Assembly (NCBI RefSeq): GCF_024704725.1
Contig: NZ_JALIQS010000010.1
Location: 62,001 to 126,000 of the forward strand
DNA from: Shinella sp. CPCC 101442
Lineage (GTDB): Bacteria > Pseudomonadota > Alphaproteobacteria > Rhizobiales > Rhizobiaceae
DNA: 64,000 nt
Direction of reading: 5' to 3'
The position numbers were made by a program, and so were the translations under genes. Positions 1 to 64,000 of this stretch are shown here, piece after piece (positions within the stretch are counted from its first letter, which is position 1; each line of letters begins with the position of its first letter). The notes under the pieces are model-generated. The model had not been told where the DNA came from. It ran no database searches and saw only the letters and a program-made list of their open reading frames with translations.

Positions 1-744
1 GTTGATGCTGCCAAGCAGCGTCGAGCTCAGGGCCGTGCCTGTGATGACACTGGCGCCGCCGGTAATAACGGTGATGAAGGCTTTCGCGATATAGGCGACG
101 CCCATGGTCGGCAGCACCCCGGAAATCGGTGCCAGCAGCCCGCCTGCCAGGCCGCTGAGGGCAGAGCCGATCGCAAAGGTAATGGCGTAGACACGGGAGG
201 GCTCGATGCCGAGCGACGAGGCCATTTCCCGGTTCTGCATGGTTGCGCGCGCAATGAGCCCCGCGCGGGTGAAGCGCAACACGGCGTAGCCACCTGCAAA
301 GACGACCAGAACGATGCCGGCCAGTACGAAATCATAGGCACCGAGGCTGTAGTCTCCGATGCGAAAACTTCCGACCGGAGCGGCAATGCCGACGACGCGA
401 TTGCCGAAGAAGGTGGTGGCAAGCCCGATGAGCAGGAGGCTCAGCCCCCAACTCGCCAGCATCGTATCGACCATGCGGCCATAGAGGCGGCGCATTACCA
501 GTCGCTCTATGACCACGCCAAGCACCGCGATGCTCAGCGGGGCGATGACAAGCATCGCGAGCCAGATGTTGATGCCGGCCTGCACGCTGAAGATCGCGGC
601 AAAGCCGCCGAGCATGATGAATTCGCCATGGGCGAGGTTGATCACCCGCATCATGCCGAAAATGACGGCAAGCCCGACGCTGATAAGCGCGAGATTGCCC
701 ACCGCTCCAACAATCTGGAGCAGCACAACAAGAAAATAGTCCAC
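1..744 (-). CDS. Branched-chain amino acid/urea-type ABC transporter permease (partial, cut by window start)
   Basis: Inner-membrane permease of the LivH/UrtB family, forming part of the channel of an ABC importer. The 248 visible codons are very hydrophobic and include the family stretch RVINLAHGEFIMLGG near residues 34-48 and the EMASSLGIEPSRVYAITFAIG coupling region near residue 170. I chose a GTG start because the frame upstream of it offers no ATG or GTG nearby. It lies 66 bases downstream of the binding-protein gene on the same strand, so the two are probably one operon. The C-terminus is outside the window. Substrate (branched-chain amino acid, urea or short amide) cannot be told from this subunit. 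Confidence 0.88.
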   Translation of the reverse strand, partial: MDYFLVVLLQIVGAVGNLALISVGLAVIFGMMRVINLAHGEFIMLGGFAAIFSVQAGINIWLAMLVIAPLSIAVLGVVIERLVMRRLYGRMVDTMLASWGLSLLLIGLATTFFGNRVVGIAAPVGSFRIGDYSLGAYDFVLAGIVLVVFAGGYAVLRFTRAGLIARATMQNREMASSLGIEPSRVYAITFAIGSALSGLAGGLLAPISGVLPTMGVAYIAKAFITVITGGASVITGTALSSTLLGSIN

Positions 745-810
745 TGGATTTATCCCATGCGGGCTCCCGGTGCGCGGCCTGCCACGCGCCGGGAGGCGAT
801 GCGTCAGCGC

Positions 811-2028
811 TTACTGGATGACGTATTGCTGGTTGTCGTTCGGGTTGGCGACCAGATCGCAGACGGCTGCGGTATCGGCGGGCGGCTGGTTCGCGAAGCT
901 TTCGAGGATTTCGAAGCTATGGTCCTTTGCCCGGCCGATATGCACGTCGGTGGCGCAATGGTGCGTCTTGGGGTCGATCGTCGAAGGGCCGCCGGGTCCA
1001 TTGACCGTCGAGCCACTCTCTATGGCTTCGATGACGGCCATTCGGTCGAGCGAGTTGGCCTTCTTGACGCCGTTTGCCCAATGGTGGACGGCGTTGTAGG
1101 TCGCCGAGGCGTGCTCCGTTACGTAAGGCGCCTTGTCGCCAAACTTCTCGTGATAACGCTTTACGAAGGCCTCGTTTGCCGGTGACTTGATTTCCTGGAA
1201 GTAGCCGAAGGCGGCCATGACGCCGTCGGATTCAGCGGGCGTAAGGACGATATGCTCGTTGCCGCCGCCGAAGGAGGTGGAGACGATCGGTATCTGGCCA
1301 GCCATGCCCGCGGCTGCCCACTGGCGGAAGAAGGACATGTGGTTGCCGCCCACCAGCAGCGTGTAGATGACATCGGGCTTCTCGCGCTGGATCTTCTGGA
1401 TCGCCGCGCTGAAATCGGTAACATCGAGTGGGAAGAATTCGGCCGCAATCACTTCGCCGCCGGCCTGGGCGGTGTAGTCGCGAACCCACTTGGTGGAAAT
1501 CTGGCCGTAATTGTAGTCGGCGGCCAAAACATAGACCTTCTTGCCGAAATTCTTGACAGCAAAGGGCATCAGCTGGCCGATGGTCTGCGAAGGCGTCGAG
1601 CCCGTCAGGAAGGTGTTGCGATCGCAAACGCCACCTTCGTAGAGCGGCGAGTAAAAATAGAGCGTCTGGTAGCGGCTGAGGATCGGGCGGATGGCTTCGC
1701 GGGATGCGCTGGTAATGCCGCCAAACACGGTTGCAGCCTGAAGGCTTGTCGCTGCTTCAGTGGCAAACTGTGTGTAGAGCTGGATATTGGACTGCGGATC
1801 GTATTTCTGAACCTTGATCTGGCGACCAAGCAGGCCACCAGCTTCATTGAGCTCGGAAACGGCAAGATCGAGGCAGGCATCAATCGGCTGGCCGTAGATT
1901 TCGAGGCCGCCGGAGAGATCATAGATGCTTGCGATCGTGATGTCGTCAGCTGCGAAGCCGCGATTGACCCAAGGCGCAGTCAAGGCCACGGCCGTACCGC
2001 CGAGAAACAGGCGTCTGCTGATTTTCAT
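811..2028 (-). CDS. Urea/amide/branched-chain amino acid ABC transporter substrate-binding protein
   Basis: Periplasmic binding protein, 405 residues, Peripla_BP_5/6 fold, close to the UrtA/AmiC branch. The N-terminus reads MKISRRLFLGG followed by a short hydrophobic stretch ending AFAAD-like, a twin-arginine style signal. Family landmarks include the early ASIYDLSGGLEIYGQP segment, ELNEAGGLLGRQI near residue 58 and YSPLYEGG near residue 130. The start is supported by GAGGGTGA about five bases upstream. The matching permease follows downstream. An AT-rich control region lies upstream. Ligand could be urea, a short amide or a branched amino acid; UrtA-like sequences are often misassigned. Confidence 0.88.
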   Translation of the reverse strand: MKISRRLFLGGTAVALTAPWVNRGFAADDITIASIYDLSGGLEIYGQPIDACLDLAVSELNEAGGLLGRQIKVQKYDPQSNIQLYTQFATEAATSLQAATVFGGITSASREAIRPILSRYQTLYFYSPLYEGGVCDRNTFLTGSTPSQTIGQLMPFAVKNFGKKVYVLAADYNYGQISTKWVRDYTAQAGGEVIAAEFFPLDVTDFSAAIQKIQREKPDVIYTLLVGGNHMSFFRQWAAAGMAGQIPIVSTSFGGGNEHIVLTPAESDGVMAAFGYFQEIKSPANEAFVKRYHEKFGDKAPYVTEHASATYNAVHHWANGVKKANSLDRMAVIEAIESGSTVNGPGGPSTIDPKTHHCATDVHIGRAKDHSFEILESFANQPPADTAAVCDLVANPNDNQQYVIQ

Positions 2029-2337
2029 GAGTTCACCCTCTTTTTATAGATCCAAATGGACGCACGACTCCGCTCCGGCAAACTGTCGTCTGCAGGCTCG
2101 GCCCAAGTCGCTGGAAGCGGGCTGAGGAGTTCGTGCGGCTGGATATATTTATATATTCAATATTTTCTTTTTCAAGTATTTTGTGGGGCGTTTGTTTTCG
2201 GCCTCCGATTTTTCAATCGGAGCCACAAAAATTATTATAAAACAAATAGATGTTTGACTTTCAGGGGGAGCTCTTTGCGGGAAGCGGCCGGGAGGCACCG
2301 GTTTTCTCCGCCGCCGCTCAGCGTTGTGAAATGCCGA
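2029..2337. other. Intergenic control region of the binding-protein/permease operon
   Basis: About 309 bases with no convincing gene. It lies upstream of the binding-protein gene on the minus strand and downstream of the AmiC-like gene. The middle part is markedly AT-rich compared with its surroundings and carries a near-palindromic TATATA stretch. Confidence 0.6.
2141..2158. promoter_or_regulatory. Near-palindromic TATATA element upstream of transporter operon
   Basis: GGATATAT-TT-ATATATTC has arms matching in seven of eight positions. It resembles the perfect palindrome in front of the nearby marR gene, so both could be bound by that MarR protein. This is an inference from similarity only; AT-rich alternation is also common in promoters. 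Confidence 0.35.
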
Positions 2338-3534
2338 TCAGGCGTTATCGAAGCTGCGTAGAACTTCGAACTCCGTGCCTTCGGCGCGCGCGAGATAGGT
2401 CGGTCCGGAGGCAAGGCCGTTTCGAACTGTCGTCACACCTCGGGGGCTTTCAAAGCTGAGACCTTCGAACGCTCGGGACAGGGCATCGATTTCAAGCGAC
2501 TGTGCGCGCGTCGCCAGCGCGCCGAAGAAGCGCAGGCCTTCATAGCAGGCTTCGCTCAACACGCCCTGCACGGGCGCCGTGACGCCGAAGGCATCCCGGT
2601 AGCGCTTGAGAAACGTGCGGTTCTCGGGCGTCTGCAGGGCGCTGAAATAGCCGGCGGCGCAAAACAGGTTTTCGGTGTTGTCTGCACCGATCGCCATCAG
2701 TGTATTTTCCTCAATGGCGCCCGATAGACGCAAGATATGGCGGGAGAGGCCGCGTTCGGCGAACATGCGGTTGAACGGCACGCATTCCGAGCCGACGAGC
2801 GAGAGGAAAACAATATCGGGATTGGCCGCCTCGATCATATCGACAAGATGAGTTGTATCATGACCGAGGCCGACATATTCCTCACCGACGATGTTGCCGC
2901 CGCGCCTTATGACGAAGTCGCGCACCCAGTGGTGCGAAGCGCGCGGCCAGACGTAGTCATTTCCAACGAGAAACCAACGCCCTGCTCCCTTGTTGTCCAT
3001 GAAATGGCTGACAGGGCCGGAAAATTGCCGTTCCGGTACTTCGCCGATGCTGAAAGTCTTCTCGCCTTGCGTGCCGCCTTCGAAGAGCGGAGCAAAGACA
3101 TAGGGCACGCGATCAGCCAAGGCACGGGCGAGCTCGACCCGGACGGAGGAGAGATGGACGCCGACCAGAGCATTTGCACCTTGGCGCTCGACAAGATCGC
3201 GGGCTCGCTCGACGACGGCCTGCGGACTGCCCCCGGCATCGGCCGCCAGAAGCTCGATCTGCCGGCCAAGGATGCCGCCTTTTTCGTTCAATTCGGCAGC
3301 AGCAAGGACGGCGCTGTATTGGCACGACGGCCCCCAGATTGCATCGGCGCCCTGAAAGGGGACGAGCAGTCCGATGCGAAGAGGCTCGCGTTTACGTGGC
3401 GCGGATAGATTGGAGTGGCCGGTGCGCTGCAAAAACAGCGACTGGCGCAAGCACGCCTTAGTCCTGCGCGAAGAGGATGGATTGCGCATCCAGATGCTGC
3501 CACCATCGCCGGCCAGAGCAAAATCGAGCGTCAC
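2338..3534 (-). CDS. AmiC-like ligand-binding-fold protein without signal peptide
   Basis: A 398-residue protein of the same periplasmic-binding fold as the neighbouring transporter subunit; compare LRIGLLVPFQG, AELNEKGGILGRQIELL and the FAPLFEGG segment. The N-terminus has about 50 polar residues and no hydrophobic signal, so it is predicted to be cytoplasmic. That is the situation of AmiC, the amide sensor of Pseudomonas that controls an antiterminator. The GTG start has AAAGGGAGA just upstream; a longer frame to 3645 exists but lacks this site. It is divergent from a MarR gene. Role as a sensor is inference; it could also be a transporter subunit with an unrecognised export signal. Confidence 0.72.
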   Translation of the reverse strand: MTLDFALAGDGGSIWMRNPSSSRRTKACLRQSLFLQRTGHSNLSAPRKREPLRIGLLVPFQGADAIWGPSCQYSAVLAAAELNEKGGILGRQIELLAADAGGSPQAVVERARDLVERQGANALVGVHLSSVRVELARALADRVPYVFAPLFEGGTQGEKTFSIGEVPERQFSGPVSHFMDNKGAGRWFLVGNDYVWPRASHHWVRDFVIRRGGNIVGEEYVGLGHDTTHLVDMIEAANPDIVFLSLVGSECVPFNRMFAERGLSRHILRLSGAIEENTLMAIGADNTENLFCAAGYFSALQTPENRTFLKRYRDAFGVTAPVQGVLSEACYEGLRFFGALATRAQSLEIDALSRAFEGLSFESPRGVTTVRNGLASGPTYLARAEGTEFEVLRSFDNA

Positions 3535-3643
3535 GGCATTCTCCCTTTTCGTTCTACGCTCCACCCTGGACGACACGCTCCGCAACGGCGGATTGTGAAT
3601 TTTCTGTTTTCGTTGGTCCCAGCCTATGCGGCGAGACAGAAGC

Positions 3644-3657
3644 ACTATATATATAGT
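3644..3657. promoter_or_regulatory. Perfect 14-bp palindrome ACTATATATATAGT, candidate MarR operator
   Basis: The palindrome lies 31 bases before the marR start codon in the gap shared with the divergent AmiC-like gene. MarR proteins usually bind short AT-rich palindromes in their own promoter, so autoregulation is plausible. Confidence 0.5.
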
Positions 3658-3688
3658 TTCCGATTAAACAATTGCTCATTGAAGAATC

Positions 3689-4105
3689 ATGGCCGAACGC
3701 TCGCTTAACGACCACCTTTCACACCTGCTCGCCCAGGCAAACCGGCATCTTAGCCGTCAGCTGACCGCTGAGGGGGTGTCGTTGGACCAATGGCGGCTGA
3801 TGAAGGTTCTCTCGGAGGCGGGTGGGCTGCCGATGGGAAAACTTGCGGAGGAACTGGCGCTCAACCTGCCGACACTGACGAAGCTGGTTGATCGCATGGT
3901 GCAGGATGCACTGGTTTACAGAGTTCCGGATCCCGCCGATCGCCGCAAGGTGCGGATGTTCCTATCCGACAAGGGAGCCGCGATGCTTGCAAGTCAAAAC
4001 AAACGGGTCGAGGAGCATGAGGCAAAGGTGGAAGGCAGCTACGGCAACGAGGATGCCCAGCGACTGAAGACGATGCTCGAAAGCTTTATCAAGCAGATCG
4101 TGTGA
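3689..4105 (+). CDS. MarR family transcriptional regulator
   Basis: A 138-residue winged-helix regulator. The recognition helix region covers roughly residues 49-72 (GKLAEELALNLPTLTKLVDRM) and the wing holds the family motif DPADRRKVR at residues 81-89. Length fits the family. It is transcribed away from the AmiC-like gene and has an AT-rich palindrome immediately upstream. It likely senses a small molecule and represses itself and one or both neighbouring transcription units, including the transporter; the ligand is unknown. Confidence 0.9.
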   Translation: MAERSLNDHLSHLLAQANRHLSRQLTAEGVSLDQWRLMKVLSEAGGLPMGKLAEELALNLPTLTKLVDRMVQDALVYRVPDPADRRKVRMFLSDKGAAMLASQNKRVEEHEAKVEGSYGNEDAQRLKTMLESFIKQIV

Positions 4106-4168
4106 GCTGCCGGCGTCTAAATCAGCAGCCATGTTCATGTAAGATATATTCGCCGCAAGCTCATTTCT

Positions 4169-5092
4169 TCAATATAAAACCATATCAGCACCACTGACGA
4201 CGTCCATCTGAGATCGGGGCGATGCCTCCTGTCTAAGCAGCCGTCTCAGATAGTTGCCATAGTCGCTCTTGCCGTATCGCTCGGCCTGTTTCTCGAATTC
4301 TGCACATGAAATGAAGCCTTGGCCGAGCGCGACTTCCTCAGGGCACGCGATCTTGAAGCCCTGGCGCTTTTCCAGCGTGCGCACGAAGTCCCCGGCTTCG
4401 AGGAGACTCTCCGGCGTGCCGGTGTCGAGCCAGGCATAGCCACGCCCCATGATCGATACTCGAAGCTTGCCACGCTTGAGATAGTGTCGGTTGATATCAG
4501 TGATCTCGTATTCGCCGCGGCCTGAAGGCTTCAGGTTGGCCGCGATCTCGACCACGCTGGGATCGTAAAAATAGAGACCGGCGACGGCCCAGTTGGATTT
4601 TGGTGCCTTTGGTTTTTCTTCTATGGAGACCGCATTCATGTCCTTGTCGAAATCGACAACGCCATAGCGCTCCGGATCGACGACATGATACGCAAAAACG
4701 GTGCCGCCCGAGATATTGGCACGAGCATCCGCCAGGAGCTTGGGAAGCCCGTGCCCGAAGAAGATGTTGTCGCCGAGGATAAGGCAGCAATTTGCATTGT
4801 CGATGAAATCCGCACCGATCACGAAGGCCTGCGCAAGGCCGTCCGGTCTGACCTGGATGGCGTAGGAAAGCTCCAGGCCCCATTGCGAACCGTCACCCAG
4901 CAGTTTCTGGAAGTGCGGCATGTCATGCGGTGTCGAAATGATCAGGATTTCGCGAATGCCCGCCAGCATCAAGGTCGTCAGCGGGTAATAGATCATTGGC
5001 TTGTCATAGATCGGCAGGATCTGCTTGCTGATCGCCATGGTCATCGGATGCAGTCGGGTGCCGTTGCCTCCGGCCAGAATGATACCCCTCAT
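4169..5092 (-). CDS. rfbA: Glucose-1-phosphate thymidylyltransferase
   Basis: RmlA/RfbA makes dTDP-glucose from glucose-1-phosphate and dTTP, the first step to dTDP-L-rhamnose. The N-terminus holds the nucleotidyltransferase signature [22 protein letters not shown] and [20 protein letters not shown] are also typical. The ATG giving MRGIILAGG is preferred over a start 45 bases upstream because it matches the family and overlaps the rfbD stop by four bases (ATGA). At 307 residues it is slightly longer than usual, with a polar C-terminal tail. It is the last gene of the rfbCBDA operon and supplies rhamnose for the polysaccharide locus. Confidence 0.96.
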
Positions 5093-6012
5093 TGCCGTCC
5101 CCCCGAGTGAGCGCTTCGAGCTTGCGCGTGATTGCATCCGAGTAGTGTTTCGATCACCTTACGGGTCGAAGTCCGCCAGTCTGGAAGCGCGATACCGTAG
5201 ATACGCGCGAGCTTCTCACCTGAAAGTCTGGAATTCGCGGGCCGCTTGACGGGCGAGGGATATTGGTCGGAGGTGATGGGCACGACCTCCACAGGACTGC
5301 GCCCAAAGGACTCCGCTGTGCTGAAAATCTCTCGAGCGAACTCCGCCCAACTGGCTTCGCCGGCGCCTGCCAGATGAAAAATGCCGCGATACCTGCGGTC
5401 GCGATCCCCAACCATCCGTCGTGCGACCGTGATTAATGTACGCGCAATATCCTCAGCCGATGTCGGACAGCCCAGCTGGTCGGCGACGACGACAAGCTTG
5501 TCGTGCGTTTCTCCCAGCTTGAGCATCGTCTTCAGAAAATTGTTGGCGTAGGGCGAATAGACCCAGGCGGTGCGGAGGATTGCAAGGTCGCTGACGGTTG
5601 CCTCCGCGCGGCGTTCCCCCTCTATCTTTGATGCGCCATAGACACAAATCGGCCCTACCCGATCGGTCTCGACATAGGGTGTCGGCTTCCGGCCGTCGAA
5701 CACGTAGTCCGTGGAGAGATGGAGCAGGGGGACGCCCAGCCGTGCGGCCGCCTCGGCCACGGCGCCAGCGCCGATTCCATTAACGGCGAAGGCGAGGTCC
5801 CGTTCCGTTTCGGCCTTGTCGACCATCGTGTAGGCGGCGGCCGAGATGATGGCATCCGGACGAGCGGTTGCGAGCGCGGGCATGATGCTGCCTGGTGTTA
5901 CGAGATCAAGTTCCGGCCGGCCGATAGGGATGATCTCGACATTCATCTGCGGGCCGAGGGCCGCGAGGGACCGCGCAATCTGACCTTCCCTGCCGGTAAC
6001 GACGATCCTCAT
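5089..6012 (-). CDS. rfbD: dTDP-4-dehydrorhamnose reductase
   Basis: RmlD/RfbD carries out the last step to dTDP-L-rhamnose, reducing dTDP-4-keto-L-rhamnose with NAD(P)H. Extended SDR features are a [10 protein letters not shown] nucleotide-binding loop at the N-terminus, the STDYVFDG segment and the catalytic YGASK. The C-terminus has the RPANSRLS motif typical of RmlD. The start at MRIVVTG is chosen over one three codons upstream by family comparison. It overlaps rfbA by four bases and lies five bases downstream of rfbB. Confidence 0.96.
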
Positions 6013-6017
6013 GGCGA

Positions 6018-7076
6018 TCACGCCCGCCTTTCCAGCATGCCGAGACGTTCGCCGGCATAGACGGTTTCACGCAACGGGCGCCACCACCACTCATTGTCGA
6101 GAAACCAGGCGACGGTCTTTTCGATGCCGCTGTCGAATTTCTCCCGGGCTTTCCAGCCAAGCTCGTTTTCGAGCCGCGTCGCGTCGATGGCATAGCGGGC
6201 GTCGTGGCCGGGCCGGTCATCGACATAGGTGATCAGCCGTTCATGCGGGCTACCTTTCGGCCGCATCGCGTCCATGACCTGGCAGATGCGCCTGACCACA
6301 TCGATATTGCGGCGCTCGTTGCGGCCGCCGACATTGTATTTCTCGCCCGGCCGACCCCGTTCGGCAATGAGGTGGAGCGCGCGAGCATGGTCCTCGACAT
6401 AGAGCCAGTCCCTGATATTCGCGCCCTTGCCATAAACCGGCAGCGGCCTTTGTTCGAGCGCGTTGAGGATTGTGAGGGGGATGAGTTTTTCCGGAAAATG
6501 ATAAGGACCGTAGTTGTTCGAGCAGTTCGATACAATGACCGGAAGCCCGTAGGTCCGCTGCCAGGCGATGGCCAGATGGTCGCTTGCCGCTTTCGACGCG
6601 GAGTAGGGCGAGGAAGGATCGTAAGGCGTATCTTCATGGAAAAGGCCTTGGTCGCCAAGGGATCCATAGACCTCGTCAGTCGAGACATGCACGAAGCGGA
6701 AAGCCGTCCTCGCAAAAGCGGGTAGGCTGTTCCAGTAGGCGCGCGCGGCCTCGAGCAGCGTGAAGGTGCCCACGATATTGGATTCGATGAAATTGCCGGC
6801 CGCGTTGATCGAGCGATCGACATGGCTTTCGGCGGCAAGATGCATCACGCGATCGGGGCGGAAGCTATCGAATGCCTCGGCAATGATCCGTTTTGCGCAG
6901 ATATCCGCCTTGAGGAAACGGTAATTTGGTTGGTTTTCGACATCTTTTAGGGAGGCGAGATTACCAGCATAGGTGATTTTATCGACGTTGAGGACCTCGA
7001 CACCTGCCTCTCGCACGAGGTGACGGATGAGGGCTGAACCGATGAACCCGGCACCTCCGGTGACAAGAACACGCAT
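6018..7076 (-). CDS. rfbB: dTDP-glucose 4,6-dehydratase
   Basis: RmlB/RfbB converts dTDP-glucose to dTDP-4-keto-6-deoxyglucose using bound NAD. An extended SDR of 352 residues with [14 protein letters not shown] at the N-terminus, [22 protein letters not shown] and the catalytic [10 protein letters not shown]. The ATG of MRVLVTGG has GGAGAGG eight bases upstream; a TTG two codons earlier is too close to that site. It sits two bases after the rfbC stop, so the two are co-transcribed. Confidence 0.96.
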
Positions 7077-7078
7077 CG

Positions 7079-7660
7079 TCAAGTCCTCTCCATATGCGGG
7101 GAAAATACAAAGGATGTCAGGAGTTTCGCCAACGGCGGCTGCGTCCTGTCTTTCTGGGAAAGGACGACGTTTCCTTCCTCAACCGGCCACGCGATGTTGA
7201 TCTCGGGGTCGTTCCAGAGCAGGCCACGGTCGTGTTGTGCGCTATAGGGGGCCGTGACTTTGTATTGCACGATCGTAGCCGGATCGAGCGTCAAGAAGCC
7301 GTGCGCAAATCCGGCGGGGATCCAGAGCTGCACGCCGTTCCCACCCGTGAGTTCGGCGCCCGCCCATTGGCCGAAGGTCGGCGACCCCTTGCGGATATCG
7401 ACCGCGACGTCAAAAATGGCGCCTCTGATGCAATGGACGAGTTTGCCCTGAGTGAAGGGGGCGGTTTGGAAGTGCAAACCGCGGAGGGTTCCTTTTTCGA
7501 CGGAGAGCGACTGGTTGTCCTGCACGAAGGCAACGTCCGCGACATGTTCCCGGAACCAGGCGTCCCTGAATATCTCCGAGAAATAACCCCTGTCGTCACC
7601 GTGCCGGGTCGGCACGATCTTCACGATGTCTGCTATGGCAAGCCGCTCGAGTTGTGTCAT
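7079..7660 (-). CDS. rfbC: dTDP-4-dehydrorhamnose 3,5-epimerase
   Basis: RmlC/RfbC, a cupin-fold epimerase that inverts C3 and C5 of dTDP-4-keto-6-deoxyglucose. Landmarks are [12 protein letters not shown] near residues 22-33, GTLRGLHFQ near residue 57 and [12 protein letters not shown] near residue 115. The length of 193 residues is normal. It is first in the rfbCBDA order, so the operon promoter should lie in the long AT-rich gap upstream. Confidence 0.96.
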
Positions 7661-8544
7661 AGGCCCTCCGCGTTGTTTCTATCACCGGAAGGGGCTGCAA
7701 CTCATTCGCGACTAATGTTCATGGTTTTACGGAAATTGTTCAATGCAACGCACTGGACCAAGTCCAAAAGGCGTAGCTCCAAGCGTTTTTGCTGCGTTCG
7801 TACACGCTGAACCGCAGAAAGTGTACTTCCGGTTCTAGGCCGTTGGAGGCTGTAGATGGAACGAGTGGCAAATCCGCGCGGAGTCTACGAGTTGGCTGAT
7901 CGATCATCTGCCGGTGAGATCGCAATCTGTCACTTTCGTTCCGGAATTTGTCCGCTCTGGGCCGGATCGTAGCGCGCCCGTAGGAAAACTCGCGCATTCG
8001 TCAAAACAAAGCGCAAATTCCTATTGTTTTGGGTCTGTTTGGAACGAAAAAATATTCGTAATACTTTTTACCAATATAGCGCTTGTTTGGCGGTAAATTT
8101 TAATTTCCTAAAATTCCAAGATGTGCGGATAAATTTGAATTATTCTTTCGTTCCGTAAGAATTTCAAAAGAAATTCTCTCGTGTATTTTTGAAATTCTCT
8201 TCTTTTTGAGAAACAATGAAATAAATGACAGGTATTTTTATGAAGGAGCAGTGGGTATTTCATGCGCATTCACTCGGGTAATTAATCAAAATTATCTAAG
8301 GTGATTGGCTATTATCCGTTGCAAATCAGCATAGCGCGAAAGTCGTACAAAAGAGCTATACAGGTTGTGATGTTTACGATATATTAGCCATGTATTATTG
8401 GTCATAGGCTTTAAGAAAAATGAATTATCTAGATGCCGAGCTCGTTTGGGGAAGCTTGGCTCATGCACCGGTGAGGTGGAATTTTCGCTGAATTCAGAAA
8501 AACAAAATCGAAGGCTATGGGTCTTGACATGGAGTATTGTAATC
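7661..8544. other. Long AT-rich intergenic region between rfbC and a LuxR-type gene
   Basis: About 880 bases with no convincing gene; short frames on both strands lack family features. The part from about 8000 to 8400 is strikingly AT-rich. It holds the promoters of the divergent rfb operon and the LuxR-type gene, a 13-bp palindrome TGGAC-CAA-GTCCA at 7753-7765, and a cluster of GAAATTCTCT repeats. A small RNA could be hidden here but I cannot show one. Confidence 0.6.
8158..8200. promoter_or_regulatory. Cluster of three GAAATTCT elements, candidate operator
   Basis: AGAATTTC-AAAA-GAAATTCT forms a perfect 8-bp inverted repeat at 8158-8177. The sequence GAAATTCTCT at 8170-8179 recurs as a direct repeat at 8191-8200, 21 bases apart, which is two helical turns and would place both copies on the same face of the DNA. 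It lies in the divergent promoter gap between rfbC and the LuxR-type gene. Confidence 0.45.
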
Positions 8545-9303
8545 ATGACAGCGACGCACGTTTATATGAGTGGGAGAGATTTTCCGGGTTCCGGCTCTGC
8601 AGATTTCCTGGAAACGAATGGCCGGGAAATACAGATTGCACTGCCGGATCGGGAAAAGTCGATAATGGTGCTGGATCGCAGGTCTTTGGACGGGCAGTGC
8701 CTGGCAAAGTGCCTGAGAACACCTAAGAGTGGGTTGGAGTTTGTTGCAGTTACATCAGCGGAACATTGGAAGTCCGTAAGCGACGATTTTCCACCACTCG
8801 CTGCAATACTTCTAAACATTGGTGGAGACAACGCTGATAACCCGGTTGTGGCTGAAAGTGTGAGAAGCCTCGCCGAGGAATTCCGGGTGCAAGTGATCCT
8901 TCTCGCGGATTCCGCCGACCTTCTGCAGATCATGAAGGCGCTCGAATACGGTGCAAAGAGTTACATTCCATCTTCCGTGACAATCGATGTTTGTCTGGAG
9001 GCCATCGCTTTGTCGTTGGCCGGCGGCGTTTACCTGCCCGCAAGCAGCGTTCTCGCCGCGCGTCAAATGCTGGCGGCAGAAGCACCACCGGTGCGGCTGC
9101 TCGACAGCATGTTCACTGCCAGGCAAATCGAAGTGGTGAACGCCTTGCGTCGCGGCAAGGCCAATAAGATCATTGCCTATGAACTCGATCTTCGTGAGAG
9201 CACCGTCAAGGTGCATATAAGAAACATTATGAAGAAGATGAACGCGACCAATCGCACCGAGGTCGCTTACAAGCTCAACGAGCTGTTCCCGCTTGAGGCT
9301 TGA
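8545..9303 (+). CDS. LuxR/NarL-type regulator with degenerate receiver domain
   Basis: A 252-residue protein with an N-terminal receiver-like domain and a C-terminal LuxR DNA-binding helix-turn-helix (about residues 185-245, FTARQIEVVNALRRGKANKII then STVKVHIRNIMKKM). In the receiver the phospho-acceptor position reads ILLNIGG, with Asn in place of Asp, and the usual C-terminal Lys is replaced (GAKSYIPS). Phosphorylation-independent control is therefore likely. The ATG start has GGAG ten bases upstream; the open frame extends upstream to 8398 through AT-rich sequence with no better site. It probably controls the polysaccharide genes on either side, as does its relative at 35393. Confidence 0.85.
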   Translation: MTATHVYMSGRDFPGSGSADFLETNGREIQIALPDREKSIMVLDRRSLDGQCLAKCLRTPKSGLEFVAVTSAEHWKSVSDDFPPLAAILLNIGGDNADNPVVAESVRSLAEEFRVQVILLADSADLLQIMKALEYGAKSYIPSSVTIDVCLEAIALSLAGGVYLPASSVLAARQMLAAEAPPVRLLDSMFTARQIEVVNALRRGKANKIIAYELDLRESTVKVHIRNIMKKMNATNRTEVAYKLNELFPLEA

Positions 9304-9740
9304 AATGCTGATGAACCGGAAATGGGTCGTTCCGGTTCACCGCAGTCCGCCTAATTGGGGGAAATTCTATCTTGATGCTTGGTGCTGGCGGCGCTCACAC
9401 CCAAACACCCAGCCGCAGATCGGCTTGGGTGGCGTCTGCCGCGTCCGCGCGATCCTGCCCTGCAAGCCAAGCCCGGCAGGCCATGAGAGCCTTCGAGGCC
9501 GATCGCGACAACGCGTGTGTAATGATTGCTGCGTGCGCGTTCGCGGCCATCTGCCAAGGCTTCTGGAAAAGCGGCGAGATCAGCATGCCGGGGCGATGCG
9601 ATAGGCCCGCCATGCGCATTCATCATGACCGCCGGTCTGGCCGGCGTATCACGCAACCGCTGGCTTTTCTGCAGGGCGAGATTAGAGATGCCGCTCAGAC
9701 TGACAGAGCCCTATGCAGCGATGCCTTTGCGGCAAGCAAT
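9304..9740. other. Gap without a recognisable gene
   Basis: 437 bases between the LuxR-type gene and the 3' end of the sugar transferase gene. Short open frames occur on both strands, but none has family features or a clear ribosome binding site, and they read as low-complexity GC-rich translation. I see nothing definite; it may be decayed coding sequence. Confidence 0.5.
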
Positions 9741-10409
9741 TTAAACGCCCGTGCCTCTCATGACGACGATGGGGGTTTTCGAGAGAATCCAGATGTCAGT
9801 GAAAAGAGACATTCTGTGAAAATACTCCGTATCGATGACCGCCCGTTCCGCAAAAGTCGCTTCGTTTCGCTTGCCGATTTGCCAGAGGCCGGTGAGGCCT
9901 GGACGTAGCTGATAATAAGTCGTTCCGTCATAGAGCTGGCGCTGCTCAGGCAATATCGGCCGCGGGCCGACAAGGCTCATATCCCCAAGCAGGACATTCA
10001 GCAATTGGGGCAGCTCGTCCAGCGAATATTTACGCAGGTAGCGCCCTATAGCCGTGACCCTAGGATCATCCCTCAATTTCTGGCTTTGGTTCCATGCGAG
10101 CCGGGCCTGCGGATGTGCGGCCAGGTAGGTTTCAAGCTTGCTTTCCGCCTGCGGCACCATGGTCCGCAACTTCCACAACATGAATGTCCTGCCGCCCAAG
10201 CCAATACGCGGCTGGCGATAGAATGCACTGCTTCCATCTAGACGGACAAGCAGGGCCATAATGGCTATTGCCAGCAATGCGGCTGGTGCGACCATCAGGA
10301 CGACCGACAGATCAAATGCCCTCTTTATGACGTGGTATATGCGGTATTTATTCCGCCCTCTGGATAACCCAGGTTCTCTGCCCGGGTTATAGATAAGTAT
10401 GTCTGCCAA
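9741..10409 (-). CDS. Initiating sugar transferase, ExoY/WcaJ-like
   Basis: Polyisoprenyl-phosphate hexose-1-phosphate transferase, the membrane enzyme that puts the first sugar phosphate on undecaprenyl phosphate. One hydrophobic membrane segment lies near residues 33-55. The catalytic domain shows RQPRIGLGGRTFMLWKLRTM, then KYSLDELPQLLNVL, GDMSLVGPRP and LRPGLTGLWQI, all hallmarks of the bacterial sugar transferase family. The length of 222 residues matches ExoY, which lacks the N-terminal multi-helix domain of WcaJ. Its own AT-rich promoter lies upstream. First sugar (glucose or galactose) is not readable from sequence. Confidence 0.93.
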   Translation of the reverse strand: MADILIYNPGREPGLSRGRNKYRIYHVIKRAFDLSVVLMVAPAALLAIAIMALLVRLDGSSAFYRQPRIGLGGRTFMLWKLRTMVPQAESKLETYLAAHPQARLAWNQSQKLRDDPRVTAIGRYLRKYSLDELPQLLNVLLGDMSLVGPRPILPEQRQLYDGTTYYQLRPGLTGLWQIGKRNEATFAERAVIDTEYFHRMSLFTDIWILSKTPIVVMRGTGV

Positions 10410-10560
10410 TTGCGCCTCCCGCGTTTTATCGCGCGGCTTTTTACAGTCGCGTTTGCATTTGTAATTTATAATATTGTTGATTTTTATTTTAGTTATTTGG
10501 TTGTTAATCTTTATATACTGCTTAATTTAGTTTTATATAGATAATTTTAACTATGTTTTT

Positions 10561-10580
10561 TCATCTATATTTATAGATGA
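10561..10580. promoter_or_regulatory. Perfect 20-bp inverted repeat upstream of initiating transferase gene
   Basis: TCATCTATA-TT-TATAGATGA has nine-base arms and a two-base centre. It lies about 150 bases before the start of the ExoY-like gene in a very AT-rich gap (10410-10597). It is not followed by a T-run in the direction of the upstream gene, so an operator is more likely than a terminator. Confidence 0.45.
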
Positions 10581-10597
10581 GGTGGTGCTGAATAGGC

Positions 10598-11518
10598 TCA
10601 GACGCCTTCCCTGTTCCAGTTTTCGACAAGGGAGGCCGCGCGGTGTCGGCGAGCGACGTCGAGCATGCGCTTGGCACGGTAAAGCCGGACCCGCGTGAGA
10701 CAGGCGAGGGTAAACAGGCGATTCCGCGCGCCCGAAATCCTGTTACTCGTCAAAACACGAAAGGCTTCGAATACGGGGGAGCCCGCCATAGCGCAGCAAG
10801 CAGCGAACCACGCCAACCCGGCAGACTGGCCGCGTTTCCAGTCATCAAACTGGTGCGCCACATGGCGGTCCCACCGGCGCGCGAGCTCGACGAACGATTT
10901 ACAAGACGGCGTAAGAACCTTCGCTTCGGGCAAAAAAACGGTCTTGAAACCCAGTGCCGTGGCTCGTTGTCCCCACGCCGTGTCCTCCATCGTGCCAATC
11001 CCGCCGAAGGGGCCTACATGCCGAAAGACCGAAGCCCGGACGGCCATGTTGCCGGTCGCAGCATATCCGTGCCGCTCGACGTAAAGTTGCGCGCGATAGC
11101 TATAGACGCACTCATAGGCCTCGATCGCGGTCGGCCGGGCGGGATTAGCCATCAAAATCCCGATATCTCCGCCGACTACATCGACGTCCGGGCGGCTGTT
11201 CATCGTGTCAACGATCGTCTGGGCCCAGCCCGGCTCGACGACGCAATCAGCATCGACGAAAGCCAGAAGATCGGACTTCGCCAGCATCGCGCCCAGATTG
11301 CGGGCGGGCCCTGGCCCAGGCGTCGCCTCCCGCTCCAGAAGCACATCGGGAATGTCGGCACATGCCGCAGACGGAAGTAACACGGACCCGTTGTCCACGA
11401 CGATGATCTGAAGCCTCAGATGCGGGGCAGTTTGTGAGTCGAGCGCAAGGAGGCAGCGTCGAAGGTTGCCCTCCGGCTCGTTGAGGTGCGGAATTATCAC
11501 TGTGAGTTGCGGCTGCAT
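10598..11518 (-). CDS. Glycosyltransferase family 2
   Basis: A 306-residue GT-A fold glycosyltransferase. It begins TVIIPHLNEPEGNLRRCLLAL, has the nucleotide-binding VVDNGS and a DxD metal site in LAFVDADCVVEPGW near residue 93. The acceptor region has the ATGNMAVRASVF segment and a GTMEDTAWGQRA acid motif. It likely adds one sugar of the repeat unit at the cytoplasmic face of the inner membrane. It is the only gene between the ExoY-like gene and the divergent Wzz gene. Confidence 0.9.
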   Translation of the reverse strand: MQPQLTVIIPHLNEPEGNLRRCLLALDSQTAPHLRLQIIVVDNGSVLLPSAACADIPDVLLEREATPGPGPARNLGAMLAKSDLLAFVDADCVVEPGWAQTIVDTMNSRPDVDVVGGDIGILMANPARPTAIEAYECVYSYRAQLYVERHGYAATGNMAVRASVFRHVGPFGGIGTMEDTAWGQRATALGFKTVFLPEAKVLTPSCKSFVELARRWDRHVAHQFDDWKRGQSAGLAWFAACCAMAGSPVFEAFRVLTSNRISGARNRLFTLACLTRVRLYRAKRMLDVARRHRAASLVENWNREGV

Positions 11519-11973
11519 CTCGGTCCCAATTCCTCAGGCGACGGGCATGCCGGCCCTTCGCACTACTCTTCCATGCGTTGCAGCATGCCGCCGCGTACCG
11601 GTGAGGAAAAGACATGCAAGGGTCTGAGTTCCGGACGGGCGGATAGACGATGCTTAGCGGAAAGGGGGTAAGGCGCGGCATGGGCATATGTTCGGCGCCC
11701 CCCGATTTGACGCCACCCGCGCATGCGGTGTCGATTTTCATTTTGCGGGTTTAACGCTGTGCCGCCTTCGCGCATCCGAAAGTGCATGCCACCGGCGCTG
11801 TCCACCCTCTTCGGAGGGAGGGCGTGAGCTTTCCCTTCGCTGCATCGCCCGCCGAAATCATAACGGGGGGTAACGAGCGGCAAGGATGCAACGCCGAACG
11901 GTCATCTATCCCGCAAACAGCGGCCACTCGAAGATGCCTTAAACCCCGGTCGCGTCAGGATAGGTTGTCTTCA
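11519..11973. other. Divergent promoter region between GT2 and Wzz genes
   Basis: 455 bases with no convincing gene. The open frame of the Wzz gene extends upstream through most of it but lacks conserved sequence there. It contains a UUCG-loop hairpin, CCCTC-TTCG-GAGGG, at 11805-11818, which would fall in the 5' leader of the Wzz transcript. Confidence 0.5.
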
Positions 11974-13497
11974 ATGCATAACCTGGATTTCGGCTTCTAT
12001 TTATCGATCGCCAGGCGCAGACTGCCTCTGGTGCTGCTGGTCACCCTTGTCGCTCTCCTCGCGGCGGTTCTGGTCACGAAATTCAGAAAGCCGGTTTATA
12101 CGGCATCGGCCAAGCTGCTTGTCGAAGCACCGCAGATCCCGGCAGAACTTGCGAGATCCACGGTGCCGATGGGCGCAACCGCCCAGCTCCTCATCCTGCA
12201 GCAGGAGATAACAACCCACGATGCGCTCGTCGCTCTTGCCTCCAGCCTCGACATCTATGCCGCAAGCCCGGAAACGCCGCCTGACGAAGACATCGTGGCT
12301 GACATGCGCTCGCGTATCGGCTTCAGACAATTGCAGCTGGACGCTCAGGATCCGGCTCAGCGCGTAGCGATCTATGCCGTCTCTTTCGACGCTGGAACTC
12401 CCGCTCTCGCAGCGAAAGTCACCAACGAACTCGTGGCACTGGTTCTCTCGAAAAACCAACGGGAAAGAACAAGTCGCGCGAGCAACACGCTGGAATTTTT
12501 TGACCAGAAGGCAGTGGCGCTCAACGATACGCTCAAGCAGCTCGAAGCCGATATCCTTCAGTTTAAAAAAGACAACAGGGAATCTCTTCCCGAGAGCATC
12601 GATTTCTATCGAAGCGAACTGCTTAGCCAGCACGACCGGCTGGCGTCGCTGGAGCGAGAGGCATCGGAACTACGAAGCAAGCGAGGAGCCCTCGTTGCCG
12701 CTTACACCAATACCGACCAACTGCCGGGTATCGAGCAGCGACTGACGCCTGATCAACAACTCCTTGTCGACTTGAACAAAGCGCTTTCCGAGCAACTCAC
12801 CGTCTTCAGTGACGACAGTCCCAACATCGCCGCCATACGCACCCGTATAGCCGAACTCGAAAAGCGCATCCTGGCCGTACGTAGCCCGGTCGTGACCGAC
12901 GGAAAGGCTCAGAACGTTCGAAGCGCGCCATTCGGGCTAGACCTGCAACTTTCGGAAATCGACCAGAGGCTGGAGGCGATAGCCAGCGAAAAAGCGACCA
13001 GCGACAAGCGCATTGCCGCGCTTCGCCAATCGATCGCGCGGGCGCCGATCAGCGAGGCGGGTCTGACTGCGCTTCAGCGAAATCGCGACAACGTCCAGAA
13101 ACAATATAATGCCGCAGTCGTGCAGAGGGCCGAGGCTTCGACTGGCGAACAGCTCGAGATACGCTCGGACGGCGAACGTTTCTCCCTCCTCGAGGCCGCG
13201 GTCATACCCACGAAAGCCGCCGGGCCGGGGCGACGCCTGATCGTCGCCGGTGGCGCTCTTGCCGGACTTGGGCTCGGGCTTGGGCTCGTCGTGCTCCTCG
13301 AACTGCTCAACAGAACTGTTCGCAGGCCGCGGGACATCACCAATCTTCTCGAGGTCGAGCCGCTGGCCACCATTCCGGTGATCGGCATGTCCAATCCTCG
13401 GAAACGATGGAAGCGGTTGTTTTCCTCTCCCGCGCAAAGCACCAGCGCATGGGGGGAGAACTGGCGCAGGACCTACCTCGCGATACGGAGGGCTTAG
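11974..13497 (+). CDS. Wzz/GumC-type polysaccharide chain-length (co-polymerase) protein
   Basis: A 507-residue inner-membrane protein of the polysaccharide co-polymerase family. The first membrane segment is near residues 14-33 and the second near residues 426-450. Between them is a long periplasmic domain rich in heptad-like coiled coil (about residues 170-360). After the second segment come only about 60 cytoplasmic residues with the RRPRDITNLLEVEPLATIPVIG signature. In ExoP-type proteins a BY-kinase domain would follow; here the ATPase is a separate gene three bases downstream. The start at MHNLDFGF fits the family; the frame is open further upstream without conservation. Confidence 0.9.
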   Translation: MHNLDFGFYLSIARRRLPLVLLVTLVALLAAVLVTKFRKPVYTASAKLLVEAPQIPAELARSTVPMGATAQLLILQQEITTHDALVALASSLDIYAASPETPPDEDIVADMRSRIGFRQLQLDAQDPAQRVAIYAVSFDAGTPALAAKVTNELVALVLSKNQRERTSRASNTLEFFDQKAVALNDTLKQLEADILQFKKDNRESLPESIDFYRSELLSQHDRLASLEREASELRSKRGALVAAYTNTDQLPGIEQRLTPDQQLLVDLNKALSEQLTVFSDDSPNIAAIRTRIAELEKRILAVRSPVVTDGKAQNVRSAPFGLDLQLSEIDQRLEAIASEKATSDKRIAALRQSIARAPISEAGLTALQRNRDNVQKQYNAAVVQRAEASTGEQLEIRSDGERFSLLEAAVIPTKAAGPGRRLIVAGGALAGLGLGLGLVVLLELLNRTVRRPRDITNLLEVEPLATIPVIGMSNPRKRWKRLFSSPAQSTSAWGENWRRTYLAIRRA

Positions 13498-13499
13498 CA

Positions 13500-14297
13500 A
13501 TGAGCATAGATATGCGATCCGCCTTCCATCGTGAGGCCTTCAAAATCCACAATGCTGATCGGGTTGTGGCGCAAGCGCCTGACGCACTTTCGAGTCTTTC
13601 GAAGGACAGTTCCTGGCTTTCCCTCAGAGAATTCCGGCTTTCGTCACAGACGCGCGCCAACCGGGGAATCGTCGCAGGAAACAAATCCGACCCGGCCTGT
13701 GTGGCGTTTGACCTGCTCCGGACGAAAGTCATGCAGACATTGAAGCAGAACGGATGGCGATCCGTGGCGATTACCTCCCCGATGCCTCGCTGCGGCAAAT
13801 CCCTCGTCGCTGTGAACCTGGCGCTTAGCCTTGCCGAACTGGAGGGTACACGAACGGTTCTTCTGGACATGGATCTCAGAAATCCCGGCCTAGCAAGGCT
13901 GCTGGAGATGGACGCGTCGCCATCCATGGAGTTTTTCTTGAGAGGCGAATGCGACGTTGCCGATGTCCTGCGCCTGTGTGGCAGGAACCTCGCAGTGGGC
14001 GCAAATCTTTGGTCGGCGCGGCTCGCATCGGAAATCCTGCAGGGGGAGGCCGCGGCAACGGCGCTCAAGGCGATGGTTCAGGACCTGCGTGCCGATGTGG
14101 TGCTCTATGACATGACGTCGATGCTCACCCACGATGACGTGCTGGCCTTCTTGCCCAATGTGGATTGCGCCATCCTCGTCGCGGCCGCCGAGCAGAGCAC
14201 ATTTGCAGAGATCGACGCTTGCGAAAGGATGCTGGCCGAAAGAACCAACGTCCTCGGCGTCGTGCTCAACAGATGCCGCCACGGCGCGGTCTGCTGA
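13500..14297 (+). CDS. BY-kinase-like/CpsD-type ATPase, degenerate
   Basis: A 265-residue P-loop protein of the CpsD/CapB/ExoP C-terminal family, partner of the upstream Wzz protein. Walker A is SPMPRCGKSLVAVN (residues 93-106) and Walker A' is VLLDMDLRNPG (120-130). The Walker B region reads VVLYDMTSM (200-208), where the family normally has a DTPP-like motif. The C-terminus ends soon after VLGVVLNRCR with no tyrosine cluster. It may still bind ATP and oligomerise with Wzz, but autophosphorylation of a C-terminal tail seems impossible. It probably shares a transcript with the Wzz gene. Confidence 0.85.
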   Translation: MSIDMRSAFHREAFKIHNADRVVAQAPDALSSLSKDSSWLSLREFRLSSQTRANRGIVAGNKSDPACVAFDLLRTKVMQTLKQNGWRSVAITSPMPRCGKSLVAVNLALSLAELEGTRTVLLDMDLRNPGLARLLEMDASPSMEFFLRGECDVADVLRLCGRNLAVGANLWSARLASEILQGEAAATALKAMVQDLRADVVLYDMTSMLTHDDVLAFLPNVDCAILVAAAEQSTFAEIDACERMLAERTNVLGVVLNRCRHGAVC

Positions 14298-14355
14298 CGA
14301 TGACATAGGCCTCACGCTCGTGAATTGTGATCAACATCGGTGACGAGGAAATGGC

Positions 14356-15606
14356 ATGCTCAAGATCCTGGTTGTGTATGGTACTCGCCCCGAAGCGGTG
14401 AAAATGGCTCCGCTCATCGATGCGCTGAGACACTCGCGTTATTGTCGACCGGTGGTGGCTGTGACCGGCCAGCATCGTGAAATGCTCGATCAGGTCAACC
14501 ATCTGTTCGGAATCGTCCCGGATTTCGACCTCAACATCATTACGCAGTCGCAGACGCTCGAGACCATCACGTCCCGCGTTCTGGCGGGCGTCTCGGCGGT
14601 GATCGAGCGGGAGAATCCCGATGCCCTGGTGGTGCAGGGTGACACCACCACGTGCTTTGCCGCAGGGTTGGCCGCCTTCTATCGCAAGATACCCCTCGTC
14701 CATCTGGAAGCCGGCCTGCGAACCGGCAATCGTGACAATCCGTTTCCGGAGGAGCTCAATCGGCGCCTGACGGGCCAGCTCGCGATGCTGCATCTGGCGC
14801 CAACATCAACCGCCAAGGCCAATCTGCTGAAGGACGGCATTGCCGAGAGTGATATCGTCGTCACCGGCAATACGGTCATCGATGCCCTGCTTCACGTGTC
14901 GGGGCGAAACAGCGTCTCGGACAACCCGGAATTGGACGGCATTTTCGATAGGCCGACCGTGCTGATCACGGCCCACCGCCGGGAATCATGGGGCGAGCCT
15001 ATGGCGCAAACTGCGCGTGCCATCGCCCGGCTGGCGCAGACCTTCCCGAATATGAACTTCCTTCTGCCGGCTCATCTCAACCCGGCCGTAAGGGACGTCT
15101 TGTTGCCGCCGCTCGCCGGGCTGGAAAATGTCAGGATTACGAGGCCGCTCGACTATCGGGATTTTGTGAGTGCGATGCGGGACTGCATACTGGTCCTGAC
15201 GGACAGTGGCGGCGTGCAGGAGGAGGCACCCACATTCGGCAAGCCTGTGCTGGTGTTGCGCGAGACCACCGAGCGGCCTGAAGCGGTGACCGCAGGGACG
15301 GCGCGATTGATCGGCACGAACGAGGATGCCATCGTGGGTGCAGTCACGGAATTGCTCCGCGATAGCGACGCTTATCGCCGGATGGCCCGTGCCGTGAATC
15401 CCTATGGGGACGGGCTGGCCGCTCAGCGTTCAACCGAGGCGATTGAGCATTTCTTTGGCCTTTGTGATCGTCCGGCCGAGTTCACCGGCCTCGCACCGGT
15501 GGCTCCACTGCCGATTGTTCTGGACGGCTTGCCCGCATCGCCGAGCGGCCATCAGGATGCTCTTGCCCGCAATGGCAGTGCTCTCAACGAGGCATTGGCG
15601 GGTTGA
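14356..15606 (+). CDS. wecB: UDP-N-acetylglucosamine 2-epimerase (non-hydrolysing)
   Basis: WecB interconverts UDP-GlcNAc and UDP-ManNAc in the cytoplasm. Family signatures are VVYGTRPEAVKMAPLI at the N-terminus, TGQHREMLDQ, VQGDTTT, HLEAGLRTG, TGNTVIDALL, LTDSGGVQEEAP and RETTERPEAV. At 416 residues it is about 40 longer than most WecB proteins. The extra part is a Pro/Ala-rich C-terminal tail after the usual NPYGDG region. With wecC it would make UDP-ManNAcA, which the WecG-like transferase can use. WbpI, the related 2,3-diacetamido epimerase, is a less likely alternative. Confidence 0.93.
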   Translation: MLKILVVYGTRPEAVKMAPLIDALRHSRYCRPVVAVTGQHREMLDQVNHLFGIVPDFDLNIITQSQTLETITSRVLAGVSAVIERENPDALVVQGDTTTCFAAGLAAFYRKIPLVHLEAGLRTGNRDNPFPEELNRRLTGQLAMLHLAPTSTAKANLLKDGIAESDIVVTGNTVIDALLHVSGRNSVSDNPELDGIFDRPTVLITAHRRESWGEPMAQTARAIARLAQTFPNMNFLLPAHLNPAVRDVLLPPLAGLENVRITRPLDYRDFVSAMRDCILVLTDSGGVQEEAPTFGKPVLVLRETTERPEAVTAGTARLIGTNEDAIVGAVTELLRDSDAYRRMARAVNPYGDGLAAQRSTEAIEHFFGLCDRPAEFTGLAPVAPLPIVLDGLPASPSGHQDALARNGSALNEALAG

Positions 15607-15796
15607 TTGCTGGCAGCCCCAGGGGGCAAGTGGATGAAACAGCCAGCTCCTTCGCCCGCGAGTATCGTGTCCGCGGGCGGCTGGGATGATTTGCCCATCA
15701 TCAATGCTGAGAATGTTGCAAATTGAATCCGCCCCTCGCGGAACTGGCGCAGCCGAGGCAGTATATGATCCGCCCCTTTGAGTCAGTGCTGCGGGA

Positions 15797-17053
15797 TTAT
15801 CGCCAGACGCCGCGCGTGTCGTAGACGATCTTGCCGCCCAGTCTCGTATGGCGGATTGCGCGGAAGGGATCATGTTCAACGAGCAGTACGACGATGTCGG
15901 CACGCTCGACGGCGTCGTAGGCGGTTTCGAGCCGGATGTTGGTGTATCCGGCAAGCTGCTTCGGCATCTTCTCCACGTAGGGATCGACCGCCAGAACCTC
16001 CACGTCCGGCAATGCTTTGGCGATAAGACCGACGACGTCGATCGCCGGGCTTTCACGCACGTCGTCTACATTTGCCTTGAACGTCAGACCGAGGCAGGCG
16101 ATCGTCGGGGAGTGGAAGCGCTTCGCCTTCATCACGACCTGCTCGGCCACATGATGGGGTCGCTGGTCGTTGACCTCGCGCGCCGTCCTGATCAGTTTGG
16201 CAAGGCCGGGCGCGGCGGAGACGATGAACCATGGGTCGACGGGAATGCAATGTCCTCCCACACCCGGCCCGGGGCTTAGAATGTTGACGCGGGGATGCCG
16301 GTTGGCAAGCCGCAGAACTTCCCAGACGTCAATATGCAGCGCCTCGCTGATCAGCGAGAGTTCGTTGGCAAAGGCGATGTTGACGTCGCGATAGGCATTC
16401 TCGACCAGCTTGGCCAATTCCGCACTCGCCGCGTCGGTCAGCAGGATTTCGCCCTGGGCGAAGAGACGGTAGATCGACGCCGCCTTCTCGGCGCAGTGCG
16501 GCGTCAAGCCGCCGACGACACGGTCGTTGGTTATGATCTCGATCATGATCCGGCCGGGTAGGACGCGTTCCGGGCAGTGCGCTATAAAGATCTCGGCACC
16601 ATTCTCACCGTCTCGCGGCATTTTGAGATCGGGCCGCACGGCCGCGATCCAGGCACTGACCATCTCCGTCGTTCCGGGAGGCGAGGTCGATTCGAGCACC
16701 ACGATATTACCCGGTTTCAGGCGAGGCGCGATCTGCTCCGCCGCCGCCTTGACATAGGACAGGTCCGCCGTGTGGTCCTCGTTGAACGGTGTAGGCACTG
16801 CGATGATGAAAGCATCGGCTTCCGGCACTTCGCTCGTGGCAACGAGCCGACCCATCGCCACCGCACCGCTCACGCCAACCGCGAGGTCGGGCTCTACGAA
16901 CGGCACTTCGCCGCGGCAGATCGCGGCGACGATATTGGGATTGATATCCACGCCAATGACATCGATCCCTCTGGTCGCGATCGCAACGGCCGTCGGAAGG
17001 CCAATGTATCCCAAGCCAAGAATCGCCAGCTTGCCCTTGAAAAGCTCACTCAT
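15797..17053 (-). CDS. wecC: UDP-N-acetyl-D-mannosamine dehydrogenase
   Basis: WecC oxidises UDP-ManNAc to UDP-ManNAcA with two NAD. An N-terminal Rossmann motif ILGLGYIGLPTA (residues 11-22) leads into VDINPNIV. The central helical domain shows RDVNIAFANELSLI, and the catalytic Cys269 lies in GVGGHCIPVDPWF. The C-terminal ending VVYDTRGVWR resembles that of enterobacterial WecC closely. Length (418) is normal. Its start overlaps the stop of the WecG-like gene by four bases, which supports a joint role in making and transferring ManNAcA. Confidence 0.95.
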   Translation of the reverse strand: MSELFKGKLAILGLGYIGLPTAVAIATRGIDVIGVDINPNIVAAICRGEVPFVEPDLAVGVSGAVAMGRLVATSEVPEADAFIIAVPTPFNEDHTADLSYVKAAAEQIAPRLKPGNIVVLESTSPPGTTEMVSAWIAAVRPDLKMPRDGENGAEIFIAHCPERVLPGRIMIEIITNDRVVGGLTPHCAEKAASIYRLFAQGEILLTDAASAELAKLVENAYRDVNIAFANELSLISEALHIDVWEVLRLANRHPRVNILSPGPGVGGHCIPVDPWFIVSAAPGLAKLIRTAREVNDQRPHHVAEQVVMKAKRFHSPTIACLGLTFKANVDDVRESPAIDVVGLIAKALPDVEVLAVDPYVEKMPKQLAGYTNIRLETAYDAVERADIVVLLVEHDPFRAIRHTRLGGKIVYDTRGVWR

Positions 17054-17871
17054 GCACGGCGCTCCCCGGACATCGTTGCACGCCGCTCGAACTTCACGAC
17101 GACCTGCTCGTCTTCGTGTTCGAACGGGCGCGTCGGGTTGACCATTTCCCGAGCGAGCAGGCGAAGAAAACTACTGTTGGTTGACAAGTACCGCCACCAC
17201 AGGCGGCGGGGCTCCTGCAGGACGCGGTAGGCCCATTCCATGCCAAGTTTCTGCCAGAGCGGCGGCGCGCGCCGGGTCAATCCCGCGAGCACGTCGAAGG
17301 AACCTCCCACGCCGTGCAGAACGGGGACGCCGAGCGATGGACCATAGGTCGCCAGGAAAACTTCCTTCTTCGGGGATACCATGCCGAGAAACAGCATGTC
17401 CGCGCCACATTCGCGAATGTCGGACGCAATGCCTTCCGACTCTTCCGGCTGAAAGTAGCCGTGATGGCTGTAGGAGATAGTGAGATTGGGATAGCGAGCG
17501 CGGATTGCCGTTTCCATCGCCGTCAGGACCTCGGGCCTAGCGCCGAGGAGAGCCACGGAGCGGCGCTCAGCATCTGCAAGCGCAAGCAACCGTACGAAGA
17601 GATCGATGCCGGCGATGCGCTCGGGAAGCGGCCGGCCGAGCAGTTTACTCGCCCAGACGACGGCCTGGCCGTCGGCGACGATCATGTCGCATTCGATCAG
17701 GGAATTTCTCAGCATGGCGTTGCGGCGAAGATTGACGATCTTCGCCGCATTCAGCACGCCGACAAGCATTCGCTGGCGTGTTCGGATGGCCGTCCTGCAC
17801 CGCTCGATGGCTTCTTCCATGCGCAAGGGATCCATATACATCCCGAACAGCAGCCGACGTTCGCCTGACAT
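17050..17871 (-). CDS. WecG/TagA/CpsF family glycosyltransferase
   Basis: A GT26 transferase, 273 residues, that in characterised systems moves ManNAcA (WecG) or ManNAc (TagA) onto a lipid-linked sugar. Landmarks are LNAAKIVNLRRN, DMIVADGQAVVWASKLLG, ERIAGIDLF, LLGARPEVL, HGYFQPEE, LGMVSPKKEVF and GVGGSFDVLAGLTRRAPPLWQKLGMEW. The ATG start has GGGGAGG six bases upstream; a TTG six codons earlier contains that site and is rejected. It is coupled to wecC by a four-base overlap, so ManNAcA transfer is the likely reaction. Confidence 0.92.
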   Translation of the reverse strand: MSGERRLLFGMYMDPLRMEEAIERCRTAIRTRQRMLVGVLNAAKIVNLRRNAMLRNSLIECDMIVADGQAVVWASKLLGRPLPERIAGIDLFVRLLALADAERRSVALLGARPEVLTAMETAIRARYPNLTISYSHHGYFQPEESEGIASDIRECGADMLFLGMVSPKKEVFLATYGPSLGVPVLHGVGGSFDVLAGLTRRAPPLWQKLGMEWAYRVLQEPRRLWWRYLSTNSSFLRLLAREMVNPTRPFEHEDEQVVVKFERRATMSGERRA

Positions 17872-17889
17872 TAGAACCTCCCCAATCAA

Positions 17890-19182
17890 TCAAGGGCGTG
17901 TGGAATTTGCTTTCCTTTTGTTCGCGAGCTTTGCGACCGTTCCGCCGCTGAGCCACGCGTAGAGCATCAGGCCGAATTCATAGGGCCTGCATTCGCGGTC
18001 GATGCGGAGGGGCGGAAACAGCGCGTCGATGGCGGGCATCCGGAACCCCGCCCATATCGCCGTTCCCGCTGCCACTGCTTTGCGCACAAACTTGTTCGGC
18101 TCCCGCCGGGCAATCTTTCGCCAGACAACGCCTTTGTCGGGGACGATCAACGTGTCCGGCATTTCCGGATGGTTCTCCAGCCAGCAAAGGCCCTCGACGA
18201 TGCAGCTTGAAAAGTCCCGTCCCCCTGCTTCCCGCAGTTCCAGAAGCGCCATGGGCGCCATCGCATGCTGGTGGACGCTATAGACCGGATACCCTTCGGC
18301 GACTGTCCCGTGGCGCACGTCGTAGTGCCACCACCATTGGCCGTTTTTGCCCTGTAGCGCACAGATGCGTTCGGCGCAGACTTCGGCGGCCGTCAGCGCT
18401 TCGACATCTCCGAGACTGGCATGCAGGCGGGAGAGGGCCTGGATCGGGTAGACCTGATCGGCAAAGCAGCCGATATGCGAGCGCAGTCGACCGCTCGCGG
18501 AAGCAGGTATCATGTGTCCGAACAGCGGCGATCCCAAGCGTGCGGAGAAGAGGCCGGCCCTTGCGGCGTCAATCAGCACGGAGGTATCGGCAAGCTCGCG
18601 AGCCGCCAGTGCGGCACTAAGGCACCAGGCGCATTCCACCGTCGAGACCGTCGAGCCCGATGCCAGATGCTTGGAAAGCGCCGTGTAAAGCGGGGCAGCG
18701 TAGACACCCGTCACTTCGGCGATTGCCCAGGCCGTCAGGGCGATCGCTCCGATGTCGGAAGATTGCTCGGAGCGTGCGGCCGCCCGTTTGAGGAGCTCGC
18801 CAATCGTGCCGCCATCAAGAGCCTGCCTCTGCGTTTCTGTCTCGGTATTCGCGAGACCGAGCGCGGTCATGGCGGTGTAGCGAAGGTTGACGCCCTCAAG
18901 CCTCTCCGTCCATCCGTCCCTTGTCTCGATCGCTCGCAGCGTATGTGCGAAGAGGGCGCCATCATACATTCTTGGCAGGCCGCGCTCTGCAATCGCAAGC
19001 AGCCTGTCGACCAGGGCGCGCGATGAAGGAGAAACGGTAGCGAGCACGGCCAGCCGGTCTCGTGGCAGTTGCCGCCCCTCATCCGACCGGGAGGCTGTGG
19101 CGGCTTCGAACGCGGCGCGAATCTGCGATTGCGATTTGGCAATTTCGTTCGACATGGAGGCTTTCACCAACGGTGACGGCAT
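17890..19182 (-). CDS. Uncharacterised alpha/alpha-toroid-like protein of polysaccharide locus
   Basis: A 430-residue soluble protein (421 if the second ATG at 19155 is used; both have acceptable ribosome sites). It is mostly helical, with regularly spaced helix pairs like terpenoid-cyclase or glycoside-hydrolase toroids. One conserved-looking stretch is QGKNGQWWWHYDVRHG with YPVYSVHQHAMAPMALLEL close behind (about residues 285-330). No signal peptide or membrane segment is visible. It lies 18 bases upstream of the WecG-like gene in the same operon, so it may act on a lipid-linked intermediate or nucleotide sugar. I do not recognise a named family. Confidence 0.78.
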   Translation of the reverse strand: MPSPLVKASMSNEIAKSQSQIRAAFEAATASRSDEGRQLPRDRLAVLATVSPSSRALVDRLLAIAERGLPRMYDGALFAHTLRAIETRDGWTERLEGVNLRYTAMTALGLANTETETQRQALDGGTIGELLKRAAARSEQSSDIGAIALTAWAIAEVTGVYAAPLYTALSKHLASGSTVSTVECAWCLSAALAARELADTSVLIDAARAGLFSARLGSPLFGHMIPASASGRLRSHIGCFADQVYPIQALSRLHASLGDVEALTAAEVCAERICALQGKNGQWWWHYDVRHGTVAEGYPVYSVHQHAMAPMALLELREAGGRDFSSCIVEGLCWLENHPEMPDTLIVPDKGVVWRKIARREPNKFVRKAVAAGTAIWAGFRMPAIDALFPPLRIDRECRPYEFGLMLYAWLSGGTVAKLANKRKANSTRP

Positions 19183-19496
19183 CGGATTGCCTTGGTTTCC
19201 TGGTTGACGGCATTAATCGGCACGACTGAAAAGCGATGCCGACCCCTGTCCATTCGTCACCTAAGCTACGAAGTCCCGGCGTTTAATCTACCGCTCTCAA
19301 AGGTTGACGAAAGATCGTTGGAGGGCTGGAAACGCATGCCGGATCGTCCGAAGGGCTTAGGGCGGGTAGGGGGCGGCGTAATACAATTCGATTAGGTGCC
19401 CGACTTCATCGCGTGTGTCTTACGTCTCTCGGCAGTCTTTCGGCGCGGTTGTATTCAGACAATTCTGGGCTCGTTGAAACGAGCGGGCGCAGCGCA
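19183..19496. other. Divergent promoter region with start-proximal palindrome
   Basis: 314 bases between the toroid-protein gene and a GT2 gene, with no gene in it. A perfect 16-bp inverted repeat, GCTCGTT-GA-AACGAGC, lies at 19469-19484, only 12 bases before the GT2 start codon. In RNA it would form a seven-base-pair hairpin close to the ribosome binding region. Confidence 0.5.
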
Positions 19497-20450
19497 ATGG
19501 ATACGTCGTCGAAAGCCATGAATGAGAACACGCTGGCGGGATTGCACGAGGGGACGCGCCTTGCCATCGTGGTGGTCACCTACAACAGCGCCGAGGTGAT
19601 CGGCGGCCTGCTCAATTCCCTGCCATCAGGGCTGACCGGGCTTGGCGACACGGAAGTCGTCATCGTCGACAACAATTCCAGGGATACCTCGGTCGAAATT
19701 GCCGCGTCCCATCCCGTGGGCGTGCGCATCATCCAGACAGGTCGGAACGCGGGCTATGCGGCAGCGATCAACGCAGCCGACGCCTCGATCGACGCGGAGA
19801 AAAATCTCCTCATTCTCAATCCGGATATTCGCCTTGAGCCCGGCTGCGCCCTGACCCTCATGGAACAGTTGCGGGACCCGGCCATCGGATTGGCGGTGCC
19901 GCAGCTGCTTCATGAGGACGGAAGCACCGCGCATTCGTTGCGCAGGGAGCCGTCGCTGATCACCTCATGGTCGGACTCGCTTCTGGGAACCAGCCTGGCG
20001 GGGCGGCTGGGTCTCGGCGAGATTGTGAAGGACGAGGGGATGTATCGCTCAGGCGGTCCGGTTGACTGGGCAAGCGGCGCAGCCCTGGCGATTTCCGCGC
20101 GTGCGCGCAAAGCCGTCGGCAAATGGGATGAAACCTTCTTCCTCTACAGCGAGGAGGTCGACTATATGGAGAGGGTCCGCCGCTGCGGCCTGAAAGTCGC
20201 TTTTCAACCGGCTGCGCGCGCCATTCACATCGGTGGTGAATATCATGGCAATACCGGTCTTTCAGCGCTGATGACCTCCAATCGCATCCACTACTATGGA
20301 CGGCATCATGGCGCGGCGGCGACGTTCCTGTTTCGCCTGGGTATCATCACCGGGGAAGTGATGCGGTACGGACTGGGGCCGGGCCACCGCGCCGCGCTGT
20401 CCGCCGCGCTTCGGCCCCACCTCGAATATCGGGCGGCGCTTCAGCGCTGA
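19497..20450 (+). CDS. Glycosyltransferase family 2, rhamnosyltransferase-like
   Basis: A 317-residue GT2 protein. It shows AIVVVTYNSAEVIGGLLNSL, VVIVDNNSRD, the NAGYAAAIN segment typical of rhamnosyltransferase-type GT2 enzymes, LILNPDIRL as the metal-binding region and WASGAALAIS followed by FFLYSEEVDYMERVRRCG. It likely adds L-rhamnose made by the rfb operon, though donor choice cannot be fixed from sequence. The chosen ATG is weakly supported; the next Met, seven codons on, is also possible. The 3' end overlaps the convergent GT4 gene by ten bases. Confidence 0.88.
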   Translation: MDTSSKAMNENTLAGLHEGTRLAIVVVTYNSAEVIGGLLNSLPSGLTGLGDTEVVIVDNNSRDTSVEIAASHPVGVRIIQTGRNAGYAAAINAADASIDAEKNLLILNPDIRLEPGCALTLMEQLRDPAIGLAVPQLLHEDGSTAHSLRREPSLITSWSDSLLGTSLAGRLGLGEIVKDEGMYRSGGPVDWASGAALAISARARKAVGKWDETFFLYSEEVDYMERVRRCGLKVAFQPAARAIHIGGEYHGNTGLSALMTSNRIHYYGRHHGAAATFLFRLGIITGEVMRYGLGPGHRAALSAALRPHLEYRAALQR

Positions 20451-21661
20451 CCGGCCAGATCCGCATAGATCGCGTCCACCCTGTCGAGCTTGGATGACCA
20501 AAGGGCGGTCTTACCGACATGTTCATAGGCGGCCCGTCCCATCCGGTCGCGCAGGCCCGCGTCCGCCACCAGCCTCGCAATGGCAGCCGCGAGATCGCTT
20601 GCGAGCTTTTCGGGTGTCGATACGGAAAGCTTCATGGCGCAGAGATCCGATGTCGCGCTGCCCGGCCCGCCGCGGTTGACGACGATCAGGGGAAGCGAAA
20701 ATCCCATCGCCTCGAGCGCCACGTTGCCGCCGGGCTCCTGATAGCTCGGGAAGGTGAAGATATCAGCCGCGCGATAGAACGTTGCCACGTTCTCCCTGGA
20801 TTGCCACCCGTGCAGGTGCACGCGGCCCTCCAGTCCCAGGGAGGCGATCAGTGCTTCGCATGGCGCCCGCTCCGGACCTTCGCCGACAATGTCGAGTTCG
20901 ACCGGCAGGTCCGGGATGAGCGACAGGGCACGGACCAGGTCGCGCACCCCCTTGGTCCGCACGAGGCGCCCGACGAACAGCAGCTTGACCGGCCCCTGCC
21001 GGCCAACCCTGCCGATCCTCTCAGGAAGGCCGTCAAGACCGGTCTCGCTCATGACCTGGAACCGCTTCAAGGGAACTCCCGCAAGGATATCCTTCACATA
21101 ATCTGCAATGCCGAGCACACAGTCAGCCCTCTCGAAGGACGCGCGCAGCCATGGATCCCAGTTCAGGCGGTGGCGATCCAGCGCCCGCAACTTGGTGAAC
21201 CAAGGGCTCGACGTGTCGTCGGCGGCAAAACCTTGAGGGGATGAAAGGCTGCCGCCTACCGGGCCGATCAGCAAAGGCAAGGCGAAACCGGCTGCCGGGG
21301 AGGGGTATCGCATCGCGACGGGCACAGGCTGATGCACCAGGTCGAACCGCTCCCCGCTTGCCAACGCTTGCGCGATCCAACGGCGCGCGCGCATGTAGAA
21401 TGGCAGATATGCAGGCTTCATGAGGCTGTTTAGACGCTCGGCCTTGCCAAGCAAGGGAGGTTCTTGCCACTCGACCACGCGCACCGCCGGAAGCTGCTCG
21501 GCGGCCGGTCTCGCGCCGCGCTTGTGATAGGTCAGCAAGGTGACGTCATGTCGTTCCGCCAGCCGGCGGGCCCATTGGAACGCTACCCATGCCTCTCCGA
21601 CATCGTCTCCGTTGCAGGTCGGCGCGATCAGCAAGACTTTGGCCAAATCCCCACGCTCCAC
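20441..21661 (-). CDS. Glycosyltransferase family 4
   Basis: A 406-residue GT-B fold retaining glycosyltransferase. The C-terminal half has LLFVGRLVRTKGVRDLVRAL, LDIVGEGPER, GRVHLHGWQSRENVATFYRAADIFTFPS and the EX7E motif in EPGGNVALEAM. The N-terminal half has LIAPTCNGDDVGEAW and HQPVPVAMRYPSP. It starts with GTG; no in-frame ATG lies close. It is divergent from the next GT2 gene across a gap carrying a ten-base inverted repeat. Sugar donor unknown. Confidence 0.9.
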   Translation of the reverse strand: MERGDLAKVLLIAPTCNGDDVGEAWVAFQWARRLAERHDVTLLTYHKRGARPAAEQLPAVRVVEWQEPPLLGKAERLNSLMKPAYLPFYMRARRWIAQALASGERFDLVHQPVPVAMRYPSPAAGFALPLLIGPVGGSLSSPQGFAADDTSSPWFTKLRALDRHRLNWDPWLRASFERADCVLGIADYVKDILAGVPLKRFQVMSETGLDGLPERIGRVGRQGPVKLLFVGRLVRTKGVRDLVRALSLIPDLPVELDIVGEGPERAPCEALIASLGLEGRVHLHGWQSRENVATFYRAADIFTFPSYQEPGGNVALEAMGFSLPLIVVNRGGPGSATSDLCAMKLSVSTPEKLASDLAAAIARLVADAGLRDRMGRAAYEHVGKTALWSSKLDRVDAIYADLAGQR

Positions 21662-21674
21662 AAACCGTCGCGGT

Positions 21675-21712
21675 CCGTTTCCGCAACGGAATTATCGGGA
21701 ATGCGGAAACGG
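21675..21712. promoter_or_regulatory. Perfect 10-bp inverted repeat between divergent GT genes
   Basis: CCGTTTCCGC at 21675-21684 and GCGGAAACGG at 21703-21712 are exact reverse complements with an 18-base spacer. The pair lies just upstream of the GT4 start and about 190 bases before the divergent GT2 gene. Spacing of arm centres is 28 bases, so either a regulator site or a stable leader hairpin is possible. Confidence 0.4.
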
Positions 21713-21898
21713 CGGCAATGTCGCCTTTGGGAGGGGATCGGCGGCAGGCATTCAGAGGATACGCAATACTGTGCCTGTTGCGACCCTATCGAACCTACAC
21801 CAAAGGATGGCGCCATACCCCGTTTTGCCGGTCTTTCCACCGTTGCGGCGATCTGCGTAGATGATTTGCAACACGCGGCATGCCTCGCGGAGGCCTCG

Positions 21899-22840
21899 AT
21901 GAAACCCGATATTTCGGTCATCCTACCGACCTATAACAGAATAACAACGCTTGCCGCGGCGATGACCAGCGTGCTCGGCCAGTCCTATGGCGATCTGGAA
22001 CTCATCGTCGTCGATGACGCCTCCAGTGACGACGTCGAAGCGGTGGTCACCGGGTTTTCCGATGCGCGAATACGCTACATCCGGCGCGACAAAAACGGGG
22101 GGGCGGCCGCGGCACGCAACACGGGGCTCTCTGCAGCACGGGGCCGGCTCATTGCCTTTCAGGACAGCGACGACCTCTGGCTGCCCGGAAAGCTTGAAAG
22201 GCAGCTTGCGTTCTTTGATACGCTTTCCGATCACGTGCGCGTCGTCATCGGTGGCAAGATCGTCTATGGCCGCGATCCGGATTTTCGCTACGGGGCCGGC
22301 AAGGTCGCGCATGCGCCGGCGCCCGAAAGCAGATTGCGTATCGACGAGGATCAGCTCGGTCACATTCTCGCCGAAAACAGAATAAGCGTACAGAATTGCC
22401 TCTTCCGGCGTGATTGCATGCCGAATCTCGACTGGTTCGACGAAAGTCTGCGGGCGAACGAGGATTGGGAATTCGCCGTACGCCTGGTCCAGCACACGAC
22501 GGTTTTCGAAGATATCGAGCCGGTCGTGCTGGGGTTCATTTCGGCTGACAGCATCTCGTCCAATCGGCGGCGGCAATTGAAGGGCGAGTTCAGGATCCTG
22601 CGGAAGAACAGCCGGGTTCTCGCCTCGCGGCGGCTGGATCGTTCGCGCCTGCGCATCGGGATTGCGATCGGTCTCTATCATTCCGGAAAGAAACGCTCGG
22701 CAATGCGCTTCCTGCTTGCGGGGCTTAAGGACCGCCCAGCCAATGTCGTGTCAGTGGCCCGCTCGCTCGTTCGTCGACTGGGCCGCGCGCTATTGAACAC
22801 CGCCACTCTCGCTTCGCTTCAACCTCATTCCGAACGATAA
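21899..22840 (+). CDS. Glycosyltransferase family 2
   Basis: A 313-residue GT2 protein beginning ISVILPTYNRITTLAAAM, with LIVVDDASSDD, RDKNGGAAAARNTGLSAARG and the acidic pair FQDSDDLW as the metal site. The region ENRISVQNCLFRRDC and LRANEDWEFAVRL are typical of this family. The ATG is chosen because GGAGG lies six bases before it; the frame stays open 145 codons upstream without conservation. One base separates its stop from the beta-helix gene, so the two are translationally close. Confidence 0.92.
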   Translation: MKPDISVILPTYNRITTLAAAMTSVLGQSYGDLELIVVDDASSDDVEAVVTGFSDARIRYIRRDKNGGAAAARNTGLSAARGRLIAFQDSDDLWLPGKLERQLAFFDTLSDHVRVVIGGKIVYGRDPDFRYGAGKVAHAPAPESRLRIDEDQLGHILAENRISVQNCLFRRDCMPNLDWFDESLRANEDWEFAVRLVQHTTVFEDIEPVVLGFISADSISSNRRRQLKGEFRILRKNSRVLASRRLDRSRLRIGIAIGLYHSGKKRSAMRFLLAGLKDRPANVVSVARSLVRRLGRALLNTATLASLQPHSER

Positions 22841-22841
22841 A

Positions 22842-23615
22842 ATGCACATCCTCCGGATACTGGCGGTTTTCGGCCTGATCCTGCTTTCCATGGCAGCATC
22901 ATTGATCGCGTCAGCGCAGGTAACGCTGGAGAAAACCGGATTGTCCGATCCGTCAAAGCTCATCGTGTTTCGTGGCACCTATTATGCAACTGTCGAGAAT
23001 GCCACGGTCAGCAACATGGAAATCCGTGGGAATATCGTCATCGAAGCCAGCAACGTGACCATGAGGAACGTCCGGCTGGTCTCTGATGTGCCCTGGCATG
23101 CGCTGCGGGTGATGGAAGGCACGACAGGTTTCAGGCTGGAAGATAGCGAAATCAACGGGCTCGGACGAACGGTCAACGCCATCTATGGCTTCGGCACTTT
23201 CCTTCGCAACGATATCCATGGCGTTGAGAACGGCATCAATGTCGTTGCGCCATCGATAGTCCGCGGCAACTACATCCACGATCTCGGTGCCGGGCCCGAT
23301 GGCCACTACGATGGCATCGAGATCAATGGCGGACACGATATCCAGATCGTTGGCAACCGCATCGTGAACGAACACGACCAGACGTCGGCAGTCATGATGA
23401 ACAACGAGTTCAGCGGGCTCTCGCGCATCACGATAGAGAACAACGTTCTGTTCGGCGGCGGCTATACGATCTATCTCGACGGCCGCAAGGGCGGCGGCGA
23501 CGTCGACGACACCTCGATCCGGATCACAGGCAACCAGATCGGCGGAGGGCGGTGGGGCGACTTTGCCTTCTATGACAGCCGCCCGACATTGAAGGACAAC
23601 ACTACCCGAAAATGA
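22842..23615 (+). CDS. Exported right-handed parallel beta-helix protein
   Basis: A 257-residue protein with a Sec signal peptide (hydrophobic residues 4-25, cleavage likely after ASAQ-like sequence). The rest is short beta-strand repeats (ISNMEIRGNIVIEASNVTMRN and similar), as in pectate lyases, alginate epimerases and other carbohydrate-active beta-helix proteins. Possible catalytic residues include HYDGIEINGGHD and NEHDQTSAVMMNN. The same module, nearly residue for residue in these blocks, occurs in the RTX protein at 36246-38807. A lyase or epimerase acting on the polymer in the periplasm is the likely role. Start is one base after the GT2 stop. Confidence 0.85.
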   Translation: MHILRILAVFGLILLSMAASLIASAQVTLEKTGLSDPSKLIVFRGTYYATVENATVSNMEIRGNIVIEASNVTMRNVRLVSDVPWHALRVMEGTTGFRLEDSEINGLGRTVNAIYGFGTFLRNDIHGVENGINVVAPSIVRGNYIHDLGAGPDGHYDGIEINGGHDIQIVGNRIVNEHDQTSAVMMNNEFSGLSRITIENNVLFGGGYTIYLDGRKGGGDVDDTSIRITGNQIGGGRWGDFAFYDSRPTLKDNTTRK

Positions 23616-23745
23616 CCCGCGGCTAATTCGTTAGGTGTATCCGGTCGGTGTCTATCGATCCGATTGCTAGGTTATAAATCGCGATAGGCGGGGATAGGTT
23701 GCTGGAACGTCGCGTCATATCTGTTCCACGAGGCAGCTGTCGGCC

Positions 23746-25209
23746 ATGCGAGCCATCCCTTCCAGCGACGACCGGCTTCACACATTGGGAGGGGCGAATA
23801 TCGCGGGCGGCCAAAGCCGACCGGTCAGCTCGAGCGGCGGCTCGCGGACCCGCGCGGCGCGCACGCCTGCCGATAGCCATTCGGCACAAGGGACGCGATC
23901 CCTGCCCGTCACGCTGTTCATTTTGTCGCTTTTCCTGCCCTTTCTTTTCAGTGTCGGCAGCCTGGAGCTAAGCCCTTTTCGTCTGGTGCTGCTCGCCAGC
24001 GTTTTGCCGTGCCTGTACAAATGGGCATCAGGTGGGGCAGGGCGGCTGCGATTTGCCGACTTCACGCTTCTCCTCTACTGCTTCTGGTGTTTCGTGAGCC
24101 TGTGCGCCGTTCATGGCGTCAGCCAGGGACTGCAGTCCGGCGGTATCCAGTTCATTGAAACAATGGGACCGTATCTTCTCGCACGGTGCTATATTCGATC
24201 GGCGGAAGACTACTATCGCGTGACGCGCCTCTTCTACCGCGTCATTTTGTTTCTGATGCCGTTTGCATTTTTCGAGGCGCTGACCGGCGAGAACATACTG
24301 CTCGACCTGATGCGCCATATGTTAACGACACATCCAAACCTGCATGATACCCGGTGGGGCCTTCGGCGTGTACAAAGCGTTGTGGAGCATCCGATCCTTT
24401 TCGGTGTGATTTGCGGTGCCATGCTGGGGCCGGTCTATTGTGTTCTCGGTTACGCAAAAACGGCTCCGAAACGCTACGCGAAGGCGGCGGTCATCGCGAC
24501 GACGACGTTCCTCTCCATGTCGTCAGGTCCGATAAGCGGCCTTTTCGCGCAGATCGTTCTGATCGCCTGGGACAAGATACTCGTGCGTATCAAGGCACGG
24601 TGGAAGCTGCTTTGGGCAGGCCTCGGTGCGGGCTATGTCGTCGTCGCGACGATGTCGAACCAGAGCGTCTTCGAGTTCTTCATCACCCATTTTTCGTTCA
24701 GTCCCGAAAACGCCTACTATCGTGTGCTGATCTGGAATTTCGGAACCGGCTCCGTTATGAACCATCCCCTCTTCGGAACGACGATGATGGGCTGGGACCG
24801 GCCGGACTGGATGCCTCCCAGCATCGACATGTTCTGGCTGTACCAAGCCATAATCTACGGTATTCCAGCGGCAGCGTTGATGCTCCTCACCTTCCTGGCA
24901 ATCTTTGTAGCGGTCGCCATCAGGAAGATTGACGATGTAAAACTGGCCGCCTATCGAATGGGTTTCCTCGCATCCCTGACGGGTTTCTTCCTCGTCGGCT
25001 GGACCGTCCACTTCTGGAATGCCACCTACGTTATATTCATCTTTTCCCTTGGCGCCGGGGTTTGGTTGCTGGATGTGAAGGGTGAGGAGAATGCCGAAGG
25101 GAAGACGACGCAACAGCGTCCGGCCCATGGCGCCATGGGGCGATCTTTACGCGCCGGTCTCAAGGCTGGGCGGCCATCGGCCCGACCCAGCGGCCGAAAG
25201 CAGGACTAG
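23746..25209 (+). CDS. O-antigen polymerase/ligase-like protein (Wzy)
   Basis: A 487-residue polytopic membrane protein with about ten to twelve hydrophobic segments between residues 50 and 440. It has a large loop near the C-terminal half containing NAYYRVLIWNFGTGSVMNHPLFG, a pattern found in Wzy/WaaL proteins. As the only such protein in the locus it likely polymerises the lipid-linked repeat units on the periplasmic face. The first 50 residues are polar and low in conservation, so a later start is possible. The polar C-terminal tail overlaps the convergent GT4 gene by 63 bases. Confidence 0.85.
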   Translation: MRAIPSSDDRLHTLGGANIAGGQSRPVSSSGGSRTRAARTPADSHSAQGTRSLPVTLFILSLFLPFLFSVGSLELSPFRLVLLASVLPCLYKWASGGAGRLRFADFTLLLYCFWCFVSLCAVHGVSQGLQSGGIQFIETMGPYLLARCYIRSAEDYYRVTRLFYRVILFLMPFAFFEALTGENILLDLMRHMLTTHPNLHDTRWGLRRVQSVVEHPILFGVICGAMLGPVYCVLGYAKTAPKRYAKAAVIATTTFLSMSSGPISGLFAQIVLIAWDKILVRIKARWKLLWAGLGAGYVVVATMSNQSVFEFFITHFSFSPENAYYRVLIWNFGTGSVMNHPLFGTTMMGWDRPDWMPPSIDMFWLYQAIIYGIPAAALMLLTFLAIFVAVAIRKIDDVKLAAYRMGFLASLTGFFLVGWTVHFWNATYVIFIFSLGAGVWLLDVKGEENAEGKTTQQRPAHGAMGRSLRAGLKAGRPSARPSGRKQD

Positions 25210-26478
25210 AGCCTGACGCTTCTTGCGGCGCTTTGCCAGAGGGTTGTGGTTGTCAAGCTCGACTGCCAAGGCCTGCAGGCCGGACAGGACGGCTTCTGAC
25301 ACACGTTTTCTGGCACTGTTGGCAAGGACCTCCCGGTAGATTTCAAGCTGAAGCTTCAGCGCCCGTTCAAGGCTGAAGCGTTCGACGACGATGCGGCGAC
25401 CGTAGTCTGCGAGATGCAGCCGGAGATCGATGTCGAGCAGCAACCGTTCGATTTGTGCTGCAAGCCGAGCCGCGCCGGGCTCGTCGTCGGCTATTCCGTA
25501 GAAACCCTGGTCGAGGAACACGTCCAGTGTCGCGGGCTCGAAGACTTCCGAAAATGCCCGCTCTCCCTGCACGATCAACGGCCGGCCGATGGCAAGTGTC
25601 CTCAAGGCGGAGCTGCCCATCGCTACGACAAGGTCGGCGGCGGCATAGGCGCTTCTTGGATCGAGTTGCTGGCCGCAAAGGACGACCGCACGCCGCCCGA
25701 GACGCTGATTGACGGCTTCCGCTCGCTTGTCGAGTGCCGCCCGAGCGGGGCCGTCGCCGACAAGCGCCAGCACGATCCGGTGCTGTTGCCCGAGCATTTC
25801 CACCGCATCGATGGCCCGAACGAGCGAATCCAGCTTCAGATCGAGAGCGTGGCGAGACACGCTGACGACGAGAAACTCCTTGTCAGCAATGCCATGCGCC
25901 ACCCGAAACGGCCTCCCGTCCAGCGATGGGTTGTCGCGGTCTACGTCGATCGGCGGTTCGATCACCCAGACGGGACCGGTCTGCCGCGCGCGGGCCTGTC
26001 GGCCGAGATCTTCGGTGCCCATGATGAGTGGCATCGAGGACGGCACTTGCCCGCTGACGGACATGCTCAGGACGGTACAGAGAATGGGAACGTCGAAAAG
26101 CAAGGATGCACCGTAATAGGCATCAAGGCACGGAGGCCATTCATAGGCATGGATGATATCTATCCGCTCCCGTCGTGCTATGCGCGCCAGCTCGGCGATA
26201 CGTGACGGCGCAGGCCGATACTTGGTTGCGCTTGCAGGCAGGAAGCGCAGGCCCCGTTCGGCGATATAGCCGGTAAGCGGCCCTGGAACGCCATAGACGA
26301 TGACGTGGTGCCCCGCAGCCTGCGCGCCGGCGGCCAGATCGATCGCGTTGATCTGGCTTCCGCCGACGGCGAGATCATGGGGATAGACGAGGATGCGCAA
26401 TTGCCGCTTTCCCGGTTTGAGGCCGCTTTTGGTTCTTGTGTTCAAACTGCGGGGAAGGATTGCGCCGTGCAATCGCAC
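25147..26478 (-). CDS. Glycosyltransferase family 4
   Basis: A 443-residue GT-B protein. The N-terminal domain starts LRILVYPHDLAVGGSQINAIDLAAGAQAAGH, a common GT4 opening that binds acceptor, and the C-terminal domain shows LALVGDGPARAAL and AMGSSALRTLAIGRPLIVQGE. The usual EX7E motif is weak, so activity and donor are uncertain. GTG is used as start; the first 25 residues are poorly conserved and a later start is possible. Its 3' end overlaps that of the Wzy gene by 63 bases in the opposite direction. Confidence 0.82.
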   Translation of the reverse strand: MRLHGAILPRSLNTRTKSGLKPGKRQLRILVYPHDLAVGGSQINAIDLAAGAQAAGHHVIVYGVPGPLTGYIAERGLRFLPASATKYRPAPSRIAELARIARRERIDIIHAYEWPPCLDAYYGASLLFDVPILCTVLSMSVSGQVPSSMPLIMGTEDLGRQARARQTGPVWVIEPPIDVDRDNPSLDGRPFRVAHGIADKEFLVVSVSRHALDLKLDSLVRAIDAVEMLGQQHRIVLALVGDGPARAALDKRAEAVNQRLGRRAVVLCGQQLDPRSAYAAADLVVAMGSSALRTLAIGRPLIVQGERAFSEVFEPATLDVFLDQGFYGIADDEPGAARLAAQIERLLLDIDLRLHLADYGRRIVVERFSLERALKLQLEIYREVLANSARKRVSEAVLSGLQALAVELDNHNPLAKRRKKRQALVLLSAAGSGRWPPSLETGA

Positions 26479-26557
26479 CTTTCGGCGGGGCGGGCAAAAT
26501 GGTGAACAACGCCACTACGCGAGGAACATCATGAAGGCTCAATCGGTGGCCTCGGCG

Positions 26558-26686
26558 TACACCCTAAGGTGTAACTCGTAAACCCTATTGTTCCCTTTAC
26601 TCGAACGGCAAAAGGAAATGTCCTCAAAGCAGTTTGAAGCACGACCCGACACCTGTTTTTAAACAGGAATACGCTACGGAGTATTC
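26558..26686 (+). promoter_or_regulatory. Leader of amino-sugar operon with three inverted repeats
   Basis: TACACC-CTAA-GGTGTA (26558-26573) is a likely operator. CCTGTTT-TT-AAACAGG (26652-26667) is a second perfect palindrome. GAATAC-8-GTATTC (26667-26686) is a third, and the ribosome binding GGAG (26678-26681) of the next gene lies at the loop/stem border of this last hairpin, so its folding could limit translation. Confidence 0.45.
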
Positions 26687-26688
26687 GA

Positions 26689-27195
26689 ATGATATCGCTC
26701 GACGTTATCAGGGAGGAGGGGGTGGTGATCCATCATCCCGATCTGGTCAACCTCTACGGATGCACCATCGGAGCGGGCTCCCGGATCGGTACATTCGTCG
26801 AAATCCAGAAGAACGCGCATATCGGGCGGCATTGCAAGATTTCCAGCCACAGCTTCATCTGTGAAGGCGTGACGATAGAGGACGGCGTCTTCGTCGGACA
26901 CGGGGTCATGTTCACCAACGACATGTATCCCCGCGCCGTCAACACCGACGGCAGCCTCCAATGTGACAGCGACTGGCAATTGCTGACGACCCGCGTAGGG
27001 CGTCGGGCCTCCATAGGCAGCAATGCCACAATCCTTCCTGGCGTCACGATCGGGGAAGGCGCGCAGATCGGTGCGGGCGCCGTCGTGGTCAAGGACGTTC
27101 CCGACTTTACAATCGTTGCCGGCGTGCCGGCGCGGATCATCGGCCGGGTCAAGGATGAGCATTCCAAGGCTGCAATCATGGAGGCTGTATCGTGA
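26689..27195 (+). CDS. Left-handed beta-helix N-acetyltransferase (WlbB/WbpD-like)
   Basis: A 168-residue hexapeptide-repeat acyltransferase. Repeats run through almost the entire length (for example IGRHCKISSHSFICEGVTIEDGVFVGHGVMFTND) and end with ILPGVTIGEGAQIGAGAVVVKDVPDFTIVAGVPARIIG. Size and the FTNDMYPRA segment match WbpD/WlbB enzymes, which N-acetylate the 3-amino group of UDP-GlcNAc(3NH2)A. The next two genes are the matching dehydrogenase and aminotransferase, with four-base overlaps at both junctions, which supports a three-enzyme pathway. Substrate is inferred. Confidence 0.88.
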   Translation: MISLDVIREEGVVIHHPDLVNLYGCTIGAGSRIGTFVEIQKNAHIGRHCKISSHSFICEGVTIEDGVFVGHGVMFTNDMYPRAVNTDGSLQCDSDWQLLTTRVGRRASIGSNATILPGVTIGEGAQIGAGAVVVKDVPDFTIVAGVPARIIGRVKDEHSKAAIMEAVS

Positions 27196-28229
27196 TCGGG
27201 GTAGGGGTTGTCGGCTATGGCTACTGGGGACCGAATCTGGTGCGGAACCTGGCGGATATTACGGATGCGAGGCTTGTATCGGTCTGCGACCTGATGACCG
27301 AGCGGCTCGCGCCGGTGAAGGCCCGCTATCCGACCGTCGATATCACCGCCGATTTCGACGAGATGCTGCAGGACCCGCGGATCGACGCGATCGCGATCGC
27401 AACGCCGGTCTCCACGCATTTCCGGCTCGCCATGATGGCCCTGATGGCCGGCAAGCACGTCTTCGTGGAAAAGCCGATGGCGGCGACCACGGAGGAGGCC
27501 CGGCGCATGGTGGAGGAGGCCGCCCGGCGTGGCCTGGTGCTCGCCGTCGACCACACCTTCGTCCATACGGGGGCGGTGCGAAAGATGCGGGAGATTGCGG
27601 AACGGGATCTCGGCGAAATCTACTATTACGACTCTGTGCGCGTGAACCTCGGCCTCTTCCAACACGATGTCAGCGTTGTCTGGGATCTTGCCGTACATGA
27701 CCTCTCGATCATGGATTACGTGCTCGACGAAAAGCCCGTTGCCGTTTCGGCGACCGGCATGAGCCATGTGCCGGGCGAACCCGAAAACATCGCCTACCTG
27801 ACGATGTTTTACGAGAGCAAGCTGATCGCGCATGTCCATGTGAACTGGCTGGCGCCGGTGAAGGTGCGACGGACCCTGATCGGCGGCAGCAACAAGATGA
27901 TCGTTTACGACGACCTTGAACCCAGCGAAAAGGTGAAGGTCTACGACAAGGGGATAACGCTGAACGGCAACCCGCAAAAGAACGGCGAGAAGGTCTACCA
28001 GATGCTGGTCGGCTACCGCACCGGCGACATGCATGCCCCCCAGCTGGACATTTCCGAGGCGCTCGGCCGGGAACTCAGGGAATTCCTCCACTGTGTCGAA
28101 ACGGGTGCGAGGCCCATCGCTGACGGCAATGCGGGCCTGCGCGTGGTGAGGATCCTCGAAGCCGCCACCCAGTCGCTCGCCCAGCGCGGCCGCGTCATAG
28201 AACTGGAGAAGGCGAGGCTGATCGCATGA
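27192..28229 (+). CDS. Gfo/Idh/MocA-family sugar-nucleotide 3-dehydrogenase (WlbA/WbpB-like)
   Basis: A 345-residue NAD-dependent oxidoreductase. The Rossmann motif GVVGYGYWGPNLVRNLADI is at the N-terminus, the EKPMA motif with catalytic Lys is near residue 95 (VFVEKPMAATTEEA), and the second domain shows WDLAVHDLSIMDYVL, a typical HD-containing substrate loop. In the WlbA/WbpB pathway the enzyme oxidises C3 of UDP-GlcNAcA before transamination. GTG is the likely start, overlapping the upstream stop. Neighbours support this assignment; the true uronic-acid substrate is inferred. Confidence 0.88.
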   Translation: MIGVGVVGYGYWGPNLVRNLADITDARLVSVCDLMTERLAPVKARYPTVDITADFDEMLQDPRIDAIAIATPVSTHFRLAMMALMAGKHVFVEKPMAATTEEARRMVEEAARRGLVLAVDHTFVHTGAVRKMREIAERDLGEIYYYDSVRVNLGLFQHDVSVVWDLAVHDLSIMDYVLDEKPVAVSATGMSHVPGEPENIAYLTMFYESKLIAHVHVNWLAPVKVRRTLIGGSNKMIVYDDLEPSEKVKVYDKGITLNGNPQKNGEKVYQMLVGYRTGDMHAPQLDISEALGRELREFLHCVETGARPIADGNAGLRVVRILEAATQSLAQRGRVIELEKARLIA

Positions 28230-29332
28230 TCCCGCTCCTCGACCTGAAAGCCCAATATGCATCCCTGAAGCCCGAGATCGATGCCGCGGTGCTCAAGGTG
28301 CTGGCATCGGCCCAATATGTGCTCGGCGACGAAGTGGAGCAGTTCGAACGCGAATTCGCGGAATATTGCGGCGTCCGGCATGCGATCGCCGTCAATTCGG
28401 GAACGAGCGCTCTCCATCTGACCCTGCTCTCTCTCGGATGCGGCCCCGGGGACGAGGTCGTCACCGTGCCGTTCACCTTCGTCGCGACCGTGTCGGCGAT
28501 CTGCTATACCGGCGCAAGGCCGGTCTTCGTCGATGTCGAGCAGTCCACCCTGACGATGGATCCCGAAAGGCTGGAGGCCGCCATCACGCCGCGCACGAAG
28601 GCGATCGTGCCCGTGCACATCTATGGCCAGATGGCGAACATGGATGCCATCCAGGCGGTCGCCGCACGCCATGGCCTGCCGGTCGTGGAAGATGCCTGCC
28701 AGGCGCACGGCGCCGAATTCAGGGGGCGCAGGGCCGGCAGTTTTGGCGTGGCGGGATGCTTCAGCTTCTATCCGGGCAAGAATCTCGGTGCCTGCGGCGA
28801 GGGCGGCATCGCCGTCACCGATGACGACCGGCACGCGAAAACCCTGCGCATGCTGCGCGACTGGGGACAGGAACAGCGCTATCACCATGTCCTGAAGGGC
28901 TACAATTACCGCATGGACGGCATTCAGGGCGCGATCCTGCGCGTCAAGCTGCGCCATCTGGAAGCCTGGACCGAAGCACGGCGCGCCCATGCCGCGCGCT
29001 ACACCGCGCTGCTCGGCGGCATGCGTCATATCCGGCTGCCCTATGCCGATGCGCAGCGCCGCCACGTCTATCATATCTATGCGATCCGCACCGGGGACCG
29101 CGACGGATTGCAACGGGCCTTGCTCGCCGAAGGCGTCCAGACCGGCCTGCATTATCCCATCCCCGTCCATCTTCAGCCGGCGCACGCCGATCTCGGCTAC
29201 GCGCCGGGCGATTTTCCCGTGTCCGAAGCTGCTGCGCGGGAGGTTCTCTCCCTGCCGATCTACCCGGAAATGGCCGCCCATCAGGTGGAGCAGGTCGTCC
29301 GCGCCGTGGAGAAAGACGCCTATGTCGCTTGA
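28226..29332 (+). CDS. DegT/DnrJ/EryC1 PLP aminotransferase (WlbC/WbpE-like)
   Basis: A 368-residue PLP-dependent sugar aminotransferase. It opens IPLLDLKAQYASLKPEID, has NSGTSALHLTL, VPVHIYGQMANMDAI, VVEDACQAHGAEF and the PLP-binding lysine in CFSFYPGKNLGACGEGG. The C-terminal part has YNYRMDGIQGAILRVKLRHLEAW. With the upstream dehydrogenase and acetyltransferase it should place a 3-amino group on a nucleotide sugar. Start overlaps the upstream stop by four bases; the next gene begins eleven bases before its stop. Confidence 0.92.
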   Translation: MIPLLDLKAQYASLKPEIDAAVLKVLASAQYVLGDEVEQFEREFAEYCGVRHAIAVNSGTSALHLTLLSLGCGPGDEVVTVPFTFVATVSAICYTGARPVFVDVEQSTLTMDPERLEAAITPRTKAIVPVHIYGQMANMDAIQAVAARHGLPVVEDACQAHGAEFRGRRAGSFGVAGCFSFYPGKNLGACGEGGIAVTDDDRHAKTLRMLRDWGQEQRYHHVLKGYNYRMDGIQGAILRVKLRHLEAWTEARRAHAARYTALLGGMRHIRLPYADAQRRHVYHIYAIRTGDRDGLQRALLAEGVQTGLHYPIPVHLQPAHADLGYAPGDFPVSEAAAREVLSLPIYPEMAAHQVEQVVRAVEKDAYVA

Positions 29333-30032
29333 GGCTCGCCATACCCCGCGGATCGTCAAGGCGGTGCACGGCCTGCGCGGCAAGCCCGTCGATCCCGCCT
29401 ATCAGCAAGGCCTCGCCGAAGACCTGAAAAGCACATATGGGCAGGCGGGCCTGATCGAGCTCTACGGGCGGTTTTCGAGTGGTGACGGTTTCGTGGACGC
29501 CCTGATGCGCCGGGCCATTGTGCAGGCCCTGTCGCGTCGGTGTGGGACTGGGCTGCAGGTGGGTGCAAACGCGGTCTTCAAGCATCCGGAAACATTCGAG
29601 ATCGGCGACGGCGTGTTCATCGGGGCGCAGGCGAACATCCAGGGCCGCTACGACGGAACCTGCCGGATCGGCAACAATGTCTGGATCGGACCGCAGGCCT
29701 TCATCGACGCGCGCGACGTGGTCATCGGCGACGATGTCGGCTGGGGTCCTGGCGCAAAAATACTCGGATCGACCCATAGCGGCATGCCGGTCGATGTGCC
29801 GATCATCCGGACGGATCTGGAGATCAGGCCGGTGCGGATCGAGGCGGAGGCCGACATCGGCACGAACGCCACGATCCTGCCGGGCGTGACCGTCGGCAGA
29901 GGCGCCATCGTCGGCGCCGGCGCGGTCGTGGTCTCCGATGTTGAGCCCTATTCGATCGTCGCAGGCGTGCCGGCACAGTTCCTGCGATGGCGGGAGAATC
30001 CACCGGTTCGGGCAAAAAACGTCGAGGTGTGA
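29322..30032 (+). CDS. Left-handed beta-helix acyltransferase
   Basis: A 236-residue protein with a helical N-terminal 70 residues and a hexapeptide-repeat domain after that (FEIGDGVFIGAQANIQG, IGNNVWIGPQAFIDAR, ILPGVTVGRGAIVGAGAVVV and VEPYSIVAGVPAQFL). The layout resembles maltose/galactoside O-acetyltransferase relatives, so it may O- or N-acetylate a sugar. The ATG lies inside the upstream aminotransferase gene, with GGAG ten bases before it. It precedes an epimerase and a second aminotransferase, suggesting a separate amino-sugar branch. Confidence 0.85.
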   Translation: MSLEARHTPRIVKAVHGLRGKPVDPAYQQGLAEDLKSTYGQAGLIELYGRFSSGDGFVDALMRRAIVQALSRRCGTGLQVGANAVFKHPETFEIGDGVFIGAQANIQGRYDGTCRIGNNVWIGPQAFIDARDVVIGDDVGWGPGAKILGSTHSGMPVDVPIIRTDLEIRPVRIEAEADIGTNATILPGVTVGRGAIVGAGAVVVSDVEPYSIVAGVPAQFLRWRENPPVRAKNVEV

Positions 30033-30033
30033 C

Positions 30034-31005
30034 ATGAAGGACAAGAGGATACTGATCACCGGCGGCGCCGGCCTCATCGGCTCGCATATCGCCGACCAGC
30101 TTGCCGCGGAACGGCCGCGCGAGATCGTAATTATCGACAATTTTGTACGCGGGCGGCGCGAAAACCTCATGCAGACCGCAAGCTCCGTACCGGTCACGAT
30201 CATCGAAGGCGATATTCGCGACCGTGCCTTGCTGGAGCGGACATTCAAGGGGATCGACGTTGTCTTTCACCAGGCGGCGATCCGCATCACCCAGTGCGCC
30301 GAAGAGCCGCGGCTCGCCTTCGACGTTCTCGCGGGCGGGACGTTCGACGTCCTCGAAGCAGCGGTGAAGTTTGGCGTTGCGAAGGTCGTGGCCGCGTCCT
30401 CCGCCTCGGTACTGGGACAGGCGGAAAGCTTTCCGACGACCGAAGACCATCATCCCTACAACAACCGCACAATCTACGGTGCCGCCAAGGCCTTTAACGA
30501 AGGGCTGCTTCGCAGCTTCGCGGACATGTACGACCTGAATTACGTCGCACTGCGCTACTTCAACGTCTACGGCCCGCGTATGGACGTGCACGGCGTCTAT
30601 ACAGAGGTGCTTATCCGGTGGATGGAGCGCATCGAGTCCGGCCTCCCGCCGATCATCCTCGGCGACGGGCTGCAGACGATGGATTTTGTTCACGTCCACG
30701 ATATCGCCCGCGCCAATATCCTGGCCGCCAAGTCTTCCGTGACGGACGAAGTCCTCAATGTCGCCAGCGGCACGGAAACCAGCCTGAACGAACTGGCGGA
30801 AATGCTCCTGTCGGTCATGGGATCGACACTGAAGCCGGAATATGGGCCGGCCCGCAAGGTCAACGCCGTTGCCCGCCGTCTTGCATCGACCGACAAGGCG
30901 CGCGATCTCATCGGTTTTTCGGCCGCGGTGGATATGGAGTCGGGCCTTCGCGATCTCGTTTCCTGGTGGCGCCAGGAGAGAGTACAGGGAGGGCAGGCGG
31001 CGTGA
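30034..31005 (+). CDS. NAD-dependent epimerase/dehydratase (extended SDR)
   Basis: A 323-residue nucleotide-sugar enzyme of the GalE/WbpP-like class. It begins RILITGGAGLIGSHIADQL, has IIDNFVRGRRENL, VFHQAAI, the SSASVLG segment with the catalytic Ser, YGAAKAFNEG with Tyr and Lys, and LRYFNVYGPRMDVHG. It starts one base after the acyltransferase stop and overlaps the next gene by four bases. A C4 epimerase, dehydratase or C3/C4 oxidation role are all possible; sequence alone cannot decide. Confidence 0.9.
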   Translation: MKDKRILITGGAGLIGSHIADQLAAERPREIVIIDNFVRGRRENLMQTASSVPVTIIEGDIRDRALLERTFKGIDVVFHQAAIRITQCAEEPRLAFDVLAGGTFDVLEAAVKFGVAKVVAASSASVLGQAESFPTTEDHHPYNNRTIYGAAKAFNEGLLRSFADMYDLNYVALRYFNVYGPRMDVHGVYTEVLIRWMERIESGLPPIILGDGLQTMDFVHVHDIARANILAAKSSVTDEVLNVASGTETSLNELAEMLLSVMGSTLKPEYGPARKVNAVARRLASTDKARDLIGFSAAVDMESGLRDLVSWWRQERVQGGQAA

Positions 31006-32198
31006 GCGGCTCCCTCTCCCAGATTCCCGTCGCCAAACCCGAACTCGATGAAGAGGAGGCGGACGCCGTCCGACGGGTCATCCTGTCGGGCTGGATAACG
31101 CAAGGCCCGGAAGTGGCGGCTTTCGAAAGCGAGTTCGCCGCCTATGTCGGCGCGCCCTTCGCCACTGCGGTTTCCAACTGCACGACGGCGCTGCATCTCG
31201 CGCTCAAGGTGGTCGGCGTCGGGCGCGGCGACGAAGTGATTACCGTCAGCCATTCCTTCATCGCCACGGCCAACGCCATTCGCTATTGCGATGCGACTCC
31301 CGTCTTCGTCGACATCGAAGCGGATGGTTTCAACATCGATCCCTCCCGCATCGAGGCGGCGGTGACGCCGCGCACGAAAGCCGTGCTGGTCGTGCATCAA
31401 CTGGGCATGCCGTGCGATCTTGCGGCGGTGATGGCGATTGCCGGCCCGCGGTCGATCCCGGTCATCGAGGATGCGGCCTGTGCATCGGGAAGCGAGATTT
31501 TGCGACAGGGCCGATGGGAAAAGATCGGGCGTCCCTATGGCGACATAGCCTGTTTCTCCTTCCACCCCCGCAAGGTCATCACCACCGGTGATGGCGGCAT
31601 GCTGACCACCGCCAATGCGGAGTACGACCGCAAATTCCGACTCTGGCGCCAGCACAGCATGAGTGTTGCCGATACCGTGCGCCATGGATCGAAGTCCGTC
31701 ATTTACGAGACCTATCCCGAACTCGGATACAATTACCGGATGACCGATTTGCAAGCAGCACTCGGGCGGGTGCAATTGCGTCGGCTGCCGGGCCTCGTCG
31801 CGCGCCGGCGAAAACTCGCCGATCTCTACAGTGGGTTGATCGCGCGGAGCGCGCCGGCATTCACGGCACCCCGGGAGCCCGCATGGGCACGTACGAACTG
31901 GCAGAGCTACTGTGCGCGCATCCCTGACGGAGGCGATCAGCGCGCGATCATGCAGGCGCTGCTCGACGACGGCATCTCGACGCGGCGCGGCGTCATGAAC
32001 ATTACGGCTGAACAAAGCTATGCCGGAGGCGACACGCACCGCGTGGCCGGCGGCCTGGAGCGCAGCGCGGCAGCCCAGGAAAACTCCATCATCCTGCCGC
32101 TCTTCGCGCAGCTTTCCGAAGAGGACGTGCATCGCGTCGTCGATGCGCTGGCGAAGGTTTCCACGAGCATGGAACGCGCTTTGGAAACGGCCCTGTAA
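31002..32198 (+). CDS. DegT/DnrJ/EryC1 PLP aminotransferase, second copy
   Basis: A 398-residue sugar aminotransferase distinct from the one at 28226. It shows ILSGWITQGPEVAAFESEFAAYVG, SNCTTALHLAL, SHSFIATANAIRYCDATPVFVDIEAD, VIEDAACASGSEI and the PLP lysine in CFSFHPRKVITTGDGGML. The GTG start follows AGGGAGGG and overlaps the epimerase stop; no ATG fits as well. With the epimerase it may form a second amino-sugar, such as a 4-amino-4,6-dideoxy sugar. This is inference from neighbours. Confidence 0.92.
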   Translation: MSGSLSQIPVAKPELDEEEADAVRRVILSGWITQGPEVAAFESEFAAYVGAPFATAVSNCTTALHLALKVVGVGRGDEVITVSHSFIATANAIRYCDATPVFVDIEADGFNIDPSRIEAAVTPRTKAVLVVHQLGMPCDLAAVMAIAGPRSIPVIEDAACASGSEILRQGRWEKIGRPYGDIACFSFHPRKVITTGDGGMLTTANAEYDRKFRLWRQHSMSVADTVRHGSKSVIYETYPELGYNYRMTDLQAALGRVQLRRLPGLVARRRKLADLYSGLIARSAPAFTAPREPAWARTNWQSYCARIPDGGDQRAIMQALLDDGISTRRGVMNITAEQSYAGGDTHRVAGGLERSAAAQENSIILPLFAQLSEEDVHRVVDALAKVSTSMERALETAL

Positions 32199-32229
32199 AG
32201 CCCTTTTGCCCGGTAAACTGCCTGTGTCG

Positions 32230-33744
32230 TCACGCGAACCGGGCGATCAAGACTTTCAGCGGCGAGGGCAATGACGAATGCGGAACCAGCCGTACCAGCT
32301 TGCGTAGGGAATACAGGCCGGTCAGCAGAAGCACCGCTGAGCCCGTGGCCGTCGATTGCCAAAGCGACAGTGCCTGTGTCGCCAGAAAGACCAGAGCGCA
32401 AGCAAGGATGAAGATCGGGGCGATTCCCGCATTCTCCCTCGACCAGCGAAATCCGCTCATCCGCCGGACGATGGCGTAGATCAGGACGCCGTGCCAGACA
32501 TAGAGGCCGAGGAAGGCCATTCCCGCACCAGCGGCGCCGAAATACGGGACGAGGATGAAGGCAAGGCCGACATGGATTACCGTCGCGGCGACCTCGGTCC
32601 AGAAAAACGTCGCCTGCGCTTCCTTTGCGATCACGATATAACCCATCGGCCAGGCGACGATGCGCAGCATCATGCCGAGGCATATCCAGCGAAGCAGGTC
32701 CGTCGCCCCATCGAAGGCATGGGAATAGAGGATATGCAGCACGAAGGGGGCGAAGGTCAGCGTTGCGACGACGCCGGGGCCTGCAAGAAGCAGGCTCATT
32801 TGCACCTGCTCATTTACCAGGCGGTTGCATTCGGCATTGTTTCCGCTCACGGCCGTCAGGCGCGGATAGAAATCGGTGCCCATGGCCTGCAACACGATGC
32901 CGGCATAGAGGCCCCCGATCGCCCAGGCCGCCTGGTAGAAACCGGCTGACGCGATCCCCTCGGCGTGCAGGACGATGAGGCGATTTGCATAGGCCGCGCC
33001 GAATGTCAGCAGCCCGCTTGCCATGAACACCAGCCCGAGCTTGAGGAGGCGCCTGCTCTCCTGTCCGAACAGCGGCGGCGGAATCCCGATCGAAGGCAGC
33101 TGGACCCGCCTGCGAAAATGCCATGACGCGAGGCCGGTCACAACAGCAACGGCGATCAGGGACGGAACGATGCCGCGCAAGCCGAAGAGATAGATCAGGG
33201 GAATGGTGATCACCGTGCCGGCGAAGGCGGCTGCGACATTGACGATCGCGAGGTCCGAAATCCGGCGCAGCCCCTGAAGCAGTGCCATTTGTCCTCCAGA
33301 CACGATGCGCAGGGCAACGGCAAGCGACAGCAGGGCAACCCCGCCCGCCTGCTGATGCTTGCCGAATGTCAGGCCGGAGAGCGGAACAGCCAGCAGGAGG
33401 AGAAGCAGGGCACCGACCGCTCCGAGCACAAGCGCCGTGCGCGAAAGCACCAGAGCGGTGCGCGCGATCGTCTCGTCGTCGTTCGTGCCTGCAGCTTCGG
33501 CGATTTGTCGCACGCCGCTCGATTGCACGCCCATGCCCGCGAGGTTCTGGGCCATGTCGGCAAGCGCGCTGTAGAGCCCCATCAGGCCGATGCCCTCCGG
33601 CCCGAGCATCAGCGCGACCGCCTTGTTGCGGATGATCGAAAAGGCGACACCAACGATGGACGACGCGCCGACCAGAAGGGTGGATTTCAGGATTTCCTCG
33701 TGCGTGCTCTGCTCGCTGGATGAGGCGTCGCAGGGATCACTCAT
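32230..33744 (-). CDS. wzx: Wzx-type polysaccharide flippase
   Basis: A 504-residue polytopic membrane protein of the MOP/Wzx superfamily with about twelve hydrophobic segments. The N-terminal NKAVALMLGPEGIGLMGLYSALADMAQNLAGMG stretch resembles the WzxE/O-antigen flippase branch. It would flip undecaprenyl-linked repeat units to the periplasm for the Wzy polymerase. The ATG overlaps the stop of the ExoF-like gene by four bases, so the flippase and export protein are co-expressed. Confidence 0.92.
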   Translation of the reverse strand: MSDPCDASSSEQSTHEEILKSTLLVGASSIVGVAFSIIRNKAVALMLGPEGIGLMGLYSALADMAQNLAGMGVQSSGVRQIAEAAGTNDDETIARTALVLSRTALVLGAVGALLLLLLAVPLSGLTFGKHQQAGGVALLSLAVALRIVSGGQMALLQGLRRISDLAIVNVAAAFAGTVITIPLIYLFGLRGIVPSLIAVAVVTGLASWHFRRRVQLPSIGIPPPLFGQESRRLLKLGLVFMASGLLTFGAAYANRLIVLHAEGIASAGFYQAAWAIGGLYAGIVLQAMGTDFYPRLTAVSGNNAECNRLVNEQVQMSLLLAGPGVVATLTFAPFVLHILYSHAFDGATDLLRWICLGMMLRIVAWPMGYIVIAKEAQATFFWTEVAATVIHVGLAFILVPYFGAAGAGMAFLGLYVWHGVLIYAIVRRMSGFRWSRENAGIAPIFILACALVFLATQALSLWQSTATGSAVLLLTGLYSLRKLVRLVPHSSLPSPLKVLIARFA

Positions 33745-35048
33745 TGGCTGGTTCCGACGACCGCATCCGCCTTTGAGTTCTGCGCAAGCGTTTCCGGCGT
33801 CGTGGCCTTTGCGCGACGGGTAACGCGAAGTACGTCGCCGGGCTGCAGGACGGTATCGCTGCTGGCTGCTATTTCCTGTGCCCGGCCATCGACCAGACGA
33901 TCGATCGAAAAGACGAGCATCGTGGGATCGCCCGTATCCAACGTTCTGTCCTGTTTCGACAGGATTTTCAGCATCTGTTTCTGAGCGACCTCGCGTTTGA
34001 GAAGCATCTGGTCCAGGTTCGCCTGTTCCGTCTGCAATTCGATATTCACCTCGGTGCGTTGTCGATCGTACAGCCCTTCGAGGTTGCGCGAGGCTTCGGA
34101 GATGTTCTGCTTTGCCCGCATCGCATCCGCGGAGACGTCGAGGCGTGCGGCCGAGTAGCTTCGAAGCATCCGCTCGAGGTCGCCCTGTCTGGCGGGAAGT
34201 GCGATGCCCTTGTCCACCATCGTTTTGAAAAGGTTCAACTCCTTCGCGACGGATTTGATGTCGGCATCGGCACTGTCGGCCTTCTTGTCGAGCGTCTCGA
34301 GTTCGACGCGAAGCAGATCCCGCAGTTCCATGAAGGAATTCGCCTGCCTCTCCAAGAGATTGGACCGCGCCGTCATGACTGCCTTCTCCTGTTCATAGAC
34401 TGCCCGGGCTTCCGGGCTCTCCATGCCGGCCGGCAGATCGAATTTGGGTTCCTTCCCGTCCGACAGCTCGGCATGGAAGCGTGCAATCTTGATCCGGGTC
34501 CGCATGATCGAGTTATCCAGCCCGAGGAGGTTTGCGACCAGTTCCGCCCTGTCGGGCAGGGTCGAGCCGTCCGCGTCCGAACTGTTCTCGCCGCCTCCCA
34601 CGGCCAAGGCTTGCAAAGCCATCAGGCCCGGCCGGAACTCATAGGTGCCCGGTAACTTCACGTCTCCAACGACGTAGATCGGCGGGTATTTGACGACGGC
34701 GACCGTCGCCTCGGGGACACGCACCAGCCCGATCTTATCCTTGAGTTCCTCGGCAATCCTGGCGGCGAGATCGGCTTCGTCCAGGCTCCCGACCGGAATT
34801 CGCCCGATCACGGGCAGCGACAATGTCCCGTCCTGCGCCACCACGAACTCTCCGCTCAGGGCGTCCCATTTTTCATAAAGTCCCTTCGTCGGCATCCACT
34901 GGACGATGCTCAAGCGAATGCTCGTATTGGGCCAGATGCGCGGCGCGCCCGCGAAAGCGGGCGACCAGCACAGAGCAGTCAGCATGGTTGCGGTGAAAAT
35001 GGTCTTCAGTGGTCGCTGCTGATCGTGTAAAATCCGAAACATGACCAT
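33741..35048 (-). CDS. Polysaccharide export protein, ExoF/Wza-like
   Basis: A 435-residue exported protein. A Sec signal covers about residues 15-33 (IFTATMLTALCWSPAFAGA) with no lipobox Cys. The polysaccharide-export (poly_export) domain follows at about residues 45-115 (LSGEFVVAQDGTLSLPVIGRIPVG), then an SLBB-like part (PPIYVVGDVKLPGTYEFRPGL), then a long coiled coil (about 180-390) and a final DVLRVTRR segment. The coiled coil and lack of lipid anchor match ExoF of succinoglycan systems better than Wza. It probably bridges the periplasm between Wzz and the outer membrane. Confidence 0.88.
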   Translation of the reverse strand: MVMFRILHDQQRPLKTIFTATMLTALCWSPAFAGAPRIWPNTSIRLSIVQWMPTKGLYEKWDALSGEFVVAQDGTLSLPVIGRIPVGSLDEADLAARIAEELKDKIGLVRVPEATVAVVKYPPIYVVGDVKLPGTYEFRPGLMALQALAVGGGENSSDADGSTLPDRAELVANLLGLDNSIMRTRIKIARFHAELSDGKEPKFDLPAGMESPEARAVYEQEKAVMTARSNLLERQANSFMELRDLLRVELETLDKKADSADADIKSVAKELNLFKTMVDKGIALPARQGDLERMLRSYSAARLDVSADAMRAKQNISEASRNLEGLYDRQRTEVNIELQTEQANLDQMLLKREVAQKQMLKILSKQDRTLDTGDPTMLVFSIDRLVDGRAQEIAASSDTVLQPGDVLRVTRRAKATTPETLAQNSKADAVVGTSQ

Positions 35049-35392
35049 GGAACTCGCCTGTCGAAGATCGATGGGCGTGTGGCGCCCGTCGTGATTGGTC
35101 TCCTTTTCATTCTGCTGATGGGAAGGGGTTTTCTGTAGTCGATCAGTCGTTGAGCGGCATCATCAATTGGAAGTAAGCCACGCCGCTTATGCTGACCGAT
35201 GGCAAGGCCGGCCTTCCAATTGTACGCCGCGTAATCCTTTCGGAGCGGGAGTAGCAGGCTTGTTCGATCAGGAGGAAGCGCCAGCTGCTGCGGGATAACC
35301 CATAGGAAGTTATCGCGGAGACAATGCGTGGGAGATACAGTGCGGGCGCCTTTGATGGCAGCCGTTTTCGTGTGGGGAGCGAGGAGGTCGGC
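35049..35392. promoter_or_regulatory. Divergent control region with a perfect 10-bp inverted repeat
   Basis: 344 bases between the ExoF-like gene and a LuxR-type gene, without a gene. CAATTGGAAG (35164-35173) and CTTCCAATTG (35213-35222) are exact reverse complements with a 39-base spacer. They could be paired half-sites for a dimeric regulator, such as the adjacent LuxR-type protein. Confidence 0.45.
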
Positions 35393-36118
35393 ATGGCGCC
35401 GGAGCGACGGAGCAACAGCGATGCGTTTTCGGCGACGCCCTTTCGAACGGATGTGGTGCGCACGATCCTGATAGTGGGGCCTTCCGAGCATACCTACGAG
35501 CGGCTGGCGGCCTTTCCGGCAGAGTTTCCTCAAACAGTCATCTTGCATTTGCCGAGCGTCGAGGCGGCCTGCAAGACCTTCGCCAATCCTGTCGGATTGA
35601 TCCTTATCGATTCCGCTCTTCGCCCTGCCACAGAGGCGGCGGCGTTCCTATTGCGTCGCCTGCATCCTGACGCGCAGATCGCGCTTACGCATCCGACAAT
35701 GTCGGAGACCGGAAAGCTGTCGAAGGCCGGCCGCGGGCAAAGCGTCTATCTCAGCCTTCTCCCGATGGACCTCGCGCTCAATATCTGGCTTGCGGTCGTG
35801 CGGCTTCTGCTTTCGGGCGGCGAGTATTTTCCGGTTTCGCCATCAGGCCCCAAGATGGGGCGTCATCACGCTGCGGGGGGAGGGCAGGCCTTCTACACGG
35901 AGGCCGATACCCCCATCAAGCTTACGCCTCGCGAGATGGAAATCCTGGAGAAAGCAGCCCAGGGAATGCAAAACAAGCTGATCGCAGTAGAGTTCAACCT
36001 GTCTGAAAATACCGTGAAGGTTCACCTGCACAATATCATCAGCAAGCTCGGCGTGCACAACCGTACGGAAGCGGCGGCCAAATATCATCAGCTGTTGAGT
36101 GCGATCCAGGAGAAATGA
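35393..36118 (+). CDS. LuxR/NarL-type regulator with atypical receiver domain
   Basis: A 241-residue relative of the regulator at 8545. The N-terminal half is receiver-like: an Asp is kept at the acceptor position (LILIDSALRP), but the N-terminal acidic pair and the C-terminal Lys are missing (SVYLSLLP). The DNA-binding domain runs from about residue 175 to 235 (LTPREMEILEKAAQGMQNKLI and ENTVKVHLHNIISKLGV). The ATG has GAGGAGG five to seven bases upstream, which decides the start over one 23 codons earlier. It lies at the right side of the locus, divergent from the export genes. Confidence 0.88.
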   Translation: MAPERRSNSDAFSATPFRTDVVRTILIVGPSEHTYERLAAFPAEFPQTVILHLPSVEAACKTFANPVGLILIDSALRPATEAAAFLLRRLHPDAQIALTHPTMSETGKLSKAGRGQSVYLSLLPMDLALNIWLAVVRLLLSGGEYFPVSPSGPKMGRHHAAGGGQAFYTEADTPIKLTPREMEILEKAAQGMQNKLIAVEFNLSENTVKVHLHNIISKLGVHNRTEAAAKYHQLLSAIQEK

Positions 36119-36245
36119 CGCTGGGTCGATTTATGCGCGAAGTCTCAATCTGTGCGCTTTCCATGCCGCGCTAAATGCCGTGACAATTCCAAACCGCGAT
36201 GATGGAAAATCATGGGCGGCATAGCCGCCCATGGTCATGATACCG

Positions 36246-38807
36246 TCAGATGAGCAGGAAGTCGCTCGCTGAAAGATTGTATCCATTATCGAAAGTGGCA
36301 ACCAGGACCTTCGTCGCGGCGCCGTTGCCATCGCTGTCGTAATAGAGGGCATCGGCCTTCGTGTCATAGATGAAGCGGTCGTTGCTATCGAGAGCGGCAG
36401 TGCCAAGGCGGAAAGCGCTGGTTGCGAGGCTGCCCGTCGGCCCTGAACTCACATCGAAGACAAGAACGTCGGAAGACGTGAAGTCAGAGATGTGGTCTGC
36501 GCCGGCGGTCTTGACCTGGCTCTGACGGAAGACGAATTTGTCGACGCCCGCTCCGCCGGTCAGCGTGTCGGAACCGGCGTGGCCTTCCAACGTGTCGTTG
36601 CCAGCACCCCCGATAAGGATGTCGTTGCCGCTGCCACCCTTCAGGCTGTTGTTGCCGGCATTGCCTGTCAGGGTATTGTTGCCGGAGTTGCCCGTCCCAT
36701 TGATGGCACTGGTTCCGGTCAGGATCAGTCTTTCGACATTGGTTGCGAGCGTGTAGCTGACCGATGCCTTGACGGTGTCCGTTCCGGCATTGCTGCCTTC
36801 GGTGACGACATCCCCGGCATTGCCGACGATGTAGGTGTCGTTGCCCGCGCCGCCGGCCATCTTGTCCGCCCCGGCGCCGCCGTTGAGGGTGTTGTTGGCG
36901 GCGTTGCCGGTCAGGCTGTTGGCGGCAGAATTGCCGGTGCCGTTGATGGCAGCGGTTCCGGTCAGGATCAGTCTTTCGACATTGGTTGCGAGCGTGTAGC
37001 TGACAGATGCCTTGACGGTGTCCGTTCCGGCATTGCTGCCTTCGGTGACGACATCCCCGGCATTGCCGACGATGTAAGTGTCGTTGCCCGCGCCGCCGGC
37101 CATCTTGTCCGCCCCGGCGCCGCCGTTCAGAACATTGTTGCCGGCATTGCCGGTCAGGCTGTTGGCGGCGGAGTTGCCGGTGCCGTTGATGGCAGCGGTT
37201 CCGGTCAGGATCAGGTTCTCGACATTGCTCGCCAGCGTGTAACTGACGGATGCCTTGACGGTATCGGTTCCCGCCGAACTGCCTTCCGTAACGACATCGC
37301 CGGTGTTGTCGACGATATAGGTGTCGTTGCCAGCACCGCCGGCCAACTTGTCCGCTCCGGCGCCGCCGTTCAGAACATTGTTGGCGGAGTTGCCGGTCAG
37401 AGTGTCGGCGTAGCTGGAGCCGGTCAGGTTTTCAATGCTGGTGAATTTGTCACCGGTCGCATGACCACCGGAGGCAGCTCCCGTCTGGAGATTGATCTTC
37501 ACGGCCGTCGAGCCCGTATAGGTGACCGTGTCCGTACCAGCGCCACCGTCCAGTGCGTCTGCGCCCGCGCCGCCCTTCAGCAGATCGTTGCCGCCGAGGC
37601 CCTTGTAGGTCTCGTTTCCAGCATTGCTCGCGCCGCTGACGGGGAGCGTATCGTTGCCCTGCGTTCCCGTATGGACAGTTCCGCCTGGGTTCACCGGCGT
37701 GTCGAGATCGGTGTTGCCCGAGAGGACGGGCTTGTTGTCATAAAGTGCGAAATCGCCCCAATGACCACCGCCGATCTGGTTGTTGGTGATCTTGATCGAA
37801 CTGTCGACGACAGTGCCGCCGTTGAAACGGTCATCGAGATAAACAGTGTATCCACCACCGACCAGACGGTTGCCTTCGATAGTGATGTTGGAGAGGCCTC
37901 CGAAATCATTGTTCATCATGATTGCCGACGTCTGGTCGTGGTCATTGATGATTGTGTTGTGAATGATATCGATGTCGTGGCCACCATTGATCTCGATGCC
38001 ATCGTAGTGGGCATCGCTACCACCGCGCAGATTGTGGATGTAGTTGTCCTTGATCAGCGTGGGCGCGATGACATTGATGCCGTTGTCGACATCATGAAGG
38101 TTGTTACGCAGGAACGTGCCGAAGCCATAGATGGCGTTGACGGTAATGCCGCTGCCATCGATTTCGCTGTCCTGCAGGGTGAAGCCGGTCGCATCGTCCA
38201 TCACGCGCAGCGCGTGCCACTCGGTATTGGAGACCAGCTTGACGTTTTTCAGAGTGACGTTCTTGGCCTCGATGACGATATCGCCATGGACTTCGAGGTT
38301 GCTGATGACGGCATTGTCCTGGGTTACGTGATAGGACCCCGTGTACTTGGTCATCGTCGTGCCGCTGGCAACACCAGTGTTGCTGGCGTCCGGGTAGCCC
38401 GAAGCCGCGGCTGCAGCTTGGCTGCTCGTTGCCGCAAGGGATACGCTGGTGGTGGTCTTATTGATGGCGGAGGGAGTGGCGGCCTCCTGTTTCGTCTCGA
38501 CGTCGGTCGACGACATTGCCGAGGCAACCTTGAGAGATGTTGCGTCATCGGACGATGAAACACCGTCGACACGATGGTTCTGCTTTTCAGCGTGCGTATC
38601 TGAGAGATGCGCTTTCAGCTTTTGGCTGAATGTGCCGCTGATCTCATCGTCGATGAGATTTCCACGGTCACGGAATTGGAAGCTGTCTTGTGCTCGGGTG
38701 TTCCCAACATAAGCGCTGAAATCGAGGAAGGAGTCGAGCTCGCTATGAACGAGCGATGTGTCCTCCAGAAGCTTGGAGGTCGATACCTCGCGAATTGTGC
38801 TTTTCAT
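36246..38807 (-). CDS. RTX-type protein with parallel beta-helix domain
   Basis: An 853-residue predicted type I secretion substrate. There is no Sec signal. Residues about 1-125 are polar. About 130-370 form a parallel beta-helix closely matching the protein at 22842 (NAIYGFGTFLRN, HYDGIEINGGHD, NDHDQTSAIMMNN). About 380-750 carry calcium-binding GGxGxDxL repeats, including three 81-residue tandem units. The last 100 residues resemble the serralysin C-terminal domain (FVFRQSQVKTAGADHISDF then ATFDNGYNLSASDFLLI). AAAGGTGA before MKSTIREVS supports the start. No type I exporter gene is adjacent. Extracellular polysaccharide lyase or epimerase is the likely role. Confidence 0.9.
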   Translation of the reverse strand: MKSTIREVSTSKLLEDTSLVHSELDSFLDFSAYVGNTRAQDSFQFRDRGNLIDDEISGTFSQKLKAHLSDTHAEKQNHRVDGVSSSDDATSLKVASAMSSTDVETKQEAATPSAINKTTTSVSLAATSSQAAAAASGYPDASNTGVASGTTMTKYTGSYHVTQDNAVISNLEVHGDIVIEAKNVTLKNVKLVSNTEWHALRVMDDATGFTLQDSEIDGSGITVNAIYGFGTFLRNNLHDVDNGINVIAPTLIKDNYIHNLRGGSDAHYDGIEINGGHDIDIIHNTIINDHDQTSAIMMNNDFGGLSNITIEGNRLVGGGYTVYLDDRFNGGTVVDSSIKITNNQIGGGHWGDFALYDNKPVLSGNTDLDTPVNPGGTVHTGTQGNDTLPVSGASNAGNETYKGLGGNDLLKGGAGADALDGGAGTDTVTYTGSTAVKINLQTGAASGGHATGDKFTSIENLTGSSYADTLTGNSANNVLNGGAGADKLAGGAGNDTYIVDNTGDVVTEGSSAGTDTVKASVSYTLASNVENLILTGTAAINGTGNSAANSLTGNAGNNVLNGGAGADKMAGGAGNDTYIVGNAGDVVTEGSNAGTDTVKASVSYTLATNVERLILTGTAAINGTGNSAANSLTGNAANNTLNGGAGADKMAGGAGNDTYIVGNAGDVVTEGSNAGTDTVKASVSYTLATNVERLILTGTSAINGTGNSGNNTLTGNAGNNSLKGGSGNDILIGGAGNDTLEGHAGSDTLTGGAGVDKFVFRQSQVKTAGADHISDFTSSDVLVFDVSSGPTGSLATSAFRLGTAALDSNDRFIYDTKADALYYDSDGNGAATKVLVATFDNGYNLSASDFLLI
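36663..37391 (-). repeat. Three tandem 243-bp coding repeats in the RTX gene
   Basis: Three in-frame units of 81 codons, each beginning near NNVLNGGAGADK and ending near GNSAANSLTG. Two neighbouring units are nearly identical at DNA level: the run gatcagtctttcgacattgg recurs exactly 243 bases apart (36723 and 36966) and a diverged copy comes 243 bases later (37209). Such repeats can expand or contract by recombination. Confidence 0.9.
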
Positions 38808-39667
38808 GGTCTTGTCACCTTTCTCCCAACGACCGTCATTCACGCGAATGGCTTAGTGATCTGGCGGGTTGGATACTACTTTATAGGTAGGTCAGCGCTG
38901 AGGCCGGGAAGGTAGTCTGGCTTGTTTTGAAAGGCAATGTAGCGAAATAGTACTAGAAGGCATTATAACTATGCCTTAATGTGGCCCTATTTGGCCCCGT
39001 TTTCCATGAAATTCTATTCGACGTGTGAAATTTTGTTTCCGCCTTATTTGGTAGCGGCGTGTCGTCTGGCACAATTGAAAAATACTATTTAATCAACTTT
39101 GAGTTAAAGTCCGGAGGTTGAATTCGTTTGCAAATTCTTGACCGTATTTCATGCAGACGAGAATGCGGACATGGAGCCGCAAAAAGCCTGCCGCAAAGGC
39201 GCGTATTGATTCGCGCAGCGGTTCAGACTTCTCTCATTTCGGTCAGATTTGGAGCGGCGCTACGCCGAGAATGTGCCGCCAGATCACGTATGCCGGAAAA
39301 ATTGGCAATATCCGCGTTAATGGCGCGGTGGCCTTCGCCGTCGGGATGTTAGATATGCCGCTTAGTTCACGTCGAGCGTGATCAATCGATAGAATGCTGA
39401 TCGGAACAAACGACTGCAGAGATGAGTTCCATAATAGAGCTTATGTGACTATGACTGCATAGCACTCTTCAAGTGCGGCATGCCAAGAACTCAACCGGAC
39501 GACCGCCCGCGGCGCCGGTCGACGTGATGGCGCACCAAACTGGGCGGCGCCTTGCAGACAGCCCTTCAGCGGAAGATATGGTGCGACAGCCACGGGACAA
39601 AGTCTTCAGCCGTGAGACCTTGCCTTCCCTGCCACATCGCGCGAATGCGGCAGGCCCTCTCCACAAT
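38808..39667. other. Long intergenic region upstream of RTX gene, no convincing gene
   Basis: About 860 bases. The part from 38900 to 39130 is AT-rich and probably holds the RTX promoter. Small frames at 39128-39381 (plus) and 39469-39681 (minus) have no ribosome site or family features. It is also the border between the polysaccharide locus and an accessory metabolic cluster. Confidence 0.55.
38957..38977. promoter_or_regulatory. Inverted repeat AAGGCAT-7-ATGCCTT upstream of RTX gene
   Basis: Seven-base perfect arms with a seven-base AT-rich spacer, about 150 bases before the RTX start codon. A GAAATTCT element like those near 8170 occurs at 39008-39015. Both could be regulator sites for the RTX gene. 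Confidence 0.4.
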
Positions 39668-41308
39668 TCACGCCGCTGCACCGAGATGGCGTGAGATGCC
39701 GGGAATCGCGCTTACGAGTTGGCGTGTGTAGTCGTGTTGCGGCTCGAAGAATATCTGCTTCGGGGCGCCGACTTCGACGACCGAACCACGGCGCATCACG
39801 AGGATTCTGTCGCAGATCTGGCTGGCGACGAGCAGGTCGTGCGTGATGAAGATCAGCGAGAGGTTCTTTTCCCTCTTGATACTGCCAAGCAGCTCCAGAA
39901 CCTGCGCCTGGATCGACACGTCCAGTGCGGAGACCGCCTCGTCGGCGATGATGACCTGGGGGTCGAACATCAGGGCGCGCGCGATGCCGACGCGTTGCCG
40001 CTGGCCGCCCGAGAATTCATGCGGGTAGCGATCGAATGACGACGGCTGCAATCCGACGCGGTCAAGCAGGGCACGGGCCTTTTCGTTCGCCGTGGCTTCC
40101 GGCATGCCGTGGGCCATCGGGCCGACGGTCAGCGAGGTTCCGATCGTGTGGCGCGGGTTGAGAGAGGAATGCGGATCCTGGAACACCATCTGAATGCGCG
40201 AGCGCATCGGGCGGAATTCCTTCTCCGACAAAGCGCGTACATCCTGCCCGTCGAAAATGATCTCGCCGCTATCGGCTTCGATCAACTTCATGACCAGGCG
40301 ACCGAGGGTGGATTTCCCGGAGCCGCTTTCGCCGACCACACCGAGCGTCTCTCCCCGCCCGAGTTCGAAGGAGACCGCGTTCACGGCTTGTTGAACCCGC
40401 TTTTTCGCAAAAAGGCTGGTCGCTGCAACCGTGTAGGTCTTCGAAACGTTACGGGCAACGATGATGGGCGCTTGCGTTTCGCTCAACGGTGCCTGGTCCG
40501 TCCGAAGCTGAGGAACTGAAGCAATCAGACGTTGCGTATAGGGATGGGCAGGCCGATTGAGAACGTCGTCCGGCGTCCCCTGCTCCACCTGTTGCCCCTT
40601 CTCGAGCACGATCACGTGCGTTGCGGTTTCCGCCACCACACCGACGTCGTGCGTGACGAAGATGACGCCGATATTCTTGCGCTGCTGCACCTCGCGGATG
40701 AGGCGCAGGATTTGAGCCTGGGTCGTGACGTCAAGTGCCGTGGTCGGCTCGTCGGCAATCAGAACGTCCGGATCCAGCGCGAGCGCCATTGCAATCATGA
40801 CGCGCTGGCGCTGCCCGCCCGATAGGCGGAAAGGATACTGGTGCTGGGTCCTTTCGGGATCGGGAATGCCGACTTCCTCGAGCAGCTGAACGACCCGCGC
40901 CTGACGCTCGCTCGGAGCAAGAACGTTATGGCTGTCAAAGACTTCGCGGATCTGGTCGCCAATCGTCATCAACGGGTTCAGCGAAGACAGCGGGTCCTGG
41001 AAGACCATCGAGACGATACGGCCGCGCATATCGCGGAAGTTGCTTTCGGACTGGCCGATAAGCTCGGTGCCCTTGAGCTTGATGCTTCCCGCCTCGATAC
41101 GAATAGAGGGCGCCAGCAAGCCCATGATTGCGTTGGACGTGACAGATTTGCCTGAGCCCGACTCCCCGATCATGCACAATACGTCGCCGGAATTGAGCTC
41201 AAAATTTATATTCTGAACGGCGTACGGCCGGTCAAATCCGGCCGGCAGGCGTATCGTGAGATTTTCTACACGCAGCAAAGGTTGTGCTTCAGCAGGGATG
41301 GCGTTCAT
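39668..41308 (-). CDS. Dipeptide/oligopeptide-type ABC transporter, fused ATP-binding protein
   Basis: A 546-residue protein with two complete nucleotide-binding domains of the DppD/DppF type, as in GsiA/YejF. Domain 1: Walker A GESGSGKS near residue 50, LSGGQRQR near 165, [12 protein letters not shown] near 185. Domain 2: GESGSGKST near 330, FSGGQRQR near 445, [12 protein letters not shown] near 465. It would drive uptake of a peptide-like or other small solute, but no permease or binding-protein gene is adjacent, so it is an orphan here. It is divergent from the homoserine dehydrogenase gene and shares a promoter region with it. Confidence 0.92.
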
Positions 41309-41705
41309 GGGACTTTCTTCTGCTAAAATAGACAGGTCGCACGCGATTTCGCGGCGGCTACTTCCTTGCAGTTAGACGATTATGGAGGGCTCGTCCAGCA
41401 TGGTTCGGGCAGGGTTCGGGTGCGCCGCTTCAGCCCCTTGCCGCGTTGACACGTAGTGTCATCCCCGCTGGACGAGGCAGTTTTGCAGCGTGATTTTTTC
41501 TGCGGAAAACACCGTTTCGCGAGATTGCGGAAAAAACGAGGCGGGACACATAGGGACCCGTTCCTGCCGCCCGCTTTTGATGACGGCCGCGTGGTCAGGT
41601 CGACGGTAGATTGAGCGAAATGCTCCCCTCCTTGGTCTGATTGCGCCGTTCCGAATGAGCAGTCTGCGTTCCAGTATAGGCCACAGACTTCCTCGGAGAA
41701 CCCTC
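41309..41705. other. Divergent promoter region between ABC ATPase and homoserine dehydrogenase genes
   Basis: 397 bases without a gene. It contains nested inverted repeats centred near 41433-41454, described separately. It should hold promoters for both directions and is the natural target of the AsnC-type regulator at the end of the cluster. Confidence 0.55.
41390..41476. promoter_or_regulatory. Nested inverted repeats, candidate regulator site
   Basis: CTCGTCCAGC (41390-41399) and GCTGGACGAG (41467-41476) are exact reverse complements. Inside them lies a perfect 15-bp palindrome, TGACAC-GTA-GTGTCA (41447-41461). Lrp/AsnC proteins bind 13-15-bp palindromes and often several sites, so this is a plausible operator. 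Confidence 0.5.
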
Positions 41706-42767
41706 ATGACCGTCTACAATATCGCCCTTGTCGGATTCGGCGGCGTCAATCGCGCGCTGGCTGAACTCATTGCCACCAAGAACCAGCTCTGGCAGCGTGA
41801 GCTGGGCTTCGGCCTCAACATCGTGGCGGTCAGCGATCTCCATCTCGGCTCGGTCGTGTCCCCGAACGGTCTCGATGCGCGCACGCTCGTCGAAGCCAAT
41901 TTCGAGAAGGGCGGCTTCGGCCAGCTTTCTGGCGGAAGCGCGGAAGCGGACAACGAAGCTGTCATCAAGTCCGCGCCGGCAGACATCGTGGTCGAGGCGA
42001 CCTTCACCAATCCGCGGGACGGAGAGCCGGCTGTATCTCATTGCCGGTGGGCTCTCGCGTCTGGCAAGCATGTCGTCACGACCAACAAGGGCCCTGTTGC
42101 AATTGCTGCCCGGGAGCTGAAGGAGCTTGCCGAGGCGAACGGCGTTCGCTTCGAATACGAAGGCTCCGTCATGAGCGGAACGCCGGTCATCCGCATGGCG
42201 GAACGGACCCTTGCCGGCTCCGAGGTCAACGGCTTCGAGGGCATCCTGAACGGCACGTCCAACTTTGTGCTCGGCAAGATGGAGGCTGGCCTGGACTTCG
42301 GGTCGGCCGTCAAGGAAGCACAGGCGCTCGGTTATGCCGAAGCCGATCCGACCGCCGACGTCGAAGGTCATGACGTGTGCCTGAAGGTCGTGATCCTCGC
42401 AAACGAACTGCTGGGGGCAAACCTCACGCCGGATGACGTAACCTGCCAGGGCATTTCCAATCTTTCGCCGGCTGATATCCAGGAAGCCTCGGGCGCCAAC
42501 GCTCGTTGGAAGCTCATCGGTTCCGCCGTTCGCAACGCGGACGGCAGCGTCTCGGGCAGCGTCGCACCGGTCCGGCTGAGCCTTCAGCATCCGCTTGCTG
42601 GCGTCAACGGCGCAACCAATGCGGTGTCGTTCAAGACGGAACTGCTCGGTCCCGTGACCGTTGTCGGTCCCGGTGCAGGCCGCATCGAAACCGCCTATGC
42701 GCTTCTCTCCGATATCATCGCCATCCACGCCTCCCGGCCGGCCGGCACTGTGAAGGATGCTGCTTGA
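41706..42767 (+). CDS. Homoserine dehydrogenase-like protein
   Basis: A 353-residue NAD(P)-dependent oxidoreductase with the homoserine dehydrogenase fold. It has [16 protein letters not shown] at the N-terminus, [22 protein letters not shown] and the catalytic domain [15 protein letters not shown] with [28 protein letters not shown], where the acid and Lys of the active site are kept. The ACT domain of the biosynthetic enzyme is absent. The start has GGAGA seven bases upstream. It leads an operon with an aldehyde dehydrogenase (four-base... one-base overlap at its stop), so oxidation of homoserine to aspartate semialdehyde as a catabolic step is likely. Confidence 0.88.
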
Positions 42768-44176
42768 TGCTCGTCGCGCTGAACACGACAACGGCTGGCG
42801 CGGCGATCATCGTCAGCAACCCCTTCGACGGCTCGACGATCGGAACGGTTCCTGAAACGAGCGCGGCGGAAATAGGCCCGCTGCTGGAGCGCGCACGGCG
42901 TGGCGCACAGATCGCTCGCGCGCTGCCGCGCCACCAGCGATCCGCGATCCTTGAAGTCGCCGCGGCCAAAATCGCCGCAGCACTCGAAGATTTCGCGCTC
43001 CTCATCGTCAAGGAAGCGGGCAAGACCATCGTGCAGGCTCGCAAGGAAGCGACCCGTTGTGTCAACACGCTCAAGCTTTCCGCCGAGGAGGCCAAGCGCA
43101 ATGCGGGCGAGATCATTCCTTTCGACGCCTATGCCGGCTCGGAAGCTCGCCAGGGGTGGTATACGCGCGAACCGCTCGGCATCATCGCCGCCATCACGCC
43201 TTACAACGATCCTCTCAACCTCGTCGCGCACAAGCTCGGCCCGGCAATTGCCGGCGGCAATGCCGTCCTTCTGAAGCCCTCCGAACTGACGCCGCTTTCG
43301 GCGATCAAGCTCGTCGAAACACTGGTCGAAAGCGGCCTGCCCGAAGAGGTCGTGACCGTTGCGATCGGCGGCGCCGATCTTGGCAAGGCGATCGTCGCGG
43401 CGCGCGACATTCGGATGGTTTCCTTCACGGGCGGCTTTGCCACCGGCGAAGCCATCGCAAAAGGCGCCGGGCTGAAGAAGCTGGCCATGGATCTCGGCGG
43501 CAATGCCCCGGTGATCGTGATGGCGAATTGCGACTTCGATGCGGCTGTCGAAGGCTGCGTCTCGGGCGCCTACTGGGCGGCGGGCCAGAACTGCATCGGC
43601 ACCCAGCGCATTCTCGTCCAGCGTTCGGTCTACCAACGCTTCAAGACGGCGTTCGTTACCGCAACGAAAGCACTGAAGACTGGCAATCCCCTTGATGGGG
43701 ATACCGATGTCGGCCCGATGATATCGGACCGCGCCGTTCTGCGCGCCGTAGCCATGGTGGAAAGGGCGATTGCCGCGGGCGCTACGCTCCTCTACGGCCA
43801 TACACCTGACCGGAGCCTCTACCCGCCGACCGTACTCGAAGGTGTCCCGACCTCCTGCGACGCATGGAACGACGAAGTGTTCGCGCCCATCGTGATGCTG
43901 CAGCCTTTCGATACGCTGGATGATGCCATTACGCTGGCGAACAGCCCGGACTACAGTCTGCATGCCGGAATATTTACGAACGATCTCAGCGATGCGCTCC
44001 AAGCGGCCGGCAGGATCGATGCGGGCGGCGTCATGATCAACGATTCCTCGGATTACCGGTTCGACGCGATGCCCTTCGGCGGTTTCAAATACGGCAGCAT
44101 GGGCCGCGAAGGCATTCGCTTTGCCTATGAAGACATGACCCAGCCGAAGGTCGTCTGCATCAACCGCACGCGATAA
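42767..44176 (+). CDS. NAD(P)-dependent aldehyde dehydrogenase
   Basis: A 469-residue ALDH superfamily enzyme. It has [31 protein letters not shown], the nucleotide loop [13 protein letters not shown] and the catalytic Cys in GQNCIGTQR. The general-base motif, usually ELGG, reads MDLGG here, with Asp for Glu. The start codon shares one base with the upstream stop (TGATG). Its partner genes suggest aspartate semialdehyde or a related aldehyde as substrate, giving aspartate; succinate semialdehyde or lactaldehyde are alternatives. Confidence 0.9.
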
Positions 44177-44202
44177 CGGTCCCGCGTCGTCAGGAGAAAT
44201 GA

Positions 44203-45081
44203 ATGTTCAAGGGTTCGATCACCGCTCTGGTGACACCATTCGCAAATGGCGGCGTTGACGAAGCGGCATTACGCGCGATCATCGACTGGCAGATAGAAGA
44301 GGGTTCCACAGGTCTCGTCGCCTGCGGAACCACGGGTGAAAGCCCTACCCTCACCCATGCCGAGCACAAGCAGGTTATCGAAATCACTGTAGAGGCGGCA
44401 AAGGGGCGTATTCCGGTGATTGCGGGTGCAGGCTCCAACAGCACGGACGAGGCCATTGACTTCGTGCGCCATGCGCAAAGTGCTGGTGCCGACGGCCTGC
44501 TGATCGTCGCACCTTATTACAACAAGCCGACGCAAGAGGGCATCTATCAGCACTTCAAGGCGATCGACGCCGCGGCCTCCCTTCCGATCATCGTCTACAA
44601 TATTCCCGGCCGAAGCGTCATCGACATCCAGGTCGAAACGCTCGCGCGTATCTACCGGGACTGCAAGCATGTCGTCGGCGTCAAGGATGCAACCGGCAAT
44701 CTGCTCCGCCCATCGCTGGAACGCATGGCCTGCGGCAAGGCTTTCAATCTGTTGACCGGCGAGGACGGCACGGCACTGGGCTACATGGCGCATGGCGGCC
44801 ACGGCTGTATTTCGGTTACCGCCAACGTGGCTCCGAAGCTTTGCGCCGATTTCCAGCGTGCGTGCCTTGAGCGCGATTTCGGCACTGCGCTCGAGCTGCA
44901 GGACAGGCTCATGCCGCTGCACCGCGCCCTGTTTCTGGAAACCAATCCGGCGGGGCCGAAATATGCCTTGCAGCGGCTCGGCCGTATTCAAGGTGACCTG
45001 CGATTGCCGCTCGTTTCGGTAAGCCCTGAGGTTCAGGGCGAAATCGACCGTGCCATGCAGCATGCCGGCATTCTCGCCTGA
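44203..45081 (+). CDS. Dihydrodipicolinate synthase family protein (DapA-like)
   Basis: A 292-residue class I aldolase of the DapA/NAL family. The full active site of DapA is visible: [10 protein letters not shown], the Tyr and Arg of [13 protein letters not shown] and the Schiff-base Lys in [10 protein letters not shown]. It would join or split pyruvate and an aldehyde; aspartate semialdehyde is the DapA partner and is also the expected product of the first gene. Since a housekeeping dapA is normally elsewhere, this copy may balance aspartate semialdehyde in catabolism or act on a different substrate. It lies 26 bases after the ALDH gene. Confidence 0.88.
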
Positions 45082-45137
45082 GCGGGGAGATCGGGTGCGC
45101 TTGGATCGTCATCGTGTCGGGCCTGCAAAGTCCGCTG

Positions 45138-45175
45138 CGCGCCGTGGGTGTCTTCCATTCCTCTCCCACGGCGCG
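45138..45175 (+). terminator. Strong GC hairpin after dapA-like gene
   Basis: CGCGCCGTGGG (45138-45148) pairs perfectly with CCCACGGCGCG (45165-45175), loop 16 bases. There is no T-run, so it may be an mRNA-stabilising or attenuating hairpin rather than a full terminator between the dapA-like gene and the kinase-like gene. Confidence 0.5.
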
Positions 45176-45259
45176 ATGAGTTTACCGGCCGGCGGCCGAG
45201 ATCCGCGACGGTAGCTGTTCAAGGGCATCTCGCAACCTTCCGCAAGAAAGGGAAACGGC

Positions 45260-46045
45260 GTGGCTGTTTTCACCGAACTGCACGATGAAGATCGTGATGC
45301 CATCGCGGCCGCCTACGAGATGCATTCGTTGTCGTCCGTCATCGGTATTGCCGACGGCGATACGGAAACGACCTATCTTTTCCGCACCGGACAAGGCGAG
45401 TTCATCGTCACCCTGTTTGAAAACGGCGCCGAGCCATTGGATCTCGAACGTGCGTTCAAGACCATGGAGTTGCTCCAGGACAGGGGTGTTCCCTGCCCGA
45501 GGCCTGTACGAACAATAGAGGGGCAGGCTACCTTCAAGGCTGCGGGACGCCTTGTAGCGGTTGTCAGTTTCGTAAGCGGCTCGTCGACCGGCGATCCCAC
45601 TGCGGCAAAGTGCGAGAGCCTGGGGCGTGTCATGGCCCAGATCCACACGGTGCTCCGGAGAGGCCTTCACGGACGACCAGACATCTTGCCCACCGGCGCG
45701 GTTCACGGCGCACTCGTCCCGTCGAACGTTTTCTTCGTTGGTGACATGGTGAGCGGCGTTATCAATTTTCGCCTCCGCCACGACGATGCGCTGGTTTCGG
45801 AAATTGCCGAGGCTCTCGTCGACTGGACGATCCGCGCCAATGGCGAACTGGATCGGACCAAAGCGCGATCGATGCTGAAAGGATATCAGAGCGTCAGGGC
45901 GTTGACGGGTGCCGAAAGGGCAGCGCTTCCCGGTTTTGTGATGGCGTCCGCCGCCCGGCGCTATGCAAACAGGGCGGAGAAGGCTTGCCTGCCGACAATC
46001 GCCATGCTTACGTTTTCGTCAGTGACCCCCGACATTCTCGACTGA
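45260..46045 (+). CDS. Homoserine kinase II-like phosphotransferase, probably inactive
   Basis: A 261-residue relative of the rhizobial ThrB homoserine kinase (APH fold); compare MAVFTELHDEDRDAI, FIVTLFENGAEPLDLERAFKTMELLQDRGVPCPRPVRT and SNVFFVGDMVSGVINF. ThrB proteins are about 320 residues, so a central part is shortened. The catalytic loop, normally HGDxxxxN, reads HGALVPSN (149-156), and the metal-binding Asp of the IDF motif is Asn (INF, 168-170). Both changes should abolish kinase chemistry. It may bind homoserine as a sensor or chaperone, or be decaying. It sits between the dapA-like gene and the AsnC gene. Confidence 0.8.
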   Translation: MAVFTELHDEDRDAIAAAYEMHSLSSVIGIADGDTETTYLFRTGQGEFIVTLFENGAEPLDLERAFKTMELLQDRGVPCPRPVRTIEGQATFKAAGRLVAVVSFVSGSSTGDPTAAKCESLGRVMAQIHTVLRRGLHGRPDILPTGAVHGALVPSNVFFVGDMVSGVINFRLRHDDALVSEIAEALVDWTIRANGELDRTKARSMLKGYQSVRALTGAERAALPGFVMASAARRYANRAEKACLPTIAMLTFSSVTPDILD

Positions 46046-46065
46046 TTGGCAGCTAAACCCCATCC

Positions 46066-46509
46066 ATGAAATATCTTCTTGACCGAACCGACGAACAGAT
46101 ACTCAGCGAACTGAAATCCAATGCGCGCATTTCGCATGCCGAGCTTTCCGCGAAGGTCAACCTGTCGAGAAATGCAGTCCGCGTTCGCATCGAGCGCTTG
46201 GAGCGAGAAGGCTTTATCAAGGGCTATACGATCGTTACCGGCGAAGGCGGCAGCAAGCAGCACGTCACCGTGGCTTTGATGTTCGTCTATCGGCATGACC
46301 GTATGCGCGGCAGCGACGTCATTCAGGCGCTGCGAAAAATCCCGGAAGTGGTTGCGTGCGACGTGATGACGGGAGATTTCGACCTTCTGGTGCGCGTCGA
46401 ATCCTCCGAAGCCGACCGTATTCGCCAGATATGGCAGCAGATCGCCGAAATGCCCGGCGTGCGCGATACGCTCACGGCCTTTGCGCTCTCATCGGTCATC
46501 CGGAAATAG
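46066..46509 (+). CDS. Lrp/AsnC family transcriptional regulator
   Basis: A 147-residue regulator with an N-terminal helix-turn-helix (ILSELKSNARISHAELSAKVNLSRNAVRVRIERLEREGFIKGY, about residues 12-54) and a C-terminal RAM effector-binding domain (about 65-140, VACDVMTGDFDLLVRVES). It is 20 bases after the kinase-like gene and ends the cluster. It likely senses an amino acid, perhaps homoserine, threonine or aspartate, and controls the divergent promoter region at 41309-41705. A hairpin terminator follows. Confidence 0.92.
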   Translation: MKYLLDRTDEQILSELKSNARISHAELSAKVNLSRNAVRVRIERLEREGFIKGYTIVTGEGGSKQHVTVALMFVYRHDRMRGSDVIQALRKIPEVVACDVMTGDFDLLVRVESSEADRIRQIWQQIAEMPGVRDTLTAFALSSVIRK

Positions 46510-46544
46510 ACGAGCTTGGCGGCTCGGCCATGATGGAAACTGAA

Positions 46545-46566
46545 AAGGCGCCCTGCGGGGCGCCTT
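46545..46566 (+). terminator. Terminator-like hairpin after the AsnC gene
   Basis: AAGGCGCCC-TGCG-GGGCGCCTT has a perfect nine-base stem and a four-base loop, preceded by AA and followed by a weak T-poor tail. Its place after the last plus-strand gene of the cluster supports a terminator. Confidence 0.65.
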
Positions 46567-46727
46567 GTGCGTTCAGCCTGTGCTGTGTGGAGTTGAAACC
46601 GCATTCCTGGCCATGCGGCTTTTCGCTGAGACATTGGTATTGCCCGCCGGGTCCGTGCCGGCGATGAGGACTACAAGTCGGGGCTTGAAACCGGCGCCTT
46701 TTCTAAAACCGCAGTCGCCATCATAAC

Positions 46728-47611
46728 TCACCCCATGCGCTCGGAAGCATACGAGCCCGGGCTCGGCGGGAAGACGATCGTCTTGTTGCCGTTCATGAAG
46801 GTGCGGTGGTGGATGTGGGCATGCACGGCGCGCGCCAGAACCTGGCTCTCCACGTCCCGGCCGATCGATACATAGTCCTCCGCCGATTGCGCATGCGTGA
46901 TGCGCGCAACGTCCTGCTCGATGATCGGACCCTCGTCGAGGTCCTCCGTCACATAGTGCGCCGTCGCCCCGATCAGCTTCACGCCGCGCTCGAACGCCTG
47001 CTTGTACGGGTTGGCCCCCTTGAACGACGGCAGGAACGAGTGGTGGATGTTGATGATCCGCCCCGACATCTTCTTGCACACCGCATCCGACAGAACCTGC
47101 ATGTAGCGGGCGAGCACGATCAGTTCGGCGCCGGACTGTTCCACCACCTCCATCAGGCGCGCTTCGGCCTGCGGCTTGTTCTCCTTCGTCACCTTGATGT
47201 GGTGGAAGGGGATGTCGTGGTTGACGATGACCTTCTGGTAGTCGAAGTGGTTCGACACGACGCCGACGATGTCGATCGGCAGCGCGCCGATCTTCCAGCG
47301 GTAGAGCAGGTCGTTCAGGCAATGACCGAAGCGCGACACCATCAGCAGCACCTTCATGCGCTCATCGCTGTCGTTGAAGCGGTGGGTCATGGCAAACTTT
47401 TCGCGACCGGGGCGAAGCCGACCTTGATGTCCTCCTCCGATACGCCTTCCTGGCTGAGAAAGGTGAGACGCATGAAGAACAGGCCGGTTTCGAGATCGTC
47501 GAACTGCGACGAATCCGAGATGTAACACCCCTTTTCGGCGAGGTAGCCGGTGATCGCGGCGACGATGCCGCGGGTTGATTGGCAGGATACGGTCAGGACG
47601 TGGCTTTTCAT
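46728..47611 (-). pseudogene. purU: Formyltetrahydrofolate deformylase, frameshifted
   Basis: PurU hydrolyses 10-formyl-THF to formate and THF. The N-terminal ACT domain (MKSHVLTVSCQSTRGIVAAITGYLAEKG) is read in one frame from 47611 and stops at 47387. The formyltransferase domain continues in a second frame (ERMKVLLMVSRFGHCLNDLLYRWKIG, IINIHHSFLPSFKGANPYKQAFERGVKLIGATAHYVTEDLDEGPIIEQD). A single missing base near 47401-47405 explains it: one more C there would give GFAPVAEKFAMTHRF. Everything else is intact, so this is either a recent mutation or a sequencing error. It follows the betaine transporter genes on the same strand and would handle C1 units from demethylation. Confidence 0.85.
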
Positions 47612-47640
47612 CGGTTCTTTATCTCTTGGATGTCTTATCC

Positions 47641-48786
47641 TCAGGCCTTGCGTACCGAGCGCGCCAGCGCCTTGAAGGCCATTTCACGCGTCAGCATGCC
47701 CGTCGCCGCGCCGCCCTCCGTCACCACGATTGCGTCATGCGCGGCGAGCAGCGGGAAACACTGGCCGATGGCGGCACCGGCATCGACGGAGGCCACCGAG
47801 ATCGCCTCGCCCGTCGCTCCGCGCGCGAGAAGGCGTGGTCCGACACCATTGGTGACGACGACGCCCGGATGCTCCCGCAACAGCGCAGCCGACCGTTCCG
47901 GGGTCGCCTCAGTACTCGTCAGGACCGGAACCTTCGTGAAGGCCTCATGGGCATACATCGCCCGCGACAGATCGACCTTGCGCACGAAGCGCTCGACATA
48001 ATCGTCGGCCGGACGGAACAGGATCTCCTCGCCCGTACCGACCTGGCGCAACTCGCCGTCCTTCAGGATTGCGATGCGGTCGCCGAGATGCAGCGCCTCA
48101 TCGAGGTCGTGGGTGATGAAGATGATCGTCTTCTTCAGGCGTGCCTGGATGTCCTTCAGCTGTTCCTGCATGTCGCTCTTGATCAGCGGGTCGAGCGCGC
48201 TGAAGGCCTCGTCCATCAAGAGCACGTCCGCCTTGGTGGCAAGCGCCCGGGCGAGGCCGACGCGCTGCTGCATGCCGCCTGAAAGCTGTCGCGGGAAGCG
48301 GTTCTCGAAGCCCTTGAGCCCGACGAGTTCCAGCTGTTCCATGCCGAGTGCTACCGCTTCGCGGCGGTTCATGCCCTGCAGGATCGGCCCGCAGATGGTG
48401 TTTTCCAGCACCGTCTGGTGCGGCAGCAGGCCGAAACGCTGGAACACCATGGAAATACCGTTGCGCCGGAAAGCCAGAAGCTCTCCGGCATTCATCTCCA
48501 TGATGTTGCGGCCATCGATCAGGATGCGGCCGGCGGTGGGCTCGATCAGCCGGTTGAAGTGGCGGATCAGGGTCGATTTCCCCGACCCCGACAGCCCCAT
48601 GATGACGAAGGTCTCGCCATTGTGGATCGAGAAGTCGATGTCCTTGAGACCGACGACACAACCGGTCTTCTGCAGCACCTCGGTCTTCTGCGCCCCGGCG
48701 CGCAGCTCGGCGATCGCATCGTCCGGGCGGTCGCCAAAAATCTTGTAGACCTTGTCGACCTGGATTTTCACGTCGGAAGCGGTCAC
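47641..48786 (-). CDS. Glycine betaine/proline-type ABC transporter ATP-binding protein
   Basis: A 381-residue ProV/ChoV/OpuAA-type ATPase. It has Walker A GLSGSGKST near residue 65, the RRNGISMVFQRFGLLPHQTVLEN Q-loop region, signature LSGGMQQRVGLARAL and VLLMDEAFSALDP. A C-terminal domain of about 100 residues is CBS-like and may regulate transport. The GTG start follows GAGTGAGG and comes five bases after the permease stop; a longer frame to 48831 runs into the permease gene. It powers uptake of a quaternary amine or similar betaine. Confidence 0.92.
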   Translation of the reverse strand: MTASDVKIQVDKVYKIFGDRPDDAIAELRAGAQKTEVLQKTGCVVGLKDIDFSIHNGETFVIMGLSGSGKSTLIRHFNRLIEPTAGRILIDGRNIMEMNAGELLAFRRNGISMVFQRFGLLPHQTVLENTICGPILQGMNRREAVALGMEQLELVGLKGFENRFPRQLSGGMQQRVGLARALATKADVLLMDEAFSALDPLIKSDMQEQLKDIQARLKKTIIFITHDLDEALHLGDRIAILKDGELRQVGTGEEILFRPADDYVERFVRKVDLSRAMYAHEAFTKVPVLTSTEATPERSAALLREHPGVVVTNGVGPRLLARGATGEAISVASVDAGAAIGQCFPLLAAHDAIVVTEGGAATGMLTREMAFKALARSVRKA

Positions 48787-48790
48787 GGCC

Positions 48791-49663
48791 TCACTCTCCG
48801 CTGGCAAGATGTTTCTGGGCGCGCCGTCCATAGGATTGGGCGATGCGGTCGAAGATCACGGCGAGGAAGACGATGGCGATGCCGGCGATGAGGCCACGGC
48901 TGACTTCCAGCCGCTGGATGCCCTGCAACACCTGATAGCCGAGGCCGCCAGCGCCGATCATCGAGGCGATGACCACCATGGAGAGCGCCATCATCGTCGT
49001 CTGGTTGATGCCGGCCATGATGGTCGGCAAGGCGAGCGGGATCTGCACCTTGAAGAGCTTTTGCCGGGGCGTCGCGCCAAAGGCGGTGATCGCCTCGACC
49101 ACTTCGCTATCGACCTGGCGGATACCGAGATCGGTGAGCCGGATGACCGGCGGAATGGCGAAGAACACGGTGGCGAGGATAGCCGGGATCTTTCCAGGGC
49201 CGAACAGCATGACGAAGGGGATGAGATAGACGAAGATCGGCAGTGTCTGCATGATGTCGAGCAGCGGCAGCGCCATCGAGCGCAGCCCGTCCCAGCGCGC
49301 CATTGCGATGCCGAGCGGAATGCCCACCACGACGGCCACCACGGTCGCGGCCAGCATGAGCGCGACGGTCGCCATGGCGTCGTTCCACAGGCCCAGCGCA
49401 CCGATGAAGACGAGCATGATCGCAGCGCCTGCAGTCGCCTTCAGGCTGCGGGACGCGGAATAGGTCAAGGCGGCAATGGCGGCAATGGTGACGTACCAGG
49501 GCAGCCATTGCAGGAAGGTTTCCATGCCGCTGAGCAGCTTGAGCAGCGGCATCAGCAGCCGTTCGAACATATCGCCGTAGTTCGCCACGACCCAGCTGAA
49601 ACCGTCGTCGATGGCGAAGCGGAGACCGCGGGTATCGAAGAATTCTGGGAAATTGTCTGCCAC
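48791..49663 (-). CDS. Glycine betaine/proline-type ABC transporter permease
   Basis: A 290-residue ProW/ChoW-type permease. It has about six to seven membrane segments and the coupling loop EAITAFGATPRQKLFKVQIPLALPTIMAGINQ near residues 190-220. The N-terminal segment reads like ProW proteins (FSWVVANYGDMFERLL). It lies between the binding-protein gene, separated by a hairpin, and the ATPase gene. Together the three form a complete importer. Confidence 0.92.
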   Translation of the reverse strand: MADNFPEFFDTRGLRFAIDDGFSWVVANYGDMFERLLMPLLKLLSGMETFLQWLPWYVTIAAIAALTYSASRSLKATAGAAIMLVFIGALGLWNDAMATVALMLAATVVAVVVGIPLGIAMARWDGLRSMALPLLDIMQTLPIFVYLIPFVMLFGPGKIPAILATVFFAIPPVIRLTDLGIRQVDSEVVEAITAFGATPRQKLFKVQIPLALPTIMAGINQTTMMALSMVVIASMIGAGGLGYQVLQGIQRLEVSRGLIAGIAIVFLAVIFDRIAQSYGRRAQKHLASGE

Positions 49664-49736
49664 GGCACACGCCTTTCAGGATACATCTCTTGCCGGCCAC
49701 GACGCGGCGCGAACCATCGGCAAAGGAAGTTTGCAA

Positions 49737-49767
49737 GGACGGCGCAACCGGGGGGATTGCGCCGTCC
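49737..49767 (-). terminator. Hairpin between binding-protein and permease genes
   Basis: GGACGGCGCAA (49737-49747) pairs perfectly with TTGCGCCGTCC (49757-49767), loop nine bases. It lies just after the binding-protein stop on the minus strand. Such hairpins often protect the upstream mRNA and reduce read-through so that binding protein exceeds membrane subunits. Confidence 0.6.
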
Positions 49768-49781
49768 CCACAAGGTGGGCC

Positions 49782-50786
49782 TCAGAGCGAAGCCTTGACC
49801 TTCTCGGCGACATCGGCCGGGACCCACTTGGTCCAGATCGCCTCGTAGTTCTTGAAGAAATGCGTCGCGACCTCTTCCGGCGAGGCCTTGTTGTCGTCGC
49901 CCCAGGCCAGCACGTCGCTGATCTCGGCATTCGGCACCTGCATCTTCGACAGGAACTCGGCAACGGCGGGGGCCTTTTCCTTGAGGCTTGTCGTCGCTGC
50001 GACGGCGACTTCACCGACTGCCCAGCCGGTCAGTTCCGGCTTCTCGCATTTGGCATCGGTGAGGCAGGTGAACTTGGCCGCGTCATAGGCCGGCATCTCG
50101 AGCACCTTCAGCTTGTACTTGCCGATCACTTCTGTCGGCCCCCAGTACCAGCCGATGAAGGGTTTCTTGCGCGATACCTGACGGGCAATGGTGGCCTTCA
50201 GGTTGGCGCCGGAACCGGTCGGGTAGATCTCGTAGGTCTCTTCGAGGCCGAGCGCCTTGACGAGGTTGTTGGTGATGATCTCGCAGCCCCAGCCGGGTGG
50301 GCAGGCATAGAAGCGGCCCTTGCCGGCGTTCGACTCGTCCTCGAACACCTTCCAGTTGTCCTTGAGGTCGCTGACGGAGCGAATTTCGGGGTGCGCTTCG
50401 GCGACATAGTCCGGAATCCACCAGCCTTCCTGCCCGCCGCTCGCGAAAATATCGCCCGCCTTGTAGACGGTGCCTTTCGCCAGCATCTGGTCCCAGGTCG
50501 ATTTGACGGTGGAAACCCACAGTTCCGGCGCGATGTCCGGCTCGCCCTTGGCCAGCATGGAGGATGCAGTCGGCACCGTGTCGCCGGGCACGATCTGGAC
50601 AGTGCAGCCATAGCCTTCGACGAGGATCGCCTTGGTGACATAGGCGAGTGTGCCGGCGGAAAGCCAGGTCATTTCGGCGACGGTGATCGGGTCGGTCGTG
50701 CCGCATTCCGCTGCCTGGGCCGCGGTGCCGCCGAGAACCATGCAGGAAAGGCAAGCCCCCGCAAGAATGGATGTCTTGATCTTCAT
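49782..50786 (-). CDS. Glycine betaine/quaternary amine ABC transporter substrate-binding protein
   Basis: A 334-residue periplasmic ProX/OpuAC-type binding protein. The signal peptide is MKIKTSILAGACLSCMVLGGTAAQA. The mature part has aromatic-rich segments (EGWWIPDY, PFIGWYWGPTEV and CPPGWGCE) of the type that cage quaternary ammonium groups. AAGGGAACGGAC directly before the ATG supports this start; the frame is open 23 codons upstream. It is the first transporter gene in the operon. The ligand may be glycine betaine, proline betaine or an N-methylated heterocycle. Confidence 0.92.
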   Translation of the reverse strand: MKIKTSILAGACLSCMVLGGTAAQAAECGTTDPITVAEMTWLSAGTLAYVTKAILVEGYGCTVQIVPGDTVPTASSMLAKGEPDIAPELWVSTVKSTWDQMLAKGTVYKAGDIFASGGQEGWWIPDYVAEAHPEIRSVSDLKDNWKVFEDESNAGKGRFYACPPGWGCEIITNNLVKALGLEETYEIYPTGSGANLKATIARQVSRKKPFIGWYWGPTEVIGKYKLKVLEMPAYDAAKFTCLTDAKCEKPELTGWAVGEVAVAATTSLKEKAPAVAEFLSKMQVPNAEISDVLAWGDDNKASPEEVATHFFKNYEAIWTKWVPADVAEKVKASL

Positions 50787-50888
50787 GTCCGTTCCCTTTG
50801 TTGTGGTTGTGACAGTCTTGACGATTACGATGTCGAAAGCGGTCACTTTTATCAAACCGAAATAACTGATCCGGATTTCAGAAAAACT

Positions 50889-51893
50889 TTAGTGCAAGAA
50901 GGCTTCGATCCGTTCGATCAACGCGGCATCGACGGTCACGCCCTCCCGCTCCGTACGCTGCCGCGCAGCCTGCCGGCGGCCACCGGGAAGGCGGGCGCCG
51001 TCCTGCGCCGCAATGGCATCGATGAGGGCCGCGACCTGATGCGGGAAGCCTCCCGAAAAGGCCGATGGGTCGAGGGCGATGAAGCATTGGCCGGTCTTCG
51101 GCGGCCCGCCGGCCGAGCCGGAGAACGGGCTCGCATCCTTGCTGAGAACCGCCCCGGACAGGCAGGACGCGAGGATTTCGACGAGGAGGCCGGCGCCGAA
51201 CCCCTTGTGGCCGCCAGCCGGCAGCATGGATCCTTTCAGCGCCTCGGCGGGATCGAGCGTCGGCTTGCCCGCCGCGTCGAGCGCCCAGCCGGGTTCGATG
51301 GCGCGCCCCTCGCGCGAACGCAACAGGATTTCCGATTTTGCCACCACGCTTGCCGACTGATCGAGCACGAGCGCTGCCTCGCCCTCCCCGTCCGGAACGC
51401 CCAAAGCGAACGGATTGGTGCCGATGACCGGCACGCGGCCTCCGGGCGGAGCGATGGAGGCCGGCGCATGGGTGGTGCAAAGGCCGAGCAGACCGGCCTC
51501 GGCGATGCGCCCGGCGTGATGGCCGAGCACGCCGCAATTATAGGAGTTGAACACCGTCATCGCGGCGACACCGTTTTTTCGCGCGGCGGCGATGAAACGA
51601 TCCCAGCCGGCATCGATTGCCGGATGCGCAAAGCCTGTCGCCGCATCGACGGTGACGGCGCCGGGGCGCGGCTCAGATACCAACGGCCGCGCCACGCCAT
51701 CGACCTTGCCGCAGCGCACATGCTCCGCATAGATCGGCACGTAGAGCAGGCCATGACTGCGAATGCCGTCGCGCTCCGCCAGCATCGTCGAGCGCGCGAC
51801 GGCGGCAGCGTTGGCCTCGCTGGCTCCTGCAGCCATCAGGGCACGCAGGCACAGGTGCTCGACCGCGGCGAGCGTCATCATCCGTTCCGTCAT
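50889..51893 (-). CDS. Ldh/DpkA-family NAD(P)H-dependent oxidoreductase
   Basis: A 334-residue member of the malate/L-lactate dehydrogenase (Ldh_2) family, which also includes the piperideine-2-carboxylate/pyrroline-2-carboxylate reductase DpkA. It shows RDGIRSHGLLYVPIYAEHV, VTVDAATGFAHPAID, PPGGRVPVIGTNPFALGVPDGEG, GSMLPAGGHKGFGAGLLVEIL. The ATG start has GAGGA seven bases upstream. Cyclic imino acids or a 2-keto acid are likely substrates. It lies 102 bases upstream of the transporter genes in the operon and after the DUF3726 gene. Confidence 0.9.
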   Translation of the reverse strand: MTERMMTLAAVEHLCLRALMAAGASEANAAAVARSTMLAERDGIRSHGLLYVPIYAEHVRCGKVDGVARPLVSEPRPGAVTVDAATGFAHPAIDAGWDRFIAAARKNGVAAMTVFNSYNCGVLGHHAGRIAEAGLLGLCTTHAPASIAPPGGRVPVIGTNPFALGVPDGEGEAALVLDQSASVVAKSEILLRSREGRAIEPGWALDAAGKPTLDPAEALKGSMLPAGGHKGFGAGLLVEILASCLSGAVLSKDASPFSGSAGGPPKTGQCFIALDPSAFSGGFPHQVAALIDAIAAQDGARLPGGRRQAARQRTEREGVTVDAALIERIEAFLH

Positions 51894-51903
51894 GGGAATA
51901 TCC

Positions 51904-52485
51904 TCAATCGTTATCGGTGGTACCGGCGCCGGCGCCTTGGGTGCGCGACAGTTCGGAGGCCGGCACATAGGTCCTTGCCGCCAGCGCCAGCGCTGCCGCA
52001 TAGGCCTTGGCGTCGGTCGCCGCCGGGCGTGGTGCGCCAAGAAACTCAGTCGCAGCGTCCTCGCCCGGCAGGCGACGCAGGACCGCCACCGAGGGTATCG
52101 GGCCAGTGGCATCGCTCAGCCGCGCAAGCGGAACGACATCACCGTCTCCCCGATCCAGGGCAATACCGAGCCCCATATCCAGTGCTGCGGTGCCCCCCAG
52201 GCCGAGTATCAGCAAACCGGAGGCCCGATCCGGCAACGGGACCACATTCACCGCGGCGCTGCACAGCGCATCGACCGCCGCCAGAGCATCGAAAATGGAC
52301 TGGGGAGGCTCAACTCCCTCGGCAAACGCCTCGACAACGGTCCCGATGGCATCGACGCCGCGCGCCGACAACCAGACGGCCGCAAGGCCGATATCCTCCG
52401 CGACGCCATGGGGAAGGCCCGCGCCGTTTGCCGCCTTGCGGGTCACGGATTGCACTTCGTTGTAGGAAAGAAGGATCGTCGTCAT
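51904..52485 (-). CDS. DUF3726 domain-containing protein
   Basis: A 193-residue soluble protein of unknown function. It begins MTTILLSYNEVQSVTRKAANGAGLPHGVAEDIGLAAVWLSARGVD, which I recognise as the DUF3726 opening. No signal or membrane segment. It lies 10 bases before the Ldh-family gene, and its start overlaps the stop of the 564-residue protein gene. Its fixed place next to Ldh-type genes suggests a subunit or chaperone role for that reductase; this is inference. Confidence 0.82.
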   Translation of the reverse strand: MTTILLSYNEVQSVTRKAANGAGLPHGVAEDIGLAAVWLSARGVDAIGTVVEAFAEGVEPPQSIFDALAAVDALCSAAVNVVPLPDRASGLLILGLGGTAALDMGLGIALDRGDGDVVPLARLSDATGPIPSVAVLRRLPGEDAATEFLGAPRPAATDAKAYAAALALAARTYVPASELSRTQGAGAGTTDND

Positions 52486-54176
52486 GACAGCACCGGAAGC
52501 CAGCAGTCGTCGGTTTCGCCGGCTCTGATCTCGCCGGCCGTCGGCGCGCCTTGAAAGAGCGTGATGCGGGTCCAGCGGTCCGAACGCGGATCGAACTTCG
52601 ATGCGCCGAAGAAAGCGAGCTTGCAGCGCAGCATGTCGATCGGCAGGCATCGGTCCGAGAGCAGGTTGTCGCGGATTTCCGCATAGGGCGCGGCAGCCGT
52701 CGTCTGGATGCGGCGAACCGCATGACGATGCTGCGGGAAACGCGCGAGGAAGGTGGCGACGGTCTGCGCTCCCTTGTTATCCCCAAGGTCGGCAGCAAGT
52801 CGCTGCACCTGCCGGGCGATATCGAGCGGCGATTCCAGTTCCGCGCCCGGCTCGGCGGTGCGTCGGCCGAGCCGGGGCTCCAGCTTTTCCTCCGAAACAT
52901 ACCAGAACTGCACAGTTTCGGCCGGCGCGTCAAAGGCGATCGCCATGGCCCAGGCATAGTGGTCACGAAGGAGCCCGCCGAGGGACGCAAGGCTCATGCC
53001 CGGTTGAAGCGCCCCTTCCCGCGTGGCCGCCATGCTGTCGGCGAGGTCGTCGTTGTCAGCGCCGGCCAATTCGATGGCAAGCGCGGCAAGCAACTCCTGG
53101 AAGTCCAGGGACATGGATTGCGAGCGGTCGAGGAGCGTCGCGACCGGGTATGGAATGGTGAGCAATTTCGCAGGGTCGATCCACCCTTCGGCCTCTGCCC
53201 ACTCCCCGCGAAGGCGCTGGATGCGCGGCATCAGGGCATTGTCGCCGACCGACCATTGATCGAGATGCAGAGCCGCCTGCCGCCAGAGATCGGCCAGCCG
53301 CTTCAGCGCCGGCATCGGCAAATGCGGCGTCGCCCGCACGCGCGCCAAGGCAGTTTCGCGCGCAAGGACCCAGTTGTTCAAGAGCACCGGGTGGTTGGCC
53401 AGGAACGGCGCCATGCCGAGGCCGGTGGAATTGCCGACCCCGATATGGCGGCGCAGGTCCGGCGCGAGCGGCACGAAGGTTTCTGGCGCACGGCGCCGGG
53501 CGACGTGCTCGACGAGGTCGTGAGAGAATTCGCGGATCAGCCAGACCGTCAGCATTTCCGCCTGAAAGGGGCCGTCCAGTCCCTCGCGTTCCGCCAGCAC
53601 GAAACGATCGGCGATGCCGAACTTGCCGTTGCCGTAGACGGCCGTGGTGCGCAGCAGGTAGCCGACCTCGCCGAGGCGCTGCCGATCCGGCTGGCGGCCC
53701 TGCGCGAGGCTGTCGGCAACATGCTCGAAGAAGCGGACAGACTTGTTGGCGCGGCTCAGCACCAGGTCGCGCGGACCAAACCGGCCCGCTTCCTGCCGTG
53801 GTGCATTCTCCCGCAGCCGGTCGATCTCGCTGGCATCGGGAATGCCGTCATAGAGCACGTAGCTCGTATCCCAGGCCTCGGCGATCACGCGGTCCGAGCG
53901 CTGGTCATCGGGAAGTGGGCAGGAGAAGGCGACGAGGCTGTAATCGTGCCCAGCCAGATTGAGCGTATAGACCGCATCGCCGAACCCCTCGTCGTCCATG
54001 CTCCAGACCGGTCGGTGCACGGTAACGCCGCTTGCGGCGAGCCGGCGGATCAGGCTGCGCAGGAAGCTGAGCCGCGTGGGGAACGAAGCGCCCATGCGCT
54101 GCAGGCGCATGACGACATCCGGCGATCGCAGCGCCAGCGCCGGTTTTGTCGAGAGATCGAGGGCCGTTTCGATCAT
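52482..54176 (-). CDS. Uncharacterised 564-residue protein of betaine-type operon
   Basis: A soluble protein with no signal peptide, membrane segment or cofactor motif that I recognise. It has many conserved-looking Arg, Trp and Tyr residues, for example RPVWSMDDEGFGDAVYTL, AEAWDTSYVLYDG, RDLVLSRANKSVRFFEHVADSLAQG and GVGNSTGLGMAPFLANHPVLLNNWV. It overlaps the dipeptidase-like gene and the DUF3726 gene by four bases each, so translation of the three is coupled. A catabolic enzyme acting on the imported compound or its product is the likely role. Confidence 0.8.
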   Translation of the reverse strand: MIETALDLSTKPALALRSPDVVMRLQRMGASFPTRLSFLRSLIRRLAASGVTVHRPVWSMDDEGFGDAVYTLNLAGHDYSLVAFSCPLPDDQRSDRVIAEAWDTSYVLYDGIPDASEIDRLRENAPRQEAGRFGPRDLVLSRANKSVRFFEHVADSLAQGRQPDRQRLGEVGYLLRTTAVYGNGKFGIADRFVLAEREGLDGPFQAEMLTVWLIREFSHDLVEHVARRRAPETFVPLAPDLRRHIGVGNSTGLGMAPFLANHPVLLNNWVLARETALARVRATPHLPMPALKRLADLWRQAALHLDQWSVGDNALMPRIQRLRGEWAEAEGWIDPAKLLTIPYPVATLLDRSQSMSLDFQELLAALAIELAGADNDDLADSMAATREGALQPGMSLASLGGLLRDHYAWAMAIAFDAPAETVQFWYVSEEKLEPRLGRRTAEPGAELESPLDIARQVQRLAADLGDNKGAQTVATFLARFPQHRHAVRRIQTTAAAPYAEIRDNLLSDRCLPIDMLRCKLAFFGASKFDPRSDRWTRITLFQGAPTAGEIRAGETDDCWLPVLS

Positions 54177-55168
54177 GGCAGCGGCCCGAAGGACGCGTTG
54201 TAGAACCGCAGCCAGTTGCCGCCCATGATATCGCCGACCTCCTCTTCGGAGAAGCCGGCATCACGCAGGCCGCCGCGCAGGTTGCCGAGATCCGCATTGC
54301 TGCCGAACCAGGTCGGTTGTCGGGGGAAGCCTGCCGCGGCCGCCGACCCTTCACCGAAATCCGTCACCTTCGACCAGCGGCCATTGCGCATCCAGGTCAC
54401 CACCGAATCCGGCTGGTCCTGGCAAAGGTCGCTGCCGATGCCGATATGCTCGACGCCGTAGCGTTCCGCCGTCTCCGCGACCATGGCGCAGAAGTTCTCC
54501 AGCGTGCAGTTCGATCCGTCCTTCAGGTGGTGCGGATAGAGCGACAGGCCGAGCATGCCACCCGACTTTGTCAGCGCCTTCAGCACGGTGTCGGATTTGT
54601 TGCGCAGCGCCGGATGCCACCAGTGCGGATTGGCATGGGTAATGGCGATCGGGCGGGTGGAAATCTCTATCGCCTCCAGCGTGGAGCGTTCGGCGGAATG
54701 GCTCATGTCGATGACCATGCCGACACGGTTCATCTCGGCGATGGCCTGCCGGCCGAAGCGCGTAATGCCGGGATCTTCCCCTTCGTAGCAGCCGGTGGCA
54801 AGCAATGACTGGTTGTTGTAGGAGAGCTGCATGAAGCGCACGCCGAGCATGTGGCAGACTTCGATCAGCCCGATGTCATCCTCGATGGGCGACGGGTTCT
54901 GCAGGCCGAAGAAGATGGCCGTGCGCCCTTCCCGCATGGCGCGTTCGATATCGCTGCCCGAGCGGCCGGCGAAGATGAGATCGGGATGACGCTCGAAATG
55001 CCGGTTCCAGGCGATGATGTTGGCCACCGTCTCGCGGAAATTCTCGTGATAGGCGATGGTGGCGTGGACGGCATGCACGCCGCCGGCGCGCATTTCGGTG
55101 AAGACGTTCTGGCTCCAGTTGGCATATTGCAGGCAATCGACGAGCGGGCTGGCGATCTTTGCATCCAT
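54173..55168 (-). CDS. M19 dipeptidase-family protein lacking part of the zinc site
   Basis: A 331-residue amidohydrolase-fold protein related to membrane dipeptidase. The N-terminal HxD zinc pair is missing (VDCLQYANWS, residues 10-19) and the bridging Glu is Gln (IFFGLQNPSP, near residue 90). Two histidines remain, His156 in VIDMSHS and His177 in AITHANP, as does HIGIGSDL. This matches the subgroup found next to glycine betaine/dimethylglycine catabolic genes in Pseudomonas (PA5396-like), of unknown activity. The ATG follows GGAGTAAGG just after the ALDH stop. Confidence 0.85.
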   Translation of the reverse strand: MDAKIASPLVDCLQYANWSQNVFTEMRAGGVHAVHATIAYHENFRETVANIIAWNRHFERHPDLIFAGRSGSDIERAMREGRTAIFFGLQNPSPIEDDIGLIEVCHMLGVRFMQLSYNNQSLLATGCYEGEDPGITRFGRQAIAEMNRVGMVIDMSHSAERSTLEAIEISTRPIAITHANPHWWHPALRNKSDTVLKALTKSGGMLGLSLYPHHLKDGSNCTLENFCAMVAETAERYGVEHIGIGSDLCQDQPDSVVTWMRNGRWSKVTDFGEGSAAAAGFPRQPTWFGSNADLGNLRGGLRDAGFSEEEVGDIMGGNWLRFYNASFGPLP

Positions 55169-55172
55169 GACC

Positions 55173-56624
55173 TTACTCCGGCTCTCCCGCCCTGACATAG
55201 GCGGTCTTGACCTGGGTGTAGAACTCGGCGGCCGAACGGCCCTGCTCGCGCGAGCCGAAGCTCGAATCCTTCCGCCCGCCGAAGGGGACGTGATAGTCCG
55301 TACCCGCCGTCGGCAGGTTGACGGTGACGCAGCCCGTCTCGACATGGCGCCGGAAATGCGTGGCGCGGGCAAGCGAACTGGTGAAGATGCCGGCGACGAG
55401 GCCGAAGCGGGTGTCGTTGACGACAGAAAGCCCCTCCTCGTAGGAGTTGACCTTCTGCACGGCGGCGATGGGCGCGAACATTTCCTCGCGGTTGAAATCC
55501 ATCGCGTTGGTCGTGCCGGTCAGGAGTGCCGGAGCCATGTAGAATCCGTCATGGGTAAGCCGTAGCCGCTCGCCGCCGCCGATGACCTCGGCGCCGGCGG
55601 CACGGGCACGGTCCATCCAGGCAAGGTTTGCCGCAAGCTGGCGTTCGCTGACGACAGGCCCGACCTGCGTGCCGTCTGCCAGCGCATGCCCGACCTTGAG
55701 GGCCGCGACGGCAGCGCCGAGTTTTCCGACGAAGGCATCGTGGACCTTTTCATGCACGACGAGGCGCGAGGAGGCCGTGCATTTCTGCCCCGTGCCGGAA
55801 TAGCCGCCACCAATGGAGGCGGCGACCGCAAGATCGAGATCGGCGTCGTCCATGATGAGCAGCGCGTTTTTCGAGCCGAGTTCTAGCTGGAATTTCGTGA
55901 GATTTGCAGCGGCGGCGACCGCGACCTGGCAGCCAACCTCGTAGGACCCCGTGAAGGTGATGGCGTCGATGCCGCGATGGCTGGCAAGTCCGTTGCCGAC
56001 AACGGCACCCGGCCCCATCAAAAGCTGGAACGCGCCGTCCGGCAGGCCGGCCCGGTGAATGATGTCGGCGAGCGCGAAGGCCGAGGCCGGGGTTTCGTTG
56101 GCAGGTTTCCAGATGACCGTATTGCCATAGGCGAGTGCCGGCGCGATTTTCCAGCTGGCCGTGGCGGTTGGAAAATTCCAGGGAGAGACCACGGCGACGA
56201 GCCCCATCGGCTCGCGGCGGATGTCGATCTCGATGCCGGGGCGTACCGAATCCGCGTTCTCGCCGAGCTGGCGCAGCACCTCGGCCGCATAATAGGTGAA
56301 GAACTGGCCGGCGCGGAACACCTCGCCGCGGCCTTCCGCCAAGGGCTTGCCCTCTTCGCGCGACAGCAGTTCGCCAAGCTCGGCGGAGCGATCCATCAGT
56401 TCCGTGCCGATGCGGTTGAGCATCGCCTGGCGCTGTTCGAGACCGACGGACCGCCAGGCCGGCATCGCGGCTCGGCCGGCCGCAACGGCTTCATCCACAT
56501 CAGCCGCATCGGCCTGCGCATAGAGACCGATCAGATCGGTGACATCCGACGGGTTGCGGTTTTCATGGAAGCGTTCGCCCAGCCTCCATTTGCCGCCGAT
56601 CAGGTTGGCGTAGCGTTCTGCCAT
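55173..56624 (-). CDS. Aldehyde dehydrogenase, alpha-ketoglutarate semialdehyde type
   Basis: A 483-residue ALDH. It shows VSPWNFPTATASWKIAPALAYGNTVIWKPANETP, FTGSYEVGCQVA, the general-base Glu in FQLELGSKNALLIMDDADLDLA and the catalytic Cys in GTGQKCTASSR. The GSKN variant is typical of ketoglutarate-semialdehyde dehydrogenases. GGAG six bases before MAERYANLIGGKWR decides the start. It is the first gene of the operon, divergent from LysR. A five-carbon semialdehyde entering the TCA cycle is the likely substrate, suggesting breakdown of a pyrrolidine- or piperidine-type betaine. Confidence 0.9.
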   Translation of the reverse strand: MAERYANLIGGKWRLGERFHENRNPSDVTDLIGLYAQADAADVDEAVAAGRAAMPAWRSVGLEQRQAMLNRIGTELMDRSAELGELLSREEGKPLAEGRGEVFRAGQFFTYYAAEVLRQLGENADSVRPGIEIDIRREPMGLVAVVSPWNFPTATASWKIAPALAYGNTVIWKPANETPASAFALADIIHRAGLPDGAFQLLMGPGAVVGNGLASHRGIDAITFTGSYEVGCQVAVAAAANLTKFQLELGSKNALLIMDDADLDLAVAASIGGGYSGTGQKCTASSRLVVHEKVHDAFVGKLGAAVAALKVGHALADGTQVGPVVSERQLAANLAWMDRARAAGAEVIGGGERLRLTHDGFYMAPALLTGTTNAMDFNREEMFAPIAAVQKVNSYEEGLSVVNDTRFGLVAGIFTSSLARATHFRRHVETGCVTVNLPTAGTDYHVPFGGRKDSSFGSREQGRSAAEFYTQVKTAYVRAGEPE

Positions 56625-56723
56625 TTCAGTCTCCATTCTGTTGGAGCAAAAATCCGTCAGGGCCATGCTTCAATCAAGCAGATATTTCTGTTATAAATTT
56701 CAGAAGAATTGAAGTGAGCGATC

Positions 56724-57617
56724 ATGATCAAGCTGGAAGCATTGCGGGTCTTCGTCACCGTGGCGGAGAGCGGGAACATCAAGGACGCGGCCGATGCCGT
56801 CGGCCGCACGGCGTCTGCCGTATCGATGACGCTGAAGCAGCTTGAAGACGAGATCGGCGGACCGCTGTTCCAGACCGATCGCAAGAACAGCCTGACGGCG
56901 CTGGGCAACCTGATGCTCGATCTCGGGCGCGAGCAGATCCGCAGCTTCGACAAATCCGTCAGCATCATGCGGGCCTTCGCCCACAGCCGCATCGGCAGCC
57001 TGTCCATCGCTTCGGTACCGTCCGTGGCAACGAACGTGCTGCCGCCGATCCTGCAACGTTTTCTGGAAACCCGTCCGCAGGTGCAGGTCGAGCTGTTCGA
57101 CATCGATACCGCGCAGGTGCGGCGCATGGTGGAAAGCGGGGTCGCCGATATCGGCATTGCGGGTGAGAGCCGAGCCGGCGGCGGGGTGGAGTTCACGCCG
57201 CTCTTCAGCGACCGGTTCAAGCTGCTGTGCAGGCAAGACCATGAACTGTGCCAGCTCGGCCGAGCCGTGGAATGGAGTGACCTCAACGCGGCGACGCTGA
57301 TCCGCAACGGCGCGTCCGACAGGATCGAGGCGGAGGACTACAAGCGGCTCGCGACGCAGTCGCTGATCAATGTCTACAACGTCACATCGCTGGTCGCGCT
57401 GGTAAAAACCGGCCTTGGCCTCACCATCCTGCCCTCGCTCACCATGCACGGCGCCCACGAGGGCGTGGCGGTGCTGGAACTCGCCGACGCGGCGGCAAGC
57501 CGCCGGGTGGGGCTGGTCGAGCGGCGCGACGTTCCCCCCTCGCCGGTCGCGGCCGCTTTCCGCGCCTTCGCCTTGAAGGAAATTCCGGCGCTGGTTGCCG
57601 AACGTCTCGGGAACTGA
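56724..57617 (+). CDS. LysR family transcriptional regulator
   Basis: A 297-residue LysR regulator. The helix-turn-helix covers about residues 1-60 (ALRVFVTVAESGNIKDAADAVGRTASAVSMTLKQLEDEIGGPLFQTD), and the C-terminal effector domain runs from about residue 90 (LSIASVPSVATNVLPPILQRFLETRP). It is divergent from the catabolic operon across about 100 bases, the usual layout for an activator of that operon. The region contains AT-rich sequence but I see no clear T-N11-A site. Confidence 0.92.
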   Translation: MIKLEALRVFVTVAESGNIKDAADAVGRTASAVSMTLKQLEDEIGGPLFQTDRKNSLTALGNLMLDLGREQIRSFDKSVSIMRAFAHSRIGSLSIASVPSVATNVLPPILQRFLETRPQVQVELFDIDTAQVRRMVESGVADIGIAGESRAGGGVEFTPLFSDRFKLLCRQDHELCQLGRAVEWSDLNAATLIRNGASDRIEAEDYKRLATQSLINVYNVTSLVALVKTGLGLTILPSLTMHGAHEGVAVLELADAAASRRVGLVERRDVPPSPVAAAFRAFALKEIPALVAERLGN

Positions 57618-57764
57618 CGAGATGGGGATCGGCTGACAGAGGTCGATGGCAGCGGGTTCGGCCTTGTCACTCGCGCTTTAAACCAAAAGAAACGGGTTGG
57701 CGGCAACTATGCGGCCTGCGCAATCCTGAGCTATTTCCGGCCAGCGGCACCTTGGACTCAAACA

Positions 57765-58712
57765 GTGCTCAATCCGCTTTCAGTCGTCCTCAAGAAACGT
57801 CTCGACATTGCCTTCAACACGTCGTCCGATTTTCGCGCGCGGATCGTCGAATTCCCCGGCCTCTGGATGTCAGCACCCGATATCGCCGACCTGCGACGGG
57901 ACCTGAAATCGGTTGCGCTCCGGACCATTCAGGGCGGAGATCTGGACTACGGCGTCTTCTCCGAACGTGAGGATGCGTTGAACCGCACGATCGTGACGCT
58001 GGTCTACCGCGTTTCCGACGGCGCGCCGGTTGCTTTCAATGCGCTGCCGGTGATTTCGCTCTCGCTTTCGGGAAAACCCGTGGAAGTCCTCCATCTCGGG
58101 CTTGTCATGATCGATCCCGCCGTGCGCAGCCAGGGTCTTTCCTGGGTGCTCTACGGTCTCACCTGCTTCCTCCTCTTCCTGCGCAACCAGCTCCGTCCGC
58201 TGTGGATCTCCAACGTCACGCAGGTTCCGGCCGTCGCCGGCATGGTGGCCGAGACGTTCTCCGGCGTCTTCCCCTCGCCGACCCGCGGCGCGCGGCGCGC
58301 ACTCCGCCAGCAACTGATCGCGACGGAAATCATGGCCACGCACCGCCATGTCTTTGGCGTCGGCCCGCAGGCAGGCTTCGACGCTGACCGCTTCGTCATC
58401 ACCGACGCCTATACCGGCGGCTCGGATAATCTGAAGAAGACATTCGACGCCGCCCCAAAGCACCGCAAGGCCGAATACAATGATTTCTGTGCCGCCGAAC
58501 TCGATTACGAGCGCGGCGACGATCTGCTCCAGATCGGCCAGCTCGATCTCAACGCAGCCCAGCGCTATCTCATCGAAAGCGTGCCGCGCAACGCCCTTGG
58601 ACGACTGGCGGTGACAAGTTTCGTCATCCTCGCGCAGCGCCTCGTCCTGCCCGTGCTGCACTGGACCGACGGTCGTCGGCAATGGGGCATATTGAGGCCT
58701 TTCAAACGATGA
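57765..58712 (+). CDS. GNAT-like protein, first gene of an unknown operon
   Basis: A 315-residue soluble protein. The centre resembles an acetyltransferase acyl-CoA loop: VLHLGLVMIDPAVRSQGLSWVLYGLTCFLLF at about residues 107-137. Other parts (ISLSLSGKPVE, TQVPAVAGMVAETFSGVFPSP) have no clear family. GTG is the start; no ATG fits. Its stop overlaps the ThiF-like start by four bases. It may acylate a small molecule or protein used by the other enzymes in the operon; I do not recognise a named family. Confidence 0.8.
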   Translation: MLNPLSVVLKKRLDIAFNTSSDFRARIVEFPGLWMSAPDIADLRRDLKSVALRTIQGGDLDYGVFSEREDALNRTIVTLVYRVSDGAPVAFNALPVISLSLSGKPVEVLHLGLVMIDPAVRSQGLSWVLYGLTCFLLFLRNQLRPLWISNVTQVPAVAGMVAETFSGVFPSPTRGARRALRQQLIATEIMATHRHVFGVGPQAGFDADRFVITDAYTGGSDNLKKTFDAAPKHRKAEYNDFCAAELDYERGDDLLQIGQLDLNAAQRYLIESVPRNALGRLAVTSFVILAQRLVLPVLHWTDGRRQWGILRPFKR

Positions 58713-59593
58713 ACGTCTTTTCCTATGAAACCTTCACCACCCGCAACATCGGCTTCGTCAGCGAGGCCGAGCAGCGCCGGTTGCATGAGGCCACTGTCTT
58801 CATCTGCGGGACGGGCGGCATGGGCGGGGCCGCCATCCAGGCGCTGGCGCGTGCCGGTGTCGGCCGTCTGATCCTTGCCGATATCGACCGGTTCGAGCTT
58901 TCCAATCTCAACCGCCAGGTCTTCTGCTTCGCGGACACGATCGGCCAGCCGAAGGCTGAGGCGACCCGCGATCTCTGCCTGAAGATCAATCCCGAACTCG
59001 ACATCGCCGTCCTGGGCCCGGAATGGACGGAGCATGCGGAAACGCTCGTCGCCGACGCGAATGTGGTGATCAACGGCGCCGACGATCTCGGCGCAAGCCT
59101 CCTTCTCTACCGCACCGCGCGGCGCCGGGGCAAAACGGTGATCGACGCCTACGCCTCCCCCCTGCCCTCGGTCTACGTGACGCGCCCGAAAGAACCGATG
59201 CCGGAGGAGCGCCTCAGCTATCCGACCATCGGGACGCCCTGGAACGCGCTGACTGGCGAGCAGCGGGCCGAAGCCTTTCTGCGCGAGGCCGAGCATGTCA
59301 TGGTCCACTCCTCCTCCCGCCACCATGTCGATCTTGCTCTCGCAGGCGAAGTGGTCGCCGGCACGCGCAGCCGCATGTCGTTTGCCCCCATGGTCATCTC
59401 GACGGGCACGCTGATGGCCTATGAGGCGATCAACACCTTGCTCGCCCGCCCCCATGGCGCGGACTACCGGGGCTGGTTCTTCAATCCCCATGCGGGCCGG
59501 GTCGAGCGGCCGCGCAACGCCCTCGCCGCCGCCCTGTTGCGCCCGCTGGTTCGACGCTACCTGAGGCGGCTTGCCGCGCCGGCAAAACCATGA
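58709..59593 (+). CDS. ThiF/HesA/MoeB-type adenylyltransferase (E1-like)
   Basis: A 294-residue E1-like protein that would adenylate a carboxyl group with ATP. The glycine loop is GTGGMGG (34-40), followed by LILADIDRFELSNLNRQ (54-70) with the ATP-contacting Arg, and QPKAEATRDLCLKINPE. The zinc-binding CxxC pairs of ThiF/MoeB are absent, and the C-terminal half has YASPLPSVYVTRP and HVMVHSSSRHHVDLALAGEVVAGT. It overlaps genes on both sides by four bases. No ubiquitin-like sulfur carrier is encoded next to it, so its acyl substrate is unknown. Confidence 0.88.
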   Translation: MNVFSYETFTTRNIGFVSEAEQRRLHEATVFICGTGGMGGAAIQALARAGVGRLILADIDRFELSNLNRQVFCFADTIGQPKAEATRDLCLKINPELDIAVLGPEWTEHAETLVADANVVINGADDLGASLLLYRTARRRGKTVIDAYASPLPSVYVTRPKEPMPEERLSYPTIGTPWNALTGEQRAEAFLREAEHVMVHSSSRHHVDLALAGEVVAGTRSRMSFAPMVISTGTLMAYEAINTLLARPHGADYRGWFFNPHAGRVERPRNALAAALLRPLVRRYLRRLAAPAKP

Positions 59594-60792
59594 TCGCGCC
59601 GTCCATCGCCGACATGTTCATTTCGCTTGCCGCCTTTTGCGGGCTGGTGATCCTCATTCGCTCCATCCGTACATTGAACACGCAAAGTCCGCTGACGCGC
59701 CGTGTCCTCTTCGGCCTGCGCGTCCTCGCCGCTCTGATGATCTGCCGCGTGCTCACCTGGTGGACCGGGCTCTTTCTGTTCAATACGGCGACCTACATCG
59801 CGGCTGGCCTCGTGCCGCTTGCGGCCATCCTGCTTGCCGAGGGCCTTATGCGCCGCCATGCGCCGCCCTTGACCAAGGTGATCGCCGCAGGCGGCGCGGC
59901 GAGCTTTACCGTCCTTGCCTTCCTGCCTGCCGCCTTTGCAGAGCCCTGGCGCTTTGTCTTGCTCTTTGTCTATCAACTCGTCACCTTCGCGCTCGCCGGC
60001 CACATGGCGGTGACGCGCGACCTCAAGAGCCTCTCCAAGGCGGAAAATCAGGCTGTGGACCGCATCGCACTGTCGCTGCTGCTCATCCTGCCGCTGCTTG
60101 TCACGGATTTCCGCTCGACCTATGTCGATTTGCCGGTGCGGCTTGGCGGGGTGGCCGTGCTGTTCCTGTGCTGGCTGCTGATCAGCCTCGGCCAGCGTGC
60201 CGTCAGCCATCGCGACACCATCATCTCCTTCGTCATCCTGCTCTCGGCCGCCTTGTTGGCCGCGCTCGCCATCGGCCTCGAAAACAGTTTCGATGCCACT
60301 GCACTCGTCCGCACGGCGAGCGTGATCATTTCTGCGGCGCTGCTCGGCGTGATCTGGAAAGACAGTGTCGGATTGCGCACGGAACAGCACCGCCAGAGCC
60401 TCATCCGCCATCTTGCCGAAGACCGTATCGATGACACGGTCGGTTTCCTGAAGGAGTTGCAGAACCACCCGCTCGTCGAGGGCGCGCTTCTTCTTGACGA
60501 GACGGAGTTGGCTGACCTTGACCTTGCCGGCCTGAAACAGCTGTTTTCCGCCCGCCCGCTGCTGCGGGCCACGGAAACCTCCGACCTTTCGGAAACGAAT
60601 GCCGAACAGCTTACCTGGCTGCTCGAAAAATACGAGGCGACCCATGTGATGCTGGTTTCACGCAGGCCCTTTCGGCTGATCGCGCTCAACATGCCGTCCG
60701 TCTCCGCCACGCCGGGGGCCGAGACGGAGCTGAAGGTCGTCCAGCGCATGGCCCTTCTGATTTCGGAGAGGACACATGATCGAGATCCGTGA
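59590..60792 (+). CDS. Polytopic membrane protein of unknown operon
   Basis: A 400-residue protein with about nine hydrophobic segments in residues 1-260 and a soluble C-terminal part of about 140 residues (EQHRQSLIRHLAEDRIDDTVGFLKELQNHPLV onward). No transporter motif is visible. It overlaps the ThiF-like gene by four bases and the next GNAT gene by 17 bases, so it is surely part of the same unit. It may anchor the other proteins at the membrane or move their product. I do not recognise the family. Confidence 0.8.
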   Translation: MIAPSIADMFISLAAFCGLVILIRSIRTLNTQSPLTRRVLFGLRVLAALMICRVLTWWTGLFLFNTATYIAAGLVPLAAILLAEGLMRRHAPPLTKVIAAGGAASFTVLAFLPAAFAEPWRFVLLFVYQLVTFALAGHMAVTRDLKSLSKAENQAVDRIALSLLLILPLLVTDFRSTYVDLPVRLGGVAVLFLCWLLISLGQRAVSHRDTIISFVILLSAALLAALAIGLENSFDATALVRTASVIISAALLGVIWKDSVGLRTEQHRQSLIRHLAEDRIDDTVGFLKELQNHPLVEGALLLDETELADLDLAGLKQLFSARPLLRATETSDLSETNAEQLTWLLEKYEATHVMLVSRRPFRLIALNMPSVSATPGAETELKVVQRMALLISERTHDRDP

Positions 60793-61882
60793 GGGTGACA
60801 TCGACGCCTTCTTCGCCGCGCCTTTCGCGGCCTATGGCGAGAAATCGCTCTACGTCTCGCCGATGCTGAGTGACCTCAGGCGCTTCCTTTCGGCGGAAAA
60901 GAACCCTCTTTTCGAAACAGCGGACGATTTCGCCGTCTTCACAGCCCATGAGAGCGGCGTGGTGTGTGGCCGTATCACTGCCCACGTCCACGCGGCGGCC
61001 AACGCTCGCTTCGGCCTGAAACACGGCTATTTCGGCTATTTCGACTGCGCTGACGACGAGCGCGTCGCCGCCGTGCTGCTGGAACGGGCAGAAGATTGGG
61101 CGCGCGCACGGGGCTTCACCGAAATCCTCGGCAATTTCAACCTCACGGCCATGCAGCAGGTCGGCATCATGACCGGCGGTTTCGAGCATGCGCCTTACAC
61201 GGATCAGATCTGGGGGCCGCCCCACTTGCCGCGCCTTCTGGAAAAACGCGGCTATTCCCCCACTTTCCCAATGACGACCTTCGAGATCGGTCTCCGCAAC
61301 GCGCCCCTCGACGGCATTCTGAACGGGGCGGAGATGCGGGCGCCGCGCGCCGACGGTTTCCGCTTCTCGCCGATCCGCCGCGCGACACTCGATCGACGCC
61401 TCGAGGATTCGCGGCTGATCCTCAACGAGAGCTTCGCCGACAACCCGATGTTCGTGCCTGTCAGCCGTGCGGAATATGAGTTCCAGGCCAAGGAGATGAA
61501 GTGGATCATGGATCCACGCATCTCGGCAGTCGCGGAAAAGGCCGGCGTGCCCGCAGGCGCCGTGATCGCCATTCCAGACGTCAATCCGATGCTGAAGGCG
61601 ATGGGCTCGCGCCTGGGCCTCTCCGCTCCCTGGCATCTCGTCAAACATCGCCTGCGCCGCCGCCGCGCCGTCGTCATCTTTCAGGGCGTGAAGCCGGAAT
61701 TCCAGGGCCGCGGCCTCAACCCGCTGATGCTCGCCCACATCCTCGGCGAAATGCGCAAGGCCGGCTACGAGACGGCCGGCGGCACCTGGATCGCCGACAC
61801 CAATGCGGCGAGCCTGCGCCAGGCCGAAAAGGCCGGCGCCCGCCCGCTGCACCGGGTGCATCTCTTCGGAAAGACGCTATGA
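60776..61882 (+). CDS. GNAT-family acetyltransferase-like protein, second in operon
   Basis: A 368-residue protein whose N-terminal half resembles uncharacterised GNAT proteins (YGEKSLYVSPMLSDLRRFLSAEKNPLFE; HGYFGYFDCADDERVAAVLLERAEDWARARGFTEILGNFN). A second acetyltransferase-like region lies near residues 300-360 (VKPEFQGRGLNPLMLAHILGEMRKAGYETAGGTWIADTNAASLRQAEKAGARPLHRVHLFGK), with the Q/RxxGxG-like loop QGRGLN. This two-domain layout occurs in N-acyl transferase relatives that act on lipids or amines. Overlaps with both neighbours show translational coupling. Substrate unknown. Confidence 0.82.
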   Translation: MIEIREGDIDAFFAAPFAAYGEKSLYVSPMLSDLRRFLSAEKNPLFETADDFAVFTAHESGVVCGRITAHVHAAANARFGLKHGYFGYFDCADDERVAAVLLERAEDWARARGFTEILGNFNLTAMQQVGIMTGGFEHAPYTDQIWGPPHLPRLLEKRGYSPTFPMTTFEIGLRNAPLDGILNGAEMRAPRADGFRFSPIRRATLDRRLEDSRLILNESFADNPMFVPVSRAEYEFQAKEMKWIMDPRISAVAEKAGVPAGAVIAIPDVNPMLKAMGSRLGLSAPWHLVKHRLRRRRAVVIFQGVKPEFQGRGLNPLMLAHILGEMRKAGYETAGGTWIADTNAASLRQAEKAGARPLHRVHLFGKTL

Positions 61883-62895
61883 GCCGCATCGACACCGCCA
61901 CGCTGACAATCCTCGCCGGGGAAGCAAATCGCGCGCCGTCCACGCACAACACCCAGCCCGCGCGTTTCGTACTGGACGAGGCGGGCCGCATCCTGATCGT
62001 CGCCGATCTTTCCCGACGTCTCGCCATCGGCGATCCGACAAACCGCGACATGGGTCTTTCCTGCGGTGCGGCGCTGGAGGGGCTGACGATGGCGCTTGCC
62101 GGACGCGGTATCGGCGCGGCGGTCGAGGATTTCTGGCCGGAGGATATGCAATGGCGTCCCGGTTATCGGCTCGCGGCACGCGTCACCCTGGCCGGCGAAG
62201 CGACAAGCCCGGAACGGGCAGCCTTCACTGAGAAACGCTTCACCTGGCGCGGAGCCTTTTCGCCCGCCACGGCTGAAACGCTGGCGAAGCTCGAAAGCTG
62301 GGCGCTGCAAACGGATGACGTAATTTTTGCTGGTGGAAGGGACGCGCTTTCCTTCATCGCGACGCTCAACGACGAGGCCAGCCTCACCGTCATGCGCGAA
62401 CGCGCCTTTCGCGAGGAACTCGTCGCCTGGATGCGGCTTTCGCCAAATCACCCCACTTACGCGGCTGACGGCCTCAATCTCGACGCCCTGCGCATGGGGC
62501 GGATGGAAGGCGCGGTGGCGGGAAGAATCCTCGCCTCGCCGCTCTTCGACCTCGCCGACCGGGTCGGTCTCGCCAAGCCGCTGGTCTCCGAAGCCGGCAA
62601 GACGATGACGGCGGCAGCGTGTCTGCTGTTCCATCGCCCCGACGGCGAAAGCCCGGTCGCGACGGGCCGGGCCTTCTATAGGTTCTGGCTGGATTTCACG
62701 CGGCTTGGCTTTGCGGGCTGGCCGATGGCGGTGCTGGCGGATGTCCCTGTCGCCGCAGACACGTTGCGCAAACGCTTCTCGCTCCCCTCGGGTTGCCGCC
62801 TGATCAACGTGTTGCGCGTCGGTCCCGCACCCTCGCCCCCTGCCAAGTGCCGCCTGCCGGCGGGAGATCTCGTACTGGAGGAAAAGCCGACCTGA
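61879..62895 (+). CDS. Acg-like nitroreductase-fold protein
   Basis: A 338-residue flavin-binding-fold protein of the Acg/nitroreductase family. RAPSTHNTQPARFVL (18-32), then DPTNRDMGLSCGAALEGLTMAL, are strong matches to Acg, which has a lid that closes over FMN. RRSW-type catalytic features of usual nitroreductases are absent. It ends the operon; its stop lies inside the loop of a terminator hairpin. It may sequester FMN or oxidise an intermediate made by the E1-like protein. The start overlaps the upstream stop by four bases. Confidence 0.87.
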   Translation: MSRIDTATLTILAGEANRAPSTHNTQPARFVLDEAGRILIVADLSRRLAIGDPTNRDMGLSCGAALEGLTMALAGRGIGAAVEDFWPEDMQWRPGYRLAARVTLAGEATSPERAAFTEKRFTWRGAFSPATAETLAKLESWALQTDDVIFAGGRDALSFIATLNDEASLTVMRERAFREELVAWMRLSPNHPTYAADGLNLDALRMGRMEGAVAGRILASPLFDLADRVGLAKPLVSEAGKTMTAAACLLFHRPDGESPVATGRAFYRFWLDFTRLGFAGWPMAVLADVPVAADTLRKRFSLPSGCRLINVLRVGPAPSPPAKCRLPAGDLVLEEKPT

Positions 62896-62909
62896 GGCCG
62901 GTTTTTCCT
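62879..62909 (+). terminator. Terminator hairpin between convergent operons
   Basis: AGGAAAAGCCG pairs with CGGTTTTTCCT, one G-U pair and a nine-base loop. A run of five T residues lies in the downstream arm for the plus strand, and the reverse side offers A/T-rich arms for the minus-strand aas gene. It may work in both directions. Confidence 0.7.
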
Positions 62910-62915
62910 GTCGTC

Positions 62916-64000
62916 TCACGCTGCCTCTTCGTCCTTCGCCTTTTCCGCCAGCAGCTTTTGGGCGCTCACGAAATCCACCTTGCCGGAGCCGAGCACGGGC
63001 ACCGCCCCGACCTTCACCTCCGACGGCACCATCATGTCCATGGCGCCACGGTCCTTGGCGTAGCGCAGGAAGGCTGCCCGGGTGGCGTCCGGCGCGTCGG
63101 TCAGAAGGACGAGGCGCTCGCCCTTCTTGGCATCGGGCAGCGAGACGACGACCGAGAGTGTGCTGGGCCAAATCTCACCGGCCAACGCTTCGACAGCGGC
63201 CAGCGAGACCATTTCGCCGCCGATCTTGGCAAAGCGCTTGGCGCGGCCGCGGATGGTGATGAAGCCGTCCTCGTCCACCATCACGATGTCGCCGGTATCG
63301 TGCCAGCCATCGGGTGTAGGCTCCAGTACGCCGGGATTTTCGGCCCGTAGATAGCCGGACATGACATTGGCGCCGCGCACTAAGAGACGGCCGCCTTCGT
63401 CAACGCCGGGGACGGGATCCAGCCGATATTCCATGCCGGGCATAATCTTGCCGACGCTGCCCGCCTTGTTGAACATCGGCGTGTTAAGCGCGATGACCGG
63501 GGCGGCCTCGGTGACGCCGTAGCCTTCGAGGATGCGCACGCCGAACTTTTCCATGTAGAGCGCGCGGGTGGTGGCACGCACCGGTTCCGCGCCGGCAAAG
63601 CAGTAGCGGATCGAGCGGAAGTCGTAGGGATGCGCCGTGCGGGCGTAACCGTTGAGGAAGGTATCCGTGCCGAAGATGATGGTGGCATTGGAGGAATAGA
63701 TCAGCTCCGGGATGATCCTGTAGTGCAGCGGCGACGGATAGAAATAGACCGGAACGCCGGAAACGAGCGGCAGGATGGTGCCGGCAGTGAGGCCGAAGGA
63801 GTGGAAGACCGGCAGGATGTTGAACACCTTGTCGCCCGAATGGAAATCGATGCGGGAGGCGGCCTGCGCGGCGTTGGAGAGGATGTTGCGATGGGTGAGC
63901 ACAACGCCCTTCGGAGTGCCCTCCGAGCCTGACGTGAAGAGAACCACCGCCGGATCGTCCGCCCCGCGTTTGATGAGGGGGCGGCTTTTTCGCAGGAGGC
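62916..64000 (-). CDS. aas: Acyl-ACP synthetase/2-acylglycerophosphoethanolamine acyltransferase, C-terminal part
   Basis: The C-terminal AMP-forming ligase domain of an Aas-type bifunctional enzyme, cut by the window end. It has the P-loop-like VLFTSGSEGTPKG near the edge, the GYGVTEAAPV motif, WHDTGDIVMVDEDGF and RAKRFAKIGGEMVS, all closer to Aas than to free fatty-acid CoA ligases. Aas reacylates lysophospholipids in the inner membrane and activates fatty acids on ACP. About 361 codons are visible; the N-terminal acyltransferase domain would be outside. It is convergent with the unknown operon and shares its terminator. Confidence 0.88.
   Translation of the reverse strand, partial: LLRKSRPLIKRGADDPAVVLFTSGSEGTPKGVVLTHRNILSNAAQAASRIDFHSGDKVFNILPVFHSFGLTAGTILPLVSGVPVYFYPSPLHYRIIPELIYSSNATIIFGTDTFLNGYARTAHPYDFRSIRYCFAGAEPVRATTRALYMEKFGVRILEGYGVTEAAPVIALNTPMFNKAGSVGKIMPGMEYRLDPVPGVDEGGRLLVRGANVMSGYLRAENPGVLEPTPDGWHDTGDIVMVDEDGFITIRGRAKRFAKIGGEMVSLAAVEALAGEIWPSTLSVVVSLPDAKKGERLVLLTDAPDATRAAFLRYAKDRGAMDMMVPSEVKVGAVPVLGSGKVDFVSAQKLLAEKAKDEEAA

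Follow-up and report, generated by a model that had tools for sequence, protein, structure and literature searches.

A nested set of GNAT-fold, ThiF-like and Acg-like genes in Alphaproteobacteria that may make acyl-oxazolone-type lipids

Introduction

Bacterial gene sets in which an acyltransferase is encoded with a ThiF-type cyclase and a flavin oxidase have a published biochemistry in the tyzACB and trzAS systems, and in the portions of those reports available to us this trio is the one that yields acyl-oxazolones and N-acyl-dehydrotyrosines (PMC10404671, PMC12856293); the closest folds to TyzA are given in the paper on that protein as FeeM and the acyl-homoserine-lactone synthases. In the available text on the thalassotalic acids, kyonggic acids and stieleriacines, the N-acyl dehydrotyrosine clusters combine an N-acyl amino acid synthase with ThiF and nitroreductase genes, which are separated by short gaps or overlap in two producers, and a producer of the saturated forms only has clusters without the ThiF and nitroreductase genes (PMC12479983). 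The discovery of oxazolone lipids is recent, and their role in bacteria has been called a "major unresolved question" (PMC12856293). A natural 989-aa fusion of FeeM, ThiF and nitroreductase domains in Nitratidesulfovibrio, of the length of NF011425/PRK14852, supports a single pathway common to these three kinds of domain.

Here we consider an operon in a 64,000-nucleotide stretch of DNA from Shinella sp. CPCC 101442 (the window), whose five genes we call A, B, M, N and F in their order of transcription. A preliminary description suggested that their products activate, acylate and oxidise a small molecule or lipid, and claimed to know of no pathway so composed. The first suggestion is partly supported, as it agrees with the acyltransferase, ThiF and flavin-oxidase chemistry described in the available parts of two reports (PMC10404671, PMC12856293). 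Because of that same agreement the second claim is wrong for the trio, whereas for the full five-gene set it stands within the literature covered: searches of titles and abstract openings found no published account of the five genes together, and the available text of the tyz and trz papers (PMC10404671, PMC12856293) makes no mention of an N-type protein.

Organisation of the Operon and Comparison with the Known Trio

The overlaps of 4, 4, 17 and 4 bp between the five plus-strand genes, as first described, are confirmed from the coordinates of the open reading frames (Table 1). A transcription terminator at the end of the operon is plausible, since a hairpin spans the stop codon of F (-19.3 kcal/mol), but its z is -1.63, with 11 of 200 shuffles equal, and a terminator consensus scan at the end of F flags the minus strand only.

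Table 1. Features of the operon and its downstream end (window coordinates).
Feature	Position	Strand	Description
Gene A	57765..58712	+	ORF, GTG start, 315 aa; GNAT-fold family (predicted); opens core A-M pair
Gene B	58709..59593	+	ORF, 294 aa; ThiF/E1-like adenylating enzyme, proposed carboxylate-activating cyclase
Gene M	59590..60792	+	ORF, 400 aa; presumed integral membrane protein; partner of A
Gene N	60776..61882	+	ORF, 368 aa; YghO / aca (ceramide-type) N-acyltransferase-like
Gene F	61879..62895	+	ORF, 338 aa; Acg-like FMN oxidoreductase, proposed desaturase
Hairpin	about 62879-62909	.	Possible terminator shared with convergent gene; folding and consensus scan
Aas gene, C-terminal part	62916..63998	-	Convergent; runs past window end; then YiaA-, PspA- and TetR-type genes

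As in tyzACB, oxzAB and trzAS, an acyltransferase, a ThiF-type protein and a flavin oxidase appear to be encoded together, and as in tyz the ThiF and oxidase genes are split (PMC10404671, PMC12856293). The form of the locus that lacks N (A-B-M-F, 16 loci) has the composition of tyzACB, with a candidate acyltransferase, a ThiF protein and a flavin oxidase present once each, and M in addition. One feature of acyl-oxazolone sets, a ThiF-type protein with an ATP-site aspartate beside an acyltransferase, is present as B next to A, the candidate acyltransferase. From the published sets, so far as their available descriptions go, the locus differs in that A shows no sequence likeness to FeeM, that F, where those sets have an adjacent or fused flavin oxidase of the FDO-A type, falls nearer to Acg/Rv3131 in a weak tree, and that M and N are additional and without counterpart, A-M also occurring alone. 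The N-acyl dehydrotyrosine clusters, similarly compact in two producers, differ from it in the same acyltransferase, oxidase and extra genes (PMC12479983), and the Nitratidesulfovibrio fusion differs in carrying a FeeM domain, in forming a single chain and in its PEP-CTERM/XrtA surroundings. The composition of the trio is already known, and here it seems, judging from sequence, to be rebuilt from other parts (A, an Acg-like F and a B of its own clade) with M and N added.

Conservation and Distribution

Gene order is unchanged throughout 80 loci anchored on A, which comprise 25 A-B-M-N-F, 16 A-B-M-F, 33 A-M, three A-M-F and two A-B-M loci and one lone A at a contig end. The association of the five genes goes beyond chance: 25 of the 80 loci repeat the complete set in this order, and 54 others have subsets of at least two genes. 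The order is kept among A-bearing loci of the Alphaproteobacteria, which is the check that the preliminary description had called for, and the set is rare (A in three of 385 genomes of the class, M in the same three). A-M looks like the core of the set, which occurs mostly in soil and marine Alphaproteobacteria. N is confined to loci that also have B and F; B and F are not always paired, F occurring without B in three loci and B without F in two, with one of each at short contigs. In one locus scored as A-M (L059), an F-like gene lies 5.5 kb upstream.

The idea that A-M genomes carry B at another site was examined in 33 genomes, drawn from 29 of the 33 A-M loci, the three A-M-F loci and two more (without L059, and with the genome of L080, which is G450, counted twice), and was rejected: one genome has a B-type gene (532 bits), nine have only ThiF-family matches of 74-81 bits and 23 have none. 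In that one genome the second locus consists of B-N-F with a cytochrome gene and without M, and a weak 35-residue match to the end of A (E 0.01) precedes B.

The Encoded Proteins

A is predicted, from its modelled structure, to represent an undescribed GNAT-fold, acyltransferase-like family. The AlphaFold2 model (pLDDT 85.2) has a GNAT fold followed by a C-terminal helix, and the best Foldseek match to it, at E 2.7e-5, is among GNAT enzymes, several of which reach a probability of 1.00, with TM-scores by query length of only 0.21-0.34 over the best 50 matches listed. Pfam gives no family above cut-off for the window protein and weak matches only for 63 A members, eight of them to Acetyltransf_9 (best 0.0038), so the label of GNAT first given to this gene is owed to the predicted structure and to weak matches in some members. 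A FeeM-like identity was tried and has no sequence support (0.8% by hhalign against five FeeM-type proteins): PF21926 is missing among the families matched by the 63 A proteins at E <= 0.1, and neither a FeeM nor an acyl-homoserine-lactone synthase is among the best 50 Foldseek matches listed; a remote kinship through the GNAT fold is conceivable. A relation of A to N likewise has no sequence support (hhalign 0.2%), and neither A nor M gave more than noise when its sequence was compared with the PDB.

The E1-like nature ascribed to B holds, with a Pfam ThiF match at 5.9e-34. Residues R12, G34, G36, G37, N68-R69-Q70, K82, D125 and D126 are invariant in 40 aligned B rows, and D125, kept in all 40, corresponds in alignment to the aspartate of CTDN in ThiF; we presume functional roles for these residues, with D125 as the ATP-site aspartate. 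In a ThiF tree built without TyzB, TrzS and OxzB, B forms a single clade (SH-aLRT 99) on the side of the NAS-associated proteins, apart from six of the eight other ThiF-fold proteins (99); the other two group among the NAS-associated ones, making the grouping loose, and forcing B together with the NAS-associated proteins costs 8 log units, without such a group being either rejected or borne out (p-AU 0.219). Relatives of B at E <= 1e-30 occur in five genomes besides the window's own, among 299. A FeeM-like synthase adjoins a B relative in two loci (L103, which also has a nitroreductase, and L104), and a similar acyltransferase, judged by eye, lies 3-4 kb from the B relative in two others (L105 and L106).

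M is presumably an undescribed integral membrane protein. Its AlphaFold2 model (pLDDT 92.7) predicts eight helices, then a 42-residue helix and then a small alpha/beta domain, the window protein has no Pfam family above cut-off, and 57 members have no consistent match in Pfam or NCBIfam.

The second GNAT assignment, for the fourth gene, is borne out by a Pfam GNAT domain in N at 1.1e-7. Aligned with hhalign, 25 N proteins match YghO of E. coli BL21 at 99.9% (E 4.6e-32, 359 columns), a full-length homology by which N is a relative of this ceramide-type N-acyltransferase over its whole length. We place N in the YghO / aca family (PMC9386255), and in our own reading of the available text bCerS and aca are one family (PMC9386255, PMC11087976); the locus differs from these systems in that none of its five genes encodes an SPT, an ACP or a reductase.

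F matches the Pfam nitroreductase family weakly (21.6 bits, cut-off 23.5). Its description as Acg-like is upheld by a profile match to Acg (2ymv) at 7.2e-18 along 323 profile positions, but the score with the NCBIfam Acg-family model NF047509 (Rv3131/Acg), 148.6 bits, is below the cut-off of 199; the Rv1355c model gives 46.3 bits. A search for the Rv1355c family at E <= 1e-40 in 299 genomes had no matches and neither did its controls, making it uninformative. In a small oxidase tree with long branches, F groups with Acg and away from the only two oxidases that represent the FeeM-ThiF sets (94). It differs from Acg also in its setting, a biosynthetic-looking operon.

Proposed Pathway and Alternatives

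We put at roughly one half the probability that the operon makes a modified lipid of the N-acyl amino-acid type by acyl-oxazolone logic, with ATP-driven cyclisation and O2-dependent desaturation. Together with M at the membrane, A would move a fatty acyl group from acyl-CoA or acyl-ACP onto an amino group, whether of an amino acid or of a comparable head group. B, to judge from its fold, its conserved residues and the reactions of TyzB and TrzS, would adenylate the free carboxylate with ATP and so drive closure to an oxazolone-type ring, into which F, as an FMN oxidase, would insert a 2,3-double bond using O2. In the five-gene form N may add a second acyl chain or acylate another amine. The gene pattern suggests that A-M is a core able to stand alone and that B and F, then N, are tailoring steps.

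This reading draws support from the conserved order and the three main nested architectures among the 80 loci, from the correspondence of A-B-M-F to tyzACB plus M, from the FeeM-like synthases and similar acyltransferases beside or near relatives of B, and from the distinct B clade, the CTDN-aligned D125, the lack of CxxC and the convergent Aas genes. Against it stand the lack of a detected sequence link from A to FeeM-type proteins or to N, the position of F nearer to Acg, the loose ThiF grouping, the occasional separation of B from F and the lack of a counterpart to M and N in the published trio.

An unlikely rival makes A and M a sensing or signalling pair, in which M would sense the membrane, A would modify a protein or small signal, and B, N and F would make the signal in some strains. 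The predicted layout of M, in which a long helix connects a helical part with a small alpha/beta domain, would suit this, three of 57 M members weakly match 7TMR-DISM (best 0.0037), and the PspA/YiaA/TetR-type block suggests a setting of membrane stress; yet M has no recognised output domain, an identity with the N-terminal part of PrsK was tried and rejected (4.7% by hhalign against those parts of four PrsK kinases), and Foldseek against the PDB has no match at E <= 0.001, those listed being nearly all G-protein-coupled receptors, which we read as generic helical bundles. Quite improbable, too, is a ceramide-like branch in which N would take the central place by N-acylating a long-chain base, with A, B and F tailoring a sphingolipid-like molecule. 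The full-length kinship of N to YghO speaks for this, as does the presence, by eye, of alpha-oxoamine-synthase-like (SPT-like) ORFs near two of 14 loci with more distant N homologues (L146 and L148). None of the five is an SPT gene, however, and the absence of N from the 16 A-B-M-F and 33 A-M loci argues that it is not the core step.

Sulfur-carrier E1 enzymes of the MoeB/ThiF type have a Zn-binding CxxC pair and a carrier protein encoded nearby, and ThiF folds are known also from RiPP, protein-conjugation and E1-based phage-defence systems. That B is such a sulfur-carrier or cofactor E1, linking the operon to a cofactor, is very unlikely: among solved structures the best relative of B is E. 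coli ThiF, but no carrier ORF is found among the five genes, B stands in a separate clade, another ThiF-family gene of the host genome scores higher (238 against 116 bits), and CxxC occurs in none of 40 B rows, which is a weak test, as only two of the frames checked in three other ThiF loci had the motif. We give just as little credence to a peptide (RiPP), conjugation or defence pathway, for which the defence model NF058523 matches B weakly (40.2 bits, cut-off 320) and against which no E2, JAB or precursor gene is recognised among the five.

If the oxazolone reading is true, the operon would be a second, differently assembled solution to oxazolone lipids, mostly in soil and marine Alphaproteobacteria, and a function would be gained for A and M, two families without an informative Pfam match. 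The nested series (A-M, A-B-M-F, A-B-M-N-F) would then offer natural strains with steps present or absent, the product being readable from lipid extracts. More tentatively, A-M may be a new, patchily distributed acyltransferase-membrane pair that makes an unseen membrane-associated N-acyl lipid on its own in Alphaproteobacteria; the B-F and then B-N-F modules might tailor it to an oxazolone-type lipid from parts other than those of oxz, tyz and trz, and the amine-acylating chemistry of N or a second amine might open the oxazolone, as a reactive intermediate, to a two-chain lipid, perhaps under stress to the envelope, to which PspA, YiaA and Aas would point, or in the handling of peroxide, to which the cytochrome peroxidase would.

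Genomic Neighbourhood

Downstream of the 25 five-gene loci lies a cytochrome-peroxidase-like gene in 14 and a block of Aas, YiaA, PspA and TetR type in 11, the window locus belonging to the latter kind; the names in this block follow the annotation of plasmids from Shinella and Ensifer. Stress roles that are open to testing are suggested by these neighbours, PspA/YiaA in the one kind and the cytochrome peroxidase in the other. Among 43 loci with long flanks, 14 have a convergent Aas, a gene of acyl metabolism. The Aas gene at the window's end codes for an acyl-[ACP]--phospholipid O-acyltransferase, and NF005291 gives 1724.7 bits for its homologue in L014. The window also has a LysR gene ahead of A (56724-57617), which was considered as part of the operon and set aside, since two of the 80 loci have a similar gene in the 3 kb before A. 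In L029 this gene is 119 bp from A, and an Ensifer plasmid has one at a distance of 1.3 kb, with another gene between.

Operon Layout and Distribution

The coordinates of the five genes agree with the preliminary description, as do the overlaps, which were recomputed as 4, 4, 17 and 4 bp; F ends in a hairpin, and a convergent gene terminates at the same place. Among the window proteins, Pfam assigned B to ThiF (5.9e-34) and N to GNAT (1.1e-7), gave no family above cut-off for A or M, and matched F weakly, below cut-off, to nitroreductase. F scored 148.6 bits against the NCBIfam Rv3131/Acg-family model (cut-off 199), and separate parts of the Rv1355c-family model were weakly matched by B (44.1 bits) and F (46.3 bits; cut-off 476).

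Coordinates of the operon genes and of other features discussed
Feature	Stretch	Position	Strand	Type
Gene A	window	57765-58712	+	open frame
Gene B	window	58709-59593	+	open frame
Gene M	window	59590-60792	+	open frame
Gene N	window	60776-61882	+	open frame
Gene F	window	61879-62895	+	open frame
F-like oxidase gene	L059	1395-2480
FeeM-type synthase	window genome	C9:149607-150080 (L108 6416-7279)
Triple-domain fusion	L154	5062-8031
F relative and transporter	L157	2650-5972
B-N-F locus	L201	3745-8351

The set is sparsely distributed. With one protein as query, A was found in 3 of 385 genomes of the class, and M, queried as an alignment, in the same three; within the family M occurs in 2 of 199 genomes, the window's own counted, and is absent from two other genomes of the genus. 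Plasmid records of Shinella, Ensifer and Rhizobium hold A in 10 cases and M in nine, and the three annotated plasmid regions inspected carry all five genes in order, annotated as hypothetical, ThiF or GNAT. The five-gene set is unnamed in the literature listings searched, where subscription journals are thinly covered.

When an 84,980-species collection was scanned, using four aligned A proteins as query, 158 candidate stretches emerged and 109 were confirmed; architectures were called in the best 80 of the 109 by profile searches of open frames: A-B-M-N-F in 25, A-B-M-F in 16, A-M in 33, A-M-F in three, A-B-M in two, and A alone in one, at a contig end. The preliminary description had proposed asking whether gene order is kept elsewhere, and it is: none of these 80 A-anchored loci departs from it, downstream sequence being short in eight. 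A is present in all 80 by construction, since the loci were chosen by A; the presence of M in 79 is not so conditioned. Hosts are chiefly Rhizobiaceae, Phyllobacteriaceae, Roseobacteraceae and Paracoccaceae, with single loci in Lysobacter and in a metagenome-assembled genome of Thermoanaerobaculia. At one A-M locus (L059), an F-like oxidase gene (249 bits) lies 5.5 kb upstream of the pair, away from the usual site, and was left out of the count.

Comparison with Acyl-Oxazolone Pathways

In the accessible text of three papers (PMC10404671, PMC12856293, PMC12479983), TyzA and TrzA N-acylate amino acids, a ThiF protein or domain performs an ATP-dependent cyclisation, and O2-dependent desaturation by a flavin oxidase leads to acyl-oxazolones, with dehydrotyrosine lipids accompanying related sets. 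Because A-B-M-F repeats the composition of this trio, with one gene more, the best single reading of the operon is that its chemistry would be that of the acyl-oxazolone pathways. We nevertheless do not class it as a member, because it has no FeeM-type synthase and because F seems to belong to a different oxidase branch.

A set of candidate adenylation residues in B, which we take to be those required for the reaction, is invariant across 40 aligned rows; D125 aligns with the aspartate of the ThiF CTDN motif, and CxxC occurs in none of the 40. In a ThiF tree of 34 rows, which did not include TyzB, TrzS or OxzB, B forms a single clade (99) on the same side as the ThiF proteins associated with FeeM/N-acyl amino acid synthases (NAS); of eight other ThiF-fold proteins, six fall past a 99 branch and two among the NAS-associated ones.

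Relatives of B at E <= 1e-30 occur, the window's own genome not counted, in five genomes out of 299 of the phylum. One adjoins a FeeM-like synthase and a nitroreductase (L103) and another a FeeM-like synthase (L104), both ThiF proteins, the two that were scored, being of the PRK08223 kind; for two more (L105, L106), inspection by eye places a similar acyltransferase 3-4 kb off, amid PEP-CTERM-like genes. In all four loci the ThiF protein is at or near an exosortase-associated or FeeM-like acyltransferase, and genes for oxazolone-type lipids may occur in exosortase regions. On Nitratidesulfovibrio vulgaris DP4 plasmid pDVUL01 (L154), a 989-aa protein unites FeeM, ThiF and nitroreductase domains, condensing the oxazolone-type trio into a single chain; PEP-CTERM/XrtA genes lie near it.

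The AlphaFold2 model of A (63 sequences, pLDDT 85.2) ends in a C-terminal helix and gave 32 Foldseek matches at E <= 0.001, with low TM-scores. The 50 matches listed are acetyltransferases and, by our reading, GNAT-type toxins, and neither FeeM nor an AHL synthase is among them; profile comparison found no relation of A to five FeeM-type proteins or to N. A separate FeeM-type synthase (135 bits) is encoded elsewhere in the window genome, behind a gene that by eye is GGDEF-EAL-like; the neighbours of trzAS also include c-di-GMP turnover genes, according to the accessible text of PMC12856293.

F aligns with Acg (2ymv), and in a tree it is grouped with Acg and one plasmid-encoded Streptomyces protein, not with the two oxidases of FeeM-ThiF sets (94), although this tree is small, with long branches, and the outside proteins score equally low against one another. 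On a Streptomyces anthocyanicus plasmid (L157), the gene of an F relative (169 bits against the F profile) and that of an MMPL transporter overlap, with a very large protein of aminotransferase type encoded nearby.

The two further components add to the trio. Profile comparison aligns the full length of N to YghO of E. coli BL21 (99.9%); YghO belongs to the group named aca in the available part of PMC9386255, and by our reading of what is accessible of PMC11087976, bCerS and aca are the same activity. The AlphaFold2 model of M (pLDDT 92.7) has eight helices, then a helix of 42 residues and lastly a small alpha/beta domain; it had no PDB match at E <= 0.001 in Foldseek and matched no family consistently, and its hydrophobic helices suggest a membrane protein.

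Gene Modules across the A Tree

In a tree of 83 A rows, built by a quick method, with long branches and rooted through an outgroup whose branch is very long, the five-gene loci are widely scattered; four-gene loci fall in one Rhodobacterales and one Mesorhizobium group, with two-gene loci next to and within them. The tree calls for at least nine changes for B/F and at least six for N. Of the five members of the Mesorhizobium group, two carry both B and F and two lack both, while the fifth carries a shortened F along with a trace of N; the pattern resembles recent loss, the direction being inferred. A B-type gene elsewhere in the genome was found in one of 33 genomes with A-M or A-M-F loci (one of the 33 counted twice). 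That one genome, Yoonia sp. F2084L, has A-M at one site and, at a second (L201), B-N-F with a convergent cytochrome gene and without M or an intact A. The 47 genomes searched via M-bearing loci each gave a single M.

Neighbourhoods

Flanks were compared in stretches of up to 20 kb, some short, from 43 genomes. A convergent di-heme cytochrome c peroxidase-like gene accompanies 14 of the 25 five-gene loci, directly in 12 and at 2.6 and 5.1 kb in two; at locus L040 it scored 119.7 bits against CytoC_perox (cut-off 150) and 67.8 against RoxA-like cytochrome (cut-off 26.7). The remaining 11 have Aas (acyl-[ACP]--phospholipid O-acyltransferase) and/or YiaA-PspA, plus a TetR-type gene; L012 lacks YiaA and PspA, and in L018 both are weak matches on the opposite strand. 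The two types coincide in none of the 25 within the stretches seen, some of them short, and the window is of the Aas-YiaA-PspA-TetR type. The 43-genome set also has seven Rhizobiales loci whose architecture is not the five-gene one, and all seven have Aas, YiaA, PspA and TetR matches (in L025 two of the four are weak and on the opposite strand), and the other 11 A-B-M-F loci of that set show neither type; a weak 27% Aas match in L033 was left out of the counts. Judging by these neighbours, the operon may act under envelope stress or in the handling of peroxide.

At A-M loci, a MOFRL glycerate-kinase-type gene follows in 26 of 33, no more than about 40 bp off in those 12 with positions listed, and a xylose-isomerase-like gene precedes in 21 of 33 (in L084 at 29.8 bits, just below the Pfam cut-off of 31.1). 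In Yoonia/Loktanella and relatives, for example at L035, L044 and L084, the A-M pair has sugar-catabolism genes (xylose-isomerase-like, FGGY kinase) on one side and the MOFRL gene on the other.
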